Below are positions 1 to 64,000 of a stretch of 64,000 nucleotides of DNA, one piece after another (positions within the stretch are counted from its first letter, which is position 1; each line of letters begins with the position of its first letter). The notes beneath the pieces were generated by a model. The model worked only from the letters and a program-made list of their open reading frames with translations, was not told the DNA's origin and did not search any database. Made by a program: the position numbers and the translations under genes. Source of the DNA: Streptomyces sp. JH34 (GTDB lineage: Bacteria; Actinomycetota; Actinomycetes; Streptomycetales; Streptomycetaceae); assembly GCF_029428875.1 (NCBI RefSeq), contig NZ_JAJSOO010000001.1, forward strand, positions 5,862,501 to 5,926,500, read 5' to 3'.

Positions 1-1150
<1,150 letters not shown>

Positions 1151-1284
1151 CAGTTGCTCGCGTCCACTGTGTTGTTCCCAGGCCACGAACAGTCGTGCTG
1201 GTTGAACAGTTTCACTACTTAACTGAAAAGTGTGCTTGTTCGCTAAGTGCCGATCTCTGCATTAATTGCGGAGTGGCCGATAGT
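1151..1284 (+). other. 23S-5S internal transcribed spacer
   Basis: This is the spacer between the large rRNA and 5S rRNA. It is less GC-rich than the surroundings (for example the stretch TTCACTACTTAACTGAAAAG) and holds no gene. It presumably carries processing sites for the rRNA precursor. No tRNA fold is visible in it. Confidence 0.8.
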
Positions 1285-1404
1285 GTTTCGGTGGTCATTG
1301 CGTTAGGGAAACGCCCGGTTACATTCCGAACCCGGAAGCTAAGCCTTTCAGCGCCGATGGTACTGCAGGGGGGACCCTGTGGGAGAGTAGGACGCCGCCG
1401 AACA
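1285..1404 (+). rRNA. rrf: 5S ribosomal RNA
   Basis: The stretch begins GTTTCGGTGGTCATTGCG and ends with GGACGCCGCCGAAC, so its ends pair to form helix I of 5S rRNA. The internal CCGAACCCGGAAG and GGAGAGTAGG segments are the classical loop B and loop E elements. The length is about 120 nt as expected. It closes the rRNA operon, about 134 nt after the 23S end. Confidence 0.96.
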
Positions 1405-1411
1405 ATCTTTC

Positions 1412-1458
1412 AGGACCCTTGGTCCCAGCGTTCATGCTGGGGCCGAGGGTCCTTTTTT
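1412..1458 (+). terminator. rRNA operon terminator
   Basis: A strong stem (AGGACCCTTGGTCCCAGC against GCTGGGGCCGAGGGTCCT, with one or two mismatches) is followed by a T run at 1453-1458, the textbook intrinsic terminator form. It lies directly after 5S rRNA and insulates the rRNA operon from the repeat-protein gene that starts at 1531. Confidence 0.9.
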
Positions 1459-1530
1459 GTTTGCCGAAGCGCGTCGGATGGTCGGCTGCGCGAGAATGTC
1501 TTGTAGTACCCGATGACAGGAGTCACCCCC

Positions 1531-3738
1531 ATGTCCACCAACTCTTCCGACGACCGTTCGGAGCGCGAGCCGCGTCGCCGGGACGGGGACGACAGGGGCG
1601 GCTTCCGAGGCGGCCGTGACGACCGGTCCGCTGCGCCTCGCCGCGACGACAACCGTGGTGGCGGTTTCCGCCGTGACGACCGTGACCGCGACCGTGGTCC
1701 CCGCCGTGACGACAACCGTGGTGGCGGTTCCGGTGGTGGCTTCCGCCGTGACGACCGTGCGCCGCGTCGTGATGACGACCGTGGTGGGTACCGCGGCGGT
1801 CAGCGTGATGACCGTGGTGGCCGTCCCACCGGCGGCTTCGACCGCCGCGATGACCGCGACCGTGGCCCCCGCCGTGACGACGACCGTCCCGGTGGCTTCC
1901 GCCGCGACGACAGCCGCGGTGGCGGGACCGGTGGTGGCTTCCGCCGCGATGACAGCCGCGGTGGCGGTGGCGGTTCCCGCCGTGACGACCGCGACCGCGA
2001 CCGTGGTCCCCGCCGTGACGACAACCGTGGTGGCGGTTCCGGTGGCAGCTTCCGCCGCGACGACCGCGCTCCCCGGCGTGATGACGACCGTGGTGGGTAC
2101 CGCGGCGGTCAGCGTGACGACCGTGGTGGCCGTCCGGCCGGCGGCGGCTTCGACCGCCGCGATGACCGTCCCCGTGGCCCCCGTCGCGACGACGACCGTC
2201 CCGGTGGCTTCCGCCGTGATGACAGCCGCGGTGGCGGGACCGGTGGTGGCTTCCGCCGTGACGACCGTGCGCCGCGTCGTGATGACGACCGTGGTGGGTA
2301 CCGCGGCGGTCAGCGTGACGACCGTGGTGGCCGTCCGGCCGGCGGCTTCGACCGCCGCGATGACCGCGACCGTGGCCCCCGCCGTGACGACGACCGTCCC
2401 GGTGGCTTCCGCCGCGACGACAGCCGCGGTGGCGGTTCCGGTGGTGGCTTCCGCCGCGATGACAGCCGCGGCACCGGTGGCGGTTTCCGCCGTGACGACC
2501 GCGACCGCGACCGTGGTCCCCGCCGTGACGACGACCGTGGTGGCAGCTTCCGCCGCGACGACCGCGACCGTGGTCCGCGCCGTGACGACGACCGTGGTGG
2601 CAGCTTCCGCCGCGACGACCGCGCTCCCCGGCGTGATGACGACCGTGGTGGGTACCGCGGCGGTCAGCGTGATGACCGTGGTGGCCGTCCCACCGGCGGC
2701 TTCGAGCGCCGCGATGACCGCGACCGTGGCCCCCGCCGCGACGACGACCGTCCCGGTGGCTTCCGCCGCGACGACAGCCGCGGTGGCGGCTCCGGTGGCG
2801 GCGGCTACCGCCGTGACGACCGCGACCGTGGCCCCCGCCGTGACGACCGCGGAAGCGACCGCGGTGGCTACCGTGGCCGCGACGACCGGGGCGGCTACCA
2901 GGGGCGCGACGACCGCGACCGTGAGCCCATCAAGCGGCTGCCCATTCCTGACGACGTCACCGGCGACGAGATCGACAAGGATGTCCGGCAGGAGCTGATG
3001 AGCCTGCCGAAGACCCTGGCCGAGGACGTCGCACGGAACCTCGTCATGGTCGCCCGACTCATCGACGAGGACCCCGAGCAGGCCTACGCCTACTCGCGTA
3101 TCGCCCTTCGGCTGGCGTCCAGGGTGGCCGCCGTGCGTGAGGCCGCGGGCTTCGCCGCGTACGCCACCCAGAAGTACTCCGAGGCGCTCGCCGAGTTCCG
3201 GGCGTCCCGTCGCATGACCGGTTCCGTCGAACTGTGGCCCGTCATGGCCGACTGCGAGCGTGGCCTCGGCCGCCCCGAGCGTGCCATGGCCATGGCCGGT
3301 GAGCCCGAGGTCCAGAAGCTGGACAAGGCCGGCCAGGTCGAGATGCGTCTCGTCGCCGCGGGTGCCCGCAGGGACATGGGACAGATCGACGCCGCGATCG
3401 TCACCCTGCAGAGCTCCGAGCTGGCGTCCAGCGCTGTCCACTCCTGGACTCCGCGCCTGCGGTACGCCTACGCCGACGCTCTCCTCGAGGCGGGCCGTGA
3501 GGACGAGGCCCGTGAGTGGTTCGGCAAGGCCCTGGAGGCCGACAAGGACGGCGCGACCGACGCGTCCGACCGGCTGGCCGAACTCGACGGTGTGGAGTTC
3601 GTCGACGCGCTCGGCGACGACGACGAGAACAGCGGCGCCGCCGCCGAAGTCCGTGCCACCGACGCGCACGACACCGACGAGGACGCGGACGACGAGGACG
3701 ACGACGCGGACGACGAGGACGGGCCCGCGAAGGTCTGA
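1531..3738 (+). CDS. RGG/RDDR-repeat, TPR-like protein
   Basis: The protein has about 735 residues in three parts. The N-terminal ~460 residues are an Arg/Asp/Gly repeat array (units such as RRDDRDRGPRRDDDRGG and GGYRGGQRDDRGG). Then comes a ~220-residue helical region with TPR-like spacing (DPEQAYAYSRIALRLASR, ALAEFRASRRM, YADALLEAGREDEAREWFGKAL). The tail is very acidic (repeated DDEDDD). The start is the ATG at 1531, with AGGAG 8 nt upstream; the ATG-like start 18 nt earlier has no ribosome site. Mixed-charge RGG arrays are known to bind RNA or form condensates, and its place directly after an rRNA operon makes a ribosome or RNA role attractive, but that is inference. No enzyme motif is visible. 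Confidence 0.9.
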   Translation: MSTNSSDDRSEREPRRRDGDDRGGFRGGRDDRSAAPRRDDNRGGGFRRDDRDRDRGPRRDDNRGGGSGGGFRRDDRAPRRDDDRGGYRGGQRDDRGGRPTGGFDRRDDRDRGPRRDDDRPGGFRRDDSRGGGTGGGFRRDDSRGGGGGSRRDDRDRDRGPRRDDNRGGGSGGSFRRDDRAPRRDDDRGGYRGGQRDDRGGRPAGGGFDRRDDRPRGPRRDDDRPGGFRRDDSRGGGTGGGFRRDDRAPRRDDDRGGYRGGQRDDRGGRPAGGFDRRDDRDRGPRRDDDRPGGFRRDDSRGGGSGGGFRRDDSRGTGGGFRRDDRDRDRGPRRDDDRGGSFRRDDRDRGPRRDDDRGGSFRRDDRAPRRDDDRGGYRGGQRDDRGGRPTGGFERRDDRDRGPRRDDDRPGGFRRDDSRGGGSGGGGYRRDDRDRGPRRDDRGSDRGGYRGRDDRGGYQGRDDRDREPIKRLPIPDDVTGDEIDKDVRQELMSLPKTLAEDVARNLVMVARLIDEDPEQAYAYSRIALRLASRVAAVREAAGFAAYATQKYSEALAEFRASRRMTGSVELWPVMADCERGLGRPERAMAMAGEPEVQKLDKAGQVEMRLVAAGARRDMGQIDAAIVTLQSSELASSAVHSWTPRLRYAYADALLEAGREDEAREWFGKALEADKDGATDASDRLAELDGVEFVDALGDDDENSGAAAEVRATDAHDTDEDADDEDDDADDEDGPAKV
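1600..2930 (+). repeat. Tandem coding repeat array (RDDR/RGG)
   Basis: The DNA repeats as well as the protein. A ~70-codon superunit beginning FRRDDRAPRRDDDRGGYRGG occurs four times, starting near 1740, 2050, 2250 and 2604, separated by variable runs of smaller RRDDR/GGGSGGG units. Copies differ by single codons (GGRPTGG versus GGRPAGG, FDRRDD versus FERRDD), as expected from unequal exchange followed by drift. The array is likely to vary in length between strains and is hard to assemble from short reads. Confidence 0.9.
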
Positions 3739-3760
3739 GTCCCGTTGACATACGGCATGT

Positions 3761-3798
3761 GAAGAGGGCGGCACCCACCACGGGGTGCCGCCCTCTTC
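3761..3798. terminator. Bidirectional terminator hairpin
   Basis: A perfect 16-bp stem (3761-3776 with 3783-3798, arm GAAGAGGGCGGCACCC) closes a 6-nt loop. It lies between the convergent repeat-protein gene and the DUF1015 gene and can serve both. Confidence 0.85.
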
Positions 3799-3808
3799 CG
3801 CGTTCGCC

Positions 3809-5128
3809 TCAGGGCTCCGTACGAGGAGTTCGCGATGCTGGTGTGCCTCGGTCGAGGTCCAGACTCCGCAGGACCAGCCCCGTCGCCGGCTTCGGGCCGA
3901 ACGAGGTCGACTTGCGGGGCATCGTGACGCCCTGTCTGGCCAGGTCCCGGACCACGTCCTCGCGCACGGGGTGCATCAGCACGGCTGTGGCGCCATGGCG
4001 TTCCGCCTGCTCGACCGCCGCTTCCGCCGCATGGATATAGGCGATGTGCTCCGGGGCGTCGGGGACCTTCCACACGTCGTCGAGGAGCGCCGAGTGCAGC
4101 ACGGTCGCGTCCAGCGCGCGCCATGCCGCCGGCCGGTCGGCGCGGACCGTTCGGGCGAGCAGCTCTCCGTCCGCGTGGTCGATGAGGTGGAACCCACCGT
4201 CGCCCGCGAGGAGGAAGGCGTTGCCCTCCGCAGCGGCGGCCCCGAGAGCGTCGAGGGCCTGGGGCAGCGGCCCCTCGACGGACCGGACACGGAAGAGGCC
4301 GTCCAGGGCGCGAAGCGCCTCGGCGACCGGAAGGCGGTGCAGGAGACGGTGGATGGCGCGGACGCGCAGCGGGTATCGGGCCGTGTCGACGAGCAGTACG
4401 AGACCGAAGTCCCAGGGACCGGGGGCCGACTGCTCCTGCTGCAGGCGCAGATACGTGGCCCAGCGGTGGTGGCCGTCGGCGATCAGGGCCTGGCGGTGGG
4501 ACAGGTCGGACTCGACCTCCGCCCGCTCCATGGGATCGGTGACGGCCCACAGACGGTGGTCGACACCGTCCTCGGTCGTCGTGGTGAGGAGCGGGAGGCG
4601 CTCCACCACCCGCTCGATCACGGCCGTCGCGCCGCTCGGCCCGCCGTCGCCCGCGTAGCTGAGGAGCAGGGGCTCGAGATGGGCGGCCGCGGCGCGCATC
4701 AGGTCGGCGCGGTCCTCCACGACGTCGTCCATGACGTCCTCGTGCGGCAGCACGACACCCTCCGACGCTGGGGAGAGTGCCAGGGCCCCGATCACACCGC
4801 GCTGCAGGGTGTCACCGGCCCGCTGTTCGTACACGTAGAGAGCGGGCACCGGGTCCGCGGCGAGGACGCCCTCCGCCAGCCAGCGCTTCAAAGTGTCGGC
4901 CGCCTGCCGGTGCCGCGCGGCGGCCGTGCCGGCCTGCGGGAGGATCAGCCGCACGATGTTGTGCGGGTCCGCGGACTCCAGGTGGTGGAGGCCGTCGGGC
5001 CGCACGACGACGTCGTACGGGGGTGAGGTCACCGCCGCGAGGCTGCCGACCTGCTCGGGGACGTACCGCAGTGCGCGGAAGGGGATCAGCCGCAGCCCCT
5101 GGCCTGCGGCGGGCCCGGATGTGTTCAT
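3809..5128 (-). CDS. DUF1015 family protein
   Basis: The 439-residue product shows the DUF1015 landmarks: an N-terminal SPPYDVV motif, an HEDV motif mid-protein and IADGHHRWATYL. The family is widespread and its reaction is, to my knowledge, not settled, so I give none. The start is set at the ATG at 5128 (MNTSGPAAGQG); an upstream in-frame extension of 19 residues looks like leader sequence. It is transcribed away from the HAD phosphatase gene at 5202, so the short gap between them must hold both promoters. Its 3' end meets the shared hairpin at 3761-3798. Confidence 0.85.
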   Translation of the reverse strand: MNTSGPAAGQGLRLIPFRALRYVPEQVGSLAAVTSPPYDVVVRPDGLHHLESADPHNIVRLILPQAGTAAARHRQAADTLKRWLAEGVLAADPVPALYVYEQRAGDTLQRGVIGALALSPASEGVVLPHEDVMDDVVEDRADLMRAAAAHLEPLLLSYAGDGGPSGATAVIERVVERLPLLTTTTEDGVDHRLWAVTDPMERAEVESDLSHRQALIADGHHRWATYLRLQQEQSAPGPWDFGLVLLVDTARYPLRVRAIHRLLHRLPVAEALRALDGLFRVRSVEGPLPQALDALGAAAAEGNAFLLAGDGGFHLIDHADGELLARTVRADRPAAWRALDATVLHSALLDDVWKVPDAPEHIAYIHAAEAAVEQAERHGATAVLMHPVREDVVRDLARQGVTMPRKSTSFGPKPATGLVLRSLDLDRGTPASRTPRTEP

Positions 5129-5201
5129 TTCTGCATCGTATGTGCGCTCCCGCGATGCGCGATGATCGGGGGAGAGGCATGGCACAGAGGAGCAGAGGCA
5201 T

Positions 5202-6230
5202 ATGAGTCAGCAGTACAGGTCCCGGCCGTTGGGGAGCGACGTCGCGCTGAGCGAGGCGTACGACACGGCCCTGCTCGACCTCGACGGGGTGGTGTACGCG
5301 GGCGGACACGCGATCGTCCACGCCGTCGAATCGCTGGGCACCGCCCGTGAGGGCGGCATGCATCTGGCGTATGTGACGAACAACGCCCTGAGGACGCCGG
5401 ACGCGGTGGCCGAACACCTGACGGAACTCGGAGTTCCGGCCGACGCCGCCGATGTGATCACGTCGGCGCAGGCGGTGGCCCGGTTGATGGCCGATCAGCT
5501 GCCGTCCGGGGCCAGGGTGCTCGTGGTCGGCGGTGAGGGGTTGCGGGTCGCGCTGCGCGAGCGCGGGCTGGTGCCGGTGGAGTCGGCGGACGACGATCCG
5601 GTCGCCGTGGCGCAGGGGTTCGGCGGGCCCGACCTGCCGTGGGGCCGGTTCGCCGAGGCCGCGTACGCCATCTCGCGCGGAGCCGTGTGGTTCGCGTCCA
5701 ACACCGACCTGACGATCCCGGGCGCCCGGGGCATCGCGCCCGGCAACGGTGCGGCCGTGGAGGTCGTACGCATCGCGACCGGGGCCGAACCGCAGGTCGC
5801 CGGCAAGCCGCTGCCGCCGATGCACCGGGAGACCGTGCTGCGGACGGGGGCGAAGCGGCCGCTGGTCGTCGGGGACCGGCTGGACACCGACATCGAGGGC
5901 GCGTTCAACGGCGGCGTGGACTCGCTGCTCGTCCTCACCGGCGTGACCGACGCGGCCCAGCTGATCGCGGCCGAACCCAGGTACCGCCCGACCTATGTGG
6001 ACCGGGACCTGCGGGGTCTGCTCACCGGTCAGCCCGAAGTGTCGGAGGAGGGCGACGGGTTCCGCTGCGGAGGCTGGACGGCCGCGGTGCGCGAGGAGGC
6101 GCTCGTGCTGGACGGCGAGGGTGACGCGATCGACGGGCTGAGGGCCCTGTGCGCGGCGGCGTGGACACACGCGGGTGAGGGCACGTGCGATCTGGACGCG
6201 CAGAAGGCCGTGGCCCGGCTCGACCTGTAG
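5202..6230 (+). CDS. HAD-superfamily phosphatase, NagD-like
   Basis: The 342-residue protein carries the HAD nucleophile motif LLDLDGVVY near residue 29, the motif-II region YVTNNALRTP, a cap segment and the C-terminal acid motif VVGDRLDTDIEGAFNGGVDS. This arrangement, with the C2 cap after motif II, is that of NagD/PNPase-type sugar-phosphate or p-nitrophenylphosphate phosphatases (type IIA). The natural substrate cannot be read from sequence. An AGAGGAG lies about 9 nt before the ATG. The next gene begins 63 nt downstream behind an iron box, so it is probably a separate unit. Confidence 0.88.
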   Translation: MSQQYRSRPLGSDVALSEAYDTALLDLDGVVYAGGHAIVHAVESLGTAREGGMHLAYVTNNALRTPDAVAEHLTELGVPADAADVITSAQAVARLMADQLPSGARVLVVGGEGLRVALRERGLVPVESADDDPVAVAQGFGGPDLPWGRFAEAAYAISRGAVWFASNTDLTIPGARGIAPGNGAAVEVVRIATGAEPQVAGKPLPPMHRETVLRTGAKRPLVVGDRLDTDIEGAFNGGVDSLLVLTGVTDAAQLIAAEPRYRPTYVDRDLRGLLTGQPEVSEEGDGFRCGGWTAAVREEALVLDGEGDAIDGLRALCAAAWTHAGEGTCDLDAQKAVARLDL

Positions 6231-6270
6231 CGTGCCGGATCGTGTGCGGTGCCGGGGAGTTGAGATGATT

Positions 6271-6289
6271 GGAGGATAGGCTAACCTAA
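6271..6289. promoter_or_regulatory. Iron box (DmdR1/IdeR-type operator)
   Basis: The 19-mer GGAGGATAGGCTAACCTAA matches the actinobacterial iron box TTAGGTTAGGCTAACCTAA at 16 of 19 positions, including the whole right half. The iron-dependent repressor family DmdR1/IdeR/DtxR binds such sites when iron is plentiful. It ends 4 nt before the GTG of the first permease, so a bound repressor would sit on the 5' end of the transcript. It supports assigning the transporter downstream to iron uptake. Confidence 0.85.
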
Positions 6290-6293
6290 CCAG

Positions 6294-7355
6294 GTGTTGG
6301 TCGAGAGTCCCCCTGAATCGAGTTCCGGCCCCCCGGCCGCGCCGGGCACGGGCGCGCGTGGCAGGCGTCACGCGGCGAGAGCGGCCGGTCTGCTGGCCGC
6401 CGTGGCGGTGCTGGTGCTGGTGTGCCTCGTGAGTGTCGCGATCGGCGCCAAGGCCCTTCCCCTCTCCGAGGTGTGGCACGGCCTGTTCCACTACTCGGGC
6501 ACCAACGGTGACGTCCTCGTACGCGAGGTGCGGGTCCCGCGCACCGTGCTGGGGCTGATCGTCGGGGCAGCGCTCGGGCTGGCCGGCGCGGTGATGCAGG
6601 CGCTCACCCGCAATCCGCTCGCCGAGCCCGGTCTGCTGGGCGTCAACGCGGGCGCGGCGGCGGCGGTCGTCTCCGCCATCACCTTCTTCGGCGTCACGTC
6701 CCTGACCGGATACGTCTGGTTCGCGTTCGGCGGCGCCGCGCTCGTGTCCGTCGCGGTGTACCTGCTGGGCGGCAGCAGGTCCGCGAACCCCGTGCGTCTG
6801 GCGCTCGCCGGTACGGCGGTCACCGCGGCCCTGTTCGGTTACGTCAACGCCGTACAACTGCTGGACTCCGCGGCGCTGGACCGGCTGCGGTTCTGGACCG
6901 TCGGATCGCTCGCCTCGGCGAACCCGGAGACCGTCGGCAAGGTGTGGCCGTTCATCGCGCTCGGTGTGCTGCTGTCCCTGCTCATCGCCCGGCCGCTCAA
7001 CGCGCTGGAGATGGGCGACGACACGGCCAGGGCGCTCGGCGCCCACCTGACCCGCACCCGGGTCCTCGCGATGGTGGCCGTCACCCTGCTGTGCGGGGCG
7101 GCGACCGCCGCGTGCGGGCCGATCGTCTTCATCGGGCTGATGATCCCGCACCTGGTCCGGACGATCACGGGCCCGGACATGCGGTGGATCCTGCCCTACG
7201 CCGCCGTTCTCGCGCCCGTGCTGCTCCTCGTCGCCGACGTGGTGGGCAGGGTCGCCGCCCGCCCCTCCGAGCTGCAGGTGGGCATCGTCACCGCGCTGCT
7301 GGGCGGGCCCGTGTTCATCCATCTCGTACGCCGCAAGAGGATGGCCCAGCTGTGA
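6294..7355 (+). CDS. Iron-siderophore ABC permease (FecCD family) 1
   Basis: A 353-residue membrane protein of the BtuC/FecCD family, with about nine or ten hydrophobic helices and typical motifs: VRVPRTVLGLIVGAALGLAG, MQALTRNPLAEPGLLGVNAG and GPIVFIGLMIPHLVR. It would form the channel with the second permease. The GTG at 6294 has only a distant purine stretch (GGAGG, inside the iron box), so either the message is leaderless or translation starts slightly further in. It overlaps the next permease by 4 nt (GTGA). An iron box lies immediately upstream. Confidence 0.9.
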   Translation: MLVESPPESSSGPPAAPGTGARGRRHAARAAGLLAAVAVLVLVCLVSVAIGAKALPLSEVWHGLFHYSGTNGDVLVREVRVPRTVLGLIVGAALGLAGAVMQALTRNPLAEPGLLGVNAGAAAAVVSAITFFGVTSLTGYVWFAFGGAALVSVAVYLLGGSRSANPVRLALAGTAVTAALFGYVNAVQLLDSAALDRLRFWTVGSLASANPETVGKVWPFIALGVLLSLLIARPLNALEMGDDTARALGAHLTRTRVLAMVAVTLLCGAATAACGPIVFIGLMIPHLVRTITGPDMRWILPYAAVLAPVLLLVADVVGRVAARPSELQVGIVTALLGGPVFIHLVRRKRMAQL

Positions 7356-8410
7356 AGGCCACGCAGGACACCACGAAGACGGTCCACGCCGTACGGACGG
7401 CCGGCGGGCTCTCGTTCCGGGTGGACGCGCGGGCGCTCGTCGTGATCGCGCTGCTCGCCGCGGCGGCGGCCTTCGCCGCGGTCGTGCTGATCGGCAGCGG
7501 CGACTACGCCATGTCACCCGGACAGGTCGTCACCACCCTGCTCGGCGACGGAACGTTCCAGCAGGAGTTCATCGTCACGGAGCTACGCCTGCCCAGGGTC
7601 CTTGTCGGGCTGCTCGTCGGCGCCGCGCTCGGAGTCGGCGGCGCCGTCTTCCAGAGCGTCTCCCGCAACCCCCTCGGGAGCCCCGACGTCCTCGGCTTCG
7701 GCCAGGGCTCCGCGGTCGGCGCCCTCATCGTGATCGTGCTCTTCCAGGGCGGACCCTCCGAGGTCGCCGCGGGAGCCGTCGCCGGCGGCATGCTGACCGG
7801 CGCGGCCGTCTACCTGCTTGCCTGGAAGCGCGGGGTGCACGGCTACCGCCTCGTCCTCGTCGGCATCGGGGCCGCCGCCATGCTGACCGCCGCGATCCAC
7901 TACCTGATCACCAAGGCCAACCTCGTCGACGCCACCCGCGCGGTCGTCTGGATGACGGGCTCGCTGGACGGCCGCGACTGGGCCCAGGTCTGGCCGCTGC
8001 TCGCCGTCTGCTGCGTCCTGATCCCGCTGGTCCTCGGCCACGGGCGGGCGCTGCGCATGATCGAGATGGGCGACGACGCCGCCCACGCCCTGGGCGTACG
8101 GGTGGAACGCACCCGGCTCGTCCTACTGAGCTGCGCGGTGCTGCTCGTCGCCGTCGCGACCGCCGCCGCCGGGCCCATCGTCTTCGTCTCGCTCAGCGCC
8201 CCGCAGGTCGCCCGCCGCCTGACCAGGGCGCCGGGCCCCAACCTGGCTGCTGCCGCCGCCACGGGCGCGGCCCTGCTGCTCGTCGCCGACTGGACCGCCA
8301 TGAACGCCTTCGGGGACCGCCAGCTCCCGGTGGGCGTCGTCACCGGCGTGCTCGGCGGCTGCTACCTGCTGTGGCTCCTCGTGGCCGAGCGCAGGGCGGG
8401 ACGCATATGA
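7352..8410 (+). CDS. Iron-siderophore ABC permease (FecCD family) 2
   Basis: The second FecCD permease, 352 residues, carries the same motif set as its neighbour: TELRLPRVLVGLLVGAALG, FQSVSRNPLGSPDVLGFGQG and AAAGPIVFVSLSAPQVAR. Start is the GTG at 7352 overlapping the stop of permease 1, the usual arrangement for translationally coupled subunits. Two different permeases plus one ATPase is the FepDGC pattern. No substrate-binding lipoprotein is encoded beside it, so the transporter must borrow one from elsewhere. Confidence 0.92.
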   Translation: MKATQDTTKTVHAVRTAGGLSFRVDARALVVIALLAAAAAFAAVVLIGSGDYAMSPGQVVTTLLGDGTFQQEFIVTELRLPRVLVGLLVGAALGVGGAVFQSVSRNPLGSPDVLGFGQGSAVGALIVIVLFQGGPSEVAAGAVAGGMLTGAAVYLLAWKRGVHGYRLVLVGIGAAAMLTAAIHYLITKANLVDATRAVVWMTGSLDGRDWAQVWPLLAVCCVLIPLVLGHGRALRMIEMGDDAAHALGVRVERTRLVLLSCAVLLVAVATAAAGPIVFVSLSAPQVARRLTRAPGPNLAAAAATGAALLLVADWTAMNAFGDRQLPVGVVTGVLGGCYLLWLLVAERRAGRI

Positions 8411-9270
8411 GGCCGGACACGCCGGACACCGCGCAGACCATCCCCACCGACCCCGGGAGTACGACCATGCAGCGCCTCACCGCGGACTCGGTGACCCTCG
8501 GCTACGACCAGCGGGTCATCGCCGAGAACCTCTCGGTGGAGATCCCCGACCACTCCTTCACGGTGGTCGTCGGCCCCAACGCCTGCGGCAAGTCGACCCT
8601 GCTGCGCGCCCTCTCCCGGATGCTGAAGCCGACCGCCGGAGACGTCCTGCTGGACGGGCGGTCCATCCACCGGATGCCCGCGAAGCAGGTCGCCAGGACC
8701 CTGGGCCTGCTGCCGCAGTCCTCCATGGCCCCGGACGGCATCACCGTCGCCGACCTCGTCTCGCGCGGCCGCTACCCGCACCAGGGGCTGCTGCGCCAGT
8801 GGTCGCCCGAGGACGAGCGGATCGTGAAGGAGTCCATGGAGTCGACCGGCGTCGGCGAGCTCGCCGACCGCTACGTCGACGAACTGTCGGGCGGCCAGCG
8901 CCAGCGCGTCTGGATCGCCATGGCCCTCGCCCAGCAGACACCGCTCCTACTGCTGGACGAGCCGACGACGTACCTCGACATCCAGCACCAGATCGACGTG
9001 CTCGACCTCTGCGCCGAACTGCACGAGACACAGGGCCGGACGCTGGTCGCCGTGCTCCACGACCTCAATCACGCCGCCCGGTACGCCACGCACCTGATCG
9101 CCATGCGCGGGGGCGCGGTCATCGCCGAGGGCGCCCCCGGCGACATCGTCACCGCGCAGCTCGTCGAAGAGGTCTTCGGGATGCGGTGCCAGGTCATCGA
9201 CGACCCGGAGACGGGAACGCCGCTCGTCGTCCCCGCCGCCCGGAGGAAGCGCACCGGGGTCTCCGTCTGA
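8407..9270 (+). CDS. Iron-siderophore ABC transporter ATPase
   Basis: This 287-residue FepC-type ATPase has Walker [10 protein letters not shown], signature LSGGQRQR, Walker B LLLLDEPT and the switch histidine in [12 protein letters not shown]. It would energise the two FecCD permeases. The ATG at 8407 overlaps the stop of permease 2 (ATGA); an internal ATG at 8467 ([13 protein letters not shown]) is where conserved homology starts, so the first 20 residues may be dispensable. Its stop lies 6 nt from the stop of the convergent SCP2-like gene, with no room for a separate terminator. Confidence 0.93.
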
Positions 9271-9276
9271 CGAGGC

Positions 9277-9630
9277 CTAGAGGAGGGACTTGAGCTTCAG
9301 CAGGTCACGGAAGCCCGCTTCCAGCCGCACCCGGCCCGATGCCCACGCCTTCGCGAAGTTCAGCTCGCCGCCGACCATGGCCACCAGGTCGTCGCCGGTC
9401 ATCGCGAGCCGGATCTCGGCCTTCTCCCGGGGAGGGCCCTCGTGCGTGTCCAGCACCTTGATCCGGCCGTTCGCCAGCCGTCCGGTGAACGTCGCGTCGA
9501 GATCCCTGATGTGGCAGCTCAGCGAGCGGTCGAGGTCGGCGGCGCCGCGCACGTCGCCGTCGGCCCCCGCCAGATTGTCGGAAAGTGTGTCGAGTGCGCT
9601 TCGGCACTCCGCCATGGTCGCCATCGTCAC
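9277..9630 (-). CDS. SCP2 sterol-binding-domain protein
   Basis: A small protein of about 117 residues. The central and C-terminal part (LAMTGDDLVAMVGGELNFAKAWASGRVRLEAGFRDLLKLKSLL) has the pattern of the SCP2 fold, in which a GxxNxxxAxxxGxxxxxG segment precedes the last helix. Such stand-alone SCP2 proteins bind lipids or acyl chains; the ligand is unknown here. The start may be the GTG at 9630 or the ATG at 9624; neither has a strong ribosome site. It faces the ABC ATPase tail-to-tail. Confidence 0.75.
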   Translation of the reverse strand: MTMATMAECRSALDTLSDNLAGADGDVRGAADLDRSLSCHIRDLDATFTGRLANGRIKVLDTHEGPPREKAEIRLAMTGDDLVAMVGGELNFAKAWASGRVRLEAGFRDLLKLKSLL

Positions 9631-9666
9631 CGACGGTACACCGGCCCTTCGGGGTAGCGTTCCCGC

Positions 9667-9978
9667 ATGAGCGACAGGATGCCGGGACCGGACACGGCGC
9701 AGCGGGGCGAGGCGGGCAAACCGGCGGGGACGCCGCCCGACGCCCCCGTACCTTCCTACGAGCCCGTCCCGCCCGCGCCCGTCGGCGTCGCCCGCACACC
9801 CACCGGGCACGCCGGTGTCGACGCGCGGCTGGAGCGGCTGGCCGACGCGGACCACCTCCCGGCTGACGGCCACACCGAGGTGTACGAGGATGTACACCGT
9901 GGGCTGCGCGACGAGCTGACCGCGCTGGACGCCCGTCCCGCACCCGCACCGACGCCCGCGCACGACAACAGGAGCTGA
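9667..9978 (+). CDS. Small hypothetical protein upstream of tlyA
   Basis: A 103-residue hydrophilic protein. The first half is Pro/Ala/Gly-rich and probably disordered; the second half (HAGVDARLERLADADHLPADGHTEVYEDVHRGLRDELTALDA) is predicted helical and acidic. It ends 7 nt before tlyA and so is probably co-transcribed with tlyA, nadK and recN. I know no function. Similar short proteins with a VDARLERLAD-type segment sit before tlyA in other actinobacteria, as far as I recall. Confidence 0.7.
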   Translation: MSDRMPGPDTAQRGEAGKPAGTPPDAPVPSYEPVPPAPVGVARTPTGHAGVDARLERLADADHLPADGHTEVYEDVHRGLRDELTALDARPAPAPTPAHDNRS

Positions 9979-9985
9979 ACGAGAA

Positions 9986-10801
9986 GTGGCAGGAGTGGCA
10001 CGTCGCCGCCTCGACGCCGAGCTGGTACGCCGCAAGCTCGCCCGCTCGCGTGAGCACGCGAGCCAGCTGATCGCAGCGGGGCGGGTGACCGTCGGCGGGA
10101 ACACCGCGACCAAGCCCGCGACCCAGGTCGAGACCAGCGCCGCCGTCGTCGTCGTCAAGGACGACAGCGACCCCGAGTACGTCTCGCGCGGCGGGCACAA
10201 ACTCGCCGGCGCCCTCGCCGCCTTCGAGCCGCTCGGACTCGAGGTCGAGGGGCGCAGGGCGCTGGACGCCGGGGCCTCCACCGGTGGCTTCACCGACGTC
10301 CTGCTGCGGGCCGGCGCCGGTCATGTCGTGGCCGTGGACGTCGGCTACGGCCAGCTCGCCTGGTCCCTGCAGTCCGATGAACGCGTCACCGTCAAGGACC
10401 GTACGAACGTACGCGAGTTGACGCTGGAACAGATCGACGGGAAGGCGGTGGACCTGGTGGTGGGCGACCTGTCGTTCATCCCGCTCGGCCTGGTGCTGCC
10501 CGCGCTCGCGCGCTGTTCCGCACCCGACGCCGATCTGGTGCTCATGGTCAAGCCGCAGTTCGAGGTGGGCAAGGAGCGCCTCGGCAGCGGCGGTGTGGTC
10601 CGCAGCCCCGAGCTGCGTGCCGAAGCGGTACGGGAAGTGGCACGCCGAGCCGGTCTGCTGGGCCTCGGCGTCCAGGGGGTGACGGCGAGTCCGCTGCCCG
10701 GCCCGTCGGGAAATGTCGAGTACTTTCTGTGGCTGCGGGCCGGCGCACCTGAGCTGGATCCCGCGGACGTCGACCGTGCAGTGGCGGAGGGGCCCCGTTG
10801 A
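9986..10801 (+). CDS. tlyA: TlyA-family 2'-O-rRNA methyltransferase
   Basis: TlyA proteins methylate 2'-hydroxyls of 16S/23S rRNA cytidines, and loss gives capreomycin resistance in mycobacteria. The 271-residue protein has an N-terminal S4 RNA-binding domain (RLDAELVRRKLARSREHASQLIAAG, about 8-45) and an FtsJ-type methyltransferase domain with the SAM loop DAGASTGG at 94-101. Catalytic-site segments are visible: SRGGHKLAGAL (Lys), GDLSFIPLG (Asp), VKPQFEVGKE (Lys) and the terminal GPSGNVEYFLWLR (Glu). Start is the GTG at 9986, with AGGAG 11 nt upstream; the GTG at 9995 gives the N-terminus (VARR) closest to M. tuberculosis TlyA and may be the true one. It overlaps nadK by 4 nt. Confidence 0.93.
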   Translation: MAGVARRRLDAELVRRKLARSREHASQLIAAGRVTVGGNTATKPATQVETSAAVVVVKDDSDPEYVSRGGHKLAGALAAFEPLGLEVEGRRALDAGASTGGFTDVLLRAGAGHVVAVDVGYGQLAWSLQSDERVTVKDRTNVRELTLEQIDGKAVDLVVGDLSFIPLGLVLPALARCSAPDADLVLMVKPQFEVGKERLGSGGVVRSPELRAEAVREVARRAGLLGLGVQGVTASPLPGPSGNVEYFLWLRAGAPELDPADVDRAVAEGPR

Positions 10802-11748
10802 CGACGCATGCGGCACAAACCGAGAACGTGGAACAGCCCGGGAGCGCCGAACGACCGGAACGCACCGTCTTCCTGCTCGCGCACACCGGCCGTCCGGCGG
10901 CGATCCGCAGCGCCGAACTGGTGGTGCAGGGCCTCCTGAGGCACGGCCTCGGGGTCCGGGTGCTCGCGGTGGAGGCCGCGGACCTGCCGCTGCCGCAGTC
11001 CGTGGAGACGGTCACCGACGCGACCCCCGACGCCGTGGACGGCTGCGAGCTGCTGATCGTCCTCGGCGGCGACGGGACGCTGCTGCGCGGGGCCGAGATC
11101 TCGCGGGCCTCCGGTGTCCCCATGCTCGGCGTCAACCTCGGACGGGTCGGCTTCCTGGCGGAGGCCGAGCGCGACGACCTGGACAAGGTCGTCGACCGTG
11201 TGGTGACGCGCGCCTACCAGGTCGAGGAGCGGATGACGCTCGACGTCGTCGTGCGCAGCAACGGCGACGTCGTGCACACCGACTGGGCGCTCAACGAGGC
11301 CGCCGTCCAGAAGGTCTCGCCCGAGCGGATGCTGGAGGTCGTCCTGGAGATCGACGGCCGCCCCGTGACCGGTTTCGGATGTGACGGGATCGTCTGCGCC
11401 ACCCCCACCGGATCGACGGCCTACGCCTTCTCCGCCGGCGGCCCCGTCGTCTGGCCGGAGGTGGAAGCCCTGCTGATGGTGCCGATCAGCGCCCACGCGC
11501 TTTTCGCGAAGCCGCTGGTGACGTCGCCCGACTCCGTGCTGGCCGTGGAGGTCCAGCCGCACAGCCCGCACGGGGTGCTGTGGTGCGACGGCCGCCGCAC
11601 CGTCGAGCTGCCCGCCGGGGCTCGCGTCGAGGTCCGGCGCGGCGCGGTGCCCGTACGGCTCGCACGGCTCCACCAGGCGTCGTTCACCGACCGTCTGGTG
11701 GCGAAGTTCGCACTGCCCGTCCAGGGCTGGCGGGGCGCTCCGCACTGA
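10798..11748 (+). CDS. nadK: NAD kinase
   Basis: The enzyme phosphorylates NAD to NADP. The 316-residue sequence holds the family's GGDGTLLRGAE motif (near residue 87) and the conserved TPTGSTAYAFSAGGP nucleotide-binding segment, and its C-terminal half has the LPAGARVEVRRGAVPVRLARL strand region. Start is a TTG at 10798 overlapping the tlyA stop (TTGA), with a GGAGGGG upstream. The tlyA-nadK-recN order is conserved in actinobacteria, indicating an operon. Confidence 0.95.
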   Translation: MTTHAAQTENVEQPGSAERPERTVFLLAHTGRPAAIRSAELVVQGLLRHGLGVRVLAVEAADLPLPQSVETVTDATPDAVDGCELLIVLGGDGTLLRGAEISRASGVPMLGVNLGRVGFLAEAERDDLDKVVDRVVTRAYQVEERMTLDVVVRSNGDVVHTDWALNEAAVQKVSPERMLEVVLEIDGRPVTGFGCDGIVCATPTGSTAYAFSAGGPVVWPEVEALLMVPISAHALFAKPLVTSPDSVLAVEVQPHSPHGVLWCDGRRTVELPAGARVEVRRGAVPVRLARLHQASFTDRLVAKFALPVQGWRGAPH

Positions 11749-11837
11749 TCTCCAGGGCCGCTGCTCACACCCGCGTGAGTGAATCCGCCACCGGGGTCCG
11801 TCGCACACCGGGCCCGGGACCTCGTAAGGTCATGTCC

Positions 11838-13577
11838 GTGTTGGAGGAGATGCGGATACGGTCGCTCGGAGTCATCGACGACGCGGTGGTGGAGCTGTCA
11901 CCCGGTTTCACCGCGGTGACGGGTGAGACCGGCGCGGGTAAGACCATGGTCGTCACCAGCCTCGGGCTGCTGCTCGGAGGGCGTGCCGACCCCGCCCTGG
12001 TGCGGATCGGTGCCAAGGCCGCGGTCGTCGAGGGGCGCATCACCGTGTCCCCGGGCGACGCGGCGGCGGTACGGGCCGAGGAGGCCGGCGGCGAGGTCGA
12101 GGACGGTGCGCTGATCGTCAGCCGTACCGTTTCGGCGGAGGGGCGCTCCCGCGCCCATCTCGGCGGGAGATCCGTGCCCGTGGGGGTGCTGGCCGAACTC
12201 GCCGACGAACTCGTGGCCGTGCACGGCCAGACCGACCAGCAGGGCCTGCTCAAGCCGGCACGGCAGCGCCAGGCGCTGGACCGGTACGCCGGCAGTGGCG
12301 TCGACGGCCCGCTCACCACGTACACGGCGGCCTACCGGCGGCTGCGTGCCGTCGTCACCGAGCTCGACGAACTGACCACCCGGGCCAGGGAACGCGCCCA
12401 GGAGGCGGACCTGCTGCGCTTCGGCCTCGACGAGGTCGCCGCCGTGGAACCGCTGCCGGGGGAGGACACCGAACTCGCGGCGGAAGCCGAACGTCTCGGC
12501 CACGCCGAGGCGCTCGCCTCCGCGGCGGCCCTCGCCCACGCGGCGCTCGCGGGCGATCCCGAGGATCAGGAGGGTGTGGACGCCACCACGGTCGTGGCCG
12601 CCGCCGGACGGTCCCTGGACGCCGTGCGGGCGCACGACCCGGCCCTGGCGGCACTGGCCGACCGGATCGGCGAGATCTCGATCCTGTTGGCCGACGTCGC
12701 CGGGGAACTCGCCGGATATGCCGACCAGCTCGACGCGGACCCGCTGCGGCTCGCCGCCGTGGAGGAACGGCGTGCCGCGCTCACCGCGCTCACCCGCAAG
12801 TACGGCGAGGACATCACCTCCGTGCTCGCCTGGGCCCAGGAAGGCGCCTCCCGGCTGACCGAGCTGGAGGGCGACGACGACCGCATCGGGGAGCTGACGG
12901 CGGAGCGCGACGCGCTGCGCGGCGAGCTCTCCGTGCTCGGGCAGCAGCTGACCGACGCACGGACGGAGGCGGCGGCCCGCTTCGCCGCGGCCGTCACGGA
13001 GGAACTGGCGTCCCTCGCCATGCCGCACGCCCGGGTCTCCTTCGCCATCGGTCAGTCCGAGGCGCCGGACGAGGCCTCCGGCATCGACATCGGCGGCCGG
13101 AGCGTGCTCTACGGTCCGTCCGGCGCCGACGAGGTGGAACTCCTGCTGGCGCCGCACCCCGGAGCGCAGCCACGGCCGATCGCCAAGCGCGCGTCGGGCG
13201 GTGAGCTGTCGCGGGTGATGCTCGCCGTCGAAGTGGTCTTCGCCGGTTCGGACCCCGTGCCGACGTACCTCTTCGACGAGGTCGACGCCGGTGTCGGCGG
13301 CAAGGCCGCCGTCGAGGTCGGCCGGCGGCTGGCGAAGCTCGCCAGGTCCGCACAGGTCGTCGTGGTCACCCACCTCCCGCAGGTGGCGGCCTTCGCCGAC
13401 CGGCAGCTGCTGGTCGAGAAGACCGTGGACGGATCGGTGACCAGGAGCGGCGTCACGGTCCTGGAGGGCGAGGACCGGGTCCGGGAGCTGTCCCGGATGC
13501 TCGCGGGGCAGGAGGACTCCGAGACCGCGCGGGCCCACGCCGAGGAGCTCCTGGAGACCGCCCGGGCCGACGGCTGA
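11838..13577 (+). CDS. recN: DNA repair protein RecN
   Basis: RecN is an SMC-like ATPase acting in double-strand break repair. The product (579 residues) has the N-terminal Walker A GETGAGKTMVV, a QTDQQGLL segment that matches the RecN DQ motif, a long central coiled-coil-rich part, and C-terminal signature ASGGELSRVMLA with Walker B TYLFDEVDAGVGG. I place the start at the GTG at 11838 (VLEEMRIRSLG), with AAGG 8 nt upstream, because it aligns with the usual MLxEMRIxxLG start; an ATG at 11832 is possible. The long upstream open frame is not protein-like. Confidence 0.93.
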   Translation: MLEEMRIRSLGVIDDAVVELSPGFTAVTGETGAGKTMVVTSLGLLLGGRADPALVRIGAKAAVVEGRITVSPGDAAAVRAEEAGGEVEDGALIVSRTVSAEGRSRAHLGGRSVPVGVLAELADELVAVHGQTDQQGLLKPARQRQALDRYAGSGVDGPLTTYTAAYRRLRAVVTELDELTTRARERAQEADLLRFGLDEVAAVEPLPGEDTELAAEAERLGHAEALASAAALAHAALAGDPEDQEGVDATTVVAAAGRSLDAVRAHDPALAALADRIGEISILLADVAGELAGYADQLDADPLRLAAVEERRAALTALTRKYGEDITSVLAWAQEGASRLTELEGDDDRIGELTAERDALRGELSVLGQQLTDARTEAAARFAAAVTEELASLAMPHARVSFAIGQSEAPDEASGIDIGGRSVLYGPSGADEVELLLAPHPGAQPRPIAKRASGGELSRVMLAVEVVFAGSDPVPTYLFDEVDAGVGGKAAVEVGRRLAKLARSAQVVVVTHLPQVAAFADRQLLVEKTVDGSVTRSGVTVLEGEDRVRELSRMLAGQEDSETARAHAEELLETARADG

Positions 13578-13753
13578 CGGCGCGCAGACGTCAGTTTCAC
13601 GCGGCCCGCTTCACTCGTACGGGTGGGGTGGGCCGCCCCGGTGTCGACGCGAGTACGGGAACAACGTTTCGTCAGTCCCGGAACGTGCGTACGGACTGGC
13701 ATCCTTGGGACCGTACTAATCACCGACTCGGTAGCCCCGGGAGCCGATCAACC

Positions 13754-14827
13754 GTGTCTCAGTTGCGTACGGTCCAAGTCCTGGGCGGCGGTGCCGGAAG
13801 CAGCGCCCGTGTCAGCTCGCTCGCCGCGGGACTGGTCGCCAGAGGCGTGCAGGTCACCGTCTGCGCCCCGGCCGGTTCCGGTCACGCCCACGGCCTCCCC
13901 GCCTCGGGAACCCGCTTCGTCGCGGTGCCCCGGCGCAGCGATCCCGCCTCCGTCGCCGCCCTGCGCATCGCGTGCACCGGGGCGGACATCGTCCACGCCC
14001 ACGGCCTGCACGCCGCCGTGCGCGCCGGGATCGCGCTCAGCGGGCGTGGCACCCCGCTGGTGGTGACCTGGCACACCCGCGCCCACGCGGAGGGCGCCCG
14101 CGGCCGGCTGCTGCGGATGCTGGAGCGGAAGGCGGCCCGGGCCGCCGCCGTCGTGCTGGGCACCTCGTGGGAAATGGTCGACCGGGCCCGCCGCCGAGGT
14201 GCCAGGGACGCGCGGCTCGCGCCGGTCGCGATCCCCGCGAGCCGTTGGGCCGGCGCCCCCGACGACGGCAAGGTGCGCGCCGAACTGGGCGCGGTCGGAC
14301 GGCCGTTGCTGGTCTCGGCGGCCCAGCACGACCATGACGCGCTGCTGGACGCGGCGCGCGGGTGGTGCGCGCTGGACCCCCCGCCCCTGCTGGCCGTCGT
14401 GGGGGAGGAGCACCGGGCCGGCGCCCTGAGGCGCCGGATCGCGGCGGAGGGCCTGCCCGTCGTCCTCGCGGGCGGACCGGACGGTATCGGCGACCTCCTG
14501 GCCGCGGCCGACATCGCCGTCCTGTCCGGCCGGGGATGCGGCGGCCCGCTGCTCGCCCGCGAGGCCCTGAGGCTCGGCATCCCCCTGGTCGCGGCCCGTG
14601 CCGACGGACTGCCCGAACTCGTCGGTGACGCGGCGGAACTGGTTCCGCACGGGGACGCCGAGGCCCTCTCCGAGGCCGTCGTACGGCTCCTCGGCGACCC
14701 CGGGCGACGGCAGCGGCTCGCCGAATCGGGGCGCGCGCAGGCCGCGGGCTGGCCGACCGAGGACGACACGATCGCCCATGTGCTCTCCGTGTACGACGAG
14801 TTGGCGACGCCCGTGGCGGCCGGCTGA
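13754..14827 (+). CDS. Glycosyltransferase family 4 protein
   Basis: The 357-residue sequence is of GT-B form. The N-terminal Rossmann half holds a G-rich loop (LGGGAGSSARVSSLAAGLVARG) and IVHAHGLHAA. The C-terminal half carries the nucleotide-sugar binding pattern LAREALRLGIPLVAARADGLPELVGDAAELV, which resembles the E-x7-E motif of GT4 with the first acid retained. The acceptor and donor are not evident. Start GTG 13754 with GGGAG 10 nt upstream; the open frame continues to 13628 but that part is non-coding in character. It stands alone between recN and the convergent PucR gene. Confidence 0.82.
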   Translation: MSQLRTVQVLGGGAGSSARVSSLAAGLVARGVQVTVCAPAGSGHAHGLPASGTRFVAVPRRSDPASVAALRIACTGADIVHAHGLHAAVRAGIALSGRGTPLVVTWHTRAHAEGARGRLLRMLERKAARAAAVVLGTSWEMVDRARRRGARDARLAPVAIPASRWAGAPDDGKVRAELGAVGRPLLVSAAQHDHDALLDAARGWCALDPPPLLAVVGEEHRAGALRRRIAAEGLPVVLAGGPDGIGDLLAAADIAVLSGRGCGGPLLAREALRLGIPLVAARADGLPELVGDAAELVPHGDAEALSEAVVRLLGDPGRRQRLAESGRAQAAGWPTEDDTIAHVLSVYDELATPVAAG

Positions 14828-14876
14828 CCCCGGTACGGCCCCGCGGATTCGAGGGACCGCCCTGTGCGCCCGCCGG

Positions 14877-16505
14877 TCAGCCCGCGTGCCGACGTGCCCT
14901 CAGGGCCAGGCTCAGGGCCAGCACGGACTCGGGGTCGTCCAGGTCGGTGCCGAGCAGCTCGCCGATGCGGGCCAGCCGGTTGTAGAGAGTCTGCCGGTTC
15001 AGATGGAGGTCGCGTGCGGCCTCCGCCTTGCGGCCCGCATGGGCGAGGTACGCCTCCAGCGTGGGCAGCAGCGCGGGGCGCGAGGTGCGGTCGTGCGCGA
15101 GCAGCGGGCCGATCGCCCGGTCCACGAAGGACGCGAGGTCCGGATGGTCCCGCAGCCGCCACAGCAGCAGATCGATGTCCAGGCGGCGTGCGTCGTACCA
15201 GGGCCGGTCCCCGAGCCCCCGCGCGGCCGTCGCCGCCTCGGCCGCGTGCCTCAGCCCGGCGCCCACGGACGCCCAGCCGCCCGCGTCCCCGACCACCACG
15301 GTCGCCGGCGTACGGTCCCCGGCCCGTTCCAGTCCCGCCCGGTCGGCCCCGCTCCGCAGCGCCGCCGCGACCCGGTCCGCGAGCGCCGTGCGCGTGGTCC
15401 CCGGCCGCAGCGCCAGCAGCAGGGGGACCCTGCCCTCCACGGGCCGCACCCCCACCAGCACCGGTGCGCCCACCGCCGCGAGCTCCTCCGTCATCGCCCG
15501 GGCCAGCAGCGCCCAACTGCCCGACGGCGCCGACTCGGGGGAGAGCCGCATCACCACCGGGAGCAGCGGATCCCCGCCCGGTCTGAACCCCAGGACGCCT
15601 GCCTGCGCGGGAGCGTCGTCCGGGGCGATCCGGCCCTCGGCGAGATCGGTGAGGAAGTCACCGCGGCCCCGAGCCGCCACCTCCTCCTCCTGCCGGGCCT
15701 GCATCAGCACGACCGCCAGGATGCCCGCGGCCCGCTCGGCGGCCATCCGGTGCACCGTCACCAGGGGCCCGGACACCGCGAGCAGCACGAGCCGGGCCCG
15801 CACGGAACCCGCCCCGAGCCCGCCACCCGGCACCTCCACCAGAACCGCGCCGGCGGGTGGCGCCTCACGAGCCGTGCGCGCCCCGCGCAGCCCCTCCCAG
15901 ACCTGGAGCGGATCGGCGCCCGCCGGGCCGGTCCCGCTGCCCGCCGCGAACAGCAGCCGGCCGTCCGGGGTCTCCAGGAAGACCGGGTTCGCGGCGAAGT
16001 CCGCCAGGATGCCCAGGACCTGCGGCACCCCGCCGCCGCCCAGGACCGCCTGCGTGCACCGCCGGTGGACCTCCTCGGCCCGCTGGAGGAGGGTGTAGTG
16101 GCCGTTGACGATCTCGGTGTGGATCTCCTCGGTCACCGCCACGAACGGCACCTCGCGGTGCAGCTGGACGAGCGGCAGTCCCGCCGTGCGCGCCGCCTCC
16201 ACGATCGCCGAGGGCAGCCGGCCGAAGCGCGGGCCGAGCTCCACGACCAGGGCGGCGATGCCCCGGTCCGCCAGCTTGCGGACGAAGACGCGCTGGTCGG
16301 CGGGGTGCGACCCGAGACCGAGCCCGGTCGTGAGCAGCAACTCCCCGCCCTTGAGGAGGGCGGGGATGTTGGGCGCCTCACCGGCGTGCACCCAGCGCAC
16401 CGTACGGTCCAGACGGTCCGCGCAGGTCAGTACCTCCGGGAGTCCACCGCGCAGCCCCGGCAGCTCCAGTGCCCGCCGCACGGTGATCCCGCCCTCTGTC
16501 TCCAC
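14877..16505 (-). CDS. PucR family transcriptional regulator
   Basis: A 542-residue regulator with the N-terminal PucR domain (ITVRRALELPGLRGGLPEVL ... LVVELGPRFGRLPSAIVEAA) and a C-terminal helix-turn-helix of the PucR type (ARDLHLNRQTLYNRLARIGELLGTDLDDPESVL). PucR proteins control purine or other nitrogen catabolic genes. The target is not shown here; the nearest candidate on the same strand is the FAD oxidase 98 nt upstream. Start is the GTG at 16505. Confidence 0.9.
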   Translation of the reverse strand: METEGGITVRRALELPGLRGGLPEVLTCADRLDRTVRWVHAGEAPNIPALLKGGELLLTTGLGLGSHPADQRVFVRKLADRGIAALVVELGPRFGRLPSAIVEAARTAGLPLVQLHREVPFVAVTEEIHTEIVNGHYTLLQRAEEVHRRCTQAVLGGGGVPQVLGILADFAANPVFLETPDGRLLFAAGSGTGPAGADPLQVWEGLRGARTAREAPPAGAVLVEVPGGGLGAGSVRARLVLLAVSGPLVTVHRMAAERAAGILAVVLMQARQEEEVAARGRGDFLTDLAEGRIAPDDAPAQAGVLGFRPGGDPLLPVVMRLSPESAPSGSWALLARAMTEELAAVGAPVLVGVRPVEGRVPLLLALRPGTTRTALADRVAAALRSGADRAGLERAGDRTPATVVVGDAGGWASVGAGLRHAAEAATAARGLGDRPWYDARRLDIDLLLWRLRDHPDLASFVDRAIGPLLAHDRTSRPALLPTLEAYLAHAGRKAEAARDLHLNRQTLYNRLARIGELLGTDLDDPESVLALSLALRARRHAG

Positions 16506-16603
16506 CGGCTCCGGCCTCGTGCTTCCACTCGTGCGCCCACGCGCTGGTGTACCGGGGCGCGAGCGGCCCCGGTCAGGAAGCTACCGGGCCGCCCCGGGCC
16601 CCG

Positions 16604-18001
16604 TCACACCATGGCCACCGCGGGCTTGACGTTGTGATTGAGGTGGAACACGTTGTCCGGGTCGTACCGGGCTTTGACGCGGGACAGCCGCTCGTAGGCC
16701 TGCTCCCCGAACCCGGCCATGATCCGCTCCTGCCCCTCGCGGCCGATGAAGTTGAGGTAGACCGCGCCGTTGGCCCACGGCGTCATCGCGGCGCGCACGC
16801 CCCGCACCCACTGCCTGACCCGCTCGTCGTCCGCCTCGTCCTCCCAGACGCCGAAGGGGTGCACGGCCCAGGGGGAGGAGCGCCAGGGCAGCGGGTAGTC
16901 GGAGGGTCCGCGCCCCACCGCGCCGCCCAGCGGGAACAGCACGTGCTGACAGTTCGTGGGGACGGGCATCGTCGCCGCGCCCGCACAGTAGGCGGCCACG
17001 GCCTCGTCGGGGAAGGCGTCCAGGTACTCCGCCGACCAGTAGTTCCGCATGCCGGGCGGATCGTCGAGCATGCACTGCAGGTCAGCGTACGGAATCGTGT
17101 CGACGACCTCCGCCTCGTGCTCCAGCGCCAGCAGGGGCGCCGCCACCTCGCGTGCCTCCGCCTGCGGCCCGGCGTAGGTGAGCAGCACGGCGCACACGAG
17201 GTGGCCCACCAGCGGCTCGGGTACCCACTCCTCGGGCGGTCCCGTGATGTAGATGCAGCCGCCGCCCGCGGCGTCCGGTGCGGACTCCATCACATCCCGG
17301 TAGGCGCGGACCGCTTCGGGACCGTTCTCCGGGCGGAAGAGCAGCATCACCATGTTCATCTCGGGCAGTTCGTGCAGGCCCAGCGTCAGCGACGTGACCA
17401 CACCGAAGTTGCCGCCGCCGCCGTGCAGGGCCCAGAACAGCTCGGGGTTCTCGGACGCGCTCGCGCGCACGGGTGTGCCGTCCGCGGTCACCACGTCGGC
17501 GGCCAGCAGGTTGTCGCAGGCCAGCCCGAACGCGCGCTCCAGCCAGCCCGAGCCGCCGCCCAGGGTGAAGCCGCCGACGCCGGTGGTGGACACCCGTCCG
17601 CCGGTGGTCGCCAGGGAGTGGGGCTGTGTGGCCCGGTCCAGGTCGCTCATGACGGCGCCGCCGCCGACCCGCGCCGACCGGGCACCGGGATCGACGTCGA
17701 CCGCGCGCATCCGGCGCAGGTCGACCACGAGGCCGCCCTCGCTCACGGCCATGCCCGCGACGCTGTGGCCGCCTCCGCGCACCGCGACCTCCAGTTCCTG
17801 GTCGCGCGCCACGGCGAGCGCCTTCGCGACGTCCGCCTGGGACGCGCACTGAGCCACCACCGCCGGTCTGCGGTCGATCATGCTGTTGAAGACAGTACGT
17901 GCCTCGTCGTAACCCGGGTCGCCGGGAACATGGACCTCACCGGCGAAGCCGGAACGCAGACCGGTCACAGCGGCATCCGGCACGGAGGTTCGGGGCGTCA
18001 T
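16604..18001 (-). CDS. FAD-linked (BBE-type) oxidase
   Basis: A 465-residue flavoprotein of the berberine-bridge/VAO group. The PP-loop contains RGGGHSVAG (near residue 73), whose His is the usual 8-alpha covalent FAD site; then come GGFTLGGGSGWLERAFGLACDNL and the C-terminal BBE segment YDPDNVFHLNHNVKP. Many relatives oxidise sugars, alkaloids or antibiotic intermediates with oxygen; the substrate is not known. Start ATG 18001 with GAAGGGGG about 7 nt upstream; the frame upstream is not coding in character. It follows the acetyltransferase and LysR genes on the same strand. Confidence 0.9.
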   Translation of the reverse strand: MTPRTSVPDAAVTGLRSGFAGEVHVPGDPGYDEARTVFNSMIDRRPAVVAQCASQADVAKALAVARDQELEVAVRGGGHSVAGMAVSEGGLVVDLRRMRAVDVDPGARSARVGGGAVMSDLDRATQPHSLATTGGRVSTTGVGGFTLGGGSGWLERAFGLACDNLLAADVVTADGTPVRASASENPELFWALHGGGGNFGVVTSLTLGLHELPEMNMVMLLFRPENGPEAVRAYRDVMESAPDAAGGGCIYITGPPEEWVPEPLVGHLVCAVLLTYAGPQAEAREVAAPLLALEHEAEVVDTIPYADLQCMLDDPPGMRNYWSAEYLDAFPDEAVAAYCAGAATMPVPTNCQHVLFPLGGAVGRGPSDYPLPWRSSPWAVHPFGVWEDEADDERVRQWVRGVRAAMTPWANGAVYLNFIGREGQERIMAGFGEQAYERLSRVKARYDPDNVFHLNHNVKPAVAMV

Positions 18002-18094
18002 GTCGTGCCCCCTTCGCAGGGTCTTGCAGGACCACTCCATCGTAGATCCGGCCGTCGACATCGGCCGTTCCGCAGAGCCGAGGTGCCCGCCCGG

Positions 18095-18637
18095 TCACCA
18101 GCGCCGCCGCACGGCCGCCTTGCCGCCCGTCACCAGACTCGCCGGCGGAACGTCGTCGGCCACGACCGCGCCCGCGGCGACCACGGCGTCACGGCCGATG
18201 CTGACGCCGGGAAGGATCGTGGCACCGGCGCCGATCCACACGTTCTCCGCGATGTCGATGGGCGCACCGCTCAGCCACCCACGCCGCTCCCCGGGATCGA
18301 CCGGGTGGCCGACGGTGACGAACGTGGCCTTCGGCCCGACCATCACGCGCTCGCCGAGCCGAATGCCCGCGTAGTCCAGGAACGTGCAGTTCTGGTTGAT
18401 GAACACACGCTCCGCGAGGTCCAGGTTCAGGCCGTGGTCCGTGAAGAAGGGCGGATAGACCGTGACCCGGGCCGGCAGCGGCCTGCCGAGGATCCGGCCG
18501 AACAGTTCCGCCTTGCCCTCCTCGTCGTCGAAGGGCAGGACGTTCAGACGGGAGGTGAGCTCGGTGACCTGCAGGACTCTCTTCGACATGGCCCGGAACT
18601 CCGGGCTGTGGATGCGCAGGAGACGGTCGCGGGACAT
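18095..18637 (-). CDS. Maltose/galactoside O-acetyltransferase-like (LbH) protein
   Basis: This 180-residue protein has the left-handed beta-helix hexapeptide pattern (IGAGATILPGVSIGRDAVVAAGAVVADDVP) and the LacA/Maa N-terminal and central landmarks (FFTDHGLNLDLAERVFINQNCTFLD, VGHPVDPGER). The His in VTVGHP corresponds to the catalytic base. It should transfer acetyl from acetyl-CoA to a sugar-like hydroxyl; the acceptor is unknown. Start ATG 18637 with AAAGGAA about 7 nt upstream. It lies 68 nt after the LysR stop on the same strand, so the two are probably co-transcribed. Confidence 0.9.
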   Translation of the reverse strand: MSRDRLLRIHSPEFRAMSKRVLQVTELTSRLNVLPFDDEEGKAELFGRILGRPLPARVTVYPPFFTDHGLNLDLAERVFINQNCTFLDYAGIRLGERVMVGPKATFVTVGHPVDPGERRGWLSGAPIDIAENVWIGAGATILPGVSIGRDAVVAAGAVVADDVPPASLVTGGKAAVRRRW

Positions 18638-18705
18638 GGACGAGTTCCTTTCCGGTGCCTGATGGCCGGACACGGCCACAGGGTGCTGGTCGTCCGACGG
18701 CCTGG

Positions 18706-19674
18706 TCATCGGTGCCCGGCCCCGCGCGGGTGCGCGACTCCGGTGTCGCCGGGCGTCGTCGCCCAGGACGGGCGCCAGACCCTGCCGGAGGGACTCGGCA
18801 GGGTCTTCAGATGGGCGATGACTCCGCCGAGCGCCGGGTGCGGATTCGCTCCGGGGAGGATGAGGGAGAGCGGGTACGCGAGGACCGGCTCCACGACAGG
18901 GATGCGCCGCAGGTCGTGTGCCGCCGGCCACACGTACCGGTCGCGGGCCCCGACGAGGGTGGCCACGTCCGGTGACCGGGCGAGGGTCTCCAGGAGCACC
19001 TCGTCCCCGAAGTGCGGGCCCCGCGCGTCGAGGCGCAGGTCGAAAGCCGTGGCGAGCTGATCGTAGAAGTCCGCCCATTCGCTCCGGGGGGCGATCCCGG
19101 GGACCCATATCCGGTGCCCGCGCAGCCGCGCGGGTGTCAGCTCCCGCGCGGAGGCCAGCGGATGTGCCGGGCCCACGAGCAACTCCAGCGGGGAGTCGAA
19201 CGCGTGGACCATCCGCACCCCGTGCGGCAGCGGGCCCGTGACCGTGCGGAACGAGGCGTCGACCTCACCCGCTTCGACGGCCGCGGCCGCCGCACGCGGG
19301 TCGTCGACCCGCAGGGTCACCACGTCCAGACCGGTCCCGGGACGCGACCGCCAGTAGTCGTGCAGCACGGCGGCCTGTGCGCTCCGCAGGCCCAGCACGT
19401 CGATCCGCAGGGGCCGTGAGCCCGGTCTGACCGCGCCGACCGCCCGGTCGACACCCGCGACGACGCTCCGCGCGTGGGGGAGGAACACCCGGCCGTCGGG
19501 CGTCAGGTCGACCCCCCGGGGGGTGCGCACGAACAGACGGACCTCCAGCGCGCGCTCCAGCGCGGCGATGCGCTTGGAGACCGCCTGCTGCGTCACGCCC
19601 AGCTCGTCGGCCGCGCGCCGCACCTGTCCGAGCTCCGCCGCCCGGACGAACGATCGCAATCCCTCGGTGTCCAC
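18706..19674 (-). CDS. LysR family transcriptional regulator
   Basis: A 322-residue LysR protein. The N-terminal winged helix-turn-helix is clear (LRSFVRAAELGQVRRAADELGVTQQAVSKRIAALERALEVRLFVRT) and the rest is the periplasmic-binding-like effector domain. The start is a GTG at 19674. LysR proteins usually control a divergent gene, but here the upstream neighbour (GH15) is on the same strand; the likely targets are the acetyltransferase and FAD oxidase directly downstream. Confidence 0.9.
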   Translation of the reverse strand: MDTEGLRSFVRAAELGQVRRAADELGVTQQAVSKRIAALERALEVRLFVRTPRGVDLTPDGRVFLPHARSVVAGVDRAVGAVRPGSRPLRIDVLGLRSAQAAVLHDYWRSRPGTGLDVVTLRVDDPRAAAAAVEAGEVDASFRTVTGPLPHGVRMVHAFDSPLELLVGPAHPLASARELTPARLRGHRIWVPGIAPRSEWADFYDQLATAFDLRLDARGPHFGDEVLLETLARSPDVATLVGARDRYVWPAAHDLRRIPVVEPVLAYPLSLILPGANPHPALGGVIAHLKTLPSPSGRVWRPSWATTPGDTGVAHPRGAGHR

Positions 19675-19774
19675 CGGGCCACCCTAGGCGCGCACAACCG
19701 ATGGTTGTGGCCCGCGGGAGGCCGGTTGTCCCGGGCACGCCCGCCGACTCGGCGTGCGTGCCCGCCGAAAGGGG

Positions 19775-19808
19775 AGGACCGTCCCGGTCACGCGACCGGG
19801 ACGGTCCT
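19775..19808. terminator. Terminator hairpin after the GH15 gene
   Basis: A perfect 15-bp stem, arm AGGACCGTCCCGGTC (19775-19789) pairing with 19794-19808, closes a 4-nt loop. It lies 20 nt beyond the GH15 stop and would end that minus-strand transcript. There is no T run, which is common for Streptomyces. Confidence 0.8.
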
Positions 19809-19828
19809 GTGGACGAAGGGCCGGCGGA

Positions 19829-21655
19829 TCAGCCGACGTACGCCCCGCTGGCCGTCAGCCGCAGCGCCGTGTCGATCAGCGGCACGTGGCTGAACGCCTG
19901 GGGGAAGTTCCCCACCTGCCGCTGGAGCCTGGAGTCCCACTCCTCGGCCAGCAGACCGAGGTCGTTGCGCAGGGACAGCAGCTTCTCGAAGAGCCTGCGG
20001 GCCTCGTCGACCCGGCCGATCATCGCGAGGTCGTCCGCCAGCCAGAACGAACAGGCGAGGAACGCGCCCTCGTCGCCCTCCAGGCCGTCCACGCCCGCGT
20101 CGTCGCCCTCGGTGGGGTAGCGCAGGACGAAGCCGTCCTCCGTGGACAGCTCCCGCTGGATCGCCTCGATCGTGCCGATGACGCGCTTGTCGTCGGGGGG
20201 CAGGAAGCCCATCTGCGGGATCAGCAGGAGCGACGCGTCCAGTTCCCTGGACCCGTAGGACTGGGTGAACGTGTTGCGCTCCGGGTCGTAACCGCGCTCG
20301 CAGACGTCCCGGTGGATGTCGTCGCGGAGGCGGTGCCAGCGCTCCAGAGGCCCTTCCGCGTCCCCCGACTCGATCAGCTTGATCGTGCGGTCGACCGCGA
20401 CCCAGGCCATCACCTTGGAGTGCACGAAGTGCCGGCGCGGCCCCCGGACCTCCCAGATGCCCTCGTCCGGCTCCTCCCAGTGCTTCTCCAGGTACTCGAT
20501 CAGCTTGAGCTGGAGGCCCATCGCGTAGTCGTTGCGGGTCAGGCCCGTCATGTGCGCCAGATGGAGCGCCTCGGTGACCTCGCCGTACACGTCGAGCTGG
20601 AGCTGGTTCGCCGCACCGTTGCCGACCCGGACAGGGGCGGAGTTCTCGTAACCCGGCAGCCAGTCCAGCTCCGCCTCGCCGAGCTCACGCTCGCCCGCGA
20701 TGCCGTACATGATCTGCAGGTTCTCCGGGTCGCCCGCGACGGCACGCAGCAGCCACTCGCGCCAGGCACGGGCCTCCTCGCGGTACCCCGTGCGCAGCAG
20801 GGAGGAGAGCGTGATCGCCGCGTCCCGCAGCCAGGTGTAGCGGTAGTCCCAGTTCCGTGACCCGCCGATGTCCTCCGGGAGGGAGGTGGTCGGGGCCGCC
20901 ACGATGCCGCCGGTCGGCGCGTAGGTGAGCGCCTTCAGCGTGATCAGCGAGCGGACCACGGCCTCACGGTAGGGGCCGTGGTACGTGCACTGCTCGACCC
21001 AGTCGCGCCAGAACTCCTCCGTCGCCGCCAGCGACGACTCGGGTTCCGGCACGCTCGGCGGCTCGTGGTGCGAGGGCTGCCAGCTGATGGTGAAGGCGAT
21101 CCGGTCGCCCGGGGCCACGGTGAAGTCGGAGTACGTCGTCAGGTTCTGGCCGTACGTCTCCGCGTCCGTGTCCAGCCACACCGAGTCGGGCCCGGCGACG
21201 GCGACCGTACGGCCGTCGACCTTGTGCACCCAGGGGGTGACCCGTCCGTAGCTGAAACGCATCCGGAGTTCCGAACGCATCGGGACCCGGCCGCTCACGC
21301 CTTCCACGATGCGGATGAGCTGGGGAGCTCCGTCACGCGGCGGCATGAAATCGGTCACGCGGACCGTGCCGCGGGGGGTGTCCCACTCCGATTCGAGGAC
21401 CAGCGAGTCGCCGCGGTAGCGGCGCCGGTCCGCGGCCGGGGGCTCCGCGCCCTCGGGACGGGCGGGGCCCAGCCGCCAGAAGCCGTGCTCCTCGGTGCCG
21501 AGAAGTCCGGCGAAAATCGCGTGTGAATCGAAACGTGGGAGGCACAGCCAGTCCGCTGTGCCGTCCCGGCAGACCAGGGCTGCGGTCTGCATGTCTCCGA
21601 TGAGTGCGTAATCCTCGATGCGCCCGGCCACGTGCGTCTCCAGTCGAACGGCCAT
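19829..21655 (-). CDS. Glycoside hydrolase family 15 (trehalase/glucoamylase-like)
   Basis: The 608-residue protein fits the actinobacterial GH15 group that includes mycobacterial trehalase. It begins with IEDYALIGDMQTAALVCRDGTADWLCLPRFDS and holds the (alpha/alpha)6-barrel signature GGSRNWDYRYTWLRDAA, the acid-bearing LLAEEWDS and the C-terminal PQAFSHVPLIDTAL. GH15 enzymes invert alpha-glucosides; trehalose or glucans are the likely substrates, but I cannot choose. No signal peptide is seen, so it is cytoplasmic. Start ATG 21655 without a strong Shine-Dalgarno. Confidence 0.92.
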   Translation of the reverse strand: MAVRLETHVAGRIEDYALIGDMQTAALVCRDGTADWLCLPRFDSHAIFAGLLGTEEHGFWRLGPARPEGAEPPAADRRRYRGDSLVLESEWDTPRGTVRVTDFMPPRDGAPQLIRIVEGVSGRVPMRSELRMRFSYGRVTPWVHKVDGRTVAVAGPDSVWLDTDAETYGQNLTTYSDFTVAPGDRIAFTISWQPSHHEPPSVPEPESSLAATEEFWRDWVEQCTYHGPYREAVVRSLITLKALTYAPTGGIVAAPTTSLPEDIGGSRNWDYRYTWLRDAAITLSSLLRTGYREEARAWREWLLRAVAGDPENLQIMYGIAGERELGEAELDWLPGYENSAPVRVGNGAANQLQLDVYGEVTEALHLAHMTGLTRNDYAMGLQLKLIEYLEKHWEEPDEGIWEVRGPRRHFVHSKVMAWVAVDRTIKLIESGDAEGPLERWHRLRDDIHRDVCERGYDPERNTFTQSYGSRELDASLLLIPQMGFLPPDDKRVIGTIEAIQRELSTEDGFVLRYPTEGDDAGVDGLEGDEGAFLACSFWLADDLAMIGRVDEARRLFEKLLSLRNDLGLLAEEWDSRLQRQVGNFPQAFSHVPLIDTALRLTASGAYVG

Positions 21656-22063
21656 GTCGCCCCGCAGGGCGCTTACTGCTGGTCAAGGGGTCGTTGTAGT
21701 AGAACCGACGAGCTCTTGCGCGGGTGAGCGGGCTGGGGTGGAGCCGCTGGGCCGGCCAACTCGGCAGCGAGTGTCCGAGCAGGATACGACGCAGCCGGGG
21801 GTTCCGCGCGACTGTCCACAAGTTGTCCGTCTCCTGTCACCGGCGAATGGGTAGGACCTGAAACGGACGTGATGATCTTGTGACGGCCGAGGGGGAGGCA
21901 TGGCCGGAAGCGGCCTCCCTTCGTCGCTGTTACCCTGGTAGCCCGTGGACCGGTGGTCGTCCCGACAGTGGACGAGGCCCCCGAACCGCAGCGACGGCAC
22001 CTCCGGAAATCTCCGTGAGGCACGCCGGAACGCACCTCACGATCGCGACCACGGGAGCCCCCT
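21656..22063. other. Divergent intergenic region, GH15 / pyrG
   Basis: About 400 nt without a convincing gene separates the divergent GH15 and pyrG genes and must hold both promoters. A possible sigma-70-like -10 for pyrG is TACCCT near 21930. I saw no riboswitch-like fold. Small open frames here lack coding character. Confidence 0.5.
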
Positions 22064-23740
<1,677 letters not shown>

Positions 23741-23817
23741 GGCGATACGGTTGACCGGGGTACGGATCCTTCACGGGATGCGTGCCCCGGTTTCTGTTTG
23801 TTCGTGGGAGGACGTAC

Positions 23818-24444
23818 ATGGGTTTCCAGGACACGCCCGAGGAGTGGCAGGTCACCGCGACGGTGACCCCCTTCACCGGTAACAAGACCAGCGTCCGCAC
23901 CGACGACGTCGTGATGCCCGACGGAAGCGTCCACAGTCGCGACTACCAGGTCCACCCGGGTTCGGTGGCCGTGCTCGCGCTCGACGCGGACGGCCGGGTC
24001 CTCGTGCTGCGGCAGTACCGGCACCCGGTCCGCCACAAGCTCTGGGAGATCCCTGCGGGGCTGCTCGACATCCCCGGCGAGAACCCGCTGCACGCCGCGC
24101 AGCGGGAGCTCTACGAGGAGGCCCACGTCAAGGCCGAGGACTGGCGGGTGCTGACCGACGTCTACACCACGCCCGGCGGCTGCGACGAAGCGGTACGCAT
24201 CTTCCTCGCCCGGGACCTCTCCGAGGCGGAGGGCGAGCGTTTCGAGGTCGCCGAGGAGGAGGCCGACATGGAGCAGGCCCGGGTGCCCCTCGACGAGCTC
24301 GTACGCGGAGTACTGGCCGGCGATCTGCACAACAACTGCCTGGTCGTGGGCGTACTGTCGCTCACCGCGGTGCTCGCGGGCGACGGCGTGGACTCGCTCC
24401 GCCCGGCCGGGGCGCCCTGGCCGGCCCGGCCGTTCGAGGCCTGA
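23818..24444 (+). CDS. Nudix hydrolase, ADP-ribose pyrophosphatase-like
   Basis: The 208-residue protein looks like the actinobacterial ADP-ribose pyrophosphatases (NudF/Rv1700 type): VLVLRQYRHPVRHKLWEIPAG precedes a Nudix box at about 81-104. The box reads G-x6-E-x7-REL-xEE-A-H-V, so the usual glycine after the EE pair is His103; the catalytic glutamates are kept. ADP-ribose cleavage is therefore plausible but the altered box leaves room for another NDP-sugar. Start ATG 23818 with GGGAGG 6 nt upstream. It follows pyrG, and a hairpin follows it. Confidence 0.88.
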   Translation: MGFQDTPEEWQVTATVTPFTGNKTSVRTDDVVMPDGSVHSRDYQVHPGSVAVLALDADGRVLVLRQYRHPVRHKLWEIPAGLLDIPGENPLHAAQRELYEEAHVKAEDWRVLTDVYTTPGGCDEAVRIFLARDLSEAEGERFEVAEEEADMEQARVPLDELVRGVLAGDLHNNCLVVGVLSLTAVLAGDGVDSLRPAGAPWPARPFEA

Positions 24445-24457
24445 CCCCGGCCCGTGG

Positions 24458-24497
24458 CTGTTCGAGTCGCGGCCCGACAGGGACGCGACTCGAACAG
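24458..24497. terminator. Terminator hairpin after the Nudix gene
   Basis: A perfect 14-bp stem (arm CTGTTCGAGTCGCG, 24458-24471, with 24484-24497) closes a 12-nt loop 14 nt beyond the Nudix stop. The arm happens to contain GTTCGAGTC, which mimics a tRNA T-loop, but there is no tRNA here. Confidence 0.75.
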
Positions 24498-24651
24498 GGT
24501 TCTCAGGGGATCAATCGTACGAAAAGCTGATCCGATCGAGGGATGTGTCCGCCGCGCCCGGCCGTGATCGTCCTCACCACTGAACTACGCTCGAAAGGCC
24601 CCGACCGGACTTCCGGCGGGCAACCGCGTGCAGCGAAGTGGAGCGTGGCCC

Positions 24652-26724
24652 GTGACCGATCAGGCGGTGGACACCAGCGGCCCGGCCGGAGTGGCGGGGA
24701 CGGCGGGAGCCAAGGAGCCGCCGAATGTGACGCCACCTCACTTCTACGGCCGCGAACGCGAGTTGAAAGCCCTTCAGGAGGACATCGAGAGGGCGGGGCT
24801 GGACACCCTGGCCGGCCGGAAGGCCGCCCGCGCCCGGGTCCTGCTGATCGCCGGCCGGCCCGGATCCGGACGCACCGCACTCGCCTCCGAACTCGCCCGC
24901 CGACTCGCCGAACCCGGTGACTACCCCGACGGAGTCCTCCGGGTGGCGCTCACCGAGCCCGGAGGTGAGCGGGTCCCCGCGGAACGCACCGCACGCACAC
25001 TCCTGGACCTGCTCTCCGTCACCGCCCCACCCGGAGCCGACGAGGACGAACTGTCCGAGATGGTCCGCGACGCGTTCGCCGCGCGGCGCTCCCTGATCCT
25101 GCTCGACGACGCCGTGGACGCCGAACAGGTCGACCCGCTGCTGCCGGACAACCCGGACTGCCTGGTCGTCGCCACCTCGACGGGTCCTCTCACCGGGATT
25201 CCCGGTGTCCGCCCGTGCACCCTCGGCGGGCTGGACGCGGGATCCGCCGTGCAGCTGCTCGCCCGCACCATCGGACAGGTCCGGATCACGGTCGATCCGC
25301 GGACCGCGGAGGCCCTCACGGAGGAGTGCGGGGGGCAGCCCGCCGCACTGACCCTGGTCGCGGGCTGGCTCGCCGCCCGTCCCGGCGCCTCGGTCGCCGA
25401 TGTCGCCAAGCGGTTGCGCGACCAGCCGGACGACCCCGAACAGCCCTCCGGGGACCGGCCCCTGGCCCGGGCCTTCCGGCTGGTCCACGACTCGCTCCCG
25501 CCCGCGGCCGCCGGAATACTGCGGCTGCTCGCCCTCGCCCCCGCCGGACTGGTGGACGCCCACACCGCCTCAGCGCTGGCCGGGTGCTCGGTCACGGCCG
25601 CCCGGACGACGCTCGACGACTTCGTCCGGTTCGGACTGCTCAGGACGAACGGCGCCGAGCTGCCGCAGTACGAGCTGCCCGGCTGCCTCGCCCCGCTGGT
25701 CCGGTCGGCGCTGGAGGAGCGGGAACGGCCCGCCGAGATCCAGCTGGCCCGGGCCCGGATGCTGGAGCGGACCGTACGCCGGCTCCAGGCCTGCCGCGCG
25801 GTCACCGATCCCGAGGACTCCCCGGCTCGCCGCCGGCTCGCGGGTCTTCCGCGCTCGCTCCGCTTCCCGCATCCGGAGTCCGCCGCCGAGTGGCTGCGGA
25901 TCCGTGAACCCGCCCTGCTGGCCGCCGCCCGGGCGGCGGTGCGCGACGGGGACCTGGACACCCTCGCCCGCCGGCTGGTGGCCGCGCTCGTCCGCGCCCT
26001 CGCCGTGCACCGGGGCACCGAGGAGGCCGCTCCCGTGCTGTACGGGCTGCACGGCCTGGTCCTCGACGTGGCGGAACGCCGCGACCTGCCCCGGGAGAAG
26101 GCCGCGGCCCTGCTGAACCTCGCCGATCTGGACGCCCGGACCGGCCGCACTAAGGAGGCGCTGGCCCGCTACCGGGCCGCGCTCGACGCCGGGCGCGCCG
26201 CGAAGGACCTCTACGCCACCGGCAGGGCGATGGAGTCCGCGGGCGGCGCGTACGCGGAGCTCGGGGACTTCAACCGGGCGTCCGACTGGTACGGCAGGGC
26301 GCTCGCGCAGCGGCTGACGCAGGGCGAGCGGGCCGACGCGGCGCGGCTGTACGGGCGGCTCGGAGCCGTCCACACCTACGCCGGCCGGTACGGCGAGGCC
26401 CTGCGCGACTGGCGCGCGGCGGCAGCCGGCCACCGGAGGCTCGGGGACCTGCCCGCCCAGGCGCGGGCCCTCAGTGAGGCCGCCCGGGTGCAGGAGTACG
26501 CGGGCAGGCCGCAGGAGTCGCTCCACACCTGCCGGGAGGCGGTCGACCTGGCGCGCAGGGCGGACGACGTGCGCCTCCAGGCAGCGCTGGAGCTCAGGCT
26601 GGCGGACACCCTGGACCGGCTCGGGGACCCGGCGGCGGCCCGGCTGCACCGGGCGACTGCCGAGAGGCTGCTGGGCGAGGAAGGCGCGGCCTACGAAATC
26701 CGCAGTACTTCGAGCGAAACTTAA
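24652..26724 (+). CDS. STAND-type NTPase with TPR region
   Basis: A 690-residue protein built like the AfsR/STAND signal proteins but lacking a DNA-binding domain. After a 25-residue tail come FYGRERELKAL (NB-ARC entry motif), the P-loop GRPGSGRTAL at 68-77 and a Walker B SLILLDDAV. The P-loop has Arg in place of the invariant Lys. A winged-helix-like segment follows (HTASALAGCSVTAARTTLDDFVRFGLL), then TPR repeats at the C-terminus (residues ~480-680: ALLNLADLDARTGRTKEALARYRAAL and similar). Start GTG 24652 with GGAG 8 nt upstream. It may be a scaffold or sensor; no target is evident. Confidence 0.85.
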   Translation: MTDQAVDTSGPAGVAGTAGAKEPPNVTPPHFYGRERELKALQEDIERAGLDTLAGRKAARARVLLIAGRPGSGRTALASELARRLAEPGDYPDGVLRVALTEPGGERVPAERTARTLLDLLSVTAPPGADEDELSEMVRDAFAARRSLILLDDAVDAEQVDPLLPDNPDCLVVATSTGPLTGIPGVRPCTLGGLDAGSAVQLLARTIGQVRITVDPRTAEALTEECGGQPAALTLVAGWLAARPGASVADVAKRLRDQPDDPEQPSGDRPLARAFRLVHDSLPPAAAGILRLLALAPAGLVDAHTASALAGCSVTAARTTLDDFVRFGLLRTNGAELPQYELPGCLAPLVRSALEERERPAEIQLARARMLERTVRRLQACRAVTDPEDSPARRRLAGLPRSLRFPHPESAAEWLRIREPALLAAARAAVRDGDLDTLARRLVAALVRALAVHRGTEEAAPVLYGLHGLVLDVAERRDLPREKAAALLNLADLDARTGRTKEALARYRAALDAGRAAKDLYATGRAMESAGGAYAELGDFNRASDWYGRALAQRLTQGERADAARLYGRLGAVHTYAGRYGEALRDWRAAAAGHRRLGDLPAQARALSEAARVQEYAGRPQESLHTCREAVDLARRADDVRLQAALELRLADTLDRLGDPAAARLHRATAERLLGEEGAAYEIRSTSSET

Positions 26725-26868
26725 TGGTTTGTAAGGCTGGACAGCGAGAACTCCTTCATTAATGATGGCTCTGCCGCGCATCGCCGTGGTGTCTCCCTCT
26801 ATGCTTGGTTCATGCGGGTTCGTCCCGTTGTGCCCGAGCGACTCCCCGAGCCAAGGACCGTGATCGAC

Positions 26869-27984
26869 GTGAAGGTCGGCATCCCCCGCGAAGTCAAGAA
26901 CAACGAGTTCCGGGTGGCGATCACCCCTGCCGGAGTGCATGAGCTCGTCCGTCACGGCCACCAGGTCCTCGTGGAGCGGCACGCCGGCGAGGGTTCCTCG
27001 ATCCCGGACGCGGAGTACGTCGCCGCCGGCGCGCTGATCCTGCCCACCGCGGACGAGGTCTGGGCCGCCGCCGACCTGCTGCTGAAGGTCAAGGAGCCCG
27101 TCGCCGAGGAGTACCACCGCCTCCGCAAGGGCCAGACGCTCTTCACCTACCTCCACCTCGCCGCCTCCCGTGAGTGCACGGACGCCCTGCTCGAGTCCGG
27201 CACGACCGCCATCGCGTACGAGACCGTCGAGACCGCGACCCGCGCGCTGCCGCTGCTCGCCCCGATGTCCGAGGTCGCGGGCCGCCTCGCCCCGCAGGTC
27301 GGCGCCTACCACCTGATGCGCTCGGTCGGCGGGCGCGGTGTGCTCCCCGGCGGTGTCCCCGGCACGGGGTCGGCCAGGGCCGTCGTCATCGGCGGCGGGG
27401 TCTCCGGCTGGAACGCCACGCAGATCGCCGTCGGGCTCGGCTTCCACGTCACGCTGCTCGACAAGGACATCAACAAGCTGCGCGAGGCCGACAAGGTCTT
27501 CGGCACGAAGGTGCGCACGGTCGTCTCCAACGCCCTCGAGCTGGAGAAGGCCGTCGTCGAGGCCGACCTCGTCGTGGGTGCCGTGCTGATCCCGGGCGCC
27601 AAGGCGCCGAAGCTGGTCACCAACGAGCTCGTCGCCAAGATGAAGTCCGGAAGTGTTCTTGTCGACATCGCGATCGACCAGGGAGGCTGCTTCGAGGACT
27701 CACATCCGACGACGCACGCCGAGCCGACCTTCGCGGTCCACGACTCGGTCTTCTACTGCGTCGCGAACATGCCGGGCGCGGTGCCGAACACCTCCACCTA
27801 CGCGCTCACCAACGCCACGCTGCCCTACATCCTGGAGCTCGCGAACCGGGGCTGGGCCGAGGCCCTGCGGCGCGACGCCGCGCTCGCCAAGGGTCTCAAC
27901 ACCCATGACGGCCAGGTGGTTTACCGCGAGGTGGCCGAGGCGCACGGTCTCGACCACGTCGAACTGAGCACGCTCGTCGGCTGA
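26869..27984 (+). CDS. ald: Alanine dehydrogenase
   Basis: This enzyme interconverts L-alanine and pyruvate plus ammonia with NAD. The 371-residue length equals that of the M. tuberculosis enzyme. Motifs: start VKVGIPREVKNNEFRVAITP, LKVKEPVAEEYHRLR (substrate-binding region), FTYLHLAA (catalytic His), the Rossmann loop VIGGGVSGWNATQIA and VDIAIDQGGCFE. The start is the GTG at 26869 with AAGGA 11 nt upstream; upstream in-frame codons back to 26812 are leader. A long perfect hairpin follows. Its upstream region (26725-26868) is AT-rich with a weak -10-like TATGCT near 26801. Confidence 0.96.
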   Translation: MKVGIPREVKNNEFRVAITPAGVHELVRHGHQVLVERHAGEGSSIPDAEYVAAGALILPTADEVWAAADLLLKVKEPVAEEYHRLRKGQTLFTYLHLAASRECTDALLESGTTAIAYETVETATRALPLLAPMSEVAGRLAPQVGAYHLMRSVGGRGVLPGGVPGTGSARAVVIGGGVSGWNATQIAVGLGFHVTLLDKDINKLREADKVFGTKVRTVVSNALELEKAVVEADLVVGAVLIPGAKAPKLVTNELVAKMKSGSVLVDIAIDQGGCFEDSHPTTHAEPTFAVHDSVFYCVANMPGAVPNTSTYALTNATLPYILELANRGWAEALRRDAALAKGLNTHDGQVVYREVAEAHGLDHVELSTLVG

Positions 27985-28006
27985 GCTGTCAACCCCCTCC
28001 GTCAAC

Positions 28007-28057
28007 CTCATGCGTCCGGCCGGACCTTGCTGAGCAAGGTCCGGCCGGACGCATGAG
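28007..28057. terminator. ald terminator: 24-bp perfect hairpin
   Basis: An arm at 28007-28030 (starting CTCATGCGTCCGGCCGGACC) pairs perfectly for 24 bp with 28034-28057, leaving a 3-nt TGA loop. It lies 22 nt past the ald stop. No T run follows, so it is a Streptomyces-type hairpin terminator. Confidence 0.85.
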
Positions 28058-28300
28058 AGGCTTCGGTTCAACTCGCCGGAGACGTAACCCTCCACCCGTT
28101 TTGCACCCCCGCGAAAAGTGCGCTCCGGGCGCTCCGTGCTCTTGACAGAGCGGTGTTCGATTGCCGACACAACGGGCCGGGTCCGGCGGATTGTGTTGCT
28201 GCGAACCGGTGACACGCCATAGAGTCGCCAATCGTCGGCATGGTGCCACGCTGACCTATCGATAAGTTTCCTGGTCACATCCAAGGAGGTAAGACGACTT
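28058..28300 (+). promoter_or_regulatory. Leader and promoter region of the parA-scpAB operon
   Basis: The gap after the ald hairpin has no gene. It contains a candidate promoter TTGCTG (28196-28201), 18 nt, TAGAGT (28220-28225), and a TTGACA hexamer at 28142-28147 with no matching -10. An AAGGAGG at 28283-28289 serves the ParA-like gene start. Confidence 0.45.
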
Positions 28301-29461
28301 GTGAATGAGTCGACATTTACTCCCGGGGGTGGTCAACCAGGGATGCCTGCACGGGGTCTGAGCCCGATCGGGCTCGAAGCTGTCGGCTCCGTCGCGGTCC
28401 GCACCTTCGCCACCCAACAGCACATGACGACAGCCCCCCAGATGATGGACGGCCTACACGTGAACGCCATGGCCGGCAACGAAAGTGGCCGAGAGACCGC
28501 CCACTTCGCCGACTTCGCCGAGGTGCCCGAGGGGCACTTCTACGACCCCGATGCCGAATACGAGCCCGATCCGGAGTACGCGGCCACCCTCGCGCCCGAC
28601 GCCGCTCGCCAGCGCCGTGAGCGGATCGGCCCCACCGGCCGGCCGCTGCCGTACTTCCCGATCCCCGGTCCGCTGACCGAGCACGGCCCCGCGAAGATCA
28701 TCGCGATGTGCAACCAGAAGGGCGGCGTCGGCAAGACGACGTCGACCATCAACCTGGGCGCCGCTCTCGCGGAGTACGGCCGACGCGTCCTGCTCGTCGA
28801 CTTCGACCCGCAGGGAGCCCTGTCCGTCGGCCTCGGGGTCAACCCGATGGAGCTCGACCTCACCGTCTACAACCTGCTCATGGAGCGGGGCATGGCGGCC
28901 GACGAGGTCCTGCTGAAGACGGCCGTGCCCAACATGGACCTGCTCCCCAGCAACATCGACCTCTCGGCCGCCGAGGTGCAGCTGGTGAGCGAGGTGGCCC
29001 GGGAGTCCACGCTCCAGCGCGCCCTCAAGCCGCTGATGGCCGACTACGACTACATCGTGATCGACTGTCAGCCCTCGCTCGGCCTGCTCACCGTGAACGC
29101 CCTGACGGCGGCTCACAAGGTGATAGTCCCGCTCGAGTGCGAGTTCTTCGCGCTGCGCGGCGTGGCGCTGCTCACCGAGACGATCGAGAAGGTCCAGGAG
29201 AGGCTCAACCCCGAGCTGGAGCTGGACGGCATCCTCGCCACCATGTACGACTCCCGCACGGTGCACAGCCGTGAGGTGCTCGCACGCGTCGTCGAGGCCT
29301 TCGACGAGCACGTCTACCACACCGTCATCGGGCGCACCGTGCGTTTCCCGGAGACCACGGTCGCCGGTGAACCCATCACCACGTACGCCTCGAACTCGGT
29401 CGGTGCCGCCGCCTATCGCCAGCTCGCCAGGGAGGTGCTCGCCCGGTGTCACGCCGAGTGA
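28301..29461 (+). CDS. ParA-family ATPase (SMC/ScpAB locus)
   Basis: A 386-residue ParA/MinD-like protein. The first ~130 residues are acidic and probably disordered; from there comes the deviant Walker A CNQKGGVGKTTSTINLGAALAEYG, LVDFDPQGALSVGLG, DYIVIDCQPSLGLLTVNAL and the ParA C-terminal part. Typical oriC ParA lacks the long N-tail, and this copy sits with scpA/scpB, so it is a second ParA-like protein rather than Soj itself. Start GTG 28301 with AAGGAGG 11 nt upstream. Its stop overlaps the next gene by 16 nt, consistent with a ParA/ScpA operon. Confidence 0.9.
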   Translation: MNESTFTPGGGQPGMPARGLSPIGLEAVGSVAVRTFATQQHMTTAPQMMDGLHVNAMAGNESGRETAHFADFAEVPEGHFYDPDAEYEPDPEYAATLAPDAARQRRERIGPTGRPLPYFPIPGPLTEHGPAKIIAMCNQKGGVGKTTSTINLGAALAEYGRRVLLVDFDPQGALSVGLGVNPMELDLTVYNLLMERGMAADEVLLKTAVPNMDLLPSNIDLSAAEVQLVSEVARESTLQRALKPLMADYDYIVIDCQPSLGLLTVNALTAAHKVIVPLECEFFALRGVALLTETIEKVQERLNPELELDGILATMYDSRTVHSREVLARVVEAFDEHVYHTVIGRTVRFPETTVAGEPITTYASNSVGAAAYRQLAREVLARCHAE

Positions 29462-30057
29462 GTCTGCCGGGGGCCGACGAGCTGTTCCGTACCACCGGGG
29501 GCATGGGTCTTCAGGCCTCGTCCCCAGCCGAGCGGCGACGCAAGGCGAACGGCGAGGCGCGGGTCCCCGCGCCGGCCGGAGCAAGTGAGCCGGGTCCGGA
29601 CACCGCCGGGCAGGGCGGCGCGGTCACCGGCGGTGACGCACCGGCCGGGGCGTCCCAGGAGGAGCACTCGGCGGCGGACGCCGACGGCGGAGGTTCGCAC
29701 AGCCGGGCCGACGGCGACGACCGGGCCCAGGCCGCGGACGCCCAGCCCCGTGCCCGTGGCGCGGCCCCGCAGGAGCCTGCTCCCGCCGTCCAGCCGCAGC
29801 GTGGACGCGGAGGCGGGGGCGGGCGTGGAGCGAACCGCCGGCCCAGTGGCCGCGAGCGTCACGACGAGAAGATCACCGTCTACGTGTCGGCCGAGGAACT
29901 CATGGACCTCGAGCACGCGCGCCTCGTGCTGCGCGGTGAGCACGGACTGGCCGTGGACCGCGGGCGCATCGTCCGGGAAGCGGTCGCCGTGGTGCTGGCC
30001 GACCTGGAGTCGCGCGGCGACGCGAGCATCCTCGTACGGAGGCTGCGGGGCCGCTGA
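29446..30057 (+). CDS. Basic protein with ribbon-helix-helix-like C-terminus, ParA partner
   Basis: This 203-residue protein starts at the GTG at 29446, overlapping the end of the ParA-like gene by 16 nt. Residues 25-130 are low-complexity Ala/Gly/Gln/Glu. Residues ~137-203 form a folded-looking tail: KITVYVSAEELMDLEHARLVLRGEHGLAVDRGRIVREAVAVVLADLESRG. A beta strand followed by two helices there is the ribbon-helix-helix pattern of CopG/ParB-like partners of ParA. I infer a DNA-bound partner; it has no ParB motif, and the assignment rests on position and fold pattern. Confidence 0.7.
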   Translation: MSRRVSLPGADELFRTTGGMGLQASSPAERRRKANGEARVPAPAGASEPGPDTAGQGGAVTGGDAPAGASQEEHSAADADGGGSHSRADGDDRAQAADAQPRARGAAPQEPAPAVQPQRGRGGGGGRGANRRPSGRERHDEKITVYVSAEELMDLEHARLVLRGEHGLAVDRGRIVREAVAVVLADLESRGDASILVRRLRGR

Positions 30058-30157
30058 CCGGTGCCGCGCCGGTAGCCTGCCGGGGGAGGGCCGCCGTGGA
30101 GCGGCCCCGCCCCGGGGCCCACCGCCCGCCTCCCGCCGCATCCTTGGACCCCCGCAC

Positions 30158-31261
30158 ATGCCGACAGCCGACGACACGCCCCGCCCGACCCGCCGTGCCC
30201 TCGGCCGTGGACCGGGGATACGGCCCGCGTCGGCTCCCACGCCCTCCGTGCCCCCCACGGCCCCTCCGGCCGCTGTGGCTCCGTACGCGCCCCTGGCGGA
30301 CGGGCGGGCCCCTGCGGGCCCCGTAGCCCCGCTGGACGCCACTGAGCCCGGCGAAAGCCTCCCCGGAGCGGCCTCCCGGCCCCCGGCGGCGGAGGAAACC
30401 CGTGAGGCCGTGCCCGGAGCCCCGCCCGAGGGGGCCGCCGAGGAGGTGGCCGACGACCGGCGGTTCACCGTGCGGCTCGTCAACTTCGAGGGCCCCTTCG
30501 ACCTGCTCCTCCAGCTGATCTCCAAGCACAAGCTCGATGTGACCGAGGTCGCGCTGTCGAAGGTCACCGACGAGTTCATGGCACACATCCGGGCCATGGG
30601 GCCGGACTGGGACCTCGACCAGACCACCGAGTTCCTCGTCGTCGCCGCGACCCTGCTGGACCTGAAGGCCGCCCGGCTCCTGCCCACCGCCGAGGTGGAG
30701 GACGAGGCGGACCTCGCCCTCCTGGAGGCCCGCGACCTGCTCTTCGCGCGGCTGCTGCAGTACCGCGCGTACAAGCGGATCGCGGACATCTTCAGCGACC
30801 GGCTGGAGTCCGAGTCCCGACGCCACCCGCGCACCGTCGGGCTCGAACCCCAGCACGCCGAGCTGCTGCCCGAGGTCGTGATCAGCATCGGGCCGGAAGG
30901 GTTCGCCCGGCTCGCTGTGAAGGCGATGCAGCCGAAGCCCGAGCCCCAGGTGTACGTCGACCACATCCACGCGCCGCTGGTCAGCGTGCGCGAGCAGGCG
31001 GAGGTCGTGGTGGCCCGGCTGCGGGCCGAGGGGGAGATCAGCTTCCGGGAGCTCACCGAGGACGCGGAGGACACCCTCACGGTCGTCGCCCGGTTCCTGG
31101 CGCTCCTGGAGCTCTACCGGGAGAAGGCGGTCGTGCTCGACCAGGAGGAGGCGCTCGGCGACCTCCTGGTGCGCTGGGCCGGGGGCGAGGACGCCGAACC
31201 GGTGGTGACGGACGAGTTCGACCAAGAGGTGCGCGAGCCGGAGGAGGACGTACAGGCATGA
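30158..31261 (+). CDS. scpA: Segregation and condensation protein A
   Basis: ScpA is the kleisin that bridges the SMC heads. The 367-residue product has ~105 Pro/Ala-rich residues that are unusual for the family, then the kleisin core: FTVRLVNFEGPFDLLLQLISKHKLDVTEVALSKVTDEF and the C-terminal winged helix (ISFRELTEDAEDTLTVVARFLALLELYREKAV). Start ATG 30158 has a weak ribosome site; the folded part begins near 30458. It overlaps scpB by 4 nt (ATGA), as in most genomes. Confidence 0.94.
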   Translation: MPTADDTPRPTRRALGRGPGIRPASAPTPSVPPTAPPAAVAPYAPLADGRAPAGPVAPLDATEPGESLPGAASRPPAAEETREAVPGAPPEGAAEEVADDRRFTVRLVNFEGPFDLLLQLISKHKLDVTEVALSKVTDEFMAHIRAMGPDWDLDQTTEFLVVAATLLDLKAARLLPTAEVEDEADLALLEARDLLFARLLQYRAYKRIADIFSDRLESESRRHPRTVGLEPQHAELLPEVVISIGPEGFARLAVKAMQPKPEPQVYVDHIHAPLVSVREQAEVVVARLRAEGEISFRELTEDAEDTLTVVARFLALLELYREKAVVLDQEEALGDLLVRWAGGEDAEPVVTDEFDQEVREPEEDVQA

Positions 31262-31908
31262 GAACGGACGACGACGGGCGTGAGAGCACGGTCGCGGGGC
31301 TCGACCTCAGGCCCGCCCTGGAGGCGGTCCTGATGGTCGTCGACGAGCCCGCCACCGAGGAGCACCTCGCCAAGGTCCTCCAGCGGCCCCGCGGGGCCGT
31401 CGCGGACGCCCTGCGGGAGCTGGCCGACGAGTACACCGTCCAGCGCCGCGGCTTCGACCTCAGGCTCGTCGCCGGGGGGTGGCGCTTCTACACGCGCCCC
31501 GAGTACGCGGAGGCGGTCGAGGGCTTCGTCCTGGACGGCCAGCACGCCCGGCTCACCCAGGCGGCGCTGGAGACACTCGCCGTGGTCGCCTACCGCCAGC
31601 CGGTGAGCCGGTCGAGGGTCTCGGCGGTACGCGGAGTGAACTGCGACGGCGTGATGCGGACCCTGCTCCAGAGGGGTCTCGTCGAGGAGGCGGGCGCGGA
31701 ACCCGAAACAGGTGCGATCCTGTACAGGACGACGAACTACTTTCTGGAGCGCATGGGCCTGCGAGGCCTGGACGAGCTCCCGGAGCTCGCGCCCTTCCTT
31801 CCGGAGGCGGACGCGATCGAGGCTGAGACGCTAGAGGGTGTGCCGTCGTTCGATCCGGACGCACCGGACACCCCGGATACTCACGCAGACGACAAGACGG
31901 ATTTTTGA
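31258..31908 (+). CDS. scpB: Segregation and condensation protein B
   Basis: ScpB dimers bind ScpA within the SMC complex. The 216-residue product shows the two winged-helix domains typical of the family: LEAVLMVVDEPATEEHLAKVL and LDGQHARLTQAALETLAVVAYRQPVSRSRVSAVRGVNCDGVMRTLLQRGLVEEAG. The ATG at 31258 overlaps the scpA stop. Its own stop overlaps the start of the next gene by 1 nt (TGATG), so translational coupling runs through the operon. Confidence 0.94.
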   Translation: MRTDDDGRESTVAGLDLRPALEAVLMVVDEPATEEHLAKVLQRPRGAVADALRELADEYTVQRRGFDLRLVAGGWRFYTRPEYAEAVEGFVLDGQHARLTQAALETLAVVAYRQPVSRSRVSAVRGVNCDGVMRTLLQRGLVEEAGAEPETGAILYRTTNYFLERMGLRGLDELPELAPFLPEADAIEAETLEGVPSFDPDAPDTPDTHADDKTDF

Positions 31909-33071
31909 TGCGAAGCAGTGGCAGGAACAGCGGAAGCGGCAGCGGCGGCAAGAGCGGCGGCCGGAGCGGTGGCGGCGGCTGGAGCGGCGCCAGGAACAAC
32001 ACCGGCACAGGCAGGAACAGCAACCCGAATCCCCGGGTCTCCGGCTCCGAGCGTGACGACAAGCAGGAGCAGCAGCGCCCCCGCCGGCCCCGCCCCGAGG
32101 AGCGCCGCTACGACGTGGGCTCCGACAAGCCGGGCGGTGACGGCGGTCCCCGCAAGGGCCGCGGCGCGGCGGCCCGCGGCGGCGCCAAGGGCGGCCCGAA
32201 GCCGGCACAGAACGTGAGCAAGGGCGGCCGCCGCCAGGGCGCGCCCGCCCGTCCCCGGGAGCTGGACGCCAAGATCGAGCAGCGCAACCGCGACCGGTAC
32301 GCGGACAAGCCCGAGATCCGGACGCCCAGGACCCACCCGGGCGCGGAGCAGGAGGGCGAGCGTCTGCAGAAGATCCTGGCCCGGGCCGGCATGGGCTCGC
32401 GCCGGGCGTGCGAGGAGCTGATCGAGCAGGCCAGGGTCGAGGTGAACGGCGAGATCGTCCTCGAGCAGGGCATGCGCGTCGACCCGCACAAGGACGAGAT
32501 CAAGGTCGACGGACTGACCGTCGCCACGCAGTCGCACCTCTTCTTCGCGCTGAACAAGCCGGCCGGCGTCGTCTCCACCATGGGGGACCCGGACGGCCGC
32601 CAGAACCTCGGTGACTACGTGAACAACCGCGAGACGCGGCTGTTCCACGTCGGCCGTCTCGACACGGAGACCGAGGGCATCATCCTGCTCACCAACCACG
32701 GCGAGCTGGCCCACCGCCTGACGCACCCCAAGTACGGCGTGAAGAAGACCTACCTGGCCGCCATCCAGGGTCCGCTCCCGCGTGACCTCGGCAAGCGGCT
32801 CAAGGACGGCATCCAGCTGGAGGACGGGTACGCCCGCGCCGACCACTTCCGGGTCGTCGAGAACACCGGCAAGAACTACCTGGTCGAGGTCACCCTCCAC
32901 GAGGGCCGCAAGCACATCGTCCGCCGGATGCTGGCCGAGGCCGGCTTCCCGGTCGAGCGTCTCGTGCGGACGTCCTTCGGGCCGATCCCGCTGGGCGACC
33001 AGAAGTCGGGCTGGCTGCGCCGCCTGACCAACACCGAGGTGGGCATGCTGATGCGCGAGGTCGGCCTCTAG
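31908..33071 (+). CDS. Pseudouridine synthase, RsuA/RluB type
   Basis: The 387-residue protein makes pseudouridine in rRNA. A ~140-residue Gly/Arg/Ser/Lys-rich tail comes first. Then the S4 domain (RLQKILARAGMGSRRACEELIEQARVEVNGE) and the catalytic RsuA-like domain with the catalytic Asp in VGRLDTETEGIILLTNHG, plus EGRKHIVRRMLAEAG. The placement after scpB is conserved in many bacteria, which favours RluB (23S U2605 in E. coli). The basic N-tail is an actinobacterial addition. Start ATG 31908. Confidence 0.92.
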   Translation: MRSSGRNSGSGSGGKSGGRSGGGGWSGARNNTGTGRNSNPNPRVSGSERDDKQEQQRPRRPRPEERRYDVGSDKPGGDGGPRKGRGAAARGGAKGGPKPAQNVSKGGRRQGAPARPRELDAKIEQRNRDRYADKPEIRTPRTHPGAEQEGERLQKILARAGMGSRRACEELIEQARVEVNGEIVLEQGMRVDPHKDEIKVDGLTVATQSHLFFALNKPAGVVSTMGDPDGRQNLGDYVNNRETRLFHVGRLDTETEGIILLTNHGELAHRLTHPKYGVKKTYLAAIQGPLPRDLGKRLKDGIQLEDGYARADHFRVVENTGKNYLVEVTLHEGRKHIVRRMLAEAGFPVERLVRTSFGPIPLGDQKSGWLRRLTNTEVGMLMREVGL

Positions 33072-33087
33072 CCTCCTCCGCCCCGAC

Positions 33088-33143
33088 GGCCCGCGGCCGG
33101 TTCCTCGTTCAGTTTTTCGAACGGAACCGGCCGCGGGCCTTTT
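33088..33143 (+). terminator. Terminator of the parA-scpAB-rluB operon
   Basis: A 17-bp perfect stem (33088-33104 with 33123-33139, arm GGCCCGCGGCCGGTTCC) encloses a smaller CGTTC/GAACG stem and ends in TTTT at 33140-33143. It is a strong intrinsic terminator that separates this operon from the pnuC island. Confidence 0.88.
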
Positions 33144-33160
33144 GCGCGCGCCGATTCTTC

Positions 33161-33183
33161 TTTATAGTCATAGTGACCATTAA
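33161..33183. promoter_or_regulatory. Palindromic operator before pnuC (probable NrtR site)
   Basis: The 23-mer TTTATAGTCA-TAG-TGACCATTAA is an inverted repeat with 8 of 10 matching pairs around a 3-nt centre; it is strikingly AT-rich against the surroundings. It lies 13 nt before the GTG of pnuC. The Nudix-HTH regulator in the same operon belongs to the NrtR family, which binds AT-containing palindromes in front of NAD genes. That it is the NrtR operator is inference; the symmetry is visible. Confidence 0.6.
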
Positions 33184-33196
33184 GAAGGAGGGCGGC

Positions 33197-33850
33197 GTGA
33201 CGCTCGCCGACATACTCGATCCCCTGCAGCAGCCCCTGGTGACGGTCCTGGGCACCCCGGTCAGCTGGACCGAGGTGCTGGGCTTCGGCAGCGGCGCGCT
33301 GTGCGTCTGGCTCGTGGCCCGCCAGCACCTCGCCAACTGGCCCATCGGCATCGCCAACAACCTCTTCTTCATCCTGCTGTTCACCCAGTCCGGTCTGTAC
33401 GCCGACGCCGGCCTGCAGATCGTCTTCATCGCCCTCGCCGCGTACGGCTGGTGGACCTGGACCCACGGGGGTGGACCAGGTACCCCGGTCCTGCCGGTGC
33501 GGAGCACTACCCGCACCGAATGGACCTGGCTGCTCGCGGCGGGGGCGGTGGGGACCCTCGGCCTGACCCTGCTGCTGTCCCGGGCCACCGACTCGACCGT
33601 GCCGTTCTGGGACGCCCTGACCACCTCGCTGTCACTCATGGCGACGTACGGACAGTGCCGCAAACGCGTCGAGTCCTGGTGGCTGTGGATCGCCGCCGAC
33701 CTCGTCTACATCCCGCTGTACGCGTACAAGGAGCTCTACCTGACCTCCCTGCTGTACGTCGGCTTCCTCGTGCTCTGCCTCCTCGGGCTGCGCGGCTGGA
33801 GCAGGGACCTCGCGGCGCACCGGCGCGAAGACGTGGTGGTGCCGGCGTGA
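33197..33850 (+). CDS. pnuC: Nicotinamide riboside transporter PnuC
   Basis: PnuC carries nicotinamide riboside across the membrane down its gradient. The 217-residue protein has about seven hydrophobic helices and family signatures WPIGIANNLFFILLFTQSGLYADAGLQ and WIAADLVYIPLYAYKELYLTSLLY. GTG 33197 follows AGGAGGG by 4-6 nt. It overlaps nadR by 4 nt (GTGA), so uptake and phosphorylation of riboside are translationally coupled. Confidence 0.93.
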   Translation: MTLADILDPLQQPLVTVLGTPVSWTEVLGFGSGALCVWLVARQHLANWPIGIANNLFFILLFTQSGLYADAGLQIVFIALAAYGWWTWTHGGGPGTPVLPVRSTTRTEWTWLLAAGAVGTLGLTLLLSRATDSTVPFWDALTTSLSLMATYGQCRKRVESWWLWIAADLVYIPLYAYKELYLTSLLYVGFLVLCLLGLRGWSRDLAAHRREDVVVPA

Positions 33851-34926
33851 AGCGCTTCGGACACGGCCTGGTGCTCGGCAAGTTCTATCCGCCGCACGCC
33901 GGCCACCACCACCTCGTCCGCACCGCGCGGGACCGGTGCGAGACGCTCACGGTTCTGGTCTGCGCCGCCTCGGTCGAATCCGTGCCGCTCGCCGACCGGG
34001 TCGCCTGGATGCGCGAGGCCCATCCCGAAGTCCGGGTCGTGGGCGCGGTCGACGACATCCACATGGACCTCGACGACGCCGCCGTCTGGGACGCCCACAT
34101 GGAGGTGTTCACGGCAGCGGTCCCCGAACGGGTCGACGCCGTCTTCACCTCGGAGTCGTACGGCGAGGAACTGGCCCGCCGCTTCGGCGCGGAGTCCGTC
34201 CTCGTCGACCCTGCCCGCACCCTCCACCCCGTCTCCGGCACCGCCGTCCGGGCCGACCCCGCAGGCTGCTGGGACCACCTGGAGCCACCCGTGCGGGCCG
34301 CTCTCGCCCGCCGCGTCGTCGTCCTCGGCGCCGAGTCGACCGGCACCACGACGCTGGCCCTCGCCCTGGCCGACCACTACCGCCGGCGCGGCGGCGTGTG
34401 GGCGCAGACGCGCTACGTCGCCGAGTACGGGCGGGAGTTCAGCGAGGCGAAGCTCGCCGCCCTGCGCGCGGAGTGGCCCGGCGCCCAGTGGGAGGACGTC
34501 TCCTTCACCACCGACGACTTCCCGCTCATCGCCGAGACCCAGAACGCCAGGGAGGAGGCAGCCGCGAGGGTGGGATCCCCCGTGCTCCTCTGCGACACCG
34601 ACTCCTTCGCCACCACCGTCTGGCACGAGCGCTACATCGGGGGACGCAACCCCCTCGTCGAGAAGACCGCCGACCGGGCCACCCACCACCTCTGGCTGCT
34701 CACCGACCACGAGGGTGTCGCCTTCGAGGACGACGGACTGCGCGACGGCGAGGAGTTGCGGCCCTGGATGACGGACCGCTTCCGCGCCGAACTCGCCCGC
34801 ACGGGACGCCGGTTCGTGGAGATCACCGGCTCGCGCAGCGAGCGCCTCGACGCGGCGGTCGCCGCCGTGGACGAACTCCTCGCCACCGGGTGGCACTTCA
34901 CCCCGCCCCTGCCGGAGAAACGATGA
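33847..34926 (+). CDS. nadR: NadR-like NMN adenylyltransferase / ribosylnicotinamide kinase
   Basis: The 359-residue protein joins two NAD-salvage activities. The N-terminal domain has the NMN adenylyltransferase site GKFYPPHAGHHHLV (11-24) and VSGTAVRADP. The C-terminal domain resembles ribosylnicotinamide kinase, with P-loop GAESTGTTTL at 161-170. The invariant Lys of Walker A (GxxxxGK) is Thr167 here; I recall this Thr in other actinobacterial relatives. The helix-turn-helix of the enterobacterial NadR is absent. Start GTG 33847 overlaps the pnuC stop; the stop overlaps nrtR. Confidence 0.9.
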   Translation: MKRFGHGLVLGKFYPPHAGHHHLVRTARDRCETLTVLVCAASVESVPLADRVAWMREAHPEVRVVGAVDDIHMDLDDAAVWDAHMEVFTAAVPERVDAVFTSESYGEELARRFGAESVLVDPARTLHPVSGTAVRADPAGCWDHLEPPVRAALARRVVVLGAESTGTTTLALALADHYRRRGGVWAQTRYVAEYGREFSEAKLAALRAEWPGAQWEDVSFTTDDFPLIAETQNAREEAAARVGSPVLLCDTDSFATTVWHERYIGGRNPLVEKTADRATHHLWLLTDHEGVAFEDDGLRDGEELRPWMTDRFRAELARTGRRFVEITGSRSERLDAAVAAVDELLATGWHFTPPLPEKR

Positions 34927-35666
34927 GCACCGCCCCCGACGGGTACGACCCCCACGCCTTCTTCCCCTTCGCCGTCACCGTCGACCTCGCCGTCTTCACG
35001 GTCCGCGACGCCCGGCTGCACGTGCTGCTCGTGGAACGCGGCCAGGCGCCCTACAAGGGGCGCTGGGCCCTGCCCGGCGGCTTCGTCCTTCCCCGTGAGT
35101 CCGCGGAGGAGGCGGCCCGCCGCGAACTCGCCGAGGAGACCGGCCTCACCCAGAAGTCCGTCTGCGGCTTCCACCTGGAACAGCTCCGCACCTACACCGA
35201 CCCGGACCGCGACCCCAGGATGCGGGTCGTCTCCGTCGCGTACGCCGCGCTCGTGCCGGACCTCCCCGAACCCCGGGGTGGCGGGGACGCGGCCCACGCG
35301 CAGTGGTGGGAGGCGGACGGCGCCGGGCCGCTCGCCTTCGACCACGACCGCATCCTGGCCGACGCGCACGACCGGATCGGCGCCAGGCTCGAATACTCCT
35401 GCCTGGCCACCGCGTTCTGCCCCGCCGAGTTCACCCTCGGGGAGCTCCAGCAGGTCTACGAGACCGTCTGGGGCGTGGAGCTGGACCGGCCCAACTTCCG
35501 GCGCAAGGTCCTCACCACGCCCGGCTTCGTGCAGGCCGTGGACGGACCGCCGCGCCGCACCGGCGGACGGGGCAAACCCGCCGCCCTCTACCGGGCGGGT
35601 GCAGCCACCGCCCTTCATCCACCCCTGCTGCGCCCGGAAGGACGCCCCGAAGGACGGACATCATGA
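34923..35666 (+). CDS. nrtR: NrtR-type Nudix transcriptional regulator
   Basis: The 247-residue protein carries a complete Nudix box at ~52-75 (GGFVLPRESAEEAARRELAEETGL) and a C-terminal winged-helix part (FTLGELQQVYETVWGVELDRPNFRRKVLTTPGFVQ). This fusion is the NrtR family, which represses NAD-synthesis and salvage genes and releases DNA when ADP-ribose-type metabolites bind the Nudix pocket. ATG 34923 overlaps the nadR stop and its stop overlaps the ADP-ribosylglycohydrolase start. Position in its own operon suggests autoregulation through the palindrome at 33161. Confidence 0.9.
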   Translation: MSTAPDGYDPHAFFPFAVTVDLAVFTVRDARLHVLLVERGQAPYKGRWALPGGFVLPRESAEEAARRELAEETGLTQKSVCGFHLEQLRTYTDPDRDPRMRVVSVAYAALVPDLPEPRGGGDAAHAQWWEADGAGPLAFDHDRILADAHDRIGARLEYSCLATAFCPAEFTLGELQQVYETVWGVELDRPNFRRKVLTTPGFVQAVDGPPRRTGGRGKPAALYRAGAATALHPPLLRPEGRPEGRTS

Positions 35667-36685
35667 TCCCGACAAGGATTCTCACCAAGCAGGCCGCCAC
35701 CGGCGCGCTGACCGGGCTCGCGCTCGGTGACGCGCTGGGTTTCCCCACCGAGTTCGACAACGTCCCCGCGATCCTCGCGAAGTGCGGGCCCTGGCGGCGG
35801 ATGCCCCTGCCGAAGCCCGCGTTCGTCACCGACGACACCCAGATGACGCTCGCGCTCGGCCGCGGCATACGCACCGCCATGGACCGGGGCCTGCTCACCC
35901 CGCTGCGGCTGGTGCGCCCCGTCCGTGAGGAGTTCGTCGACTGGTTCCACTCACCGGACAACAACCGCGCGCCCGGCCGCACCTGCATGACCGCCTGCCG
36001 CCTGCTCGACAGCGACCGTGCCTGGCAGGAGGCCAGTCAGACCGGCTCCAAGGGCTGCGGAGCGAACATGCGGGTCGCACCCGTCGGCCTCGTGCCCGGC
36101 CTCAGCGAGGAACAGCGTGCCGGCGCCGCCCAGCTCCAGGCCGCGCTGACCCACGGTCACCCCACCGCACTGGCTGCCTCCGACCTGATGGCCCGCGCGG
36201 TGTTCCTGCTGGCGCAGGGGGCCGAGCCGATGGGTCTGGTGGGCCAGTTGCGCAGTTACGCCTATGAGAACGCCAGCCGCTACCCGGAGCGCTGGCTCGG
36301 CGACCTCTGGCGGTACGCGGGCGACCCCTCGCCCGAGGCGTACATCCGGCGCGGCTGGGACGAGTGCCTCACCGTCCTCGCCCGGGTGCAGGACGCACTG
36401 CGTGCCCCGTCGCCCGAGACCGATCCCTGCGAGGCGACCGGTGACGGCTGGATCGCCGAGGAGGCGCTCGCGACGGCCCTGCACTGCTTCCTGCTCTTCC
36501 CCGAGGAGCCCGTCACCGCGCTGCGCCGGGCCGCCTGCACCCGGGGAGACTCCGACTCGCTCGCCTGCCTCACCGGCGCGCTGGCGGGAGCGCACCTGGG
36601 GGCGGGCGCCTGGCCGAAGGAGTGGTCGGAGCGCATCGAGTACCGCAGCGACCTGCTGTCGCTCGCCGCGCTCTGGGACGCTTGA
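35663..36685 (+). CDS. ADP-ribosylglycohydrolase (DraG/ARH family)
   Basis: The 340-residue protein has the metal-binding motifs of the family: GALTGLALGDALGFPTE near the N-terminus, TDDTQMT at 56-62 and the C-terminal GDSDSLACLTGALAGA. Members remove ADP-ribose from arginine, thymidine or other groups. ATG 35663 overlaps nrtR by 4 nt. A link with NAD recycling is plausible because the freed ADP-ribose is the same signal that NrtR may sense; the actual substrate is unknown. Confidence 0.9.
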   Translation: MIPTRILTKQAATGALTGLALGDALGFPTEFDNVPAILAKCGPWRRMPLPKPAFVTDDTQMTLALGRGIRTAMDRGLLTPLRLVRPVREEFVDWFHSPDNNRAPGRTCMTACRLLDSDRAWQEASQTGSKGCGANMRVAPVGLVPGLSEEQRAGAAQLQAALTHGHPTALAASDLMARAVFLLAQGAEPMGLVGQLRSYAYENASRYPERWLGDLWRYAGDPSPEAYIRRGWDECLTVLARVQDALRAPSPETDPCEATGDGWIAEEALATALHCFLLFPEEPVTALRRAACTRGDSDSLACLTGALAGAHLGAGAWPKEWSERIEYRSDLLSLAALWDA

Positions 36686-36688
36686 TCC

Positions 36689-37466
36689 ATGCGCCTCGAC
36701 ACGACCTCCCTCCGGCGGGCCGGCCTGCCGGTCACCGACTTCGCCCCCGTCCTCGCCGAGGAGCCCGGGCCCCTCCTGTTCGCCACGGTCTCCGGCGCGC
36801 ACCTGTACGGCTTCCCCTCCCGTGACTCGGACGTGGACCTGCGGGGGGGTCCACGTCCTTCCCGCGGAGGACCTCGTCGGGCTGCGCGATCCGGAGGAGA
36901 CACGGACGCGCATGTGGGACCGCGACGGGGTGGAGATGGACCTCGTCACCCACGACCTCCGCAAGTTCGTCCGCCTCATGCTGAAGCCCAACGGCTACGT
37001 GCTGGAGCAACTGCTGTCACCGCTGGTGGTGCACACCACACCGCTCCACTCCGAACTCGCCGCACTGGCCCCGGCGGTGTTGACCAGCAACCACGCCCAC
37101 CACTACCGGGGCTTCGCCGGGACGCAGTGGCGGCTGTTCGAGAGGACCGGGGAACTGAAGCCGCTCCTCTACACCTTCCGCGCCCTGCTCACCGGCATCC
37201 ACCTGATGCGCAGCGGCGCACTGGTGGCGCACCTGCCGACGCTTCTCGGTGAGGTGGCGGCGCCCGCGTATCTGCCGTCCCTCGTCGAGGCCAAGGCGGA
37301 GGCCGAGCACGCCGGCGCCGGCGGTGTGGACGGCACGGCGGCGGCGCGGGACGTCGAGGCACTGCACGCGGTACTCGACGAGGCCCAGGCCGTGTCACGG
37401 CTGCCCGGCGCCGGGTCGGGGTTCGACGCGCTGCACGACCTGGTGGTCCGCGCGCGCCTCGGCTAG
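36689..37466 (+). pseudogene. Nucleotidyltransferase gene with +1 frameshift
   Basis: Two frames together make one nucleotidyltransferase of about 258 residues. The first (ATG 36689) ends its homology at FPSRDSDVDLRG, with the fold's signature GAHLYGFPSRDSDVDLRG. From there a different frame continues smoothly (GVHVLPAEDLVGLRDPEETRT ... VHTTPLHSELAAL). The junction is a run of seven G at 36843-36849; six G would restore the reading frame. Either the gene is inactivated or the base is a sequencing error. Family: YcgL-like (COG3541) predicted nucleotidyltransferases, function not established. It ends sharing CTAG with the neighbour. Confidence 0.8.
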
Positions 37467-38161
37467 CCGCAGGCCGCCGCCGACGCCCTGCGGGCCCGGA
37501 CCAGGAACGCCTCCACGCGCTCCCGGTCCGGCTCCGGCGGCAACGGGGAGCGGGCGGCGGCGGCGTCGCCCTCCTCGGCCAGGCGCGTCATCCGGCGTTC
37601 CACCTCGGGCCACGGGACCTCGCCCCGCTTCACCGCGAGCAGATCCTCGCGCGCGTCCCCGACGTCGATCCGCAGCTCGCCCGTCCTCAGCAGGTCCCGG
37701 CAGGATGCCATCAGCCGCAGCAGGTGCATGGCGTGCTTCCAGCGCGGAGCGCCGTGCACGCGGACGTCGGCCTCCAGCTTCCGCCGCTGCCCCAGGGCGT
37801 AGCGCACGAACGTCGCGTGGGCCGCGCGCGACAGGAAGGCCGGGCGCAGGGCGACGAGTTCACGGCCCGTGGCGTCGATCCGCTCCACGAGAGGCGAGTG
37901 CAGGCACTCCAGCACATTGGGGTTGGCCCGGAGCGCCAGCTCGCAGAAGCGCTCCAGCTCCCAGGAGAACTGCTCTTCCGCCGGTCCCTCCACGTGGGAC
38001 GGCGGCTTCGTGAAGCCCCAGAACAGCGGTGTGGGTGCGAGGAACACCCCCCGCCGGTCCGTGTCGCTGCCTTCCGTGGCCAGACCGAAGGCGCGGGAGC
38101 CCATCACGCAGGAGTAGACGGTGTGCTCCCGCACCAGCCGCGCGCCGTCAGGAGTGATCAT
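37463..38161 (-). CDS. YcgL-like nucleotidyltransferase
   Basis: A 232-residue protein with the nucleotidyltransferase fold signature VMGSRAFGLATEGSDTDRRGVF (residues ~19-40), followed by a helical half that pairs with the same family (ECLHSPLVERIDATGRELVAL, HAMHLLRLMASCRDLLRTGELR). It is paralogous to the gene facing it, with which it shares the palindromic CTAG for both stop codons. Start ATG 38161; the upstream region is crowded and contains the divergent DUF1304 promoter. Its substrate is unknown; the position next to NAD-salvage genes is the only hint. Confidence 0.85.
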   Translation of the reverse strand: MITPDGARLVREHTVYSCVMGSRAFGLATEGSDTDRRGVFLAPTPLFWGFTKPPSHVEGPAEEQFSWELERFCELALRANPNVLECLHSPLVERIDATGRELVALRPAFLSRAAHATFVRYALGQRRKLEADVRVHGAPRWKHAMHLLRLMASCRDLLRTGELRIDVGDAREDLLAVKRGEVPWPEVERRMTRLAEEGDAAAARSPLPPEPDRERVEAFLVRARRASAAACG

Positions 38162-38295
38162 GCGCGCGAGCGTACGCGCCCTGCACGAGCCGGATGCCGC
38201 CGCACTGCCTCGCGGTCCTCGAAGACCGTGCCGCCGCCGACCGGGATGGACGTCCTGGCCGGCTCACCGCCCCCGGACGGGTGGCGACCGGCCAC

Positions 38296-38317
38296 TTCCT
38301 GTACAGTCGTCCAGGAA
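38296..38317. promoter_or_regulatory. Inverted repeat upstream of the DUF1304 gene
   Basis: TTCCTG (38296-38301) and CAGGAA (38312-38317) form a perfect 6-bp inverted repeat with a 10-nt spacer, overlapping a TACAGT -10-like hexamer. It lies 23 nt before the DUF1304 ATG. The gene directly after DUF1304 encodes a TetR-type regulator, so this is a candidate operator. Confidence 0.45.
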
Positions 38318-38340
38318 ATATCGCAGCAGGAGGCCACACC

Positions 38341-38703
38341 ATGCAGACCGCCGCCCATGCGCTGGTCGCGCTCGTCGCGCTGATCCACGCCTACTTCCTG
38401 GTCCTGGAGATGTTCCTGTGGGACACCCCGCGCGGCCGCAAGGCGTTCGGCACCACCGAGGAGTTCGCCGCCCGGAGCGCCACGCTCGCCGCCAACCAGG
38501 GGCTCTACAACGGCTTCATGGCGGCGGGACTGGTCTGGGGCCTGATCGCCGCCGACCCCGTCGGGTACCAGGCCCAGATCTTCTTCCTGAGCTGCCTGGT
38601 CGTCGCGGGCGTGTACGGGGCGGCCACCGTCAGCCGCAGGATCCTCTACGCCCAGGCGGCGCCCGCGGCCCTCGCTCTCGCCCTCGTGCTGTCGGCGGGC
38701 TGA
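38341..38703 (+). CDS. DUF1304 membrane protein
   Basis: The 120-residue hydrophobic protein has about four helices and the DUF1304 features: HAYFLVLEMFLWDTPRGRKAFG and NQGLYNGFMAAGLVWGL. Function is unknown; homologues are small membrane proteins often next to regulators. ATG 38341 follows GCAGGAGG. The TetR-type gene starts 4 nt after its stop, so the pair is likely an operon with the repressor controlling it. Confidence 0.85.
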   Translation: MQTAAHALVALVALIHAYFLVLEMFLWDTPRGRKAFGTTEEFAARSATLAANQGLYNGFMAAGLVWGLIAADPVGYQAQIFFLSCLVVAGVYGAATVSRRILYAQAAPAALALALVLSAG

Positions 38704-38707
38704 GCGC

Positions 38708-39337
38708 GTGACGCCCGCGGTGACGGACGGCAGCCGCGACCCGAGGACCGCGCGCACCCGCGCCCGGCTGAGGGCCGCGCTGCTGGCGGCGTGCGAGGAA
38801 CAGCCTCCGGACCACGTCGCCGTCGCCGAGGTGGTGCGCCGCGCGGGCGTGGGACGGGCCACCTTCTACCTGCACTACGACGATCTGCACGCCCTCGCCC
38901 TGGACGCCTGCGCGGAGGTCGTACGGGAGGCGGTCGAGGCCCTGCACGCCTGGGACCGCACGCCGCCCGGCCCCGACGCCCCGCCGGAGGAACTCGTCGC
39001 CCTGCTCCGGGAGGTCCGTGCCGGTGCCGCCGTGTACCGGAGCCTGCTGGGACCCGGCGGCGGCCCCCTCGGCGAGCTGCTGCACCGGGAACTCCGCGTC
39101 CGGAGCCTCGACGAGCTCCGCCGCCGCCGGCCTTCCGGAAGCGGGCACGACCTGACCGCGAGCGCCGTGGCCGGACTCTTCACCGGTGTGCTCACCGACT
39201 GGGTCCACGACCGGACCGACGCCTCGCCGGAGCGGCTCGCCGGACAGGTCTGGCGGATGCTCCTCGCCGTGCACGCCGCCTCCGCGTCTCACGGACAGAG
39301 CACGGTCACCGGCGGTGCCTCCGCCCCTCTAGGCTGA
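38708..39337 (+). CDS. TetR family transcriptional regulator
   Basis: A 209-residue TetR-type protein. The N-terminal helix-turn-helix (ALLAACEEQPPDHVAVAEVVRRAGVGRATFYLHYDDLHALALD) is clear and the C-terminal ligand domain is of the TetR_C type. The GTG at 38708 sits 4 nt after the DUF1304 stop. The likely target is its own operon, with a palindrome at 38296-38317. Confidence 0.88.
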   Translation: MTPAVTDGSRDPRTARTRARLRAALLAACEEQPPDHVAVAEVVRRAGVGRATFYLHYDDLHALALDACAEVVREAVEALHAWDRTPPGPDAPPEELVALLREVRAGAAVYRSLLGPGGGPLGELLHRELRVRSLDELRRRRPSGSGHDLTASAVAGLFTGVLTDWVHDRTDASPERLAGQVWRMLLAVHAASASHGQSTVTGGASAPLG

Positions 39338-39372
39338 AAGGGCACGCAGCACGAGGCGACAAGGGGTACGAC

Positions 39373-39735
39373 GTGGCGGTACGAGCAGTCCGTGGAGCCG
39401 TCCAGCTCGATCGGGACGAAGCCGGGCACATGGACGAGCGGGTGAGCGAACTCCTCACCGCGGTCCTGGAGCGCAACCAGCTCGTCGCCGACGACCTGAT
39501 CAGCGTCTGGTTCACCGCCACCCCCGACCTGCACAGCGATTTCCCGGCCGCCGCCGCCCGGGGCCTCGGCATCGTCGACGTACCGCTGATCTGCGCCCAG
39601 GAGCTCGACATCACGGGCGCCATGCCCCGTGTGGTCCGCATAATGGCCCACGTCGAGACGTACCTCTCCAAAGCGGAGATCAGCCACGTCTACCTCGGCG
39701 CCACCGGCGCCCTCCGCAAGGACATCGCCCAGTGA
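39373..39735 (+). CDS. aroH: Chorismate mutase, AroH type
   Basis: The 120-residue protein is the AroH (trimeric, Bacillus-type) chorismate mutase: VRAVRGAVQLDRDEAGHMDERVSELL, the catalytic Arg region NQLVADDLISVWFTATPDL and the C-terminal segment EISHVYLGATGALRKDIAQ. It makes prephenate for tyrosine/phenylalanine. GTG 39373 has AAGGGG 6 nt upstream. It overlaps tyrA by 4 nt. Confidence 0.93.
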   Translation: MAVRAVRGAVQLDRDEAGHMDERVSELLTAVLERNQLVADDLISVWFTATPDLHSDFPAAAARGLGIVDVPLICAQELDITGAMPRVVRIMAHVETYLSKAEISHVYLGATGALRKDIAQ

Positions 39736-40817
39736 GAACAGCCCTCGTCATCGGCACCGGCCTGGTCGGCACCTCCGCCGCCCTCGCCCTCGCGGGGCGC
39801 GGTGTCCACGTGCACCTGGTCGACCGTGACCCTGCGTCCGCGCACACCGCCGCCGCGCTGGGCGCCGGCACCGGCGAGGCGCCCGAAGGTCCTGTCGACC
39901 TGGCCGTCGTCGCCGTACCGCCCGCCCACACCGCGGCCGTGCTCGCCACGGCCATGCGCGACGGCGCCGCCCGGGCCTACCTCGACGTCGCGAGCGTCAA
40001 GGGCGGCCCGCGCCGTGAGCTGGAGGCGCTCGGCGTCGACCTCACGCCGTACATCGGCACGCACCCCATGGCGGGCAAGGAGCGCTCGGGTCCGCTCGCC
40101 GCCACCGCCGACCTCTTCGAGGGCCGCCCCTGGGTCCTCACACCGACGCGGGAGACCGACACCGAGGTCCTGAACCTCGCCCTGGAACTGGTCGCGCTCT
40201 GCCGGGCCGTCCCGGTCGTCATGGACGCCGACGCCCACGACCGTGCCGTCGCCCTCGTCTCCCACACCCCGCAGCTGATCTCCTCGATGGTCGCCGCCCG
40301 GCTGGAGGAGGCCGACGAGACCGCCGTACGCCTGTGCGGCCAGGGGATCAGGGACGTCACCCGCATCGCGGCCTCCGACCCCCGGATGTGGGTGGAGATC
40401 CTCTCCGCCAACCCCGGCCCGGTCGCCGACGTGCTCGCGGGCGTCGCCACCGACCTGGACGAGACGGTCCGGGCCCTGCGCGGCCTGCAGTCAGCCGACG
40501 AGGACAAGCGCCGCACGGGCACCGAGGGCATCGAGGACGTCCTGCGCCGCGGCAACGCGGGCCGGGTCAGGGTCCCCGGCAAGCACGGCGCCGCCCCGGC
40601 GTCGTACGAGGTCGTCGCCGTGCTCATCAGCGACCGGCCCGGCGAGCTCGCGGCGATCTTCGCCGACGCGGGGCGGGCGGGGGTCAACATCGAGGACGTG
40701 CGCATCGAGCACGCCACCGGTCAGCAGGCAGGACTCGTCCAGCTGATGGTCGAGCCGAGCGCCGCGCCCGCCCTGAGCGCGGCCCTCGCCGAGCGCGGCT
40801 GGTCGATCCGCGCCTGA
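39732..40817 (+). CDS. tyrA: Prephenate dehydrogenase with ACT domain
   Basis: The 361-residue enzyme converts prephenate to 4-hydroxyphenylpyruvate with NAD(P). N-terminal Rossmann loop GTGLVGTS (8-15), then the active-site histidine in GTHPMAGKERSGP, and a C-terminal ACT domain (VVAVLISDRPGELAAIFADAGRAGVNIEDVRIEH) for tyrosine feedback. GTG 39732 overlaps the aroH stop; the mutase and dehydrogenase are thus translationally coupled. Confidence 0.94.
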   Translation: MRTALVIGTGLVGTSAALALAGRGVHVHLVDRDPASAHTAAALGAGTGEAPEGPVDLAVVAVPPAHTAAVLATAMRDGAARAYLDVASVKGGPRRELEALGVDLTPYIGTHPMAGKERSGPLAATADLFEGRPWVLTPTRETDTEVLNLALELVALCRAVPVVMDADAHDRAVALVSHTPQLISSMVAARLEEADETAVRLCGQGIRDVTRIAASDPRMWVEILSANPGPVADVLAGVATDLDETVRALRGLQSADEDKRRTGTEGIEDVLRRGNAGRVRVPGKHGAAPASYEVVAVLISDRPGELAAIFADAGRAGVNIEDVRIEHATGQQAGLVQLMVEPSAAPALSAALAERGWSIRA

Positions 40818-40939
40818 GGGGCCCGGGAACGGCCCGGAGACAGGGGTGCAAAGCCGCTTCGCACACTCGGTAACCTTGGGGGAGGCCGTCCCATGGCCCG
40901 CTCCGCCCGTCCCCGTGTACCAGGAAGGTGTCCACCACC

Positions 40940-41644
40940 GTGGAAACCGCAAGCGCCGCCGCCCGGACCGCCCCGGCCGCAGTGATCGTCGCCATAGACG
41001 GCCCCTCCGGCACCGGCAAGTCGAGCACCTCCAAGGCCGTCGCCGCGCAGCTCGGCCTGAGCTACCTGGACACCGGCGCGCAGTACCGGGCCATCACGTG
41101 GTGGATGCTGAACAACGGCATCGACGTGTCGGACGCGGCGGAGATCGCCACGGCCGCCGCCAAGCCGGTCATCGTCTCCGGCACGGACCCGTCCGCCCCG
41201 ACGATCACCGTCGACGGCGAGGACGCCTCCGGTCCGATCCGCACCCAGGAGGTCACCTCCAAGGTCAGCGCCGTCAGCGCCGTTCCCGAGGTGCGCGCCC
41301 TGATCACCGAGCTGCAGCGGACCATCGCCACGGAGGCCGAGCACGGCATCGTCGTGGAGGGCCGCGACATCGGCACGACCGTGCTGCCCGACGCCGACAT
41401 CAAGATCTTCCTGACCGCCTCCCCGGAGGCGCGCGCCGCCCGCCGCAGCGGCGAGGTCAAGGGATCCGACCTCGCCGCGACCCGGGAGGCGCTGATCAAG
41501 CGCGACGCCGCCGACTCCGGCCGCAAGACCTCGCCGCTGGCCAAGGCCGGGGACGCCGTCGAGGTGGACACCACCGACCTGACCCTCACGCAGGTCATCG
41601 AGTGCGTCGTCACCCTCGTCGGGGAGAAGCAGGCCGCGAAGTGA
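40940..41644 (+). CDS. cmk: Cytidylate kinase
   Basis: Phosphorylates CMP and dCMP. The product (234 residues) has the P-loop AIDGPSGTGKSSTSKAVA, substrate region LSYLDTGAQYRAITW and the lid VEGRDIGTTVLPDADIKIFLTASPEARAARR. I choose the GTG at 40940 because AGGAAGG ends 11 nt upstream; the GTG at 40928 overlaps that site. The acyltransferase gene overlaps its stop by 4 nt. Confidence 0.94.
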   Translation: METASAAARTAPAAVIVAIDGPSGTGKSSTSKAVAAQLGLSYLDTGAQYRAITWWMLNNGIDVSDAAEIATAAAKPVIVSGTDPSAPTITVDGEDASGPIRTQEVTSKVSAVSAVPEVRALITELQRTIATEAEHGIVVEGRDIGTTVLPDADIKIFLTASPEARAARRSGEVKGSDLAATREALIKRDAADSGRKTSPLAKAGDAVEVDTTDLTLTQVIECVVTLVGEKQAAK

Positions 41645-42300
41645 CCGAAGCCACTGCCGCGCCGACGCTGCGCGGAGCGGCCGTCGGGCGCGGGATCGGC
41701 ATCGGGCTCATGTACGGGCTGTTCAAGCCCCGTGTGCTCGGCGCGTGGCGCGTCCCCACCGCGGGACCCGTCATACTCGCGGTGAACCACGCGCACAACC
41801 TCGACGGACCGATGCTGATGGGCACCGCGCCCCGGCCCGTCCACTTCCTGATCAAGAAAGAGGCGTTCGTCGGCCCCCTCGACCCGTTCCTGCGCGGAAT
41901 CGGGCAGCTGAAGGTGGACCGTACGACCGTCGACCGCAACGCCATCACGCAGGCACTCGGCGTGCTGGACGACGGCGGGGTCCTCGGGATCTTCCCCGAG
42001 GGCACCAGGGGCGAGGGCGACTTCGCCTCCCTGCGCGCGGGGCTGGCGTACTTCGCGGTGCGCGGAGGGGCGCCGATCGTCCCCGTCGCGGTCCTGGGAA
42101 GCACGGAACGCCGCGGACGGTTGATATCGGCACTGCCTCCGCTGCGCAGCCGGGTCGACGTCGTCTTCGGCGACGCCTTCCAGGCCGGTGACGGCAGCGG
42201 GCGGCGGACCAGGAAGGCGCTGGACGAGGCGACGCTGCGCATCCAGAGTGAGCTGACCGCTCACCTGAGGAACGCCAGGCGTCTCACCGGACGCCTGTGA
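41641..42300 (+). CDS. 1-acylglycerol-3-phosphate acyltransferase-like protein
   Basis: A 219-residue PlsC-family protein. The catalytic H-x4-D is in VNHAHNLDGPML, the substrate motif FPEGTRGEG and the VPVAVLGS segment. It would acylate lysophosphatidate. It is small, with little N-terminal membrane anchor beyond the first ~30 residues. GTG 41641 overlaps the cmk stop; der follows 63 nt downstream, giving the conserved cmk-plsC-der order. Confidence 0.9.
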   Translation: MTEATAAPTLRGAAVGRGIGIGLMYGLFKPRVLGAWRVPTAGPVILAVNHAHNLDGPMLMGTAPRPVHFLIKKEAFVGPLDPFLRGIGQLKVDRTTVDRNAITQALGVLDDGGVLGIFPEGTRGEGDFASLRAGLAYFAVRGGAPIVPVAVLGSTERRGRLISALPPLRSRVDVVFGDAFQAGDGSGRRTRKALDEATLRIQSELTAHLRNARRLTGRL

Positions 42301-42363
42301 CACTTGAGTAGTGGGCCGCGCGATCGTGGCCCATCGATGATGATGCAAAGAGGAACGGACTTC

Positions 42364-43833
42364 ATGAACGACCAGATTCACTCCGGCGGCTCGGACCACG
42401 AGCACGGAGCACTTGGCGATGCCGAGTACGCGGAGTTCATGGAGCTCGCCGCGCAGGAGGGGTTCGACCCCGAGGAGGTCGAGGGCGCGATCGGTGAGGC
42501 CGGTCACGGACCGCTTCCCGTGCTCGCCGTCGTCGGCCGCCCGAACGTCGGCAAGTCGACCCTGGTGAACCGGATCATCGGCCGCCGCGAGGCCGTCGTC
42601 CAGGACAAGCCCGGCGTCACCCGCGACCGCGTCAGCTACGAGGCCGAGTGGGCCGGCCGCCGCTTCAAGGTCGTCGACACCGGCGGCTGGGAGCAGGACG
42701 TGCTCGGCCTCGACGCGTCCGTCGCCGCCCAGGCCGAGTACGCCATCGAGACGGCCGACGCCGTCGTCTTCGTGGTCGACGCCACCGTCGGCGCCACCGA
42801 CACCGACGAGGCCGTCGTCAAGCTGCTGCGCCGGGCCGGCAAGCCCGTCGTCCTGTGCGCCAACAAGGTCGACGGACAGAGCGGCGAGGCCGACGCCACC
42901 GCGCTCTGGTCGCTCGGCCTCGGCGAGCCGCACCCGGTGTCCTCCCTGCACGGCCGCGGCACCGGCGACATGCTGGACGCCGTCCTGGAGGCCCTGCCCG
43001 AGGCCCCGGCCCAGACCTTCGGCACCGCGCTGGGCGGCCCGCGCCGCATCGCGCTCATCGGCCGCCCGAACGTCGGCAAGTCCTCCCTGCTGAACAAGGT
43101 CGCCGGTGAGGACCGTGTCGTCGTCAACGCCCTGGCAGGCACCACCCGCGACCCCGTCGACGAGCTGATCAACCTCGGCGGCATCACCTGGAAGTTCATC
43201 GACACGGCCGGCATCCGCCGCAAGGTCCACCTCCAGGAGGGCGCGGACTACTACGCCTCGCTGCGCACCGCGGCCGCCGTCGAGAAGGCCGAGGTCGCCG
43301 TCATCCTGATCGACTCCAGCGAGTCCATCAGCGTCCAGGACCAGCGGATCGTCACCATGGCCGTGGAAGCGGGCCGTGCCATCGTGATCGCCTTCAACAA
43401 GTGGGACACCCTCGACGAGGAGCGCCGCTACTACCTCGAGCGCGAGATCGACACGGAGCTCGCGCAGGTCGCCTGGGCGCCGCGCGTCAACGTCTCGGCC
43501 GTCACCGGCCGGCACATGGAGAAGCTGGTACCGGCGATCGAGACCGCGATCGAGGGCTGGGAGACCCGTGTCCCCACCGGCCGGCTGAACGCCTTCCTCG
43601 GAGAGATCGTCGCCTCCCACCCGCACCCGGTACGCGGCGGCAAGCAGCCCCGCATCCTGTTCGGCACCCAGGCGGGCACCAAGCCGCCGCGGTTCGTCCT
43701 CTTCGCGTCCGGCTTCCTGGAGCACGGCTACCGCCGCTTCGTCGAACGCCGTCTGCGTGAGGAGTTCGGCTTCGAGGGCACCCCGCTGCACATCTCGGTG
43801 CGCGTGCGCGAGAAGCGCGGCCGCAAGAAGTAG
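42364..43833 (+). CDS. der: Ribosome-assembly GTPase Der (EngA)
   Basis: Der has two tandem GTPase domains and acts in 50S maturation. The 489-residue protein shows GRPNVGKST twice (near residues 59 and 234), DTGGW and DTAGI switch motifs, NKVDG and NKWDT and the KH-like C-terminal domain ending REKRGRKK. An acidic ~50-residue N-terminal extension precedes domain 1, common in actinobacteria. ATG 42364 with AGAGGAA upstream. Confidence 0.96.
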
Positions 43834-43838
43834 TCCGG

Positions 43839-43899
43839 CGGCACGGCGAAGCCCCGGACCATCCGCTCCTCGTGGATGGTCCGGGGCTTCGCCGTGCCG
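43839..43899. terminator. der terminator: 26-bp perfect hairpin
   Basis: A perfect 26-bp stem (arm starting CGGCACGGCGAAGCCCCGG, 43839-43864, with 43874-43899) and a 9-nt loop lie just after the der stop and before the convergent small gene, so it serves both directions. No T run is present. Confidence 0.88.
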
Positions 43900-43900
43900 C

Positions 43901-44344
43901 TCAGGCGTCCGTGGCACCGGGCGGCAGCGCCGCGGGCCGGGCGCGCCCCGCGTGCCGTCCCACGCGCTGCCAGGACCCGGGATTGGCACCGCCGCCAGAG
44001 CCGTGGCTTCCCTGGGCGTTCGCCGCCGTACGACTGCTCAGTGGTGCACGGCTGCCGAACATCCCGATGCCGAACGTTCTGAAGCCGAGATTCTCCTCAC
44101 CGGTGCGGTCCCCGGGAAGCGCCCGGAACGATCGCCTGTACTCGGAGTACAGAGCGTCGTAGATCGGGGTGTGGGACCTGCCGCCCGAGGGGTCCTGCGA
44201 CGGACGCATGGCAGGAATCGGGGTCTGCTGCTGGCGAGAAGGGTCGTATGAGTGCACGTAGGTGCCAACGACCTCACCGCCCGTCGGATGCGGGCCGGAC
44301 GGAGAAATCGCTGTTCGGCGGGCGGAGGAGGGCGGCACGGACAC
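43901..44344 (-). CDS. Hypothetical protein
   Basis: A 147-residue hydrophilic protein of unknown function, Gly/Ser/Pro-rich at both ends. The middle (SHTPIYDALYSEYRRSFRALPGD) may fold into a helix. It begins with the GTG at 44344, 2 nt after the stop of the preceding minus-strand gene, so the two are an operon. The N-terminal ~25 residues may not be translated if GTG at the VGTYVHSYD segment is used. Its 3' end meets the der hairpin. Confidence 0.6.
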   Translation of the reverse strand: MSVPPSSARRTAISPSGPHPTGGEVVGTYVHSYDPSRQQQTPIPAMRPSQDPSGGRSHTPIYDALYSEYRRSFRALPGDRTGEENLGFRTFGIGMFGSRAPLSSRTAANAQGSHGSGGGANPGSWQRVGRHAGRARPAALPPGATDA

Positions 44345-44346
44345 GC

Positions 44347-45177
44347 TCAGGTCCCGGCGAGCGGCATCGTCGCGGCGACCAGCAGTCCGTTGACCGCGGC
44401 CTTGTCGAGCGCGTCACGGAGCAGGTCCTCGCGCGGCTGCTGGCCGATGGAACCGGCCGGCGCGGCGAAGACCAGCACGCTCTGCGACTTGTTGGCGGCG
44501 GTCCTCCAGCCCTCGGTGACCTGGAGCGGCTGGTGCGCCTGCCACCAGGCGACGGGGCTTCCGCCACCGGCGCCCGGCTGCAGGACCGCGTGCAGTTGGC
44601 CCATGGCGAGAAGGACCGACCAGCCGGGGAGAACACCGGGCAGACGGTTCAGATGAGGCGTGGGCAGGAAGCCCTGCTCCAGCAGGAGCTGGAGGAACTG
44701 GTCGCCCCCGCTGCCGTCCGTGCCGGGCCGGGCGATCGGCCCGGTCGGTTCGACGACCAGGGCCGGGCGGAGGTCGTCCTCGATCAGGACGAGACCGCTG
44801 GTGATGCCGAGGACGGCCTGTTCGGGCATGAGGCCCTCCGGATTCTGTGGCTCGCTGCCGGTGATGGACCGCACCGCGCCCTGGAGCTGGTCCTCCGCGA
44901 CCTGGACGACCTGCGAGGGGATGCAGGTCGCGTGGGCGAAGGCGAGCACGGCGGTCTCCTCGCCCACGAACAGCACCGTGCTGGTGCGTTCCTGGTCGGA
45001 ATCGCCGGGGGTGCGGCACGAGGTGCAGTCGTAACTGCCTGGGGCACTGTCGCCGACGAGCAGCCGGTCGGCTTCGGCATCGCCGATCTCGGCGCGTACG
45101 TCCTCGCTGACGTCGAGCATGCGCGGCACGGGTGGCTCCTCGGACTCGGTGCGTGAGCCGGGCGGTTCCCGGCTCAT
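44347..45177 (-). CDS. Hypothetical protein with CxxC
   Basis: A 276-residue protein of unknown family. Visible features: an acidic N-terminal region (EDVRAEIGDAEADRLLVGD), a YDCTSCRT pair of cysteines, VLFVGEETAVLAFAHATCIPSQVV, and hydrophobic strands (AVLGITSGLVLIEDDLRPALVV) that look like an alpha/beta fold. The ATG at 45177 is used; the open frame runs further upstream. Codon use is normal for the window. Confidence 0.65.
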   Translation of the reverse strand: MSREPPGSRTESEEPPVPRMLDVSEDVRAEIGDAEADRLLVGDSAPGSYDCTSCRTPGDSDQERTSTVLFVGEETAVLAFAHATCIPSQVVQVAEDQLQGAVRSITGSEPQNPEGLMPEQAVLGITSGLVLIEDDLRPALVVEPTGPIARPGTDGSGGDQFLQLLLEQGFLPTPHLNRLPGVLPGWSVLLAMGQLHAVLQPGAGGGSPVAWWQAHQPLQVTEGWRTAANKSQSVLVFAAPAGSIGQQPREDLLRDALDKAAVNGLLVAATMPLAGT

Positions 45178-45427
45178 CAAGACAACGGAAGACCGGGGGC
45201 CGGGGTCACGCGCGAATCGGGAGATCGGGCGCCGGAGCCGGCAACCCGGTGGACCGGAAGGCAGCCGCGACGATACGGAGTTCATCATTCCGCACAATGA
45301 CCCCTTTTACGACGGCGCCAGTTCGAAACGTCACGGGCTCGTGCGACTCCTGTGCGAATGCTGTGTCGTGTCCTGACGCCGCGTAAGGTCCGTTGCAGAC
45401 CAGTCGAACAGGGGAAACGACTACGCA

Positions 45428-46708
45428 ATGCACATTTCATTTCTGCTCCACAACGCGTACGGCATCGGGGGAACGATCCGTACCACCTTCACTCTCGCCG
45501 GGACCCTGGCGGAGCAGCACGACGTCGAAATCGTCTCCGTCTTCCGGCACCGTGACGAGCCGAAGCTCGGCGCACCCGCGGGGGTCCGGATGCGCCACCT
45601 CGTCGATCTGCGCAAGACGAGTCCGGGGTACGACGGGGAGGACGCCGAACACGCCCGGCCCGCATCGGTGTTCCCGCGGGGCGACACACGGCACAGGCAG
45701 TACAGCAGGCTCACCGACAGCCGTATCGCGGCTCATCTGTCCGCGCTGGAGTCCGATGTCGTCGTCGGTACGCGCCCCGGTCTGAACGTCCACATCAGCC
45801 GGCAGGCGCGGCGCGGCCCGGTGCGCGTCGGCCAGGAGCACCTGACCCTGGAGAGCCACGGCTACCGGCTGCGCCGGGAGATAAGCCACCGGTACGGGCT
45901 GCTCGACGCGGTCACGACCGTCACCGAGGCCGACGCCCGGGACTACCGCACCAGGCTGCGGCTGCCCGGCGTACGGATCGAGGCCATCCCCAACAGCGTG
46001 CCCGAGCCCGCCGGCCCGCCGGCCGACTGCGACGCCAGGTGGATCGTGGCCGCGGGCCGGCTGCACCGGGTCAAGCGCTACGACGTGTTGGTCCGGGCCT
46101 TCGCCGAGGTCGCGGCGGTGCGTCCGGAGTGGCGGCTGCGGATCTACGGCGCCGGTGACGCGTCGGGCAACGAGCAGCAGCCCCTGCGCGCGCTCGTCGA
46201 CGAGCTCGGACTCCGCGACCGGGTGTTCCTCATGGGGTCGGTCGACCCGATGGAGGCGGAGTGGCCCAAGAGCTCCATCGCGGCCGTCACCTCCGAGCGC
46301 GAGTCATTCGGTATGACCATCGTGGAGGCGATGCGCTGCGGAGTGCCGGTCGTGGCGACCGACTGCCCCCACGGACCCGCCGAGATCATCGACGACGGCA
46401 CGGACGGCCGCCTGGTGCCGCCGGGGGACACCGGCGCGTTCGCCAAGGCGCTGCTCGGCCTGATCGACGACGACGCGCTGCGGCACCGGATGGGCCGCGC
46501 GGCGCGGGCATCCGCCGCACGGTTCGACCCGGCACCCATCGCGGAGCGGCACGAGAAGCTCTTCACGGACCTGGCGGCCCGGGGTGGTGGACGGCGGTCG
46601 CAGGGCGTCCTGCGCGGCGCGGCCCACCGCTCCCGGGGCGCGGTGCTGGACGGGGCGTACGCACTGCGTTACAAGGCGGCCGAAGTGATCCGCAGAGGGC
46701 GGGCCTGA
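45428..46708 (+). CDS. Glycosyltransferase family 4 protein
   Basis: The 426-residue protein is a GT-B enzyme. N-terminal HNAYGIGGTIRTTFTLAGTLA, central WIVAAGRLHRVKRYDVLVRAFA, and the GT4 acid motif SERESFGMTIVEAMRCGVPVVATDCPHGPAEII. Relatives make cell-surface poly- or oligosaccharides; acceptor unknown. A basic ~40-residue C-terminal tail follows. ATG 45428 with AGGGGAA 12 nt upstream. It is isolated from neighbours by ~250 nt and ~430 nt. Confidence 0.88.
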   Translation: MHISFLLHNAYGIGGTIRTTFTLAGTLAEQHDVEIVSVFRHRDEPKLGAPAGVRMRHLVDLRKTSPGYDGEDAEHARPASVFPRGDTRHRQYSRLTDSRIAAHLSALESDVVVGTRPGLNVHISRQARRGPVRVGQEHLTLESHGYRLRREISHRYGLLDAVTTVTEADARDYRTRLRLPGVRIEAIPNSVPEPAGPPADCDARWIVAAGRLHRVKRYDVLVRAFAEVAAVRPEWRLRIYGAGDASGNEQQPLRALVDELGLRDRVFLMGSVDPMEAEWPKSSIAAVTSERESFGMTIVEAMRCGVPVVATDCPHGPAEIIDDGTDGRLVPPGDTGAFAKALLGLIDDDALRHRMGRAARASAARFDPAPIAERHEKLFTDLAARGGGRRSQGVLRGAAHRSRGAVLDGAYALRYKAAEVIRRGRA

Positions 46709-47142
46709 CCCGCACGGCGCCCGGAACCACGGTCCGGGCGCCGTGGCCCGGACGGTTTCATTCCGCATGACCCGGCGGTCCGGGTGCTCTTCCGTCCGGG
46801 GATCGGCGGGCGCCGGGCACGTGAAGTAAGGCCCGCATAAGGGGGAGTGAATTCCGGGTGACCTGCCCGTGTAATTCGACTTCTCCGGACGCTCGGTGAA
46901 AACAGAACGCGCTCGGCGCCGGGTTCCCGCAATTCCCTGCCGGTGACCCTCCGTGGCTTTTCGAAGGATGCGGGCAATCGGTTTCGGTGACGGCCCGGCG
47001 GCCCGTCCGGGTGAGGTGGTCCGGAGTGAACGCCTGTGGACGTCCTGTGACACAAGCGTGACCGCCGGGGTACATCGGGATGCGTGGGGTCCGTGACCAC
47101 CACCGCTTCCGCCGGAGCGCGAGGCGGCCTACGGTGATACGT
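46709..47142. other. Intergenic region, no gene recognised
   Basis: About 430 nt between the glycosyltransferase and the I78 gene with no convincing reading frame. It is less GC-rich in places (GTGAAAACAGAACGC). I found no clear terminator or promoter; it presumably holds the I78 promoter. Confidence 0.5.
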
Positions 47143-47358
47143 ATGGCACCTGTACCGACCCCTCCCGCCCAGCCGGAAGACACCACCGAGTCGTACGTCG
47201 GCCTCGATGCCGAGGCCGCCGAACGGCAGGCCAGAGAGCGTGGCTGGAGCACGGTCCGTGCTCTCCCGCCGGGCACGGTCATCACCATGGAGTTCCGCGG
47301 CGGGCGCATCAACTTCGAGGTGGACGCCTCGACCGTGACCCGCTGCTGGGTCGGCTGA
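47143..47358 (+). CDS. Peptidase inhibitor I78 family protein
   Basis: The 71-residue product matches the I78 pattern: GLDAEAAERQARERGWSTVRALPPG followed by TVITMEFRGGRINFEVDASTVTRCWVG. The C-terminal half forms the beta-hairpin of the elafin-like/I78 fold. No signal peptide. Members are presumed serine-protease inhibitors but few are tested. Start ATG 47143; upstream codons 47080-47142 are not conserved in character. Confidence 0.82.
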   Translation: MAPVPTPPAQPEDTTESYVGLDAEAAERQARERGWSTVRALPPGTVITMEFRGGRINFEVDASTVTRCWVG

Positions 47359-47365
47359 CCCCGGC

Positions 47366-47421
47366 CCCCGCACATGGTGAAGGCCCCGACTCCGGTCGCG
47401 GGGCCTTCACCATGTGCGGGG
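47366..47421. terminator. Bidirectional terminator hairpin
   Basis: A perfect 23-bp stem (47366-47388 with 47399-47421, arm CCCCGCACATGGTGAAGGCC...) with a 10-nt loop separates the I78 gene from the convergent PAP2 gene. Confidence 0.85.
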
Positions 47422-47446
47422 CGGGTGCTCCCGGTGTCCCGGCAGG

Positions 47447-48481
47447 TCAGGGAGCGACCGGACCGCCCGCCACCGGGCGGGCCGGACCCGCGTTGCTCCG
47501 CGGGCCACGGTCCGCGTGGGGTGGACGGCGGGTGCCGGCCGGGGCCGGCGGCGTCCGTTCCGGGCGCACGGAGTGTGCCTGGTGTGCCCGCGCGCGGGCC
47601 GCGGTGCCAGGATGGCCCGCCGCCCCGGGCGCAGGCCTGCTCGCGGCCTCCTGGACCGCCTCCGCGGGGCCCGCCCCGCCGACGGCTGTCCGGGGCACCA
47701 GGACCGGTTCCGGTGTCAGGGGAGCCGCCGGAACGGACTTCCGGAGCCTCAGGCGGGTCCGCCACTGCTCACGCATCGCGAGGATCCAGGTCTCGGTCCG
47801 GGTGATCAGCGGCTCGAACCAGGGCAGTGCCAGCAGGATCAGCAGCCCGGCGACCCAGCCCAGCAGGACGTCGCTGAGCCAGTGGGTGCCGATGTAGACG
47901 GTGGTGAGACCGACGCCCAGGGACACGAAGGCGGAGAGTGCCGACAGATAGCGCCTGGCACGCGGGGTGGTGGCCAGATAGGCGAGGATTCCCCAGGTCA
48001 CCACGGCGTTGGCGGTGTGGCCCGAAGGAAATATATCGCCGCCGGCGAAGAGCTCCGCCGAGCCGATCTGGGTGGCGTAGTGCGGTCCGAGCCGCCCCAG
48101 GCCGAGCTTGACCGCCCCCACCGACAGGTTGAGCAGCAGCAGCGACGTGCCCAGCGTGAGCAGCGGACGCAGCGTGTGCTGGCGCCAGGAGCGCCAGCCG
48201 AGCCAGGAGGCGACCATCACGGCTGTCGGGCCCCGCTGGCCGAGCACGACGTAGTAGTCGAGGAAGGCGTGGAGTTCCGGCCACTGCTGATACGGCCGGA
48301 ACAGCATGACCTTCCAGTCGAGGGCCACCAGCCAGGACGAGACGAGCACGGCGAGGACGATGGCGAGATAGAACGCCAAAGTCCCGCCGAAGAGAGCGAT
48401 GCGGTGACGGCTCATCCGCGGGGTCTCTATCTTCGGCGGTTCCGGCTCCCGGTCCAGACGGGCAAAGATGTCGGTACGCAC
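47447..48481 (-). CDS. PAP2-family membrane phosphatase-like protein
   Basis: The 344-residue protein has about six membrane helices and the PAP2 core: KLGLGRLGPHYA, GGDIFPSGHTANAVVTWG and TTVYIGTHWLSDVLLG. The PSGH motif (with the catalytic His) and the second His/Asp are present. The two Arg residues usual in K-x6-RP and SR-x5-H-x3-D are Gly and Thr here, so phosphatase activity is uncertain. A ~100-residue Pro/Ala-rich tail follows. Start GTG 48481; a later ATG at 48415 (MSRHRIALFGG) is also plausible. Confidence 0.82.
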   Translation of the reverse strand: MRTDIFARLDREPEPPKIETPRMSRHRIALFGGTLAFYLAIVLAVLVSSWLVALDWKVMLFRPYQQWPELHAFLDYYVVLGQRGPTAVMVASWLGWRSWRQHTLRPLLTLGTSLLLLNLSVGAVKLGLGRLGPHYATQIGSAELFAGGDIFPSGHTANAVVTWGILAYLATTPRARRYLSALSAFVSLGVGLTTVYIGTHWLSDVLLGWVAGLLILLALPWFEPLITRTETWILAMREQWRTRLRLRKSVPAAPLTPEPVLVPRTAVGGAGPAEAVQEAASRPAPGAAGHPGTAARARAHQAHSVRPERTPPAPAGTRRPPHADRGPRSNAGPARPVAGGPVAP

Positions 48482-48961
48482 GCAATGGACGTTACAGCGA
48501 GTGAGTGTGTGATCCGGCCGATCCCGCGTCTTTGTGATGACGATGTGATGTGGACTTTGTCTCAGGCAGGTATCCATTCCCTGTGTTCCGGGGGAATGTC
48601 TTCACCTCGTCGGCTATTCGTCCCGGCCGCAATTCGCAGAAATGTTTGAGGGCCGATGAAATGATTCGGCGTGACCCGGCGACGCGGGCGCGGGGCCATT
48701 CGGGGGAGCCGTCGGCCGCGTGCCCGCCGTGCCGCCGTGGCACCGGCGTGGCGGTCCGGGCGTCGCCCCGCGGACAGGGAGTGAAGTGGTGTACGCCACA
48801 CCCGGTGGCCGGTGAACGTATGAGCTGCACCACGCGTGACCACCTGGAACTCGCGTACGCTGACGGCTCACTCGCCCGTCGATGCCGGGCCCGGGGGTGC
48901 CGTGAGGCGCATCCCCAGCAGGTCTGCCGAGCGCGAGGGACACATGGTGGGAGGCACGTAC
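48482..48961. other. Divergent intergenic region, PAP2 / MFS
   Basis: About 480 nt lies between the divergent PAP2 and MFS genes. It has no convincing gene; the apparent frame from 48550 overlaps the MFS gene in another frame. It has lower-GC stretches (GATGACGATGTGATGTGG) where promoters may lie. Confidence 0.45.
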
Positions 48962-50677
48962 ATGACCGGGACGTCCACGGCTGTGAGCCGACTGCGCGCT
49001 GCGGCCGGCGGCGCCAACCGCTGGGTCGTCCTGGTCGTCCTCTGTCTCAGTCTTCTGCTCGTCGCGCTCGACGCGACCGTGCTGCACGTCGCCGTTCCCG
49101 CGGTCACCGAGGACCTGCGCCCCAGCGCCGTCGGTCTGCTGTGGATCGTGGACGCCTACCCGCTGGTCTGTGCCTCGCTGCTGATCCTCTTCGGAACGCT
49201 GGGTGACCGGATCGGCAGACGGCGCGTCCTGCTCCTCGGATACGCCCTCTTCGGGATCGCCTCCGCCGTCGCCGCGACGGCGGACTCACCCGGTGTGCTG
49301 ATCGCGGCGCGCGCCCTGCTCGGCGTGGGCGGCGCGATGATCATGCCGGCCACCCTGTCGATACTGCGCCAGGTCTTCCCCGACCGCCGCGAGCGGGCCA
49401 TGGCCATCGGCATATGGACCGCGGTGGCCGCGGTCGGCGCCGCCACCGGGCCGGTCATCGGCGGCTTCCTCGTCGAGCACTACTGGTGGGGCTCGGTCTT
49501 CCTCATCAACATCCCGCTCATGGCGCTGATACTCCCGGTCGGCCGCTGGCTGCTGCCGGAGTCCCGGGGTGAGAGCGACGGCCCCTGGGACGTGCTCGGC
49601 GCGCTGATGGCCGCCGCCGGTGTGCTCGGGGTCGTGCTCGGGATCAAGCGGATCGGCGGGCGGGAGGGACTGGCCGACCCCGCCACCCTCGTTCCCCTGC
49701 TCGCCGGTGCCGTGCTCGTCGTCCTCTTCGTGCGCAGGCAGAAGCGGCGTACGCACCCGTTGATCGACATCGCGATGTTCTCCAGGCCCGCCTTCACCAC
49801 CGCGGTGGGCTGCATCGTGCTCGCGATGCTGGCCCTGGTCGGCCTGGAGCTGATCGCCGTCCAGTACCTCCAGCTGGTCCTGGACCTGAGCCCGCTGGAG
49901 ACCGGTCTGCGGCTGCTCCCGCTGACCTTCGCCGCGATGGCGGCCGGCGCCACGGGGTCGTACACCCTGAGCCGTGTCGGTCCCCGCCGGATGGTCGGCT
50001 GGGGCTTCGTCCTGACGGCGGCCTCGGTGCTCCTGCTGACGCTGATGGGTCAGCACGACCGGCCGGTGCTGCTCACCGCCGGCTTCGTGCTGCTCGGCTT
50101 CGGGCTGCAGTCCACGCTGTTCGGGGCGTACGAATCGATGCTGAGCGAGGTCCCCGCGGAGCGTGCGGGCGGCGCGGCCGCGATCGGCGAGACCTCGTAC
50201 CAGCTGGGCGCGGGCATGGGCATCGCGCTGCTCGGCAGTGTCATGAACGCGGCCTACGCTCCCGGGCTCTCCCGCGTCCACGAGGAGGGCGTCCCCGCCG
50301 CGGCGGGTTCGGCCGCCTCGCACTCGCTGGGGGAGGCCTACCAGGTGGCCGGCCGGCTGGGCGGTCCCCTGGGTGATCTGCTGCGGGACACGGCCCGGCG
50401 CGCCTTCGTCGACGGACTCCACGTCACACTGCTGGTCAGTGCCTGCCTGCTGCTGCTCGGGGCGCTGGCGGCGCTGCGCCTGCCGCGCGTCATGGACTGC
50501 GCCGAGGCGAAGGGCGCCGGTCAGGGCCCGGTCTCCGTGGTGCCGGAGCAGGCCGCCCGCCGCGGGGCGCGTGCGCTCCCGGCGCCGGACGGCCCGGGGC
50601 CGGAGCCGCGACGGGTCCCCCTTCCCGTCCGGCGCGAACCCGCCGAGGTCACGGGCCCTGGACGGGCGGCACGCTGA
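48962..50677 (+). CDS. MFS transporter, DHA2 (14-TM) family
   Basis: The 571-residue product has the DHA2 drug-efflux pattern: LDATVLHVAVPAVTEDL, DAYPLVCASLLILFGTLGDRIGRRRVLL and the motif C-like GVGGAMIMPATLS, with fourteen hydrophobic helices and a ~60-residue Pro/Arg tail. It resembles QacA/LfrA-type proton-driven multidrug exporters. ATG 48962 follows GGGAGG by 8 nt. The substrate cannot be inferred. Confidence 0.9.
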   Translation: MTGTSTAVSRLRAAAGGANRWVVLVVLCLSLLLVALDATVLHVAVPAVTEDLRPSAVGLLWIVDAYPLVCASLLILFGTLGDRIGRRRVLLLGYALFGIASAVAATADSPGVLIAARALLGVGGAMIMPATLSILRQVFPDRRERAMAIGIWTAVAAVGAATGPVIGGFLVEHYWWGSVFLINIPLMALILPVGRWLLPESRGESDGPWDVLGALMAAAGVLGVVLGIKRIGGREGLADPATLVPLLAGAVLVVLFVRRQKRRTHPLIDIAMFSRPAFTTAVGCIVLAMLALVGLELIAVQYLQLVLDLSPLETGLRLLPLTFAAMAAGATGSYTLSRVGPRRMVGWGFVLTAASVLLLTLMGQHDRPVLLTAGFVLLGFGLQSTLFGAYESMLSEVPAERAGGAAAIGETSYQLGAGMGIALLGSVMNAAYAPGLSRVHEEGVPAAAGSAASHSLGEAYQVAGRLGGPLGDLLRDTARRAFVDGLHVTLLVSACLLLLGALAALRLPRVMDCAEAKGAGQGPVSVVPEQAARRGARALPAPDGPGPEPRRVPLPVRREPAEVTGPGRAAR

Positions 50678-50699
50678 GCCGTAACGTCGGCACGGCGCC

Positions 50700-50720
50700 G
50701 AAACTACCACTGCTAGTTTC
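50700..50720. promoter_or_regulatory. Inverted repeat upstream of the acyl-CoA dehydrogenase
   Basis: GAAACTA (50700-50706) and TAGTTTC (50714-50720) form a 7-bp perfect inverted repeat with a 7-nt spacer, 46 nt before the ATG. This layout is typical of TetR-type (FadR-like) operators for acyl-CoA genes. The regulator is not encoded here. Confidence 0.5.
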
Positions 50721-50766
50721 AGTACCGTGGCGTGTTTCTGTACCGAGCGAGCCGCCGGAGGCACTC

Positions 50767-51987
50767 ATGTCCACCACCGAGTCCGCGAAGCCCTCCAAGG
50801 CCCAGGCGTTCGATCCGGGCGACCCCCTCGGCATCGACGATCTCCTCGACCCCGAGGACCTGGCGGTCCGGGACACCGTGCGTAGCTGGGCCGCCGACCG
50901 GGTCCTGCCGCACATCGCCGAGTGGTACGAGAACGGCGAACTCCCCGGCATCCACGAACTGGCCCGCGAACTGGGCTCGCTCGGCGCGCTGGGCATGTCC
51001 CTGAAGGGATACGGCTGCGCGGGGGCGACCGCCGTCCAGTACGGTCTGGCCTGTCTGGAGCTGGAGGCCGCCGACTCCGGCATCCGCTCCCTGGTCTCGG
51101 TCCAGGGCTCCCTGGCCATGTACGCGATCCACCGGTTCGGTTCCGAGGAGCAGAAGGAGCGGTGGCTGCCCGGAATGGCGGCCGGCGAGACCATCGGCTG
51201 CTTCGGCCTCACCGAACCGGATCACGGCTCCGACCCCGCGGGCATGCGGACCCGTGCCAGGAGGGACGGCGGGGACTGGATCCTCACCGGCCGCAAGATG
51301 TGGATCACCAACGGGTCGGTGGCCGGGGTCGCCGTCGTATGGGCGCAGACCGACGAGGAGGGCGGTGGCTCGGGCATCCGCGGCTTCGTCGTCCCGACGG
51401 ACAGTCCCGGTTTCTCCGCACCCGAGATCAGGCACAAGTGGTCGCTGCGCGCCTCCGTCACGAGCGAGCTGGTCCTGGACGGCGTACGGCTGCCCGCCGA
51501 CGCGGTCCTGCCCGGGGCCACCGGGCTGCGCGGGCCGCTCAGCTGTCTCAGCCACGCCCGCTACGGCATCGTCTGGGGAGCCATGGGCGCGGCGCGCGCC
51601 AGCTTCGAGGCCGCACTGGACTACGCGAAGTCCCGTGAGCAGTTCGGCAGGCCGATCGGCGGATTCCAGCTCACCCAGGCCAAGCTCGCGGACATGGCCG
51701 TGGAGCTCCACAAGGGCATCCTGCTCGCCCACCACCTGGGCCGCCGCATGGACGCCGGGAGGATCCGCCCGGAGCAGGTCAGCTTCGGAAAGCTCAACAA
51801 CGTGCGGGAGGCGATCGAGATCTGCCGCACCTCGCGGACGATCCTCGGTGCCAACGGAGTCTCGCTGGAGTACCCGGTGATGCGTCACGCGACGAATCTG
51901 GAGTCGGTGCTCACCTACGAGGGAACCGTGGAGATGCACCAGTTGGTACTGGGCAAGGCGCTCACCGGCCTGGACGCCTTCCGGTAG
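50767..51987 (+). CDS. Acyl-CoA dehydrogenase, glutaryl-CoA-dehydrogenase-like
   Basis: The 406-residue flavoenzyme shows acyl-CoA dehydrogenase motifs: CFGLTEPDHGSDPAGM, RKMWITNGSVAG and the C-terminal catalytic Glu in LTYEGTVEMHQLVLGKALTG, with GANGVSLEYPVMRHATNLE. The YEGT Glu position and QFGRPIGGFQLTQAKLADM match the glutaryl-CoA dehydrogenase group, which decarboxylates glutaryl-CoA in lysine catabolism. It may act on other acyl-CoAs. ATG 50767 follows GGAGG. It ends 21 nt from the convergent sflA-like gene. Confidence 0.88.
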   Translation: MSTTESAKPSKAQAFDPGDPLGIDDLLDPEDLAVRDTVRSWAADRVLPHIAEWYENGELPGIHELARELGSLGALGMSLKGYGCAGATAVQYGLACLELEAADSGIRSLVSVQGSLAMYAIHRFGSEEQKERWLPGMAAGETIGCFGLTEPDHGSDPAGMRTRARRDGGDWILTGRKMWITNGSVAGVAVVWAQTDEEGGGSGIRGFVVPTDSPGFSAPEIRHKWSLRASVTSELVLDGVRLPADAVLPGATGLRGPLSCLSHARYGIVWGAMGAARASFEAALDYAKSREQFGRPIGGFQLTQAKLADMAVELHKGILLAHHLGRRMDAGRIRPEQVSFGKLNNVREAIEICRTSRTILGANGVSLEYPVMRHATNLESVLTYEGTVEMHQLVLGKALTGLDAFR

Positions 51988-52008
51988 GAATCCCGGCGAG
52001 CACCTCGC

Positions 52009-52449
52009 TCAGCTCTGGTTGAAGAAGCCGTCGGCCGACCGGCCGCCGGCTTCGCCGTTGACCACCTGGGTGTGGGCGGGGGACAGCAGGAAGACCCGGG
52101 TCGCCACGCGTTCGATGGAACCGTGCAGTCCGAAGATCAGCCCCGCGGCGAAGTCCACGACGCGCTTGGCGTCACCCGGGTCCATCGCGGTGAGGTTGAC
52201 GATCACCGGCACGCCGTCCCGGAAGAGCTCCCCGATGGCGCGTGCGTCCCGGAAACTGTCCGGGGTGACCGTGGCGATCCGGCGGCCCGTGTCCTCGGCC
52301 TTCTCGGAGGCGACCCGGACCCGGGGGTCGGTCACCCATGGCTGATTCGTGCCGGTCTCAGCATCCTCGGAGTACTCGTCGTCGTAGTACCGCTCGTCGT
52401 TGTCCTCCACGAGGCCCAGCCAGGCACTCGCCTTGCGCACCGATCCCAT
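52009..52449 (-). CDS. sflA: SepF-like protein (SflA type)
   Basis: The 146-residue protein has the SepF-type core [66 protein letters not shown] and a short N-terminal amphipathic segment ([16 protein letters not shown]). The true SepF lies in the ftsZ cluster; this locus resembles the S. coelicolor paralogue SflA, which together with SflB restrains division in vegetative hyphae. That name rests on my memory of gene order and is therefore moderate. AGGAGG lies upstream of ATG 52449. Confidence 0.75.
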
Positions 52450-52759
52450 GGACGCCTCCTCTCACCGCGGTTCGTTGGTGTTCCGCATCTCTTTCCTATC
52501 CCTATGGTCGTCCATGATGCGGATCGAGCGCCAAGGGGATAGTCGCCGCACTGACGATTCGTGACGCTACTGGTGCAGAACATGTGGCGATTCGTCAGGG
52601 TACCTACCGCATCAGGCGCCTTGCGGAACGAAAATATGATCCAGCCGGGCCGTACGGGTGATATGGGGGGCGTACGGGTGAACGGCCCGCCCGATACGAT
52701 GCACGCCGCGCAGGTGCGCGAGTTCTGCTCGTCAGATGAACGGCTACCGGGGGATCGCT
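52450..52759. other. Divergent intergenic region, sflA / DUF5685
   Basis: About 310 nt holds the divergent control region. An exact 11-bp direct repeat CGTACGGGTGA occurs at 52651-52661 and 52671-52681, 20 bp apart (two helical turns). A TACGAT -10-like hexamer follows at 52695-52700, before the DUF5685 gene. No gene is seen here. Confidence 0.55.
52651..52681 (+). promoter_or_regulatory. Direct repeat CGTACGGGTGA x2, probable regulator site
   Basis: Two identical 11-bp copies with 20-bp spacing lie just upstream of the presumed DUF5685 promoter. Spacing of two turns puts them on the same face of the helix, as expected of a dimeric or tandem regulator or of a sigma-factor site. The binding protein is unknown. 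Confidence 0.5.
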
Positions 52760-53956
52760 GTGTTCGGAATCGTGAGGCCATGCACCCATCGGCTCTCCGA
52801 AGGGCTCAAGACCGAGTGGATGGCTCATCTCTGCGGGCTGTGCCTGGCCCTGCGGGCCGACCACGGCCAGTTCGCACGCGTCGTCACGAACTACGACGGC
52901 CTCATCGTATCGGTCCTGACGGAGGCTCAGGCCGAACGCACGGCGGAGCAGCGGCGCACCGCGGGACCCTGCCCGCTGCGCTCGATGCGGACGGCGCCGG
53001 TCGCCCGCGGGGAGGGGGCCAGGCTGGCCGCCGCCGTGTCACTCGTGCTGGCGTCCGCGAAGGTGCGCGACCATGTGGCCGACCGGGACGGGCTGTTGAA
53101 GCGGCGCCCGGTGGCAGCGGCCGCACGCCGGGTCGCTGCGGGCTGGGACAGGGCCGGGGCGCGCACCGGGGCCGAGCTCGGCTTCGACACGGCGGTCCTG
53201 GTCGACGCCGTCGACCGGCAGACCGGCATCGAGTCCCTCGCCGGCCCCGGCACCCCGCTGCTGACGGTCACCGAACCCACCGAGACGGCCACGGCCGCGG
53301 CCTTCGCGCACACCGCCGTACTCGCGGGCAAGCCGCAGAACGCGGCGCCGCTCGCGGAGGCGGGGCGGCTCTTCGGGCGGCTCGCCCATCTGCTGGACGC
53401 CGTTGAGGACCGCGAGGCCGACGCCGCGTCGGGTTCCTGGAACCCGCTCACGGCGACCGGCACGCCGCTCGCCGAGGCCCGCCGCCTGTGCGACGACGCA
53501 CTGCACGGTGTGCGCCTCGCGATGCGGGACGCGGAGTTCACCGACGCCGCACTCGCGCACGTGCTCCTGGTGCACGAGCTGCGGCGTTCCGTGGACCGGG
53601 CCTTCGGCTCCACGGCGTGCTCGCACCAGCCGGACGGGCAGCCCTCGGGCGCCTTCGGCCCGCCGCCCGGCAATCCGTACGCACCGTCCGGCCCTCCGGG
53701 ACCGCCCCTCCCGCCCGAACCGCCCCGCAACCGCCGTGGTCTCATCACCGGCTGCCTGGTCTGGGCCGGGCTCGCCTGCACCTGCCAGATGTGCTGTGCC
53801 GGCACCTTCAACGACCCGTGGACCGGCCAGGAGCGCGAGGGGCTCTGCCACAAGAACGACTGCTGCGACTGCTGTGAGGGCTGTGGCGAGGGGTGCAGCT
53901 GCTGCAGCAACTGCTGCAGCTGCTGCGAGGGCTGCGACTGCGGCTGCGACTGCTGA
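52760..53956 (+). CDS. DUF5685 protein with cysteine-rich tail
   Basis: A ~398-residue protein beginning VFGIVRPCTHRLSEGLKTEWMAHLCGLCLAL, the DUF5685 N-terminus with its C...H...C..C cysteines. A long helical middle follows, then a Pro-rich linker, and a tail packed with cysteine: LACTCQMCC, then 17 Cys in the last 37 residues (NDCCDCCEGCGEGCSCCSNC...). This looks like a metal-binding or iron-sulfur tail, but no such role is established. Start GTG 52760 after GGGGGA; the longer frame from 52736 lacks a ribosome site. Confidence 0.82.
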   Translation: MFGIVRPCTHRLSEGLKTEWMAHLCGLCLALRADHGQFARVVTNYDGLIVSVLTEAQAERTAEQRRTAGPCPLRSMRTAPVARGEGARLAAAVSLVLASAKVRDHVADRDGLLKRRPVAAAARRVAAGWDRAGARTGAELGFDTAVLVDAVDRQTGIESLAGPGTPLLTVTEPTETATAAAFAHTAVLAGKPQNAAPLAEAGRLFGRLAHLLDAVEDREADAASGSWNPLTATGTPLAEARRLCDDALHGVRLAMRDAEFTDAALAHVLLVHELRRSVDRAFGSTACSHQPDGQPSGAFGPPPGNPYAPSGPPGPPLPPEPPRNRRGLITGCLVWAGLACTCQMCCAGTFNDPWTGQEREGLCHKNDCCDCCEGCGEGCSCCSNCCSCCEGCDCGCDC

Positions 53957-53986
53957 CGCGCCGTCGGACCGCCGCGTCCGGCGCCC

Positions 53987-54925
53987 TCACCTGATCTCGG
54001 GCGGCGAGATCTGCGAGCTCCGGATGGCCGACTCGGAGGTGCCCCACTTCTTCAGGATGCGGTCGTAGGTGCCGTCCGCCTTGAGGGCGTCGACCGCCGC
54101 CCGGAAGGCCGGCGCCAGGGGGGTCCCCTTCTTGAACGCGAAGCCGACGTCGAGCCTCTTGTACTCGTTGAGGAAGCGCAGCCCCTCCTGCTGGGCCACG
54201 GCGTACCGCAGTCCGTTGATCGTGGACATCAGCACGTCGCTGCGGCCCTGCCGGAGCGAGATCCAGACCGCGGCCTGATCGGCGTACGTCTTGACCTCGT
54301 ACGGCTTCTCGCCGGCGTCCGCGCACCGGTGCCTGTTCTCCTCCAGGGTCGCCTCGAACGTGGTGCCGGCGCCGGTGCCGACGGTCAGCCCGCAGAGCTG
54401 GGTGAGGTCGGTGACCTTCTGCAGATCGCTGTCCTCGCGGACGGCGAACCCCTGCCCGTCGTTGATGTACGTGACGAAGTCGATCGTCCTGCGGCGTTCC
54501 TCCGTCACTCCGAAGTTGCCGGTGCCCAGGTCGTACTTGCCGCTGCCGAGGGCCGGCAGGATCGCCTCGAAGGAGGCGACCTCACGCTTCAGCTTCAGCC
54601 CGAGCTTCCTGGCCACGGCGTCCGCGAAGTCGATGTCGGCGCCCGCGAGGGTCTTTCCGTCCTCCTGGTAGAACGCCCCGGGCGGGGCGCCGACGCTGGA
54701 CGCGAGGGACAGGGTGCCCGCGGTGCGCACCTTCTCGGGCAGCAGCTTCGCCGCGGCGTCGTCCCGCTTCACCGACGAGACCACGTCGGTCGTCGGGGTC
54801 TTTCCCCTGACGGCGGTTCCGGCGCCGGCCGGTGCGGCGGCGGGGTCACCCGATCCGCAGGCGGTGAGCGAGAGGGCGGCCACGGTGATCAGCGCGAAGG
54901 CAGCGGTCTGCCGGGTTCGGGGCAT
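53987..54925 (-). CDS. Amino-acid ABC transporter substrate-binding lipoprotein
   Basis: The 312-residue product has a lipoprotein signal with lipobox LTAC (Cys23) and is a type II periplasmic-binding protein (SBP_bac_3): ASSVGAPPGAFYQEDGKTLAGADIDFADAVARKLG, GVTEERRRTIDF and the C-terminal RILKKWG. It would bind polar amino acids or a related zwitterion. It is divergent from the permease at 55374, sharing the 450-nt gap. It is the only intact binding protein for this transporter locus. Confidence 0.9.
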   Translation of the reverse strand: MPRTRQTAAFALITVAALSLTACGSGDPAAAPAGAGTAVRGKTPTTDVVSSVKRDDAAAKLLPEKVRTAGTLSLASSVGAPPGAFYQEDGKTLAGADIDFADAVARKLGLKLKREVASFEAILPALGSGKYDLGTGNFGVTEERRRTIDFVTYINDGQGFAVREDSDLQKVTDLTQLCGLTVGTGAGTTFEATLEENRHRCADAGEKPYEVKTYADQAAVWISLRQGRSDVLMSTINGLRYAVAQQEGLRFLNEYKRLDVGFAFKKGTPLAPAFRAAVDALKADGTYDRILKKWGTSESAIRSSQISPPEIR

Positions 54926-55373
54926 GGCGGATTCTTCTCCGGTTCGTCGACCGCGCTCCGGTGCCTGGGCGGCGCGGAACGTCGGGGCGGGAGATCAGCG
55001 GTACGAGGGGAGGGCGGAGCGATGTCGTGTGCGTGAAGGAACGCGGGGGAGTCCGCTCGAACGCCCGGGGCGTGAGCGGGGAGAAGGACGACGCAGGGGG
55101 GTCAGCTCAACAGGAACAGGACCACACACGACCGAAGTCGATGTGGGAGCGGGTGACCAGCCACAGCTGCGGATACATGGCCCAAGTGGAACAGGCATCC
55201 GGTTGCGCGTCAACCGAGGTGAGACGTACAGCTCACACTGTGGACAGGGTTGACAACAGCCCGTGGGTGCCGCTTTTCTCGGAGGCGGACCGGCGCTGAG
55301 GGGCCCGGTCCATGTCGTCTCTCGCGTTGAAGGCACGCCCCGTGTTCGATCTCTGCATCCACGGAGCCTTCGC
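54926..55373. other. Divergent intergenic region, SBP / permease
   Basis: About 450 nt without a gene. A TTGACA at 55250-55255 lies in a lower-GC patch (ACAGCTCACACTGTGGACAGG) and may be a -35 for one direction, but no convincing -10 follows. GGAG precedes the permease ATG and GGAGAAG precedes the SBP ATG. Confidence 0.45.
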
Positions 55374-56240
55374 ATGTCCGCGCAGACAGAAACCCATGCC
55401 CCGTCACTTCCCGTCCCGCCGGGCGCAGATGCCGGGGCGACAACTCTCCGCGTCGTCCCCGCACGCCGGACCGGCCAGTGGGCGGCCGCTGCCGTCGTCC
55501 TGCTCCTCCTCGCGGGGGCCCTGGTCTCCGTCGTACGCAACGACGCCTTCCAGTGGGACGTCGTCGGCGCGTACCTCACGACCGACTCCGTGCTGCGGGG
55601 CCTCGGCCTCACCCTGTGGCTCACCGGCCTCGTCATGGTGCTCGGCTTCGCCCTCGGCACCCTGCTCGCGGTCCTCAGGCTCTCCGGCAACCGCGTACTC
55701 CAGGCGGTGAGCTGGGGCTACATCTGGCTGTTCCGGTCCACCCCGATCCTGGTCCAACTGCTCTTCTGGTTCAACATCGGCGCGCTCTACCCGCAGATCC
55801 TCGGCGTCAGCACCGTCGACCTCCTCGGCCCGGTCACCGTCGCCGTCATAGGACTCACGCTCCACGAGGCCGCGTACGCCGCCGAAGTGGTCCGCGGCGG
55901 CATCCTCTCCGTCGAACGCGGCCAGCTGGAGGCCGCTCTGTCGCTCGGCCTCGGGCCCTGGCGCCGGCTCCGGCGGATCGTGCTGCCCCAGGCCATGCGC
56001 TCCATCGTCCCGCCCGCGGGGAACATGCTGATCGGGACCCTGAAGGGCACCTCGATCGTCAGCATCATCGCCGTGCAGGACCTGCTGTACTCCGTGCAGC
56101 TCGTCTACCACCGCACCTACGAGGTCATCCCACTGCTGCTGGTCGCCACCCTCTGGTACGTGGCCGTCACCTCCTTGCTTTCCATCGGCCAGTACTACGT
56201 CGAACGCCACTACGCGCGCGGCACGGCGGGCACACGATGA
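55374..56240 (+). CDS. Polar amino-acid ABC transporter permease
   Basis: The 288-residue protein is a HisM/GlnP-type permease: GLGLTLWLTGLVMVLGFALGTLLAV, WLFRSTPILVQLLFWFN, the EAA loop (HEAAYAAEVVRGGILSVERGQLEAALSLG) and a conserved C-terminus. About six membrane helices. ATG 55374 with GGAG upstream. It overlaps the flavoprotein gene by 4 nt. Confidence 0.92.
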   Translation: MSAQTETHAPSLPVPPGADAGATTLRVVPARRTGQWAAAAVVLLLLAGALVSVVRNDAFQWDVVGAYLTTDSVLRGLGLTLWLTGLVMVLGFALGTLLAVLRLSGNRVLQAVSWGYIWLFRSTPILVQLLFWFNIGALYPQILGVSTVDLLGPVTVAVIGLTLHEAAYAAEVVRGGILSVERGQLEAALSLGLGPWRRLRRIVLPQAMRSIVPPAGNMLIGTLKGTSIVSIIAVQDLLYSVQLVYHRTYEVIPLLLVATLWYVAVTSLLSIGQYYVERHYARGTAGTR

Positions 56241-58078
56241 CCGGCGCACCGGCGCTCGTCGTCATCGGCGGCGGACCACGCGGCACCGGAGTCGTCGAAC
56301 GCATAGCCGCCAACGCCGCCGAGCTGTACGGCGGCCAGCCCCTGGACATCCACCTCGTCGACCCGTACCCGCCCGGCGGCGGCCGGATCTGGCGACAGGA
56401 CCAGTCCCCGCTGCTCTGGATGAACTCCATGGCCGAGGACGTCACCATGTTCACCGACGACACCGTCCTGATGGACGGCCCGGTGCGCGAGGGTCCCGCC
56501 CTCCACACCTGGGCCGACGACGTCCGCGAGGGACGGACCGCCGTCGACGCCGACCCCGCGGTCCTGCGGGAGATACACCGGCTCGGCCCACAGGACTTCC
56601 CCAGCCGCCGGCTGCAGAGCGCCTACCTGCGGTGGGTGTACCAGCAAGCGGTCGCCGCACTGCCGCCCGGCATCACCGTGCACGAACACACCGGCCGCGC
56701 GCTGCGGGTGTCCGGCCCCCGCTGCGGCCGGCAGCGTGTCCGGCTCCAGGGACGCGCCGAGCCGCTCGACGCCGACCTCGTCGTCCTCACCGTCGGGCAC
56801 CTCGACGCCGAGCCGGACGCCGGACAGCGGGAGCTGTCCGCCTTCGCCGCTCGTCACGGACTGGTCCACCTGCCGCCCGGCTTCACGGCCGACACCGACC
56901 TCTCCGCCCTGCCCGCGGGGCAGCCCGTCCTCGTACGCGGCTTCGGCCTCGCCTTCATCGACCTGATGGTGCTGCTCACCGAAGGGCGCGGCGGACGGTA
57001 CGAGAACGGGGCCTACGTCCCGTCCGGCAGGGAGCCCGTCCTGTACGTCGGTTCGAGACGGGGCGTCCCGTACCACTCCAAGATCGGCTACCCCTGGCAG
57101 GGTGAACGGCCCACGCTGCCGCACCACTTCGGCGCCGAGCAGGTGGCGGAGCTCGTCGGCCGCCCCGGCCCCGTGGACTTCCGGCACGATGTGTGGCCGC
57201 TGATCGCCAAGGAACTGGGCCACGCCCACTACCACCGGCTCTTCACCGCCCACCCCGGGCGCACCGCCATGGACCGGGGGGACTTCGAGGAGAGGTACGC
57301 CGTCGCGGAGCCCGGCAGCGCCGAGCTCGCCGCCCTCGTCGCCTCGGCCGTCCCCGACCCCGCCGACCGGCTCGACCTCGACGCCCTCGACCGGCCCCTC
57401 GACGGAGTGCGCCACGACTCGTACGACGCGCTGCAGGACGCGCTGCGCGCCCACGTCACCGCCGACCTGGAGCGCCGGCACGACTCCCGGCACAGTCCGG
57501 ACCTCGCCGTGTTCCTCGGACTCCTCTCCGTCTACGGGCAGTTGGCCGGGCTCGGCGACACCGGTGAACGGTGGCACGGCTTCTTCAGCTACCTCGCCTC
57601 CGGGCCGCCCGGCCCCCGACTGCGCCAGCTCCTCGCCCTCTCGCAGGCCGGCGTCGTCCGCTTCCTCGGCGCGGACATGACCGTGGAGGCCGACGAGGAA
57701 CACGGTGTCTTCCGCGCCCGCAGCGCCACCCTGCCCGGCGCGTACACCGAAGCCCGCGCCCTGGTCGAGGCCCGGCTGCCCGACCCCTCGCTGCGCACGA
57801 CCCGCAGCGCGCTGCTGAGCGCGTTGTACGAGGAAGGCGCCGCCGGCACCGGCACGGGCCTGCTCTCCGTCGACCCCGCAGACGGCCGGATCCTCGACCG
57901 GGACGGCCGTCCCCACCCGCGCCGCTTCGCCCTCGGCCCTTCCACCACCGCCCGCTCCGGCGGTGCCTTCACCCGGCCGCGCACCGGCGGGCCGGCGTTC
58001 CGGCAGAACGACGCCACCGCCCGGACGGCGCTCGCGTTCCTGCGCGACCTCTCCTGTCGGGACCACCCCACCGCCTGA
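56237..58078 (+). CDS. FAD/NAD(P)-binding protein (NAD_binding_9 type)
   Basis: A 613-residue flavoprotein-like sequence. The N-terminal dinucleotide loop VVIGGGPRGTGVVERIA (residues 8-24) and LDIHLVDPYPPGGGRIWR match the family, and the C-terminal part has no second enzyme motif that I recognise. Relatives sit with amino-acid transporters and flavin monooxygenases. ATG 56237 overlaps the permease stop. It might be a hydroxylase or amine-oxidising enzyme; I give no substrate. Confidence 0.82.
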   Translation: MTGAPALVVIGGGPRGTGVVERIAANAAELYGGQPLDIHLVDPYPPGGGRIWRQDQSPLLWMNSMAEDVTMFTDDTVLMDGPVREGPALHTWADDVREGRTAVDADPAVLREIHRLGPQDFPSRRLQSAYLRWVYQQAVAALPPGITVHEHTGRALRVSGPRCGRQRVRLQGRAEPLDADLVVLTVGHLDAEPDAGQRELSAFAARHGLVHLPPGFTADTDLSALPAGQPVLVRGFGLAFIDLMVLLTEGRGGRYENGAYVPSGREPVLYVGSRRGVPYHSKIGYPWQGERPTLPHHFGAEQVAELVGRPGPVDFRHDVWPLIAKELGHAHYHRLFTAHPGRTAMDRGDFEERYAVAEPGSAELAALVASAVPDPADRLDLDALDRPLDGVRHDSYDALQDALRAHVTADLERRHDSRHSPDLAVFLGLLSVYGQLAGLGDTGERWHGFFSYLASGPPGPRLRQLLALSQAGVVRFLGADMTVEADEEHGVFRARSATLPGAYTEARALVEARLPDPSLRTTRSALLSALYEEGAAGTGTGLLSVDPADGRILDRDGRPHPRRFALGPSTTARSGGAFTRPRTGGPAFRQNDATARTALAFLRDLSCRDHPTA

Positions 58079-58124
58079 GCCCGGCCCCCCTTCCGTCCCT
58101 CCTCGCCGCAGAAGGAACCTCGAC

Positions 58125-58397
58125 GTGTCGCTGACCAGCGATCCACCCGTCCGCCCACCGGCCGTGCCCGACGTCGCCGGAGAGCCGGCCGCCGACGACT
58201 ACGCGGCCCTGAAGGTCGTCCCACGGCTGAGGCAGCTGCGGCAGCTCTTCCACCAGGTCCGGGTCGTCCACGGACGCAACGGCCGGGTGGTGCCCCCGCT
58301 CATGGTGGCCACCGTCTGGTACGTCCTCCTGACCGCCGTGCTCTCCGTCCTCCAGCACTACGTCGAACGCCACTACGCCAAGGGGGCCGTGCGATGA
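58125..58397 (+). pseudogene. Amino-acid permease remnant, internal deletion
   Basis: An open 90-residue frame keeps the two ends of a HisM-type permease but lacks most of the middle. The tail [33 protein letters not shown] matches the C-terminus of the intact permease at 55374 (VIPLLLVATLWYVAVTSLLS...). The N-terminal ~40 residues are linker. About 200 codons, carrying the first five helices and the EAA loop, are missing in frame. It has a good ribosome site (GAAGGAA before GTG 58125) and overlaps the ATPase gene. Confidence 0.8.
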
Positions 58398-59185
58398 GCG
58401 CACCCACCGAAGAAGCAAGCGGATCCGAGGCCATGGTCGAGATCCGGTCCGTGCACAAGAGCTTCGGCGCCGTCGAGGTGCTCTGCGGCATCGACCTGTC
58501 CGTACGCGCCGGGGAGGTGACCGTCGTCCTCGGCCCGTCGGGGTCGGGGAAGTCCACTCTGCTGCGCACCATCAACCACCTGGAGAAGGTCGACCAGGGC
58601 TGGATCAGCGTCGACGGAGCCCTGGTGGGCTACCGGAGGTCCGGCGACAAGCTTTACGAACTGCGTGAACGCGAGGTCCTGCGCCGGCGCACCCGGATCG
58701 GTTTCGTCTTCCAGAACTTCAACCTCTTCCCGCACCTCACCGTGCTGGAGAACATCATCGAGGCCCCGGTCGCCGCACTCGGCCGCCCCCGCAAGGACGC
58801 CGTCGCCGCGGCGGAGAGGCTCCTGAGCCGCGTCGGGCTCGCCGACAAGGCCGGTGCCTACCCCAAGCAGCTCTCCGGAGGCCAGCAGCAGCGCGTCGCG
58901 ATCGCCCGCGCCCTCGCCCTGGAACCCAGGCTGCTGCTCTTCGACGAGCCGACGTCGGCGCTCGACCCCGAGCTCGTCGGCGAGGTACTCGACGTCATCA
59001 AGGACCTGGCCCACGGGGGCGCCACGATGATCGTCGTCACGCACGAGATCGGCTTCGCCCGCGAGGTCGCCGACACCGTCGTCTTCATGGACGAGGGGCG
59101 GATCGTCGAACAGGGACCGCCCGCCGACGTACTCGACCGTCCGGTCCGGGAGCGCACCCGCGCCTTCCTCTCCAAGGTCCTCTGA
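58394..59185 (+). CDS. Amino-acid ABC transporter ATPase
   Basis: A 263-residue GlnQ/HisP-type ATPase: Walker [11 protein letters not shown]-loop [16 protein letters not shown], signature LSGGQQQR, Walker B LLLFDEPT and the switch His in [17 protein letters not shown] 58394 overlaps the permease remnant by 4 nt. With the intact permease at 55374 and the lipoprotein at 53987 it could still make a full transporter. Confidence 0.93.
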
Positions 59186-59214
59186 ACGTGTCCCCGCAGT
59201 CGAGGAGCAGCCAT

Positions 59215-59952
59215 ATGCCCGTCCGACGCACCCTCACCGCAGCCCTCGCCACCCTCACCGCCGCCGGCACACAGGACGTGATCCGCCCCGAGGGCCGTAA
59301 GGACACGCGAATCAACATCGGCCCAGACCAGAACCGGATCAGAGGAAAGAAGGTGGAGACCATCGCGGCCCAGGTCCCCGCCGCCGTAAGCGAACGCGGC
59401 ACGCTCCGGCTGGGCGCGAGCGCCGACGCCTCGCCACCGCTCGGCTTCTACGCGACCGACGACCGGATCCGGATCGGGAGCGAGACCGACCTCGTCACGC
59501 TGATCGTTGACACGCCGGGACTGATGCCCGAGTTCGAGCAGGTCTCCTGGGAGAACCTCTTCGGCGGCGTCGACAACTCGAAGTCCGACGGGGTCCTGTC
59601 CGACGTCACCGTGACCGAGGAGCGCAAGGAGAAGTACGACGTCGCGACGTACCGGCTCGACAACACCGCCTTCGAGGCCAGGAAGGGGTCCGGCTGGAAG
59701 GTGAGGGGCCCCGCCGACGTGGCGGGGAAGACCGTCTCCGTCGCCTCCGGCGCCGGTGACGGCCTCCAGGGGAAGATCGCCGCCACCACGAAGAGGGGCA
59801 GCGGTCCCGCGGAGGCGTACGGCGCCGCGATCGACCACATCATCCAGGACGGCTCGTACGCCGAGGTGCTGAAGCGGCGCTGGGGCCTGTCCGACGAGGC
59901 GGTCGAGAAGTCGGAGATCAACCCGCCCGGCCTGCCCAAGACCGAGAACTGA
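59215..59952 (+). pseudogene. Amino-acid binding-protein remnant, in-frame deletions
   Basis: A 245-residue frame from ATG 59215 (GAGGAGC upstream) resembles the SBP_bac_3 fold: RGTLRLGASADASPPLGFYATDD, TVTEERKEKYDVATYR and the C-terminal LSDEAVEKSEINPPGLPKT. The lipobox Cys is absent (AALATLTAAGTQ) and the segment between SVASG and KIAATTKRGSG has lost about 65 residues that the intact protein at 53987 has at that place (GTGAGTTF ... RLDVGFAFKKG). The ligand cleft is probably broken. Confidence 0.75.
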
Positions 59953-59967
59953 CCCGAGAGGTTCCGC

Positions 59968-61044
59968 ATGCCCGCCACCAGGCCACTCCACCTCGCCGCC
60001 GAGATCGGCGGCCCGCCACGCTACGACGCGGGCTCCCACGTCGCGCTGGCCCGCCTCGCCGAAGGAGGAGCGCTCGACTTCGTCACCCTGAACGACTCCT
60101 TCGCACGCCCCGGCCCCGACGCGCTCGCCGTGCTGGCCCGTGTCGCACCCGCCACCACCCGGATCGGCCTCGTGCCGACCGTCACCACCACCCACACCGA
60201 GCCCTTCCACGTCTCCTCCGCCGTCGCCACCCTCGACTGGGTCAGCAAGGGCCGGGCCGGCTGGCAGGCCGACGTCTCGACGACCGAGGCCGAGGCCCGG
60301 CTGTTCGGCCGCCGCCCCGCAGCCCCCGTCTCCGCGCTGTGGCAGGAGGCCGGGGAGGTCGCCGACGCCGGAGCGCGGCTGTGGGACAGCTGGGAGGACG
60401 GCGCGGAGATCCGGGACGTGGCCACCGGCCGCTTCATCGACCGCGACAAGCTCCACTACGTCGACTTCGAGGGCAGCACCTTCTCCGTCCGCGGCCCGGC
60501 CATCGTGCCCCGGCCGCCGCAGGGCAGGCCCGTCACCGTCATCGACGCCACGAGCGGCCCGGCCCGGGAGCCCGCCGCACGGCACGCCGACGTCGTCCAC
60601 GTCCGGGCCACCTCACCGGAGCAGGCCGCCGCGCTCCGCGACGAACTGCGCCGCTCCGCCGCGGCCCACGGCCGGGACCCCGACGGCCTGCGGGTCCTGG
60701 CCGCCCTCACCGTCGACCTGGGTGACGCCGAGACCTCACCCGAACCCGGACTCGTGAGCGGGCCGCAACTCGCGGGGCGGGGAACCTACTTCCGCGGCGG
60801 CCCGGTGGACCTCGCCGAACTCATCACCCAGTGGCACCGGGGCGGGGCCGTGGACGGCTTCCACCTCACCCCCATCACTCCGCAGCGCGACCTGGAGAGG
60901 ATCGTCAACGGGACCGTGGCGCTGCTCCAGCACCGCAGCCTGTTCCGCACCTTCTACCCGGGCGGCACACTCCGTGAGCACCTCGGCCTCGGCCGCCCCG
61001 CCAACCGCTACACGCTCACGAGCACCTCAGGTGGGACGTCATGA
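59968..61044 (+). CDS. Luciferase-like (LLM) flavin monooxygenase 1
   Basis: The 358-residue protein is of the bacterial luciferase-like class: HLAAEIGGPPRYDAGSHVALARLAEGGALDFVTLND, VTTTHTEPFHVSSAVATLDWVSKGRAGWQ and HLTPITPQRDLERIV. Such enzymes use FMNH2 and oxygen on sulfonates, sulfides or aromatic amines. ATG 59968 with GAGAGG upstream; it overlaps LLM2 by 4 nt. Confidence 0.88.
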   Translation: MPATRPLHLAAEIGGPPRYDAGSHVALARLAEGGALDFVTLNDSFARPGPDALAVLARVAPATTRIGLVPTVTTTHTEPFHVSSAVATLDWVSKGRAGWQADVSTTEAEARLFGRRPAAPVSALWQEAGEVADAGARLWDSWEDGAEIRDVATGRFIDRDKLHYVDFEGSTFSVRGPAIVPRPPQGRPVTVIDATSGPAREPAARHADVVHVRATSPEQAAALRDELRRSAAAHGRDPDGLRVLAALTVDLGDAETSPEPGLVSGPQLAGRGTYFRGGPVDLAELITQWHRGGAVDGFHLTPITPQRDLERIVNGTVALLQHRSLFRTFYPGGTLREHLGLGRPANRYTLTSTSGGTS

Positions 61045-62369
61045 AGCAGATGCACCTCGCCGCCCACTTCCCGGGCGTCAACAACACCACCGTCTGGGCC
61101 GATCCCCGCTCGCGGAGCCAGATCGAGTTCAGTTCCTTCGAACACCTGGCCAGGACCGCGGAGCGGGGCAGGTTCGACTTCTTCTTCCTCGCCGAGGGGC
61201 TGCGGCTGCGTGAGCACGACGGCCGCATCCACGACCTCGACGTGGTGGGCCGTCCCGAGTCCCTCACCGTCCTCAACGCCCTGGCGGCCGTCACCGAACG
61301 CCTCGGGCTCGCCGCCACGGTCAACGCGACCTTCAACGAACCGTACGAACTCGCCCGCCGCCTCGCCACGCTCGACCACCTCAGCGCGGGCCGCGCCGCG
61401 TGGAACGTGGTGACCTCTTCGGACGCCTTCACCGGTGAGAACTTCCGCCGCGGCGGCTACCTCGACCGTGCCGACCTCCCCCGAGCTCTCGGCTCCGCTC
61501 GACCAGGGGGGACCCCCTACACCCGCGCGGCCGAGTTCGTCTCCACCGCACGTGAGCTGTGGGACTCCTGGACCCCCGACGGCACCTCCCGTCCGTTCGC
61601 GCACTCCGGGCAGCACTTCGAGATCTCCGGGGAGTTCACCGTCCCCCGCCCGCCCCAGGGCCACCCGGTCGTCATCCAGGCCGGGGACTCCGACGAGGGC
61701 CGCGAGTTCGCGGCGTCCACGGCCGACGTCGTCTTCACCCGGCACGGGACCCTGGAGGCGGGTCGGACCTTCTACGCCGACGTCAAGGGACGCCTCGCGA
61801 CGTACGGCAGGCAGCCGGGGGACCTCAAGATCATGCCCGGGGTCACCGTCGTCCTGGGCGACACGGACGCGGAGGCACAGCGGAACGCCGCCGCGATCCG
61901 CCGGCAGCAGGTCTCCCCGCAGAACGCGATCCTCGCCCTCGAACAGGTCTGGGGGCGCGACCTCTCCTCGTACGACCCCGACGGGCCGCTCCCCTCCGTC
62001 GACCCCGACCCCGGCTCGAATCTGGTCCAGGGCCGGGTCCGGGTCGCGGACCCGTCGGCCGTGGCCGCGAAATGGCGGGAGCTCTCCGAGGCCAAGGGAC
62101 TGTCCATCCGTCAGACGGTCATCGAGTCGACGGCACGGCAGTCCTTCATCGGCTCCCCCGAGACGGTGGCCGGGGAACTGGAGAAGTTCGTCGCCGAGGG
62201 CGCGGCCGACGGCTTCATCCTCGTACCGCACCTCACCCCGGTCGGCCTCGACGACTTCGTCGACCGGGTCGTCCCGCTCCTCCAGGAACGCGGATCCTTC
62301 CGCTCGGAATACGCCGGCTCCACGCTGAGGTCGCACCTCGGCCTGGCCGAGCCGGTATGGAAGGGTTGA
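61041..62369 (+). CDS. Luciferase-like (LLM, NtaA/SnaA type) flavin monooxygenase 2
   Basis: A 442-residue NtaA/SnaA/DszA-type monooxygenase: LAAHFPGVNNTTVWADPRSRSQIEFSSFEHLARTAERGRFDFFFLAEG, LDHLSAGRAAWNVVTSSDAF, PRPPQGHPVVIQAGDSDEGREFAA. The usual ENFRRGGYLDRADxYTRAAEFV motif is interrupted by a 14-residue in-frame insertion (LPRALGSARPGGTP, 61476-61517). ATG 61041 overlaps LLM1. Substrate unknown; the setting suggests organosulfur or amine compounds. Confidence 0.9.
   Translation: MKQMHLAAHFPGVNNTTVWADPRSRSQIEFSSFEHLARTAERGRFDFFFLAEGLRLREHDGRIHDLDVVGRPESLTVLNALAAVTERLGLAATVNATFNEPYELARRLATLDHLSAGRAAWNVVTSSDAFTGENFRRGGYLDRADLPRALGSARPGGTPYTRAAEFVSTARELWDSWTPDGTSRPFAHSGQHFEISGEFTVPRPPQGHPVVIQAGDSDEGREFAASTADVVFTRHGTLEAGRTFYADVKGRLATYGRQPGDLKIMPGVTVVLGDTDAEAQRNAAAIRRQQVSPQNAILALEQVWGRDLSSYDPDGPLPSVDPDPGSNLVQGRVRVADPSAVAAKWRELSEAKGLSIRQTVIESTARQSFIGSPETVAGELEKFVAEGAADGFILVPHLTPVGLDDFVDRVVPLLQERGSFRSEYAGSTLRSHLGLAEPVWKG
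61476..61517 (+). repeat. Small repeat-like in-frame insertion
   Basis: A 42-nt stretch starting CTCCCCCGAGCTCTCGGCTC and ending GACCAGGGGGGACCCCC sits inside the LLM2 reading frame. It has GC-rich, palindrome-like ends (CCCCC / GGGGG) and resembles short interspersed repeats I remember as common in Streptomyces intergenic DNA. Here its length keeps the frame, adding 14 residues. Confidence 0.6.
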
Positions 62370-62373
62370 CCGC

Positions 62374-63180
62374 ATGAGCACGGACGCACAGCAGGACAGC
62401 GAGGAGTTCCACGCCTGGCAGCGCTGGCACGAGGGGCGCATCGTCGCCGTCGCCGCGCCGCACGGCCCCCTCTCCCTCACCGGCACCCACTGGCTCGCGG
62501 ACCACCCGGAGGGGCGAATTCCGGCCGTACCCGGGCTCTGGCGCGAGGAGGGTGACGAGGTGGTGCTCGTCGCCACCCCCGATGACGGGCTCACCGTCGA
62601 CACGAAGCCGCTGGACGGAGAGGTCCGTCTGGGTGCCGACCGGGGCCCCATCGACGCGTCCAGGGTGGCCCAGGGCGAGCGCCGGCTGGTCGTGCTGAGC
62701 CGTGAAGGCCTCTGGGCGGTGCGGGACTTCGACCCGCAGTCCCCGGCCCGCCAGGCGTTCCGGACCATCGACGCCACCCCGTACGACCCCGAGTGGTCGC
62801 TGGACGGCACCTTCCGGCCGTACGACTCCGACCGGAACGTCCGCGTCGAGAACGCGGACGGGCGTGAGCGGGGGCTGGGGCTGTCAGGCGAGATCGCCTT
62901 CACGGTGGACGGCGCCGGGCACACCCTCCAGGTGGCGGTCGAGCCCGACGGTTCGCTCTGGGCCGTCTTCGCCGACACCACCAGCGGGAACAGCAGCTAC
63001 CGCTTCCGTTTCCTGCGGCCCCCGGCACCGGACGCGGACGGCCGGGTGCGGGTCGACTTCAACCGCGCGCTGCTGCCGCCGTGCGCCTTCGCCGACCACT
63101 TCATCTGCCCCTTCCCGCCGCCCGGCAACACCCTCACGGTGGCCGTGCCCGCGGGGGAGCGGAACCGCATCGACGGCTGA
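62374..63180 (+). CDS. DUF1684 family protein
   Basis: The 268-residue protein shows DUF1684 features: [24 protein letters not shown] near the N-terminus and the C-terminal [35 protein letters not shown]. No signal peptide. Function is unknown; the family is widespread. ATG 62374 lies 5 nt after the LLM2 stop, so it closes the operon. Confidence 0.85.
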
Positions 63181-63212
63181 TCCGTCCCACCCGGGACGAG
63201 AAGGCCGACCCC

Positions 63213-63248
63213 ACCGGCCCCTGCGGCCACAGAGCTGCCGGGGCCGGT
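63213..63248 (+). terminator. Operon terminator hairpin
   Basis: ACCGGCCCC (63213-63221) pairs perfectly with GGGGCCGGT (63240-63248) around an inner GGC/GCC stem, 33 nt after the DUF1684 stop. It probably ends the transporter-monooxygenase operon and separates it from the protease gene. Confidence 0.7.
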
Positions 63249-63449
63249 TCAGGCGTGCGCCGAAGCGGCCGAAAACACACCCTTGCGTGGCACATTGACG
63301 CCCCTCAATACTCCCGAGCAGCGCCCGTCAGGAGCACGACGCCTCCGGAATCCGCAGTCCTCCGGAGCGCGGTCACGCCCCTGGCCGCGCCTCACGGGTC
63401 CGGCCACCCCACAGGCGGGGCCCCCGATTCCCCTCGGGAGGAACGAGAA

Positions 63450-64000
63450 GTGAGGATCAAGCGCACCGACCCCCGCAACGGCGGCACCTCGAGACGCAGC
63501 CGGATCACAGCCGTCTCCGCAGGCCTCGTGGCCGTCGCCGCCCTCGCCGTTCCCACGGCCGAAGCCGACCAGGCCGGTACCTACAGCACGAGTCAGCTCA
63601 GCGCCGCGGGATCGGCCGTGCTCCGGGCCGATGTCGCCGGCACCGCCTGGAACGTCGACCCGGCGACCGGACGGCTCCTCGTCACCGTCGACAGCACCGT
63701 CTCGCAGACGGAGATCAACAAGATCAAGGAGTCCGCCGGAGCCGACGCCGGCGCCCTGCGCATCGAACGCACCCCCGGGACGTTCAGCAAACTGATCTCG
63801 GGCGGCGACGCCGTCTACGCCTCCAGTTGGCGCTGCTCCCTCGGCTTCAACGTCCGCAGCGGCAGCACCTACTACTTCCTGACGGCCGGTCACTGCACCG
63901 ACGGCGCAGGCACCTGGTGGTCCAACTCGGCCCATACCACTGTCCTCGGCACCACCACAGGATCCAGCTTCCCCACCAACGACTACGGCATCGTCCGTTA
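63450..64000 (+). CDS. Streptogrisin-type secreted serine protease (partial)
   Basis: The window ends within this gene; 183 codons are present. GTG 63450 follows GGGAGGAAC. Signal peptide ([21 protein letters not shown]), a ~75-residue pro-region ([21 protein letters not shown] ... [22 protein letters not shown]), and the mature domain from [18 protein letters not shown] (residue 116). The catalytic His is in TAGHC (148), with a disulfide Cys pair 129/149, and Asp178 in NDYGIV. The catalytic Ser lies beyond the window. It belongs to the S1E streptogrisin A/B group. Confidence 0.93.

Follow-up and report, generated by a model that had tools for sequence, protein, structure and literature searches.

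The window analyzed here, a stretch of 64,000 nucleotides from Streptomyces sp. JH34, holds a monooxygenase gene (LLM2) whose reading frame contains 42 nucleotides that look like a repeat. This raises the question of whether the segment belongs to the enzyme's own design or is foreign DNA that entered the gene and, if so, how it came to lie there. LLM2 scores 382.7 bits against TIGR03860, above the curated cutoff of 279.7, and thus belongs to that family. Its predicted fold is nearest to nitrilotriacetate monooxygenase 3sdo, 6ask (CmoJ/YtnJ), and BdsA. The neighboring gene LLM1 reaches 236.6 bits against the same model, below the cutoff, and has no insert at the position matching the LLM2 site. 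On the other side lies a DUF1684 gene that, judged by the spacing, probably shares a transcription unit with LLM2. The frame at window positions 59188 to 59952, 5′ of the LLM genes and presumably solute-binding-like, starts with an unusual N terminus and may have been misread or have suffered partial damage. Alleles are called filled when they carry the insert and empty when they do not, and A type and B type denote the two main length classes of the repeat.

59968..61044, + strand: LLM1, LLM-family gene 5′ of LLM2, overlapping the LLM2 start; PF00296
61041..62369, + strand: LLM2, the host gene, 442 codons; NtaA/DmoA-family FMN-dependent monooxygenase; TIGR03860, Pfam PF00296
61473..61475, + strand: left-edge GAC codon, directly before CGS-TAC (Arg-Tyr) in the nearest empty alleles
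61476..61517, + strand: inserted repeat copy, A type; 14 codons LPRALGSARPGGTP, residues 146 to 159
61518..61520, + strand: right-edge TAC (Tyr) codon, kept by the A type; ATC instead in the B-type alleles L082 and L127
62374..63180, + strand: DUF1684 gene, 3′ of LLM2; Pfam match (PF07920)

The letters at 61476 to 61517 are CTCCCCCGAGCTCTCGGCTCCGCTCGACCAGGGGGGACCCCC, read in frame between the codons for ...YLDRAD and YTRAAEF.... The preliminary description had placed a 42-nt repeat-like insertion in this reading frame; its coordinates are exact, and the frame is intact. It had also stated that exactly 14 residues are added. The 14 codons in fact stand in place of one Arg codon, and because 42 bases replace three, the net gain is 39 nt and 13 residues.

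A dispersed repeat family

Further copies of the sequence were found in the same genome by three kinds of search. A 28-mer core, with up to three mismatches, occurs at three places including the window, and the reversed control pattern occurs at none. A 17-mer core, with up to one mismatch, occurs at six places; to judge by the flanks, two of these appear to be chance matches. A profile built from 39 copies gives five matches in the genome, four of them among the matches listed, with the window copy at E = 2.8e−10. A second copy in the genome, L003 (C1:972746), belongs to an open frame of 551 codons, where it is read as in the window (THPQGLGSARPGETPF), and it is possibly another in-frame insertion.

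The 17-mer core, at the same tolerance, is present in 44 of 61 genomes, the source genome counted. The largest number per genome is 53 (25 + 28, in G040), G026 has 39, and G009 has 21, with the reversed control giving 0 to 2 matches per strand. The profile matched 21 of 296 genomes of the class, all of them in the genus of the window (1 of 114 genera); within the genus this corresponds to 21 of 28 genomes among the matches listed, and a per-genome profile count of 21 is to be read as at least 21. In G210, at least 13 copies among the matches listed have equal scores. The repeat is dispersed and multicopy, and it lies both between genes and in frame within unrelated genes. The earlier likening of the insert to the short intergenic repeats of Streptomyces is thus borne out as regards dispersal; as regards location it was too narrow, the family being found inside genes as well.

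For comparison, 72 copies were read at 80 loci in a selection of genomes, most of them rich in copies. They fall mainly into two length classes, the B type, CTCCCCCACTCTCGGCTTCGCTCGAGCGGGGGGACCCCCAT, and the A type, which has three extra bases; counted with the last edge base, they measure 42 and 45 nt, respectively. The family consensus is approximately CTCCCCC-A[AG]-CTCTCGGCTTCGCTCGAGC-[A]GGGGGGACCCCC-AT. Neither the A-type nor the B-type consensus contains a stop codon in any of the six frames, a property that is helpful to an element in coding DNA and not remarkable, since 28% of random 42-mers of 72% GC share it. The edge profile leaves out 15 of the 72 copies, those inside a larger composite repeat, and anchors 52 left and 48 right edges.

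Many intergenic copies (L201, L202, L204, L208, L210, L213, L214, L215, and L233) lie midway in a palindromic repeat of larger size, the arms of which, GTGCCGCTG...CAGCGGCAC, are inverted, and the small element may have landed in this older, larger repeat. In G095, contigs C5, C9, C16, C19, C27, and C30 carry copies no more than 75 bases from their starts, as if the assembly broke at the repeat.

Filled and empty alleles of LLM2

Homologues were collected with the filled protein as query, giving 110 loci (30 from genomes of the genus and 80 named), among which four sequences appear twice, once from each of two collections. The insert is present at the LLM2 codon in 10 of these, the window included, and the other 100 are empty and have one common length. 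The nearest empty alleles read GAC-CGS-TAC, and certain others have AGG or AGA as the Arg codon. The closest named relative, [Kitasatospora] papulosa NRRL B-16504 (L070), is empty and reads GAC-CGG-TAC; its gene is 94.1% identical in DNA to that of the window outside the insert and 98 and 99% identical in two windows spanning the site. The distant solved homologue YtnJ also lacks the inserted residues. The insert in the window gene is a derived gain, which answers the comparison of relatives with and without it that the preliminary description had proposed.

A-type inserts are found in L004, L005, L006, L071, and L075 and, in decayed form, in L079, L105, L181, and L027. Since TAC is retained, the visible A-type exchange is of 42 nt for 3 nt. 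B-type inserts are found in L082 and L127, in which the Tyr codon is replaced too. The two types share their left edge to the nucleotide. Twenty further homologue stretches were chosen mostly for odd match length or coverage; five are filled, two of these being sequences already counted, and this sample gives no rate. Among more distant homologues, L190 (38.6% identical) carries a near-consensus B-type copy and L183 (58% identical) a decayed insert, both at the matching position.

A tree was built without the insert columns from 116 distinct genes, obtained from 130 LLM2 rows after removal of six with partial or odd alignments (L184, L185, L187, L188, L192, and L193) and merging of eight identical ones. 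The filled state, present in 13 rows, needs 11 changes on this tree, of which nine are forced by well-supported branches, and the bootstraps also give 11. As few changes are needed in 44 of 500 label shuffles, so the clustering of the filled rows barely exceeds that of shuffled ones. L190 sits on a very long branch, and its place is uncertain. Several lineages thus carry an A-type or a B-type insert at the identical LLM2 codon, and we infer that insertion here took place independently at least three times, with the A type in LLM2, with the B type in LLM2, and with the B type in the homologue.

The same distribution could also have arisen from one ancient insertion in LLM2, with homologous recombination among Streptomyces later spreading it and causing its loss, in which case the recurrence would be mostly inheritance and allele exchange. 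The A-type inserts share derived bases (TCC, GA[AC]C), the inserts of L075 and L006 are identical in every letter and lie in immediate flanks that match for tens of bases, and filled L005 is the sister of empty L070 on the tree. Because the A types share variants and L075 equals L006, some of the scatter probably reflects recombination of a single old insertion. As an account of the whole pattern it is nevertheless unlikely. The B-type alleles differ in length and in right edge, and each matches the flanks of its own empty sister: L082 is 98 and 92% identical at the site to empty L017, compared with 90 and 82% to B-type L127, and the flanks of L127 match its empty sister L122, not L082. A B-type copy is also present in L190, and the pattern of A-type, B-type, and decayed inserts is repeated in a LacI-family gene (see below). 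No exchange tract around the insert is visible in 90-nt windows, at which scale shorter tracts could still exist.

Other host genes and the mode of insertion

Twenty-six of the 72 copies, with that of the window, lie in frames that stay open for 60 codons or more to either side and have GC3 above 0.80, a rule applied without a null control and passed by three copies that lie in the larger intergenic repeat. The hosts include genes for phosphoglucose isomerase (pgi), a sigma-70-family factor, a LacI-family regulator, an acyl-CoA dehydrogenase, a solute-binding protein, a glycosyl hydrolase 18 protein, and a DUF6807 protein. Of the 10 host fragments scanned, seven have a Pfam match, which spans the insert in four (PGI, sigma-70 region 4, SBP_bac_6, and DUF6807). 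Across the host genes, several reading frames and both orientations of the repeat are used. Copies L230 and L255 lie near the C terminus of a gene, at the same site in two genomes; we take this gene to resemble 1-deoxyxylulose-5-phosphate synthase.

Empty sites for other host genes were obtained by orthologue searches and read as follows, the middle six bases being those replaced:

Sigma factor gene: CTG CGCTAC TTC; the L290 copy is 3 nt short (+33), and L291 is +36
Membrane protein gene (no Pfam match): ACC CGCAAG GCA
LacI-family gene: ACC CGCACG GTC; A-type insert L380, B-type insert L384, decayed inserts L381 and L385
Acyl-CoA dehydrogenase gene, in the orientation of the repeat: C CGCTCG CC; decayed insert L402

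At most readable sites, full-length copies have 42 (B type) or 45 (A type) nt where the empty allele has 6, a net gain of 36 or 39 nt, and decayed copies show net gains of 27 to 39 nt. At five gene sites, the bases that are replaced start with CG in the nearest empty relatives, certain other relatives being different, and the six replaced bases fit CGNNNS at the five clearly readable sites. In pgi, a 43-nt variant accompanies the loss of about 7 nt, which fits the six-base rule loosely; that its net gain is a multiple of three likely results from selection on the frame. The exchange was read from coding pairs, and functional ones must keep frame, which bears on the apparently fixed loss of 6 nt.

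The LacI-family gene shows the LLM2 pattern again, with A-type, B-type, and decayed inserts at one site, and here the A and B inserts share both edges. Its tree needs four changes, of which only two are forced, and this number is no lower than with shuffled labels. The decayed inserts of this gene (L381 and L385) and of the acyl-CoA dehydrogenase gene (L402) lie at codons that hold fresh inserts elsewhere, which suggests that inserts persist for a long time as protein segments.

Taken together, these data make it highly probable that the 42 nt are a Streptomyces-specific, nonautonomous short repeat, moved by a putative site-preferring activity and nearly neutral in LLM2. The putative activity would have a strong preference for its site, and the insertion would exchange six bases (CGNNNS) for 42 or 45. 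Such an insertion into coding DNA need not break the gene, because 42 and 45 are both divisible by three and the consensus is free of stops. The preliminary description had proposed that the segment may be mobile or recombining; the filled and empty sites and their recurrence, which are indirect evidence of movement, are consistent with this. Target duplication was found in none of the filled and empty pairs, in which about 6 nt are lost instead.

A search for a mobilizing enzyme that covered the Y1 transposases (PF01797) found no candidate. This domain has no match in the source genome (G000), in G026, or in G009 and is present in 14 of the 61 genomes. Movement by a RAYT, as for REPs, was rejected, since the domain is missing from the copy-rich genomes G026 and G009, though it is present in the copy-rich G040 (four matches) and G022 (two matches). 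Because PF01797 is absent from G000, G026, and G009, the copies in these three genomes are not accounted for by a RAYT unless it has been lost.

A more specific version of the preferred reading can be put forward tentatively, in that it seems to us somewhat more doubtful than not. It describes a Streptomyces minielement served by a dedicated, putative insertion activity, which would turn 6 bp into 42 or 45 bp at CGNNNS-like targets and would enter the same codons repeatedly in independent lineages, keeping the frame as a selfish element of a length fitted to coding DNA.

Some choice of target is argued for by the edges that are shared to the nucleotide. The recurrence could instead reflect survival, with insertion nearly random and few protein positions able to tolerate 12 or 13 extra residues. 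Sites do lie in loops or at domain junctions: that of LLM2 in a loop, that of the LacI-family protein after the helix-turn-helix match, and that of the acyl-CoA dehydrogenase between the middle and C-terminal matches. A tolerant loop would, however, let the insertion point drift by several codons, and the edges are identical to the nucleotide on the left in LLM2 and on both sides in the LacI-family gene. The CG at the start of the replaced bases also points away from random entry, even if five gene sites are few and certain relatives differ. We consider survival by itself an improbable explanation.

The placement in LLM2 comes from a structure model of moderate quality (mean pLDDT, 68), in which residues 126 to 156 have pLDDT below 50 and lie between a strand (119 to 124) and a helix (159 to 175). 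According to this model, the insert would sit in the strand-helix loop and be tolerated there. The dN/dS ratios of filled pairs are 0.20 (L004 and L005), 0.15 (L006 and L071), and 0.55 (L105 and L181, with few changes); three filled-empty pairs give 0.15 to 0.17, and two empty pairs give 0.15 and 0.49. LLM2 with the insert is therefore mostly under purifying selection. L005, the filled allele of G029, has an internal TAG stop at codon 198. Since LLM2 is mostly constrained, tolerated baggage is the favored view, and the insert would be kept as nearly neutral baggage, which may affect the enzyme slightly.

The insert might also be a signal kept by selection, a regulatory hairpin or something like a terminator, whose location in coding DNA is accidental. 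The family consensus sequences do fold somewhat better than shuffles (z = −1.5, −1.5, and −2.2). The window copy folds like shuffled sequence, as RNA (z = 0.20 alone, −0.40 with flanks, and 1.37 on the opposite strand) and as DNA (z = 0.33, no better than chance). A strong hairpin in this copy is thus not supported, and the term GC-palindromic, applied to it at first, fits the window copy only loosely. Nothing in Rfam matched positions 61300 to 61700, up to E = 1, which speaks against a known RNA family. With the presence of the insert being patchy as well, such a signal is very improbable. A native monooxygenase loop of variable length is still harder to credit, since the same DNA occurs at unrelated places in the genome and the genus and the 100 empty loci are all of one length, even though the family members L183, L194, and L195 vary in length nearby.

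Comparison with known short repeats

Among the titles listed, outside subscription papers, none is an account of this repeat family, a result that falls short of proof of novelty. In the part of PMC1590033 that was consulted, Streptomyces is mentioned in a reference alone. The words of the repeat core do not occur in the literature searched; for the encoded peptides and GGGGGTCCCCC, three papers contain the word, none of which, judged by title, concerns Streptomyces repeats.

In-frame palindromic protein repeats are best known from rickettsiae. Streptomyces is high in GC, free-living, and genetically tractable, with filled and empty alleles in many species, and would allow tests of how in-frame repeats move and how they act on the proteins they enter. 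Related inserts at one spot across lineages suggest a small mobile element that edits proteins, and they would call for caution, in that certain "insertions" in Streptomyces proteins are repeat DNA and not adapted loops.

The Rickettsia palindromic elements are, in the sections that describe them, short repeats found in frame in unrelated protein genes, many of them conserved, and also between genes (PMC2229807, PMC10969869), with a length of 105 to 146 bp (PMC2229807). By these descriptions they are the nearest in behavior to the Streptomyces repeat, which likewise lies in frame in unrelated protein genes. Unlike them, it measures 42 to 45 nt, is GC-rich, and recurs at identical codons, and unlike the rickettsial hosts, its matches among 296 genomes of the class fall in the genus of the window only. 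As regards the long stem-loop that is a trait of the rickettsial elements, folding of the Streptomyces consensus gives z of −1.5 to −2.2 and that of the window copy 0.33.

Cod-2 of Corynebacterium diphtheriae, as the relevant passage presents it, is a very small genic repeat in various coding sequences and in different frames, and its table entry of 32 and 43(39) is taken as length and members (PMC2267715). By this description, it is the nearest in size and phylum.

REPs are introduced in their source as short, palindromic, dispersed repeats, certain of which lie in coding regions (PMC3733652). The Streptomyces consensus, read by eye, has neither the GTAG nor the CGTC tag on either strand, unlike the REPs so tagged, and, unlike for RAYT-borne REPs, the source genome and two copy-rich genomes contain no Y1 transposase. 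Bacterial MITEs, in the accounts as excerpted, are multicopy and presumably nonautonomous, can fuse in frame with genes (PMC10969869), and measure 70 to 300 bp (PMC3733652). Compared with them, the Streptomyces repeat is smaller and shows a net loss of target bases in place of a target duplication. Because its size differs and it has no tag, we do not file it under the Rickettsia palindromic elements or the REPs, and we read it as a new, genus-specific, protein-coding palindromic repeat.
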